From: Arctopsyche grandis
Lineage: Eukaryota > Arthropoda > Insecta > Trichoptera > Hydropsychidae
Direction: 5' to 3'
DNA length: 64,000 bases
Assembly (NCBI RefSeq): GCF_051622035.1
Contig: NC_135365.1
Coordinates: forward strand, 28,768,001-28,832,000
The position numbers and the translations under genes are program-made. The notes below the pieces were generated by a model. It was not told where the DNA came from. It worked only from the letters and a program-made list of their open reading frames with translations, and searched no databases. Below are positions 1 to 64,000 of the stretch, in pieces; the first letter of the stretch is position 1; every line of letters starts with the position of its first letter.

Positions 1-136
1 GTATTCCTCACGCCGTTTCTGGAGAAACATCAGCCGTGAGAGGACCGCAGAGCCAGCTCCCAACCACGAGGAAGCTGTTATCAACGAGATGATTTGCAGT
101 CAGGAACCTCCCCGACTATATAAACTGTATCTCAAG
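1..136 (+). CDS. Possible terminal piece of a coding exon cut by the window edge
   Basis: Frame 2 is open from the window edge for 45 codons and stops being needed exactly at AAG|GTTAGT, a good donor at 136/137 in phase 0. The frame also stays open to 295, so the splice is inferred. The peptide is polar, rich in Arg and Glu, and I do not recognise it. It could equally be a piece of a mobile element, since the bases after it run into a C tract at 298-314. Low confidence. Confidence 0.3.
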
Positions 137-297
137 GTTAGTCCACGTTTCCCTATAACCCGACCCTTGGAAGAAGAACGACGTATCCGCCCTCTGGACC
201 TCCCACCGCGAGATCAGATAACGCGCGTAAAACCGTTCGTTACAATAGTCAAAATTCATGTACACTTTTCATTCATGTACATTTTTTTAATATAACA

Positions 298-981
298 CCC
301 CCCCCCCCCCCCCCACAGGAAGTCATTCCATACTGGTCAAAATTTTTGTGACTGTGAAAAGCTGAAATGACGCCCCTGCCCGTGACATTACGGAGTGAGG
401 ACCTTTTGTGTCGTCAGTAATGCTCCTGTTTATTATTAACTGATACGAAAGCAATATTTAAATTCAAAATTAATTGGTTTTAATGCATTATTTTAATTCA
501 AGCCTCCAATGAATGTCACATGGCTAATAACTGTAACATTTTCCCTAAATACAGATGTATATTTTATTCATTAATGATGAATACTATTTTATTTATGTCT
601 CCTACCTACATATAGCTACTTCATTTAATTATACTGGCTCATGTAAAATTGTGAATGTTGAGAAAATTTCAGTGAACGAAATAAATAAAACTCTTCATAT
701 AAAGTTGGTATTCACTTGCTGAATACATAAATTTCAAGTTGTCAGCGCTGTATTGTGACATTTGCTTGTGTTTTGGTACTATCTCTTGAGCTGTCATCGC
801 TCATTAGCTCCACTTATAAAAATACGCAACGTATCGATTGAAACAGAAATAAAAATATACATAGCATTAATATCTAATTTATTCAGATTTAGTGTGTTGT
901 TTATTATGGCACTTTCGTGATTATCATCACTTTGCAGATGTCATTAATGTTCTGAACAAAGTCATATGTATATCGATTTTT
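298..981. other. Non-coding stretch upstream of the zinc finger gene
   Basis: It begins with a run of about 17 C at 298-314 and is otherwise AT-rich with no open frame of note. It should contain the promoter and 5' leader of the zinc finger gene at 982, but I see no motif I would defend. Confidence 0.4.
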
Positions 982-2555
982 ATGATGTGTGAACAGTATA
1001 ATAAGATTTCAACAAACGAATCGTCAGATGATGTAAACATCAAAGTGGAAGAAGTAATACTCGATAGTGAAGATTGGAATGATGACAGTTGCCATAGTTC
1101 AAACGTTGATATCAAAGACTTTAACATAAAGTTTGAAAGCCAAAGTGATTTTTTGACAGATAATAAAGTCAACGCTTGGCATTTACCCCAGACGAATGGA
1201 AATGTTGAAGGACTCAATTTTCAAAAGAATCTTGAAATTAAAATAGAGTACGATAGAGATTCTTGTGATGAGGATAAACAATTAAATGTATTTGAATCAA
1301 CGTATTGTGCCGAACCAAAAAATAGCAATATTAAGATTGAACTAGTGAAGGTAAGTTTTAAGCCTGTAACTATTTATACATAATTTGGCCAGTAAGTACT
1401 ATTGTAATTTGTCACCTAACATAAGAATATTTTATCTTCCAGGAAGAGATAAATATAAAATCTGAAAATATTATAGATAATAATCACAGTTTAGACGATG
1501 TTCTGTCACCTCCAAATATTCAAGTAAAATGTACTGAAAATAAAATTTTCAAATGTGATTACTGCCCAGAATGTTATACCGAGAAGCATTTGTTGATAGG
1601 CCATATCATTTCACACACTAATGAAACAGTCATATCAAGGAAAAATGACCTGGAATCTAATTCTCCAATCAACAGCACGCAGCCTCATAATCCTCACGTA
1701 TGTCAGATCTGTACGAAAACGTTCGCTGCCGATAGATATCTCAAAAGACATATGAAGATCCATGTCGAGGGCAAACCGCACAAATGTGAGATCTGTTCGA
1801 AGGCATTCGTAGACGCGTACCATTTAAAACAGCACGTGCAGATTCACTTTGACGACAAGCCGTTCAAGTGTGAGATCTGTTCGAAGGGATTCGCCTTCAG
1901 CCGAGACGTCAAAAGACACATGAAAATACACTCGGACGACGGTTTCAAGTGCGACATTTGCTCCAAGAAGTTTCAAACGAAACAGAACCTAAACACACAC
2001 ACGATAGTCCATACTGGGGAAAAACCGCACAAGTGTGAGCTCTGCTCCAAGGTGTACAGTTACAAAATAGATCTGAATCATCATATGAAGATTCACACCG
2101 GAAAAGATTTGCACGTTTGTAACGTTTGTTCTAAAGCCTTTCCGAGCAGATCGAAATTGATGAGACACGCTCAGAGTCACACTGGAGAGAGGCCTCACAA
2201 GTGTGACACGTGCTCCAAAAGATTTTTCAACGTGTACAATTTGAATAGACATGTTCAAAGTCATTCCGGGGAGAGGTCTTACAAGTGCGAGTTTTGTTCG
2301 AAAACTTTTTACAATCAGAGCATGTTAAATTCTCATGTGAAGATTCATGTTAGGGGAAAGTCGTACAAGTGTGAGATTTGTTCCAAAGCGTTTAGCACCG
2401 TTTATCATATGAATAGACATTTAAAATGTCATGGTGGGGAAAAGCCTCATACATGTGAGAGTTGCTCTAAAGAATTCGCCAATAAAGACTGTTTCAGTAA
2501 GCACATATGTGAAGTTGAATTAGAGAGTAATTGTAAAGATGTAACAGTTGTTTGA
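982..2555 (+). CDS. C2H2 zinc finger protein, two exons
   Basis: A likely sequence-specific nuclear DNA-binding protein of about 493 residues. Exon 1 is 982-1350 (ends AAG|GTAAGT), exon 2 is 1443-2555 (after TTCCAG), both phase 0. Start is the ATG at 982 (another ATG follows at 985); the open frame upstream lacks ATG. The first 160 residues are acidic and have repeated short IKxE motifs (sumoylation-like, inferred) and no ZAD or BTB domain. Then come about ten C2H2 fingers from about residue 158 to the end, most with C-x2-C-x12-H-x3-H, plus a last degenerate finger in which the final His is replaced around HIC. Linkers are mostly short, TGEKP-like only in places (TGEKPHK, TGERPHK). A poly(A) signal AATAAA lies at 2614. 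Target unknown; one of the many lineage-specific arthropod zinc finger genes. Confidence 0.88.
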
Positions 2556-2613
2556 AATATGCATATACTTATATAAATATATATTAAGAGTTTATTAGAA
2601 TGTTTGTCGAATC

Positions 2614-2619
2614 AATAAA
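2614..2619 (+). terminator. Poly(A) signal of the zinc finger gene
   Basis: AATAAA 59 bases after the stop codon at 2555, in AT-rich sequence. Confidence 0.6.
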
Positions 2620-2801
2620 AATTTTATACAGACATTGTATCCATATTTATTTTTAAATATACTCCTAATGATTATATTTTTCCAATTAGAATATTTGGGA
2701 AATTTTACAGTTATTGGCCAGTATATTAACCGCTTGAACTAAATGAGTACACTAATGCCAGTTGATTGAAAATTTATAGGTTGTGGCTATTAATTTATAG
2801 G

Positions 2802-3118
2802 CCCATATAAATTTGGTTGTGGCTATTTGCAGGTACTATATCTGTGACAGGCGCAAAGCTTTCTGCGCATGCGCGTGAACTGTCTCTGTCAGCGTGTTTA
2901 CTGCTAAAATTTTGTTTTAAACCTCTTAAAATTTAGTTCGAACTCGTAAAGTGACGTAGAGTAAAAAATATAATCCAAATTAGTTAATATTATTAATTCA
3001 ATCAAGTCTAGCATACATTAAATGTAAGAAATTAGAAAAGTTCACGCGCATGCGCAGAAGGTTTTGCGCCTGTCGAAGATATAGTACCTGCAAATAGCCA
3101 CAACCAAATTTATATGGG
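2802..3118. mobile_element. MITE with about 80-base terminal inverted repeats
   Basis: The first ~80 bases (2802-2881) are the reverse complement of the last ~80 (3039-3118) with only a few mismatches. Both ends read CCCATATAAATTTGGTTGTG inward and include the palindromic TGCGCATGCGCG core. The 157-base middle is AT-rich and has no ORF. I could not settle a target duplication: the left flank contains its own short repeat of AATTTATAGG. A non-autonomous DNA transposon; superfamily not assigned. Confidence 0.8.
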
Positions 3119-3381
3119 TTAGAATCTTAGTAATGAACATGAACATCACTGAGAGCATAAAAAAATTCCGAAACTCACTGAGTATTTTATTTGTGCTACT
3201 TGCCGCCATTAGCTTGATTTAGTTCAAGTAACAAATGATTATACTCTAGTCATTATAATTATTAAAAGAGGCTAATAGTAGTCTGAAAATAAAGTTAATT
3301 AAATTATAGTAATTAAGAAAGATTGATTGAACTAATATGTTTCATTGAAAATATTAAATGACAGATCAGCGTTTGTGAAAT

Positions 3382-3592
3382 GGTAAACGGATTATTTCGC
3401 ACATTTCGATCGCGCGCACGATAATCGTTGCTACGAAAATCGCGAATATCGAATAATCTGGAATTCGAGTTCTCGTTTGTATGATAGTTCGTGTCGATAA
3501 CTCTCGATGGATTTTTTGGGTGCCAGATATTCCGTGATCGAGATTTAAGTGAAGTTTGCAAGATCGCTTTATGCAAAATAATCACCAAACCA
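3382..3592. mobile_element. Palindromic hAT-like MITE, 211 bases, 8-base target duplication
   Basis: The ends are GGTAAACGGATTA on the left and the complement of TGGTTTGGTGATTA on the right. The flanks carry TGTGAAAT at 3374-3381 and 3593-3600, an exact 8-base duplication, which is the hAT hallmark. The inside is an imperfect palindrome with CGATCGCGCGC near one end and GATCGCTTTATGC near the other. Related copies are at 7686, 8626, 22149 and 40118. Confidence 0.8.
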
Positions 3593-3709
3593 TGTGAAAT
3601 AGCATTTAAAAATCAGCTGATTTGAATATGATACGAACATTTTTCACGTTACCTAAGCAAAAAAATAGAATAGCCTTGTAAAGATATGAGAGAAATTTTT
3701 AATAGTATG

Positions 3710-4130
3710 TAGATTTTATTTTATTTATTTATTTATATATTATCTTAGCTATCGAACTAATTTAAAAATACATCTTAATTACTTAACTCTAAAATTTATA
3801 ATTAACTTATATGTACTGTCCGTCACAGAGGTGTCTCTTCGCACCTCGCAAGAATGCATCTATGGTCTTAGCAGACCTGATGCACTCAGGGAGGGCATTA
3901 TACATGAGCACACCCCTGTGAAAAACACCCCCAGCTGTCTTATTTTTTCTTACTCTACTTACAACTCGTCTGTCCTTATTTTTAGTATAAAAACTATGTT
4001 TATCTCTATTCCTTATTATATAATCATCAAAGTACTTAGGCAATAACTTATGATCTAACTTATAAACAAAAGACAATCTACTAATATTTAGACTAATTCT
4101 AATACTCATCCATCCTAATTCATCTGACAG
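3710..4130 (-). mobile_element. 3' end of a Jockey/CR1-type LINE (fragment)
   Basis: On the minus strand 4109-3807 encodes about 100 residues typical of the C-terminal end of LINE reverse transcriptase ORFs, with LMYNALPECIRSAKTIDAF, ending in a stop before an AT-rich 3' tail (to about 3712). The same 3' end is found at 55600-56300 (plus strand) and in shorter form at 38720-38860 (minus). It is a 5'-truncated, dead copy. Confidence 0.7.
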
Positions 4131-4342
4131 TGAAAAATTGATAAAATTTTTAATAATTTCACGTTTATTTTATGTAATAAAATATTAAATATGGTCGGAG
4201 GTTGCGTTGTTAATGCCACACTTGTCAATTTGAATTTGAAGTTTTCCAATTTGTACTAACGCGCGAAGTTCCATATTAACTGATTCAAAACAAATAATGT
4301 TCTTTCAAAACGGATTATTTTAATAAATAAAAAGTTTAAATC

Positions 4343-5732
4343 ATGGCACTTTTATCGAGCATAGATCACGATTTGTTAAATGAAGAAACAATTCAGATAT
4401 TGAACACTAAAAGTATATACAGTGTCTTAGATTTCTTGAATGAAGACGTCGACGAAATAGCCCACTTAACAGATTTGACATACGTAGACATTTTCTCCAT
4501 CCAACAGCATATCTATCAAAAATTTAACACCACTTCAATATCTGGTCTAGATCTTTACGAAAAGATCAAAGAATCACATATCAGCACGGGTATTCCAAGG
4601 TGAATTTTGCATTTCTTTAATATATATATTTTTTAATTGAATGTGCATACATATATTGTTTAATTCAGATTAGATACTGCATTGAAGGGTGGACTTCCAT
4701 GTGGAAAGATAACTGAAGTGTGCGGTTTACCATGCTCAGGAAAAACCCAGTTGGTCACGGCGATATCCTGTAACGTATCTCATCACTTAAAACGCAATAT
4801 CATTTATGTGGATGCTAAGAATGACTTTTCCGGAAGCAGAATATATCAAATTTTAAAGGAGACTGGATGTGAAGAAAAGGTATACATTGTTTTAATATAT
4901 ATGTAGTTACTATATTCTTAGGCAAAATAATAGACAATGTTAGTGTAGGTTTTTAAGCTAAAATTAAAATACTTAAAAATAATATACCTACATACAATTT
5001 ATAGATACTTTTTTGTACATGTCTCTATTTATATATATAAATACATATTGGTGGGCACAAATTTTTTAATATTATTTAATTTTATAGGAGCTGGCTTCTA
5101 GTATGGACAGAATAAAGGTTGTTAGACTTTGGAATATGAATGCGCTTATCTATTTCATTCATGAATTGCATCGTAAGGAATCATTGAGGAATTGTGTTTC
5201 TTTAGTTGTCGTAGATTCTCTTCCATGTTTGATGCTGCAACACAAGGGCGAAAAGTCTAAAGAGAGTAATACTAATTTTCAGTCTTTGACTATGCTTTGT
5301 ATTTTGGGTTATCAATTATTGCTTTATTATTATTGCAGGTATCGGTTTATTGAATCTCTTTGTAAATGCTGCACGTTTAGTCGGAACTGAGCATGGAATA
5401 TCGTTTATTATTGTAAATTTGACTACTCGTTGGAATGAACTGCTTGTAACTGAAGAAGATGGTATTGTTTTTATTTAAAAATGTATTAAACCATTGTTTA
5501 TATGGAGAATAATATTTATTGATATTTTTCAGGTAAAAATGTATCAAAATGGGTTGAAAAAAAAGTTCCTGCACTAGGCAAATATTGGCAATTCATTCCA
5601 ACTACTTTTATCAGGACAGATATAGATAAGAGTTGTGAATTAAAAAAAATTGATATTTCAGTGAAAAGTTCGTGTGATGTTTTATTTGGAAATACCATTA
5701 GTTTTGAATTAAATTCTATAGGTATAAAATAA
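4343..5732 (+). CDS. RAD51D: DNA repair protein RAD51 homologue 4 (RAD51D-like)
   Basis: A RecA-fold ATPase of the RAD51 paralogue complex that acts in homologous recombination in the nucleus. Exons by frame and splice sites: 4343-4599, 4669-4879, 5088-5265, 5339-5461, 5533-5732, giving 322 residues, close to the usual ~330. The N-terminal domain (about 1-85) has the RAD51D pattern ending in DLYEKIKES and STGIPRLD. Walker A is GLPCSGKTQL at about residue 100; the Walker B strand is SLVVVDSLPCL at about 200. Exon 3 to 4 was chosen because GAGA|GTAATA to TTGCAG|GT joins in frame into the conserved helix with LLNLFVNAARLVG; the unspliced frame would enter unrelated sequence. Later part has FIIVNLTTRW and ALGKYWQFIPTT, matching the family's loop and core end. 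Introns are short (69-208 bases). Confidence 0.9.
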
Positions 5733-5785
5733 TAATATTTAAATTTTCTATTGTTATTCTTGTACATATTTTGTTTAACCGTACA

Positions 5786-6982
5786 ATGAACTCGTCACAT
5801 TTCTCCTTTCTTGCGATATTAATAACATATTATCTATCTCACGAAGTATTGTCCAAAGTAATTGTCAAATATTGTTATAATAAGCATGCGGATGAACCGG
5901 TTATGAAAGAAAAAAATATTGACGCTTCGCTAAAGCAAACAATCATACTGGAGTGTCGTACCTGCTCCGAAGAATCAAACAGAATGAACAAACATTGGTT
6001 TAAGAGAACGATCGGTACGAATAATACATTTTCCGATGAATTTATAGTGAGCAAAAACGATTCTGGGAACGTTTATTTGGATCATATGCACAGATTTGTC
6101 ATCAGAGACATCACCGTTGACGATATAGGATTGTATTATTGCAAGCATTTACAAGACGATCATATCAAAGAAGGCTATATATACTTTGTCGATATTGTCG
6201 ATACTTCTACTCAAGAGAATCTCGTTGGAAACTCATCAGTTTGGTCTGATTTTTATTTCAAGTACATACAACCTACTAATGAAAAGTTAGAAGGACTTGG
6301 CAGTAATTTGACAGTGTTTTTGGAGTGGGAAACGTGGAGTCCTTGCAGTCCTTACGATTCATTCCACAAAAGAACACAATCGAGGATCGGAAAATGTAGA
6401 ATCCGATCGGAAGGATTGAATATATCCGTAGAAATTGATAAGCACCGACCGAACTTAACTTTATCATGTCGCTCTCAGCTTCTACTCCGTATTCGTCCAG
6501 ATTTGAAACAAAACCTTTCTTCCATTCCTCATTACAAATACGTCAAGCAATGTATAAATTGGTTTTCATTTGAAGACGATCCCAATTTTGAAAGCGAAGA
6601 AAGAGAAGTTACTCTTTTTTTCGGTTCCGATCTTATCACCGTGTGCCCTCATTCTAATGTCTATTCGAATTTGACGTGGTTCAAAGACGATCGCCGAGTG
6701 GATGTTCTGAATGATGTTGATGATTTGCACGTGTTTGTAGATGTCTTCAATATTTTATACCTGTCTCAGGTCGGTAAGAAAGACAGTGGATTATATTCGT
6801 GCACGGTGGACGGTAAAAAGAGTTTAAATTTGACGGTTGTCGTTGTGTCTAAACCTAAATTGGTGTTTGGTGTATTTTTGCGACATTCTCTCTATTTATT
6901 CTTCATCGCTTATGCGTTTATTCCGGTTTATTGTTTCGGTTTGAAATTTTATTTGAAAAGACGCGTGATTTCACGTGATTAG
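5786..6982 (+). CDS. FAM187A-like immunoglobulin-domain membrane protein
   Basis: An intronless 398-residue type I membrane protein. Start is the ATG at 5786; the frame opens slightly earlier but without ATG. Residues 1-22 form a signal peptide. A V-type Ig domain follows (about 25-125) with cysteines at ECRTC and DIGLYYCKH and the core Trp in KHWFKR. The middle (about 140-280) is Cys-containing and of the FAM187 type (EWETWSPCSPYDS). A second Ig domain (about 280-355) has TVCPHSN, LTWFKDD and KDSGLYSCTV. Residues ~368-390 are a transmembrane helix followed by a short basic tail (KFYLKRR). Several N-x-S/T sites. Vertebrate FAM187A/B share this order; function is unknown. It starts 53 bases after the RAD51D stop on the same strand. 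Confidence 0.8.
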   Translation: MNSSHFSFLAILITYYLSHEVLSKVIVKYCYNKHADEPVMKEKNIDASLKQTIILECRTCSEESNRMNKHWFKRTIGTNNTFSDEFIVSKNDSGNVYLDHMHRFVIRDITVDDIGLYYCKHLQDDHIKEGYIYFVDIVDTSTQENLVGNSSVWSDFYFKYIQPTNEKLEGLGSNLTVFLEWETWSPCSPYDSFHKRTQSRIGKCRIRSEGLNISVEIDKHRPNLTLSCRSQLLLRIRPDLKQNLSSIPHYKYVKQCINWFSFEDDPNFESEEREVTLFFGSDLITVCPHSNVYSNLTWFKDDRRVDVLNDVDDLHVFVDVFNILYLSQVGKKDSGLYSCTVDGKKSLNLTVVVVSKPKLVFGVFLRHSLYLFFIAYAFIPVYCFGLKFYLKRRVISRD

Positions 6983-7012
6983 ATATTGATTATAATTTTG
7001 TTTTGTTGTGAA

Positions 7013-7018
7013 AATAAA
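7013..7018 (+). terminator. Poly(A) signal after the Ig-domain gene
   Basis: AATAAA 31 bases after the stop at 6982. No AATAAA is seen in the 53 bases between RAD51D and this gene, so this may serve both. Confidence 0.55.
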
Positions 7019-7685
7019 TTGTGATTACATATCACGTTGTTTTGTTTTAATCTATTATGCAATGAAATATAATTACTGTTTGTAAACAATGGTGATAAAA
7101 TTCAAAGTATTTTTATTCATGTGTAAACATTTTAAAAATTAAATTTTAAACATACTTTTTAAAGATAGAAGGTCTGAACGGTGGATATTTTATATTTAAA
7201 TAAGTTTGTAAGCAATAATTGACAGCATATTTTATATTTTTGAAAAATTTCTATGTACATGTAGAAATTGAAATACTTCCACATATGTATGTAATATAGA
7301 AATTGGAATAGTTGAAATGAGTCATTAAATGAATAAATGAAAGTGATTAACTTATAGATACCATAAACTTCAGCTTTATATTTGGATAAGTATACAATAT
7401 TTTAATAAAAATCATTCTTAATAGGTATTTATTTTAAAACAATGCTTACATATTACGAAAACGTACATGTATATTTTTATTTCAATGGAAAGGGTGAGAA
7501 ACATTTGGATGCCAATATACATATTTGAACATGATTCAATTAATCCAGAGTTACATATAATACATACATATGTATGTATATAGGTTTTGTCTCATACTAT
7601 TGAAAGAGAAAAATATAATTGAAATAATCTAAATATGAAATTTTAATAATAAAAGTTAGTTAATAATTTTCGAGATATAATAAAT

Positions 7686-7880
7686 GATAAACGGATTATT
7701 CCGCAAAAAGCGATCTCGCGCAAGTCATTAAAATCTCGATCACAGAACATCTGGCACTCGAGTTCTCGTTAGTAAAATTGATAGTATTAAGATTGATGAA
7801 GTTTTTGGGTGTCAGATGTTCCGTGATCGAGATTTTAGTGACTTGCGCGAGATCGCTTTTGCGGAGTAATCACCGAACCA
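7686..7880 (+). mobile_element. hAT-like MITE, left palindrome arm
   Basis: Ends GATAAACGGATTATTCCGCA and the complement of TGGTTCGGTGATTACTCCGC. Flanks TAATAAAT and CAATAAAT are a 7 of 8 match to an 8-base duplication. Same family as 3382-3592. Confidence 0.75.
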
Positions 7881-8072
7881 CAATAAATAGGAGTTTTAGA
7901 GCCGCAAAATAAGAAATTTTATATTTTTTTCAGTAATCGACAGTTCAGTTTAAGAGAATGAAACTCATAATGTTTATTGTTCTTATACTTTATTTATTTA
8001 TATATTTATACCGGGAAGGCCTGACAGGTAAACCCAAGCTAATTATAATAAGTTATTAAAACTAATAATTTG

Positions 8073-8437
8073 GTAAACGGGTTACATCCCAAATGTGAGT
8101 CGCTACCAGGATAACCGCCGCTACGAAAATCGTGCGCGCGGATCTCTTGTTGTACAGGAAAATTGCCACACAGAAAACTGCTCAGCATATGCTTTTTTTT
8201 TACAAGATTTTTATTATTATCAAATCTAAAATAACGTTACGGACTCGTCTGTTTATATCAACATGCGAAGTTCATATCTCTAGTCGATAATAATAAAAAT
8301 CTCGTAAAAAAAAAAGCATTTGGGCAGTTTTCTGTACGGCAATTTTCCTGTACAACAAGAGATCCGCGCGCACGATTTTCGTAGCGGCGGTTATCCTGGT
8401 AGCGACTCACATTTGGGATGTAACCCGTTTACCAAAT
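8073..8437. mobile_element. Palindromic 365-base MITE at the palindrome centre
   Basis: Both ends read GGTAAACGGGTTACATCCCA inward, and the two halves are mirror images up to the 64-base spacer. It shares termini and the GCTACGAAAATCG motif with 31697-32051. It has no direct target duplication because its flanks are themselves mirror images. Confidence 0.75.
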
Positions 8438-8625
8438 TATTAGTTTTAAATAACTTATTATAATTAGCTTGGGTTTACCTGTCAGGCCTTCCCGGTATAA
8501 ATATATAAATAAATAAAGTATAAGAACAATAAACATTATGAGTTTCATTCTCTTAAACTGAACTGTCGATTACTGAAAAAAATATAAAATTTCTTATTTT
8601 GCGGCTCTAAAACTCCTATTTATTG

Positions 8626-8820
8626 TGGTTCGGTGATTACTCCGCAAAAACGATCTCGCGCAAGTCACTAAAATCTCGATCACGGAACATCTGACACCCA
8701 AAAACTTCATCAATCTTAATACTATCAATTTTACTAACGAGAACTCGAGTGCCAGATGTGCTGTGATCGAGATTTTAATGACTTGCGCGAGATCGCTTTT
8801 TGCGGAATAATCCGTTTATC
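8626..8820 (-). mobile_element. hAT-like MITE, right palindrome arm
   Basis: Mirror copy of 7686-7880, with TGGTTCGGTGATTACTCCGC at its left and the complement of GATAAACGGATTATTCCGCA at its right end. Confidence 0.75.
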
Positions 8821-9012
8821 ATTTATTATATCTCGAAAATTATTAACTAACTTTTATTATTAAAATTTCATATTTAGATTATTTCAATTATATTTTTCTC
8901 TTTCAATAGTATGAGACAAAACCTATATACATACATATGTATGTATTATATGTAACTCTGGATTAATTGAATCATGTTCAAATATGTATATTGGCATCCA
9001 AATGTTTCTCAC

Positions 9013-9226
9013 TCTCAAAAAAAAAAGCATTTTGGCAGTTTTCTGTACGGCAATATCTCTGTGCGACAAATTTTCGTGTGATAGGAGATGATCCGCCCGC
9101 GCGATTTTCGTAGCGGCGGTCATTCTGGTAGCGATTTTCTTGCGACCAACTTTCCTATGCGACCAATTTTCGTTAAATTTCGTTCATTCGATCAATTCAC
9201 ATTTGACAAGTAACCCGTTTACCAAT
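9013..9226. mobile_element. Extra half-copy of the 365-base MITE next to the palindrome
   Basis: From the A-run and AGCATTTTGGCAG to GTAACCCGTTTACC the sequence follows 8297-8437 (right half of the central MITE), with an insertion of about 70 bases that contains two short repeats of GCGACCAA. It abuts the outer end of the palindrome directly. Single-ended, so a truncated element or duplication by-product. Confidence 0.6.
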
Positions 9227-9244
9227 TAATCGAGTCGCGATAAC

Positions 9245-9578
9245 GGTAAACGGACTACTAGTCATATGTGAACCAGTTACAGGACAACCGGTCGCTCTAG
9301 ATCGGTCATACGTGATCACCCGTCACACTAAAACTGGTCACGAGGAAACTGGTCACACCCTAAAATCGGTCACGAGAAAACTGGTCACACCCTAAAATCG
9401 GTCACGAGAAAACTGGTCACACCCTAAAATCGGTCACGAGAAAACTGGTTGACCGATTTTCGGGTGTGACCAGTTTTCGCGTGACCAGCTTTAGTGTGAC
9501 GGGTGATCACGTGTGACCGATCTAGAGCGACCGGTTGTCCTGTGACCGGTTCACATTTGACTAGTAATCACCGAACCA
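9245..9578. mobile_element. Palindromic hAT-like MITE with 32-base tandem repeats
   Basis: Inverted ends of about 100 bases (left GGTAAACGGACTACTAGTCA; right the complement of TGGTTCGGTGATTACTAGTC) with exact 8-base target duplication GCGATAAC at 9237-9244 and 9579-9586. The middle (about 9343-9450) has three copies of a 32-base unit containing ACTGGTCACACCCTAAAATC. The element is built almost entirely from variants of TGGTCAC / GTGACCA. Confidence 0.85.
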
Positions 9579-9586
9579 GCGATAAC

Positions 9587-10115
9587 TATCAAGATTTCCC
9601 CACAAATTATAATCAACGAGCTAACAATGTCTCTGATGATTTTAGGAAATTGTGACGAATTATGTCGTTGGGCTGGGTTGAATTTTGCAAGAATATCGGA
9701 CAGATATTAAAATTCCTGCTAGACAATTTAAAAAAGACGTCATTGCAAAATTCAAATGTCTGGTAAACTCAGTTTCATATTAATATGGAGCTTTAAAAGA
9801 AGGGGGAATGCGAATAATTCGGATTGAAGTTGAATAAAAAGAAATTTGACCGTCAGTTATGTAATAGAGCGTCGAGAAGAATGTAAGCGTGTAAATGGTA
9901 ATGTTTATGTTATCGTGTTATCGGTAAGGTAATGGGCGTAATGTCGAGCGTGTGCGACTGGCGACTGGCGAGTGCAGAGCGTAGTGTTTCAGCGAGTATC
10001 TAGCAGAGGTGGAAAAGTGAAGTCGGAGCGAGCGGCATTCACGCGGCAGCCGTCGCGTGGGTCGGTCGGCTGCTTGCCTGCTGCCAGTTCGCCCATTTCC
10101 GTCCCCGATTGAAAC
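9587..10115 (+). promoter_or_regulatory. Probable Ttd14 promoter and leader region
   Basis: Composition changes from AT-rich to GC- and CpG-rich from about 9930 to 10440, as usual around an insect housekeeping promoter. No TATA box is evident. Transcription start not located. Confidence 0.4.
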
Positions 10116-10211
10116 ATGACCACGTCTTCGTTCGCCACTGCACCTGCACCTGCACTTGCCTCAACGCCAGCATCAGCACCAGCACCAGCACCAGCATCTT
10201 CGCCGGCCTAG
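10116..10211 (+). other. Upstream ORF (31 codons) in the Ttd14 leader
   Basis: ATG at 10116, in ACATGACC context, reads an Ala/Pro-rich peptide (APAPALASTPASAPAPAPAS) and stops with TAG at 10209-10211, 155 bases before the Ttd14 ATG. If the transcript starts upstream of it, it could reduce main-ORF translation. The repeat-like CACCTGCACCTGCACTT and CAGCACCAGCACCAGCACC tracts explain the composition, so it may be chance. Confidence 0.4.
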
Positions 10212-10366
10212 CGGGCCACTTCCTGCCATTCGTTGCCTGGACGCCGACCGACCCGCGTTTGCCATTCGCTACTCACAATCGTTAACTCGAACTGCCTGCT
10301 CTTGCCGTTGAGCTCGTCTTCGTCGTCGTCCACTCCTAGACAAGCAGACATCCAACACCTGGAGAG

Positions 10367-46965
<36,599 letters not shown>

Positions 46966-48670
46966 CTCTCGATCGTAGTTTTAATGTATGTTTTACACCT
47001 CCGCAAATATCACCACCCCCCGCCCACCTCCTGGACGTATTTTGCGTTATGTTTGATCGCATACATATCAAAAATGTCAAGATTGAACAACTCGATGAGT
47101 TTTTTTTATATACATATATGTATACCAATTTTTTAATGTGATTTTTTAAATTTATTTATTATTTTTACAATGAATTCAAAAATGGTCTGTTTATTTTCGA
47201 ATCGCTATGAATGTTTATTATTGTTGATATGTTGCACGTGTTCTTCAGTGTGAAATGGAATACTTAATGAATTTTTTTCTTTATTGCTATTTAATGAATT
47301 GTCAGTACTTAAATGGTGCATAATTTTATGCATGAATGAAATACTTAATTTATAAAAATATTTAATCCGGCTGGTGCCAAGTCGGATACGCTAACTATTT
47401 TTTGAAAGGTGTGACGTTTTGTCGCAACGGTAAAATATCTTTGTTGAAAAGGCTTTATATGGTGCCGGTTTTTTGACAATGTTGAAGTGTTTGAAATCAG
47501 CTATTTTCGGAAATATTTTCTTCAACGTGCGCGTTACATGTTCAATTTAAGAAAATAAAAATTAAAAGCTTTATATACAAAGTTGCCTGATGACTGTTAA
47601 CTATATATATTATACTTGGGACGCCTTTTTTTCAGGCGCCCGCCGATGTATAAATATAAAATTTTTATATATTGTATAAAACAGTATATTATATATGTGA
47701 AAAAAAAACATATATTCATACTATATAATTCATTTTTGTTTTGAAAACAAATAAACACCATTAACAATAAACAAGTACAAGATATATCGTTTGTTTTTGT
47801 AACAAATGGTTTTTCTATTTTAATTGTTGTAACAATCATTATGTAGCATAATAATATGTCAGTGGATTTAGGACAGCGTTATTTAAATTTGTTTACATGT
47901 GTGTATTGAGATCGTCATGATAGATTGACAGTTTAAATCAAGCCTAATTGAAATTATTTAACTTTCTACAGTAATTATTACATAGTTGAGCACGTCTGTC
48001 ACTGTTGCTCTATCGTAACGGTCTCGCGCTGACATATTATGTGTATGTTTACCAAACGATCTATGTATTTGTTTTTTTTTTAATATTCATAATTCAGATA
48101 TTGTAATGAAACTATGAATTTATTGTATAAATTATTATATGTAAATATATTGAAAAATATTATTTTGTATTCGACGACTAGTCCATATATGAAAAACAAA
48201 CAAAAATGAAAGAAATGGAGATATGTGCGATCAAAAAAAGAAAAATATTCAATTGCATTGAATACAGTGTGTATTTAATATAATACTAAAAATATCTTTT
48301 ACGATTCCTGTGAATAGTTCAAATTACTATCTTTTTCTATGACAATGCATTTTTATTAGAAGTCTTACCGTGCTAGTTTACCAATTTTAAAATTGTCGGT
48401 TCACCCGAGTAAAAATTGTGTACGTATTGAAATTCACTTGCATAGTTTTAGCCAAAAATGATTACATACATATATGTTTAGAGAATTGTGAATGAATTTT
48501 TTCCCCTTTGTATTATTATTATATTATTGTTATATTATTACGAACTGATTTTCTCTTGATTATTTGCATAAAAGAAAGATGTGATAGTCATGTGCTATTT
48601 AGTATTTGGATTGCATAGGCAATCGTATCATCTCAATGTCACTGATCTAATAAACAAATGCTTTTATTTG
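46966..48670 (+). other. Ttd14 3' untranslated region (inferred)
   Basis: AT-rich, no other gene. AATAAA at 48649-48654 is a candidate poly(A) signal, only about 30 bases from the likely end of the convergent gene (TTTATT on the plus strand near 48683). Earlier signals are possible, so the length is uncertain. Confidence 0.45.
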
Positions 48671-48791
48671 AAACTGACGATTTTATTAACCCGAAATTAT
48701 AATATAGTGGAAATACTGATTACAATCAGATCGTTATACGCTATGAACACATAAAACTAATCAATAATGTGACCTGTAATTAAAAATATAT

Positions 48792-49684
48792 CTACGATTT
48801 GTTCGACTTCTGTCGTTTGTATTGTTTTAATACTTTTTTACTAGGCGCTACGTTGTCGCCTAAACCTGGTCGTTTTCTCTTCGGCGGATGCTTTCCTTGC
48901 GTTGACACTTCGGGCTCATCGTTTGAATTTTCACTCGGCGCCAATGCCGATGTTGACTGAGTCTGAAATTTGAACAATTTTTAAAACGATCCACAAGCTG
49001 GTATCAGTTTGAATAAAAATTATATGTATACTTGTACTTTCTTGTCTTCTTTGCTGCTGTGCAGATCTGTATCGTGAGCGAAGGTGCACATGTGTCCGAA
49101 GCGGCATCGTCCCTTCCGATGATTCCAGCAGATCTTCCTTCCGTTTATCATTTGTACTTTGTCTTTAGTGGGTACCTACACATTCAGAGCGCTTTGTACT
49201 TCACGATAGTATGGTAAAAGAGATCTTTTGATTTCGGCTTTGGTTTATTAAGTGAGATGTTAAAAGTTTGAGTGCAAAAGGAGCATCGATTTCTAAAGGA
49301 AATCGTTAAGAATATGAATGAATGTGAAACCTGTACCATTTTTACGTGCTTTTCGAGGATGGCTTTCTTGGCGTTTTCCTCCTCTGCGAATGGATTGTTG
49401 AATACTGAGTTTTTCGATGCCGATATTGCGAAGTCTGGTTTGGGAAGTTTTGTGGCATTATCTTCGACTTTTCTGGAATGCGGAATATTTTAACAATTAA
49501 ATATGAGTGTGTTTGTTTTATCGATAATTTTTTAATGTCGATTGAGGTTTTGTAATGATGTGAACCTTTTTGGGGGTAAAGGTAGGGCAGTTTCTTCTTC
49601 GTCGGTGGACGTGGCCGATGAATCGTTTGAGGAATGTGAAGATTCTGCAGAACTACCGCTATAGTCAGCGACAAGAGACGCCAT
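48792..49684 (-). CDS. CCCH zinc finger protein, four exons
   Basis: Small probably nuclear RNA-binding protein of 191 residues, found by splicing. Exons (minus): 49684-49566, 49472-49331, 49175-49032, 48962-48792; all donors are GT and acceptors AG, and phases match. The start ATG (49684) opens a Ser/Asp/Glu-rich N-part (MASLVADYSGSSAESSHSSN). Exon 2 reads KLPKPDFAISASKNSVFNNP then a helix ILEKHVKMVQ. Exon 3 carries one CCCH finger, C-x7-C-x5-C-x3-H, as ICWNHRKGRCRFGHMCTFAH. Exon 4 is a basic tail (PPKRKRPGLGDN, VLKQYKRQKSNKS). The order SVFNNPF, LEKHVKM, single finger, RPGL is compact and looks like a conserved family, but I cannot name it. Convergent with Ttd14. Confidence 0.8.
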
Positions 49685-49839
49685 GCCGGCACCGACTGTC
49701 AGATGTCAAATACTGTTTTAGTATTAACAAATCAATACACCACCATATCATTGAATTTTTTTTTTGTAATTTTTTAATTTCATTGGAGGAGCAGAGAGAG
49801 CCTATTACAATAGTGAACTACATTTTTTGTTTCGGTGAT

Positions 49840-49895
49840 TATTCCACACAAAACGATCACTAAAATCTCGATCACGGAACATCTGTCAATAAGAA
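49840..49895 (-). mobile_element. Fragment of the hAT-like MITE
   Basis: TTCGGTGATTATTCCACACA followed by ACTAAAATCTCGATCACGGA matches one end of the 3382/40118 family; the rest is missing. Confidence 0.55.
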
Positions 49896-49922
49896 TGTAT
49901 GATGCAAATATGTTGTAGGTAT

Positions 49923-50082
49923 TGTGGCGGCTCGCTATACGACATGGTCGAGTTTGGTTACCTTCCTGCGAGTGGGGACCAACTCGGCTGGGTTCGGAGA
50001 GCGGCTACTCACTCTGCCTTCAGCTGTCATAAATAAAACACGTGCATTAACATGCCAGTCGTCTCATTCGTTCATCCCCCAT
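49923..50082 (+). mobile_element. 160-base solo-LTR-like element, plus copy
   Basis: TGTGGCGGCTCGCTATACGA to CGTTCATCCCCCAT, with AATAAA near the middle (about 50030). Flanks GGTAT and AGTAT are 4 of 5 identical. The inverted copy at 50494-50654 has a perfect duplication. Size and signals suit a TRIM-like solo LTR; no internal region or partner LTR is present. Confidence 0.6.
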
Positions 50083-50224
50083 AGTATAACCATTGTTATA
50101 ATTGTTGCGTGGACGTGAAGAGGGGGCTTCCAGGATCGGAGATAAAGACGCAGGAGGGTTGTAGAAGCGGTTTATTCGTCTGCTCTCGTCGGCGCTCCAG
50201 GTCGGAATTCTTTCCAATTCGAGA

Positions 50225-50800
50225 GCGCCCCATATTTATTTTATTTTTATTTATTTATTTTTTACATATATACCAGAAAGGCCTTACAGGTAAACCCCAA
50301 TGCGCCTTCCTGGCCAATTACAAATTACAATTACAATGCAGCATTTTTATATAAATCACTGAATTACGAGACATTGAAAAACTATCTATCTATCAATTTG
50401 TACACAAACTTATTTATTGCACATTAATTAATGACAAATTATAGGTGACATATCTTATAGGAGAGATTTTAGCCAATTTCTTCCGGGAACCGTATAGGGG
50501 ATGAACGAATGAGACGACTGGCATGTTGAATGCTCGTGATTTATTTATGACAGCTGAAGGCAGAGTGAGGTAGCTAACTCTGAACACAATCCAGTTGGTC
50601 CCCACTCGCAGGAAGGTGACCAAACTCAACCATGTCGTATAGCAAGCCGCCACAACCGTCTCAACAATGAAATCAGAGAAAATTGGCAAACTCTGATAGG
50701 AAACGATCAACCTGAAGTCACAATTCCAGGTCTAACCAACAGCATACTCTGAAAAATTCATGCCCGACCCTGGGATCGAACCCGGTACCTTCTAGGCCAG
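50225..50800 (-). mobile_element. SINE copy split by a solo-LTR-like insertion
   Basis: Reading minus: B box GGGTTCGATCCCAGG at about 50785-50771, body GATCGTTTCCTATCAGAG, then the insertion 50654-50494, then the remaining body and the 3' domain GGCCAGGAAGGCGCATTGGG and an A-rich tail (about 50225). Without the insertion the copy lines up with the SINE at 42368. Confidence 0.7.
50494..50654 (-). mobile_element. 161-base solo-LTR-like element, minus copy, 5-base duplication
   Basis: Inserted in the SINE body with exact ACCGT on both sides (50489-50493, 50655-50659). About 90% alike to 49923-50082 by eye, in opposite orientation. Confidence 0.7.
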
Positions 50801-51626
50801 CACAGGACCACAGAATGTGATCTGCATCCTGCTCCGGAAAATAACACGGACAAAAGGACTCGGACACCAAGCCCATAGATGCGAGCTTGCCGATTAAGTG
50901 GCCATGACTAGACCGCGGATAGACACCGTGCTTTTTCCAGGAATCGGGGTGGTTAGCTCTATTTACAAAGCTAGATACCAAAAAAAAATACGTTCGGTGA
51001 ACCTTTAACAATGCATTTACAACAATTGAAAAATACGCAGCACCTTCTGGGTCCGGGCTTTAGCCATGACCAGTCAGAAATTGACTGATCCAAAAACTGG
51101 GCGAAAGCCAATCACGCTCAAGGCGCGAAGTGACTCATGTAAAAAACAAATAGGTGTGCCTAACTTTGGAGGAACAATCCCATCTAAGTTGCCAAGCCGA
51201 AATAGCACAATTCAAAATAACAGACTTCAAACTTCGCCAGAATCGAGGATCATCGCACTGTGACTGATTAGGGCACGGAAAAAGCATCTAACCCACCACG
51301 AAGTTTTTCCCGAGCAGCTCTTATTTGGACGATCAAGTCAAGTGGCAATGTACTCGCAAGAATCTGTAGTGAGTCTGTAGACGCAGTGCGATAGGCCTGG
51401 GTAAGAGCGATCAGAGGTAAACGCTGACCACTATTTAATGTACGACGGAACGTCTTTAATTCTACACGATGACCCCAAGTGCTAGATGCATACGTCAAAG
51501 AGTTCACAAACACAGCATCGTTCACCAAGCGTTTTTCATGGAAACCCAAACCCCATGAGCGACCACAAAGGCGACAAATACGACCAAAGGAAACCTTAGC
51601 TTTATTTAATGCTCTTCCAATATGAT
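50800..51626 (-). pseudogene. R1/I-type LINE reverse transcriptase fragment
   Basis: Minus-strand frames carry LTYASSTWGHRVELKTFRR and LPLIALTQAYRTASTDSLQI (51549-51268), then HGHLIGKLASMGLVSESFCP and DADHILWSCAG (50930-50815), matching the post-reverse-transcriptase part of R1/I-type LINEs. Frame is broken. It is interrupted by a MITE (50909-51062) and its 5' side by the BEL element at 51627; a short continuation probably lies at 55511-55575. Confidence 0.65.
50909..51062. mobile_element. Short hAT-like MITE (copy A) inside the LINE
   Basis: TAGACCGCGGATAG to GGGTCCGGGCTTTA, exact 8-base duplication GCCATGAC at 50901-50908 and 51063-51070. Removing it restores continuity of the LINE region. 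Confidence 0.8.
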
Positions 51627-52045
51627 TGTCCGAGCCAACAAACCCACATGGCCGTGTTTTGGGCTCTTACGGGCGCGCACTCATTTTTTACGAGTCGCGC
51701 TCATCTGTCAAAACAGACGCTCGCTATACGCCGGCCGAGACGCACGTCATCCGCCGGCCGAGACGGTACTGGCGTAGCTGGTCTACCTTGCCTGACCAGC
51801 TGCAGCCAGCGTACTCATCCACAGCCCCCGCCATAGAGGGGCACAGGCGCCGGCAAACTCCCCGGCTCGCCATTCTATTCTTATTAAACGAGGATAACCC
51901 GAGCTGACTTGTCTAATTTCCCACCCCGCCCTGTTCCAGCATGTGCTCCAGAGCGAGCTGAACACATAGAGACGACGACACACACACACAGCCACTGGTC
52001 ACCCAGCATACACACACACATTACAGCTCCTGAAGCTATCGTTCA
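51627..52045 (+). repeat. 5' LTR of BEL element 1
   Basis: 419 bases, begins TGTCCGAGCC, ends CTATCGTTCA. Contains TATTAAAC-like and CACACACACA tracts. Confidence 0.9.
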
Positions 52046-52272
52046 TGGTCCTTCGAGTCGGGATGATCTACAGCGCTGGACTCTGTCGTCGGCATACCAG
52101 GTTGGTCGTCAGCCATTTTGTCTCTCCCGTTATTCCTTTGTGTTGGCTGTCCGCCATCTTGTAATCCCGCTTCCCTTTTGTTTAACGGCGTGGGTTTTTC
52201 CCCCCCTTTTGTTTCACGGCGCGGGTTTCCCCCCCCGTGATATCATTTCACCCCTCACAGTTTCTCGAAGTC

Positions 52273-54681
52273 ATGACGACTCAATTGCGACGTCGTCGTG
52301 GCGCCCTTCGGGGAAGGCTGACGAAGCTCACGAATCTGGTCGACCAATTACCGCCGAGCGTGACCCGACTCGAATATAAGCTCGAGGAGGCGCGCCAGCT
52401 GCGTCTCGATTTTTTGGACACGCAGTCCGAGTTAGAAGCGTTAGAGCTCAAAGAGGCGGAGGAGTCCGCGCTGACATGGGACGAATTTGAGGACGCCTAT
52501 TTGGCATATACAGATGCAGTGCTGGACAAACTAGATGCCGCAAAGAGCATCACCTTGTCGGGAGGAACCTCCCCCCCAAGCGACCTTTTCCCGGTCGATC
52601 AAACCGTCCGTCGCACTGTTGACCAACTCGCTACTCCCCCAGTGGACCCACCCATTCGTCTCCCGGCACTAGAACTGCCAACATTCGATGGTAAGCTCGA
52701 AGATTGGCCCCAGTTCTCCCAACGCTTCCAAGCCGCAATAGACGGCAGTAAAGTGGATTCAGTCCGCTTCCAATATCTTACTGCCAGTCTTACCGGTGAG
52801 GCCCGCAACATTCTCCGCGGCCTCGACTGTGCGGAAGGGGCCTTCACCACCGCTTGGTCCATTCTCGAGGACCGGTACAACAATAAGAGGTTGTTGGTCC
52901 AGAGACACGTCCAGGCATTGCTCAACGCTGAGCCTGTGGGCCATGACGTCGGTCAAGGGTTGCGGCGGCTGTTGGATGACATCACCATGCATACCCGCAC
53001 CCTCGGGTCCATGGGCGTCCCCGTCGTCACATGGGACGACATCCTCGTATCTTCCTTGTCGTCCAAGCTGGACCAGTACACTGCCCGGCAATGGGACAAG
53101 CAATCGGTCAAGTACGAGGACTGGACATTCGACAAATTTCTCACGTTCCTCCGGTTTCAGTGCCAAGTGCAGATGAACGGCGAGGCCATCGAGAGGATGC
53201 ACCAGCCGCGTCCGTGCATACAGGCGGTTGCCGGGACTCCCGCTCATCACGAGAGAGTCAAGGCAGTTTCCTGCCCTAAGTGTCGGGGTGAACATGTGCT
53301 CCACTCATGCTCCTCGTTCCGGGACCTGGCCCCACCAGAGCGAATCAGCCTGGTCCGAAGGGCAAACCTCTGCAGGAACTGCCTGCGTCCTGGCCACCAG
53401 ACGACAGCTTGCAAGAGCCAAACTCGTTGCTCCCACTGTCGCAACCTACACCACACACTTTTGCACGCCGAGTTTACTCGGACTCCCAAACACTTCAACG
53501 CTGCTCCTGTCCCAAGGGCTGCAAGCGTCGCTAACGAAGCGCCACACGCGCCTAGCCTTCATTCCCTGCATTCAACCGTCAGGGCAGCAACAACCCCTCG
53601 CACCATTCTGTTATCCACAGTGGTGTTGTCTGCCCGTGGAGGCGATGGGCGTTGGCATAAGTGTCGAGCACTGCTCGACAGTGGGTCAGAGATGAACATC
53701 ATCTCCAATGACCTGCGTCAGCGGTTGAACGTCCAACCGCATGCATTGAATGCAAGCATGGTCGGGGTAGGCTGTAAGGAAACGCCAATCTCCCAGGGCG
53801 TAGTCTTGCACGTTGCTCCTCGGGGGTCGAGGAGCCATGCCAAAATAAAGGAGATGGAGTTTTTAGTGATCCCTAAGATCACGAACAATGTTCCATCCAG
53901 AGACCTGTCGGAATTACGGCTGGGGTTGCCCCAGCGTATTTACCTGGCTGACCCCACATTTGATTCGCCGGGGGCAGTCGACATGGTCCTCGGATGCTTG
54001 GCATTCCATCAGTCCCTTAAAGACGGTAGGAGGAATATTTCCATTCCTCCCTCACTCGCCAGCGAACGGGGCTCTACCATTCACCTGTTGAACACTTCGT
54101 TCGGCTGGGTTGTTAGTGGGGAACTGGGCTCAGTCCCAACAACCAACCGCTCCGGGAACTGCCATCAAAAAGCTTCTCGTGATCCGTCGGCGGACCGAAG
54201 AGTTCCGTTGCCAAAGCCTAGGGAACCCGCTTCTAAAAGAAGCCGCGGTAAACCCGCACCCGTTGTTCCTCATTTCATCCGACCTTCCCAACCCAGCTCC
54301 AAAAACTCCTGGTCAATTCCTAGCTGGCGAACCACTGGTTGCTCAACAGCGGGAGGATCTGCTCAATCAGCCCGCAGCACGGGCGCTACTGCACCAGCAT
54401 CTGCAGCAGCGGGCAGAGATGGTCACTGGAGGAGTGCGGCACACTCCTTCAACAGCAACACCAGGAAGGCAGCCCAACGAGTAGCTCGACTACCGACCGA
54501 GCGGCATGCAGAACATGGGGCGAGTCGCGTTGGTGCTTCCTGGGCACGACGGCGTCGCACGAATTATCACCCTGTGCACTCAGAGGGGCATCACCGACAG
54601 GGCAGCTGGCGAGACGCTCGTTGGCCCCCTGACCAGCCGACTAGGCCTGGGTGCACTCACTGTTCTCCGGCCCCCATATAA
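52273..54681 (+). CDS. Gag-protease polyprotein of BEL element 1 with shifted integrase tail
   Basis: About 802 residues from the ATG at 52273 (the upstream frame has no ATG). Order: coiled N-part; DUF1759-type gag core with LELPTFDGKLEDWPQFSQRF and AWSILEDRYNN; zinc knuckle region with CPKCRGEH, LCRNCLRPGH, CSHCRNLHH; then retropepsin-like DUF1758 domain with active site RALLDSGSEMNIIS and FGWVVSGE. After about residue 630 the frame enters sequence that, in another frame (54250-54640), still reads the integrase C-terminal end (TPGQFLAGEPLVA; LVLPGHDGVARIITL). The tail in the gag frame is therefore a Ser/Arg/Ala-rich novel sequence created by the pol deletion. Confidence 0.85.
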   Translation: MTTQLRRRRGALRGRLTKLTNLVDQLPPSVTRLEYKLEEARQLRLDFLDTQSELEALELKEAEESALTWDEFEDAYLAYTDAVLDKLDAAKSITLSGGTSPPSDLFPVDQTVRRTVDQLATPPVDPPIRLPALELPTFDGKLEDWPQFSQRFQAAIDGSKVDSVRFQYLTASLTGEARNILRGLDCAEGAFTTAWSILEDRYNNKRLLVQRHVQALLNAEPVGHDVGQGLRRLLDDITMHTRTLGSMGVPVVTWDDILVSSLSSKLDQYTARQWDKQSVKYEDWTFDKFLTFLRFQCQVQMNGEAIERMHQPRPCIQAVAGTPAHHERVKAVSCPKCRGEHVLHSCSSFRDLAPPERISLVRRANLCRNCLRPGHQTTACKSQTRCSHCRNLHHTLLHAEFTRTPKHFNAAPVPRAASVANEAPHAPSLHSLHSTVRAATTPRTILLSTVVLSARGGDGRWHKCRALLDSGSEMNIISNDLRQRLNVQPHALNASMVGVGCKETPISQGVVLHVAPRGSRSHAKIKEMEFLVIPKITNNVPSRDLSELRLGLPQRIYLADPTFDSPGAVDMVLGCLAFHQSLKDGRRNISIPPSLASERGSTIHLLNTSFGWVVSGELGSVPTTNRSGNCHQKASRDPSADRRVPLPKPREPASKRSRGKPAPVVPHFIRPSQPSSKNSWSIPSWRTTGCSTAGGSAQSARSTGATAPASAAAGRDGHWRSAAHSFNSNTRKAAQRVARLPTERHAEHGASRVGASWARRRRTNYHPVHSEGHHRQGSWRDARWPPDQPTRPGCTHCSPAPI

Positions 54682-55086
54682 TTTTGTCTTTTGTGTTTTT
54701 TCTTGTTCTGTGTGAAACTTATAACAAAAATGTTTGTGCCAATGTAGTAGTGGTTTGCTTGTGGTGCGCTAATTGACGCTTGATCCTTTAAGTTAATTTT
54801 GTGTTTGTGCCAGTGTAGTTGGTTTGGTTGTGGTGCGCTAATTGACGCTGTATCCATTAAGTTTGTTTTGTTTTCTTTTGGTTGCTAATGACACTTTACC
54901 CTTGTAGTAGTTGGTTTGGTTTTTTTTGTCGGTGTGCTATAATGTTTTTTTTTGCACTTTTAACCATGGGGGCTGGCTTTAGTTCCTAAGAAGATGTTTG
55001 TTACCACTGCTCTGTTTGTTTGTTGTCTGCTTTGTTATTATGTTAACTTTCTTGAAATATTGTGAATATTCCAACCCCGGGGAGTA

Positions 55087-55505
55087 TGTCCGAGCCAACA
55101 AACCCACATGGCCGTGTTTTGGGCTCTTACGGGCGCGCACTCATTTTTTACGAGTCGCGCTCATCTGTCAAAACAGACGCTCGCTATACGCCGGCCGAGA
55201 CGCACGTCATCCGCCGGCCGAGACGGTACTGGCGTAGCTGGTCTACCTTGCCTGACCAGCTGCAGCCAGCGTACTCATCCACAGCCCCCGCCATAGAGGG
55301 GCACAGGCGCCGGCAAACTCCCCGGCTCGCCATTCTATTCTTATTAAACGAGGATAACCCGAGCTGACTTGTCTAATTTCCCACCCCGCCCTGTTCCAGC
55401 ATGTGCTCCAGAGCGAGCTGAACACATAGAGACGACGACACACACACACAGCCACTGGTCACCCAGCATACACACACACATTACAGCTCCTGAAGCTATC
55501 GTTCA
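55087..55505 (+). repeat. 3' LTR of BEL element 1
   Basis: Matches 51627-52045 with no difference seen by eye. Confidence 0.9.
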
Positions 55506-55599
55506 ATGATTGATAGGGGATAGTTAAAGCTCGCTTTAAAGGTCAAGGAATTTGACTCTTAAAGCCCTCAACATGATGGTTGTTCATGAATATAAGGGA

Positions 55600-56310
55600 T
55601 AGTACGCGACGTGCTATATTCCTACAAATTAATTAGCCACAGGTTAATACATGGGAAAATATTGAAAGTAATATTTCCGGTGTCGACGGCCTCAATAGAA
55701 AAGTTGGTATATTATGTAGATTAAGAAATATTTTAAGTAAAAAAAGTAAAACTTTAGCGTTTAATTTAATTGTCTTGCCACATGTGGTTTATTGTTATAC
55801 TCTGCTTAATTTGTTTAGTGACCAAGATTTAGAAAAAAATGCAAAAAATACAGTATAAAGCTATGAGAGGTATTTTGAATGTGAGTAGATTTAGAGTATT
55901 GGAAGTATGTCAGATGAATTAGGATGGATGCGTATTACAATTAGTCTAAATATTAGTACATTGTCATTTGATTATTAGTTAGATCATAAGTTATTGCCAA
56001 AGTACTTTGATGATTATATAATTAGGAATAGAGATAAACATAGAACAAACTAGTTGTAAGTAGAGTAAGAAAAAATAAGACAGCTGGGGGTGTTTCTCAC
56101 AGGGGTGTGCCCATGTATAATGCCCTCCCTGAGGGCATCAGGTCTGCTAAGACCATGGATGCATTCTTGCGAGGTGCGAAGAGACACCTCTGTGACGGAC
56201 AGTACATATAAGTTAATTATAAATTTTAGAGTTAAGTAATCACGACGTATTTTTTAAATTAGTTTGATAGCTAAGATAATATATAAATAAATAAAAATAA
56301 AATGCATTGA
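55600..56310 (+). mobile_element. 3' part of a Jockey/CR1-type LINE
   Basis: Plus-strand frames, with breaks, read the C-terminal part of a LINE ORF2 (GLNRKVGILCRLRNIL, LPHVVYCYTLLNLFSD) and then the same end as the 3710-4130 copy (TAGGVSHRGVPMYNALPEGI). It ends in TATATAAATAAATAAAAATA. More complete than the other two copies but dead. Confidence 0.7.
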
Positions 56311-56924
56311 GACTGATAATAGTGAAGGGAAACGACAGATCATAACATATCATACATTTTGTGAACGAGTTATTAGGTAACCATATAATTTCGCTATTCC
56401 GTCTGTGTAAATGTACGTTAAATGTGCTAAAAATGTACCTTAAATTTAAACAATAAGTCACTATTAATAGTTTTTTGGGCTTTTATTATTTCTTATAGTA
56501 CATAATTTCTAGTGGCCATTACCTTTTATCATTAATTCTTTACACTGTAACAACTCCTGTGAAATGCGCTAAATTTAAATATGAGCAAATTCTATCTGTG
56601 ACAAAAAGTTGAAAAAGTTGTTAAAATTTTTAATATTAATTGTTATTGTTCCGACCAAGTCTTCATGGTCAGCTTTCGTGGCGTTACGACCAAAGGAGCC
56701 GTTTTGGAGGGAGATCGGTGCCGAGCGCGCGTCCCCGCCTTCTATTCGTTTTCCGCTTCGGTCGAGTGAACATCTATGGGATCTAGTCTTGTTGTGAAGG
56801 TCTTCTTCACCACCAGTCCGCCATGTATTATAGACAGGTTCGTCTGTGTTCGATATTAAATACAGCTATGTTCAATATGGTATTTATTTGGTAGTAACAC
56901 GTATACACAAGTATGATTAATTGT

Positions 56925-57135
56925 TGGCAAAAGTTTGTCGTTCAGCGGTCTCTGGATATGGTAGAGTGTCGCTGGCTCGGCATTCAGCTATGTTCGGCAA
57001 GTCGCTGGATATGGTAGAGTGTCGCTGGCTCGGCGTTCAGCTATGTTCGGCAAGTCGCTGGATATGGTAGAGTGTCGCTGGCTCGGCGTTCAGCTATGTT
57101 CGGCAAGTCGCTGGATATGGTAGAGTGTCGCTGGC
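56925..57135 (+). repeat. Tandem 52-base repeats inside the nested LTR
   Basis: Units ending CTGGATATGGTAGAGTGTCG and GCTCGGCGTTCAGCTATGTT repeat about four times; the same array is in the second LTR (58878-59088). Confidence 0.8.
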
Positions 57136-58142
57136 TCGTTGTTCTTCCAAGTCCGCGTAGTGAAGTGGTGGCTGGTCAGGAGCTGGATGTTGACTGGTCT
57201 GCTGCTGTGTGTCGACTCTTGCTGCTCTGGGTCGACTGGCGTGGTTTGGGTTGTACCTCCTTTTATAGTGTTTTTGGAATGCTTGGTGGAAGTGGTTATT
57301 GACGCGTACGAAAGGAATTTTGTTTTCGTCGAGGCGTCGAATTTTCTGGAATGCTTGATGCTGTTCCGCTCGATGTATTTTGTTGTTGCGGAATATTCTC
57401 GAAGGTTTCGATGACGATGCCGACGACGAGATTCCTACATGGCTCTCCGGTGAGTGTTAACGATGTGTGTGATTTTGTGGGAATCTTGATGTGTTGGAGT
57501 CTATTGACTCGATGGCGTCGTTGTTTGTCCGGTTGTGCTGGAGAAAGTTGTCTCGACAGCGGGTCTTGTGTTGCATGCCGGTCCAAGTCTTGTTCTCTAC
57601 CAGGTTGCTTATTTTGGGCGAGCTGCGTTGGTAGTGAAGGTTTGCGATGGCTTGGATGGTGCTGTTGTGCAGGCTGCTGTGTTCTGCGTGGAGTCATTCG
57701 CGTGACTGTTTTGCTGGTTGTGCTGGAGTTAGTTGTCTCGGCAGCGGGTCTTGCGTGAAGAACGTTGGTTGACGAAGTGCGTTGAGTGCTAGTCTTCGTT
57801 GGTTGTGCTGGAGTTAGTTGTCTCGACAGCGGATCTTGCGTGAAGTAGCTGGTCCATATGTACTTTCACACCATGTTACTGTTTCGGTCGTTACAATGGT
57901 AGTGAAGGTTTGTGTCGGTCTGGACGGTGCTGTTGTGCAGGCTGCGGCGTCCTGCATGGGCTCATCGAGGTGATGAATCATCGAAGGTGTGATGAGCGGT
58001 GCTGGCGGATCAACAGTAGTGGATCCATTTGGTTGTTGTCTCCGGGTTGCGTCTTGTTGTGGCGAAAGCTGCGGAGTTGTTTGACATGGTCACTATTTGT
58101 GGGGACATGTAGCGGACTGCGTTTGAAGTCTGCGTTGAGGGT

Positions 58143-58612
58143 TGCGTTGTGGGCTGCTATGTAGGCTGCGATGTGGGCTGCTATGTAGGCTGCGATGTGG
58201 GCTGCTATGTAGGCTGCGATGTGGGCTGCTATGTAGGCTGCGATGTGGGCTGCTATGTAGGCTGCGATGTGGGCTGCTATGTAGGCTGCGATGTGGGCTG
58301 CTATGTAGGCTGCGATGTGGGCTGCTATGTAGGCTGCAATGTGGGCTGCTATGTAGGCTGCGATGTGGGCTGCTATGTAGGCTGCAATGTGGGCTGCTAT
58401 GTGGGCTGCGATGTGGGCTGCTATGTAGGCTGCGATGTGGGCTGCTATGTAGGCTGCAATGTGGGCTGCTATGTGGGCTGCGATGTGGGCTGCTATGTAG
58501 GCTGCGATGTGGGCTGCTATGTAGGCTGCGATGTGGGCTGCTATGTAGGCTGCGATGTGGGCTGCTATGTAGGCTGCGATGTGGGCTGCTATGTAGGCTG
58601 CTTTGAAGGCTG
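58143..58612 (+). repeat. 24-base minisatellite, about 19 copies
   Basis: Unit GGGCTGCTATGTAGGCTGCG plus ATGT, with point variants (CAATGT, ATGTGGGC). A higher-order pattern shows in the alternation of GATGT and AATGT units at 58336-58480. All three plus frames are long open because 24 is divisible by 3; one reads the 8-residue repeat GCYVGCDV. Confidence 0.9.
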
Positions 58613-60080
58613 CGTGGCTCTTAGTCGGGGGTCACCAGTTATGGTGAGGTTGGAAGTTGACTGCACTGTGGGCTGCTTTGTTGACTGCTTTGAAGGCTGC
58701 GTGGCTCTTAGTCGGGGGTCACCAGGTATGGGGATCTAGTCTTGTTGTGAAGGTCTTCTTCACCACCAGTCCGCCATGTATTATAGACAGGTTCGTCTGT
58801 GTTCGATATTAAATACAGCTATGTTCAATATGGTATTTATTTGGTAGTAACACGTATACACAAGTATGATTAATTGTTGGCAAAAGTTTGTCGTTCAGCG
58901 GTCTCTGGATATGGTAGAGTGTCGCTGGCTCGGCATTCAGCTATGTTCGGCAAGTCGCTGGATATGGTAGAGTGTCGCTGGCTCGGCGTTCAGCTATGTT
59001 CGGCAAGTCGCTGGATATGGTAGAGTGTCGCTGGCTCGGCGTTCAGCTATGTTCGGCAAGTCGCTGGATATGGTAGAGTGTCGCTGGCTCGTTGTTCTTC
59101 CAAGTCCGCGTAGTGAAGTGGTGGCTGGTCAGGAGCTGGATGTTGACTGGTCTGCTGCTGTGTGTCGACTCTTGCTGCTCTGGGTCGACTGGCGTGGTTT
59201 GGGTTGTACCTCCTTTTATAGTGTTTTTGGAATGCTTGGTGGAAGTGGTTATTGACGCGTACGAAAGGAATTTTGTTTTCGTCGAGGCGTCGAATTTTCT
59301 GGAATGCTTGATGCTGTTCCGCTCGATGTATTTTGTTGTTGCGGAATATTCTCGAAGGTTTCGATGACGATGCCGACGACGAGATTCCTACACATCTCTG
59401 TTCGCTACCGAGTTTGTTCCCACCACCGAGTCCCGATCAGCTCAGCCTGGATCGGCAGACGATACTGGAAGTACAGCTTCAGTATACGTCCGGTGAGTAG
59501 TGAGGAAATCCTGGTCTTTCTTCGTCGAAGTCAGATCACGTAGTCACGTGAGGAGTGAAGTTATCATAACCTCTCGAACACGTGCGCGCTAATTTCACGA
59601 CGGACTCCCCCCCCCCCTGCTTATTCTCTGTATTTATACATATATAAAATACAGTCACCATACAAACAGAATTACAACCTGTTTTTATTATTATACAATT
59701 TCCTCCCTTTTTCCACATCACGCATCCCACGCACATTACGAAGGAGAAAGGGACATAGCAGAGCAGCCGACATCAGCAGAGACCAGACCACCGACGACGA
59801 AGGAAGGCACCTTGAGGAAACCAGCCCCGCCCAAGCTTACCACTAGCTATCTCAGAAAACCGACTTCCGGGGTGCTCTCGAGTTGAACATCCCTGGAGTC
59901 TGTACATTTGGTCCTTCGATTCCGTATGTCTTCAGAGCTGGTCTTCCAACGTCGTCGAATCCAGGTTGGTCGTAATTAGCATTTTTCTGTTGTTGTTGCT
60001 ATTTTTTTTGGTCGTCAACGTCCATTTTGTTTTTTCCCGCGTCCATTTTTTCCTTTGTTTGATTTCGTCGCATTTCAATA

Positions 60081-62381
60081 ATGGCGTCTTTGAGTACGCT
60101 TAAAAATACGCGGAAAAGAATTCGCGCTCGGTTAACGAGAAACGCGAATCAATTGGGGGACGATCTGAGCATCTTCGAGCTCAGAATCAGGCTCGAAACA
60201 ATCAGACCATTACTGTCTGAATTCGAAGCGATCCAAGCTCAGATAAACGAGCTGGACCAAGAAGAGGCGCAGGCCTCCGAATCCGTCGTGGACCTATTTG
60301 ATAGGGAGCATATGGCCGCCTTCGTGCGATGCACCGAAGCAATCAATTTGCGTGAGCCGCAATTGAGCGCTTCACCGTTAGATGGCGCTAACCTCACAAT
60401 GTCACCTGTACCGCAATCAAATTCGGCAATAAAATTGCCCCGTTTGGAGTTGCCCACCTTCGAAGGCAACGTCCAAAATTGGCCGCTTTTTTCACAACGC
60501 TTCTTGGCCGCTATGGCCGGCGAGAGTTCGCAAATCGCCCGGTTCCAATACTTACTAGGAAGCCTAAAAGGAGAGCCCCAACGTTTAGTTGACGGCTTGG
60601 AATTAGCTTCAGATTCATTTACGAGCGCGTGGTCCATTTTGGATCAACGCTATAACAACAAAAAAATTGTTGTTCAGTATCACCTTCAGGCATTGCTTGA
60701 AGCCGAGCCAGTCGTGAGCAACAATCACGTCAGTCTGCGTCGTCTCATAGATGATGCCAACATGCATGTACGTGCGCTCGTTAACTTGGGCGTCCGGGTC
60801 GAGACCTGGAACGAGATTCTGGTGATGTTTATCACCAGAAAACTCGACCGGAGTACACTTCTGCAATGGGAGCTTCAGACTCCCAAGTATGAAGACTGCA
60901 CGTTTAGCAAAATAATGCATTTTCTAACGTGCCAGTGCCAATCGATGGCAAATGCCGACTTCGTCTTAAAAGGCGAGTCGAATCCTCGACCAAGAACCAT
61001 TACGAATCCGAAGGCAGCAGTTCTGCATGTGAGGAGGGAACGCCCCTCCTGCATCAGTTGCAGCGGAAGTCATTCTCTGCTAGCCTGTCCATCACTCCGC
61101 CAAATGAGCGGTGATGAGCGTAGGTCGAACGCCATAAAACGTCGACTATGTCTCAACTGCTTGAGGCCAGGGCACATAGTTCACGCGTGCCAAACAAAGC
61201 AGAGATGCTTCAAATGCGGTCATGCCCATCACACCATGTTACATGACTCAACTCCATACCAAACTTCGCCTTCAAATAAGGCCAAACATTATCGGAGCCC
61301 CAAGAAATCAGAGAACGCCAAACCCGTAAAATCATCGTTGGTTTTACACTCGGTGAGACGCGTATCGCCTTCTCACGCCCGAACTGTCCTGTTATCCACC
61401 GTGGAAGTACAAGTTCGCGGCGGAGATGGGCGTTCGCACAAGGTTCGAGCATTGTTAGATAACGGCTCCGAACTCAACCTCATCTCTGAAGACTTAAGAA
61501 GGCGACTCGCCTTAAAGTCGAAAAGGATGGACGTCAACCTGGTAGGAATAGGTTCAAATAGGACGTCCATTACTAGTGGCGCGGTAATTCGAATTCTACC
61601 GCGCATCCCCAATCAGGGCTCCAGTGTTGATCTCGATTGCGCAATCATGCCCGAGATCGCGAATCAACTTCCATCGCGCAACGTGTCCGAGATTCGGAGC
61701 CATTTGCCGCTTCATCTCCCCCTTGCCGATCCATCATTCGATATTCCCGGTACAGTGGATATGGTGATAGGCAGCGACGCCTATCATGCGATGTTACGCA
61801 ATGGCAAACGTACCATTTTAGTTCCCTCCAAGTCACGCGGTGACAGAGGAGGACGCATCGCGATGATGAATACAGCTTTCGGCTGGATATTGGGCGGCTC
61901 TCTAGAAGCGCCCACAGTTTCAAGCGATTCTCGGAATTGCCATCACACAACGGGTCGTGATCCGTTATCTTGTTTTGGCGCGAGACGTCCAGTCAAGACA
62001 GTTACGCGTCCCCTGGACGAATCGCGTATTTCCGCGGTACGAAGATTCCGCTTGCCGAAGCGCAATGTACCCGCGCCCTTTAACCCTCACATCTTTCGAC
62101 CTTCCCAACCCAGCTCCCATAACTCCTGGCCAGTTCCTAGTTGGCGCACCACTAGTTGCGCAACAGCAGGAGGATCTGGTCGATCAGCCCGGAGCGAGGG
62201 TGCTACCACACCAGCACATGCAGCAGCGGCCCCTGGCAGACAGGGGCACAGGAGTAGGTCCTACTACTCCTCCATCAGCAACACCAAGCGAGCAGTCCGG
62301 CGAGTAGCTCGACTGCCAGTCGAGCAGCACTCAGTGAATTTGTGCAACGGTGTGGCGAACGTTCATAACGTCCCACATTAA
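60081..62381 (+). CDS. Gag-protease polyprotein of BEL element 2
   Basis: 766 residues from ATG 60081. Same plan as element 1: gag core with LELPTFEGNVQNWPLFSQRF and AWSILDQRYNN; knuckles CISCSGSH, LCLNCLRPGH, CFKCGHAHH; retropepsin-like domain with VRALLDNGSELNLIS and FGWILGGS. The catalytic D-S-G is D-N-G here, so protease activity is doubtful. From about residue 650 the gag frame again overruns integrase-tail DNA that reads TPGQFLVGAPLVAQQ in another frame (62110-62190), ending in RRVARLPVEQHS. Confidence 0.85.
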   Translation: MASLSTLKNTRKRIRARLTRNANQLGDDLSIFELRIRLETIRPLLSEFEAIQAQINELDQEEAQASESVVDLFDREHMAAFVRCTEAINLREPQLSASPLDGANLTMSPVPQSNSAIKLPRLELPTFEGNVQNWPLFSQRFLAAMAGESSQIARFQYLLGSLKGEPQRLVDGLELASDSFTSAWSILDQRYNNKKIVVQYHLQALLEAEPVVSNNHVSLRRLIDDANMHVRALVNLGVRVETWNEILVMFITRKLDRSTLLQWELQTPKYEDCTFSKIMHFLTCQCQSMANADFVLKGESNPRPRTITNPKAAVLHVRRERPSCISCSGSHSLLACPSLRQMSGDERRSNAIKRRLCLNCLRPGHIVHACQTKQRCFKCGHAHHTMLHDSTPYQTSPSNKAKHYRSPKKSENAKPVKSSLVLHSVRRVSPSHARTVLLSTVEVQVRGGDGRSHKVRALLDNGSELNLISEDLRRRLALKSKRMDVNLVGIGSNRTSITSGAVIRILPRIPNQGSSVDLDCAIMPEIANQLPSRNVSEIRSHLPLHLPLADPSFDIPGTVDMVIGSDAYHAMLRNGKRTILVPSKSRGDRGGRIAMMNTAFGWILGGSLEAPTVSSDSRNCHHTTGRDPLSCFGARRPVKTVTRPLDESRISAVRRFRLPKRNVPAPFNPHIFRPSQPSSHNSWPVPSWRTTSCATAGGSGRSARSEGATTPAHAAAAPGRQGHRSRSYYSSISNTKRAVRRVARLPVEQHSVNLCNGVANVHNVPH

Positions 62382-62826
62382 AGTTGGCGCGTTGTTTGTA
62401 TCTGTGTTGTGGATTCAGTTTATGTGTTTTAACTTAAGTTTTTGAGTTGCTTTTCTTTTATGCTTCTCTTGTTGGTTTGATTGGTGCTTTGTAATAGAGC
62501 TATCAGGATAGATTGGGACATATAACGATTGAACAATATTGTTACCTAGCATTGGTGTTGGTTATTTGTTGGTGTTTTGGTTGTTTGTTTGTCTATTTTT
62601 TGTTTGTTTCATGCCGGCTTAGTCAGCTGCTTATGTAGGATGGGAAACTGACGGTGGACTAATGTTATTTTGTTTGCTGACTGGGTTATTTTGTTGTGTT
62701 GTTTTTTATTTTGTTGTTATTTTTTTGCTTATTTGCTTGGTTTTTGTGTATGTCATTAGTCGCTTGTGCACCATTAATTCTTGTTTGTTTTGGAATTCGA
62801 TCCTCTGACTTCCAACGAGGGGAGTA

Positions 62827-63464
62827 TGTTCCGACCAAGTCTTCATGGTCAGCTTTCGTGGCGTTACGACCAAAGGAGCCGTTTTGGAGGGAGATCGGCG
62901 CCGAGCGCGCGTCCCCGCCTTCTATTCGTTTTCCGCTTCGGTCGAGTGAACATCTCTGTTCGCTACCGAGTTTGTTCCCACCACCGAGTCCCGATCAGCT
63001 CAGCCTGGATCGGCAGACGATACTGGAAGTACAGCTTCAGTATACGTCCGGTGAGTAGTGAGGAAATCCTGGTCTTTCTTCGTCGAAGTCAGATCACGTA
63101 GTCACGTGAGGAGTGAAGTTATCATAACCTCTCGAACACGTGCGCGCTAATTTCACGACGGACTCCCCCCCCCCCTGCTTATTCTCTGTATTTATACATA
63201 TATAAAATACAGTCACCATACAAACAGAATTACAACCTGTTTTTATTATTATACAATTTCCTCCCTTTTTCCACATCACGCATCCCACGCACATTACGAA
63301 GGAGAAAGGGACATAGCAGAGCAGCCGACATCAGCAGAGACCAGACCACCGACGACGAAGGAAGGCACCTTGAGGAAACCAGCCCCGCCCAAGCTTACCA
63401 CTAGCTATCTCAGAAAACCGACTTCCGGGGTGCTCTCGAGTTGAACATCCCTGGAGTCTGTACA
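62827..63464 (+). repeat. 3' LTR of BEL element 2
   Basis: 638 bases; agrees with the two parts of the 5' LTR by eye apart from one base (GATCGGTGCC versus GATCGGCGCC). Confidence 0.9.
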
Positions 63465-63598
63465 GTTATCATGTAAAAATTATTTAATATGTATGAACAC
63501 ACAGTTAGCTCCATTGTATTTTTGTGTAAAAGAAATAATAAAAGCCCAAAAAACTATTAATAGTGACTTATTGTTTAAATTTAAGGTACATTTTTAGC

Positions 63599-64000
63599 CC
63601 ATTCTCAAAGACTTCAAAGAGTGTTTGTCTGTAATAGTCCCCTGTCCAAAAAATGTTTGTATTTTAAGTTAAACCAATGAGTGAGAGGTGACTACGAGCT
63701 TGTTAAAATACAAAGTGTTCTATGGCTCAGGTCTTCTATGGCTCAAAGTGTTCTATGGCTCAGGTCACGCAGGGCTGTTTTGGTCTTTCGGACAAATGTA
63801 TCTCTGGACTCCGGAGAGATATATGTAGTTAGATTAAGCGTTTCACACCCGGTGATTTCTTAGTCGTTCACATTTTTATACATTTGGTCTGGTCGGTGAA
63901 GCCGAGAGCTATGTTCTGGGACATGTGTAATGAAATTAAATATTTATAATATAATATTGATTCTTCAAAAGGTAAAAAAATTCCGACTGTTAAAATATTG
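63599..64000. other. Right edge, no gene seen
   Basis: Contains a short tandem of TCTATGGCTCA(GG/AA) at 63719-63765 and otherwise unremarkable sequence. Confidence 0.4.

What the first reader, a model, noticed from the sequence alone, without database searches (positions are those of the whole stretch)
52273..62381. Two different BEL elements carry the same gag-protease-only architecture
The two ORFs are clearly diverged, yet both lose reverse transcriptase, RNase H and integrase core and rejoin to the same integrase-tail region (TPGQFL...GxPLVAQQ), both out of frame with gag. Both have young LTRs and exact target duplications. This points to an old deletion in a common ancestor that has kept transposing as a gag-carrying non-autonomous lineage, parasitic on full BEL elements.
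Basis: partly seen in the sequence, partly recalled or inferred. Interest (0 to 1): 0.8.

Follow-up and report, generated by a model that had tools for sequence, protein, structure and literature searches.

The report
Recombining gag-protease-only BEL retrotransposons
Two young jumping genes that have lost their copying enzymes share the same damaged stretch of code, and the evidence suggests that this stretch was passed between different element lineages by recombination, while one of them has an intact, fully equipped relative with matching ends elsewhere in the genome.

Summary
Elements A (51627-55505) and B (56647-63464) are young BEL/Pao LTR elements that keep gag and protease, lack RT, RNase H and the integrase core, and rejoin a short integrase tail. 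Both are multicopy: 10 A-type copies examined; B's second deletion joint at 105 genome places. B has an intact full-length relative (L036/L037; integrase 31-mer at 19 places) that shares the start of its LTR (99%, L037) and its 3' UTR (98-99%). Gag-protease is under purifying selection against these relatives (omega 0.15-0.34); within recent copies the signal is modest. The interpretation needs changing: A and B are not two branches of one vertically inherited deleted element. A's protease is 8% from full-length L021 and 47% from B, yet its integrase tail is 22% from B and 41% from L021. A also carries B's third joint followed by an L021-like segment out of order, and B itself is a mosaic. So a deletion cassette has moved between backbones by recombination, probably template switching. 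This resembles wheat Cereba/Quinta and Sabrina; I saw no BEL/Pao case in the library searched. No intact cognate helper for A appeared among the RT places scored.

The parts
51627..52045 (+). Element A, 5' LTR (419 bp; target duplication ATGAT)
52046..52063 (+). Element A primer-binding-site region (TGGTCCTTCGA...; same as L021; L036/L037/B have it two bases further in). Read from memory as tRNA-Tyr type.
   Evidence: tRNA identity recalled, not tested
52273..54681 (+). Element A frame, 802 aa: gag (DUF1759 at aa 138-282), two Cys-His motifs (from 53272 and 53371), protease (LLDSGS at 53671), then a tail in a frame other than pol
54139..54166 (+). A: end of the L021/L035-like protease sequence; first joint J1 (...NCHQ / RDP...)
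54235..54508 (+). A: B/L036-like piece: integrase tail (TPGQFL...) plus third joint J3 (LLQQQHQ... joined to RVARLP...)
54514..54691 (+). A: L021-like end of pol (MGRV...), which in full-length elements lies upstream of RVARLP: out of order
55087..55505 (+). Element A, 3' LTR (preceded by GGGGAGTA)
56647..56775 (+). Element B, 5' LTR, first piece (target duplication GTTAT)
59392..59906 (+). Element B, 5' LTR, second piece
60081..62381 (+). Element B frame, 766 aa: gag (DUF1759 at aa 127-267), two Cys-His motifs, protease (LLDNGS at 61452), integrase tail out of the pol frame, last 31 codons in the pol frame
60950..62300 (+). B: cassette (end of gag, protease, joints, integrase tail), about 95-100% identical to L027/L028 but 62-83% to full-length L036/L037; ends approximate
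61932..62064 (+). B: joint J1 (RNCHH / RDP), weakly matched remnant of the start of RT (61983-62064 vs L036 3701-3782, 62%, E 0.002), joint J2 into integrase
62384..62826 (+). B: 3' untranslated region, 98-99% identical to L036 and L037
62827..63464 (+). Element B, 3' LTR; first 173 bp 99% identical to L037 (97% to L036), last 265 bp 85% (81%)

Best explanation
A and B are semi-autonomous BEL/Pao elements. They encode their own Gag and probably protease and depend in trans on RT, RNase H and integrase from full-length BEL elements. B's helper is most likely the intact L036/L037 family, with which B shares much of the LTR, the 3' UTR, the primer site, the 3' purine tract and patches of gag. The shared architecture is a deletion cassette of one origin with three joints: protease end to start of RT, start of RT to integrase tail, integrase tail to pol C-terminus. 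It has been placed in different LTR/gag backbones by recombination, most simply template switching between co-packaged RNAs during reverse transcription. A is the cassette in an L021-type backbone; B and L027/L028 are the cassette in different backbones of the L036/L037 group. Shown: anatomy, copy number, youth, conflicting histories, out-of-order joint, an intact full-length relative, selection on gag-protease. Inferred: Pol supplied in trans, co-packaging, template switching as the route, the direction of exchange, the helper used by A.
For: No RT/IN match in A-type copies L009-L017 beyond the protease-end stretch. B's second joint (31 bases, up to 2 mismatches) at 105 places, reversed-pattern control 0; L036/L037 integrase 31-mer at 19 places, control 0. 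18 RT places at 58-60% identity, 13 of them with open frames of 1624-1798 aa and no stop. L036/L037: LTR pairs 99.85% and 100%, frames 1732 and 1734 aa. B vs L037: start of LTR 99%, 3' UTR 98-99%, cassette windows 62-83%; B vs L028 in that block 96-100% with a sharp start near 60950. Protease tree splits {A,L026,L021} from {B,L028,L036,L037}, tail tree splits {A,L026,B,L028} from {L021,L036,L037}, UFBoot 100 each. In 2000 of 2000 bootstraps A is nearer L021 in protease and in 2000 of 2000 nearer B in tail. A 54471-54507 matches L036 6805-6841 and B (0 of 1000 shuffles reach the score) but not L021 (935 of 1000 reach it); then A 54514-54635 matches L036 6715-6837 and, better, L021 6317-6439 (0 of 1000 each). 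Omega B vs L028 0.24 in NC-protease; B vs L036/L037 0.15-0.34.
Against: No expression, packaging or transposition data. For A only L021/L022, two copies of one damaged insertion, are above 60% in RT, among 65 scored of 557 candidates. In the protease tree full-length L021 is sister to A with deletion-bearing L026 outside (FastTree 0.944; UFBoot 89 on the node separating A and L021 from the rest; one search gives 1402 of 2000 for that grouping and 598 for A with L026), so it is open whether A and L026 took the cassette separately or L021 took a pol onto an A-type backbone; L035, a protease-RT fragment of the L021 type that branches outside these, favours a full-length ancestor. Selection among recent copies is weakly measured (A, 7 copies: 23 synonymous, 39 non-synonymous; B, 5 copies: 10 and 13), and several pairs of near-identical A copies give ratios near or above 1 on few differences. 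2 of 6 fetched B copies have broken frames. The tail alignment is short (252 columns). The RT remnant in B is weak (E 0.002). J1 and J2 are homologous, not base-identical, between A and B.
Confidence: 0.8

Rival explanations
1. One reading: one old deletion in a common ancestor of both elements, A and B descending whole and vertically, the tail similarity kept by constraint.
For: The deletion-bearing tails form one group; joints are shared; gag-protease is under selection.
Against: A's protease is 8% from L021 and 47% from B, its tail 22% from B and 41% from L021. The tail is not unusually slow: A vs L026, tail 10%, protease 6%; A vs L023, however, tail dN and dS are about half those of gag-protease. 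Out-of-order joint in A; sharp mosaic edges among B relatives.
Confidence: 0.08
2. Recurrent formation: the deletion is a splice product (a Gag-protease subgenomic RNA, as recalled for copia) or a hotspot, formed separately in each lineage.
For: Same borders in two lineages. By eye a GT lies near the RT side and an AG near the integrase side of J2 in L036 (not tested formally). Spliced Gag RNAs are recalled for some copia-type elements (PMC3735527, PMC8892269: search listing with start of abstract only).
Against: Three separate joints rather than one; A's tail is B-like and not like that of its gag relative L021.
Confidence: 0.04
3. Same structure, but the Gag is dispensable: A and B are plain parasites moved entirely by helper Gag and Pol, and the open frames reflect youth.
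For: 2 of 6 fetched B copies and 2 of 10 A-type copies have interrupted frames; ratios among recent copies are only mildly below neutral.
Against: Omega 0.24 between deletion-bearing B and L028 (8 synonymous-only, 6 non-synonymous codons) and 0.15-0.34 to full-length relatives (the latter includes time as full-length elements); 8 of 10 A-type and 4 of 6 fetched B copies keep the whole frame.
Confidence: 0.2

Closest known systems
RLG_Cereba / RLG_Quinta of einkorn wheat (PMC11302176; passages read, among them parts of the abstract)
   Same: Full-length partner plus a shorter partner that encodes GAG and lacks RT and INT; the authors infer partnership from shared features including the purine tract; two Quinta lineages have GAG genes about 65% identical between flanks over 90% identical, put down to template switching.
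   Different: Plant, centromeric; Quinta keeps GAG plus an unknown domain. Here BEL/Pao, protease kept, and the exchanged piece carries the deletion joints.
RLG_Sabrina_SA, semi-autonomous GAG-Pro elements of wheat (PMC9744471; passages read)
   Same: GAG plus protease frame without RT and INT; host switches by gene conversion or template switching are proposed.
   Different: Plant Gypsy elements; homology between partners is said to be reduced to a few motifs, whereas B shares long, nearly identical stretches with L036/L037.
TR-GAG elements (e.g. PMC8704663; search listing and start of abstract only)
   Same: LTR elements with a GAG domain only (definition recalled).
   Different: Described in plants (recalled); not compared by sequence.
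CM-gag of Culex pipiens (title in the reference list of PMC3286476)
   Same: Reiterated mosquito element said in its title to contain only a gag gene.
   Different: Only the title was seen; relation to BEL/Pao not checked.

Membership tests
BEL/Pao LTR retrotransposon | LTRs with 5-bp target duplication, primer site and purine tract | tested here: met
BEL/Pao LTR retrotransposon | BEL-type gag (DUF1759) and protease | tested here: met
   (DUF1759 well above cut-off; protease below cut-off, motifs LLDSGS/LLDNGS); that DUF1759 marks BEL gag is recalled
BEL/Pao LTR retrotransposon | BEL-type RT and integrase | tested here: not met
   absent in A and B, present in relatives L021, L036, L037: so a non-autonomous derivative of BEL elements, not a complete one
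Semi-autonomous GAG(-Pro) LTR element (Sabrina_SA / Quinta / TR-GAG type) | intact gag frame without RT/IN in a multicopy family | tested here: met
   8 of 10 A-type and 4 of 6 fetched B copies intact; B joint at 105 places
Semi-autonomous GAG(-Pro) LTR element (Sabrina_SA / Quinta / TR-GAG type) | autonomous partner sharing cis-acting ends | tested here: met
   met for B; for A only the damaged L021/L022 insertion was found
Semi-autonomous GAG(-Pro) LTR element (Sabrina_SA / Quinta / TR-GAG type) | mobilised in trans; Gag contributed to particles | not testable with these tools
   needs RNA and protein data
LARD / TRIM (definition recalled) | lack of coding sequence | tested here: not met
   long open frames

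The most novel reading that the evidence does not exclude
The deletion cassette is a transferable parasitic module. It turns any co-packaged BEL RNA into a small Gag-making parasite and has thereby outlived its original lineage. Element A is its product in a lineage whose own Pol-encoding form survives in this assembly only as a damaged insertion, and it keeps moving on a foreign helper (the L036/L037 group, about 59% identical in RT to A's own relative L021).
Probability: 0.3. Interest if true: 0.75.

Novelty: new variant of a known kind. Interest (0 to 1): 0.6.

Why it matters
It extends the helper / Gag-only partner system known from wheat to the BEL/Pao superfamily, as far as the library searched shows. 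One genome holds an intact full-length family, its deleted relatives and several recombinants, so the question of how non-autonomous LTR elements change helpers can be tested from sequence. The parasite's joint outnumbers the full-length marker, 105 places to 19.

Tried and rejected
Rejected: splice-product origin (three joints, tail from the wrong lineage). Constraint on the tail as the reason for the A-B similarity: tail 10% against protease 6% between A and L026, although between A and L023 the tail is slower than gag-protease. Selection on the overprinted tail was not decided: codon-position differences 12, 5, 11 in the gag frame over 161 bases, 23, 21, 28 over the longer tail; tail variants among recent copies 5 synonymous and 10 non-synonymous in A, 0 and 3 in B. 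L021 as a one-off chimera: L035 holds a fragment of the same protease-RT type (RT part 16% different), but the direction of exchange stays open. L038 (45% RT family) has no DNA match to A or B and was dropped as helper. Pfam gave nothing for the two short pol-frame tail pieces. Rows left out of the count of 10 A-type copies: L018 (A-like only to 53049), L019/L020, L021/L022, L023, L024-L026 and the remaining hits. Not obtained: a genome count of the A joint and a search with the A LTR (not completed).

Full report
WHAT IS THERE. The window lies in an unnamed assembly of 475.7 Mb (C11:28768001-28832000); the organism was not identified. Element A spans 51627-55505, with identical 419-bp LTRs, duplication ATGAT and an 802-aa frame. 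Element B spans 56647-63464, with duplication GTTAT, one mismatch over the 644 LTR bases compared and a 766-aa frame; its 5' LTR is split by a nested 2.6-kb element. Both frames hold a DUF1759 gag domain, Cys-His motifs and an aspartyl protease motif. RT, RNase H and the integrase core are absent. Downstream the DNA matches the C-terminal tail of BEL integrase in another frame.

THEY ARE FAMILIES, AND YOUNG. Ten A-type copies were compared (window and L009-L017). Eight show an exact 5-bp duplication, all different; L015 is offset by one base, and the 5' LTR of L017 matched only in part. Of 9 LTR pairs measured, 8 differ by 0-1 mismatches and L016 by 7; 5 of the 9 also differ by gaps, which lie in a short internal repeat in the two alignments printed. 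The long frame is complete in 8 of 10. For B, the 40 scored places (of 183 candidates) are 99-100% identical over 1301 bases. Six more copies were fetched: 6 of 6 have the same structure and their own duplication, 4 of 6 an intact frame. B's second joint occurs at 105 places (49 + 56) with up to 2 mismatches; the reversed-pattern control is 0; those listed have 0 or 1 mismatch.

THE FULL-LENGTH RELATIVE. An RT search scored 65 of 557 candidates: L021 and L022 at 99-100%, 18 places at 58-60% (13 with open frames of 1624-1798 aa without stops) and 45 at 45%. L036 and L037, of the second group, have LTR pairs at 99.85% and 100% and single frames of 1732 and 1734 aa. They share with B the primer site start TTTGGTCCTTCGA and the GGGGAGTA purine tract. 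They are 98-99% identical to B over the 3' UTR, and L037 is 99% identical over the first 173 bases of the LTR. B's protease motif LLDNGS is also theirs. A 31-base integrase marker of this family occurs at 19 places, control 0.

CONFLICTING HISTORIES. In protease, p-distances are A-L026 0.063, A-L021 0.082, A-B 0.469 and B-L036 0.223. In the integrase tail they are A-L026 0.102, A-B 0.220, A-L021 0.406, A-L036 0.310 and B-L036 0.293. Trees split {A, L026, L021} from {B, L028, L036, L037} in protease, and {A, L026, B, L028} from {L021, L036, L037} in the tail, each with UFBoot 100. In 2000 of 2000 bootstraps A is nearer L021 in protease, and in 2000 of 2000 nearer B in the tail. Within the A group the order is not firm: protease puts full-length L021 beside A and deletion-bearing L026 outside (FastTree 0.944; 1402 of 2000 bootstraps). 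This allows two readings: separate uptake of the cassette by A and L026, or uptake of a pol by an A-type backbone to give L021. L035, a damaged protease-RT fragment of the L021 type that branches outside them, favours a full-length ancestor of this group. Either way recombination is needed.

THE OUT-OF-ORDER JOINT. In L036 the order is LLQQRH ... MGRI ... RVARLP. B has lost the part between LLQQ and RVARLP (joint J3). A has the same joint, and the ungapped match to B runs to 54511 at 70% over 121 bases. A 54471-54507 matches B and L036 (0 of 1000 shuffles reach the scores) but not L021 (935 of 1000 reach it). From 54514 A resumes with MGRV, which lies upstream of RVARLP in full-length elements and is closest to L021 (score 51, against 35 for L036; 0 of 1000 shuffles each). 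So A holds a B-type piece next to an L021-type end.

B IS ALSO A MOSAIC. Against L028 and L027, B is 68-91% in windows of the first half of gag, then 95-100% from about 60950 to 62300; against L028 it then falls to 75-79% in the 3' UTR. Against L037 the pattern is nearly the reverse: 98-99% in UTR and start of LTR, patches up to 95% in gag, 62-83% in the cassette and 88% at 62290-62384. L036 and L037 differ strongly from each other in the first part of gag (dS 0.83) and little in the second (dS 0.09), so full-length elements exchange gag segments too.

SELECTION. B against L036 and L037: omega 0.19 and 0.34 in the first part of gag, 0.19 and 0.15 in the second part plus protease; this includes time spent as full-length elements. 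B against L028, both deleted: dN 0.008, dS 0.035, omega 0.24 (8 synonymous-only and 6 non-synonymous codons). Within young copies, gag-protease: A (7 copies) 23 synonymous and 39 non-synonymous, pN/pS 0.63; B (5 copies) 10 and 13, 0.46. A against L023: 0.59; several pairs of nearly identical A copies give values near or above 1 on a handful of differences.

HOW IT PROBABLY WORKS. The deleted RNA is transcribed from its LTR, makes Gag and perhaps protease, is packaged with the RNA and Pol of a full-length BEL element, reverse transcribed and inserted. Template switching between co-packaged RNAs refits the cassette with new LTR, UTR and gag. The sequence shows products that such steps would leave; the steps themselves are inferred. 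For A no intact cognate helper appears among the places scored, so a foreign helper, or one missing from the assembly, must be assumed.

KNOWN OR NEW. The system works like the wheat pairs Cereba/Quinta (PMC11302176, passages) and Sabrina_SA (PMC9744471, passages). A gag-only mosquito element is on record at least by title (CM-gag). Passages of PMC3442997 and PMC3286476 and the abstract and passages of PMC4580426 showed no such BEL family. In the ten searches of the open library I saw, in listings only, no BEL/Pao case of a recombining gag-protease-only family. Papers outside that library were not searched.

Noticed in passing
56775-59392: An LTR element with about 666-bp LTRs (99.85% identical) and an internal 12-bp tandem array sits inside B's 5' LTR; its flanks suggest a 4-bp duplication CATC. 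It was not classified.
   Followed up: partly
56421-56497 and 63527-63603: 77-base inverted arms, 97% complementary, flank B; B may have inserted into a small inverted-repeat DNA transposon.
   Followed up: no
L019/L020, L021/L022, L024-L026 (contig C2, 31-39 Mb): A-like copies in this contig share flanking duplications (L019/L020, L021/L022) or near-identical sequence (L024-L026), which points to segmental duplications rather than separate insertions.
   Followed up: partly
L038 (C6:22003300-22012500): A second BEL family (45% RT identity to L021); 40 of its 45 scored places have a 1759-aa open frame, which suggests recent activity.
   Followed up: partly
54731-54874: The 3' untranslated region of A holds a tandem duplication with a period of about 71 bases.
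   Followed up: no
L023: An A-like copy (88%) with a further deletion matching A 53928-54307 (protease end, J1, J2) that still stays in frame to the same C-terminus.
   Followed up: partly
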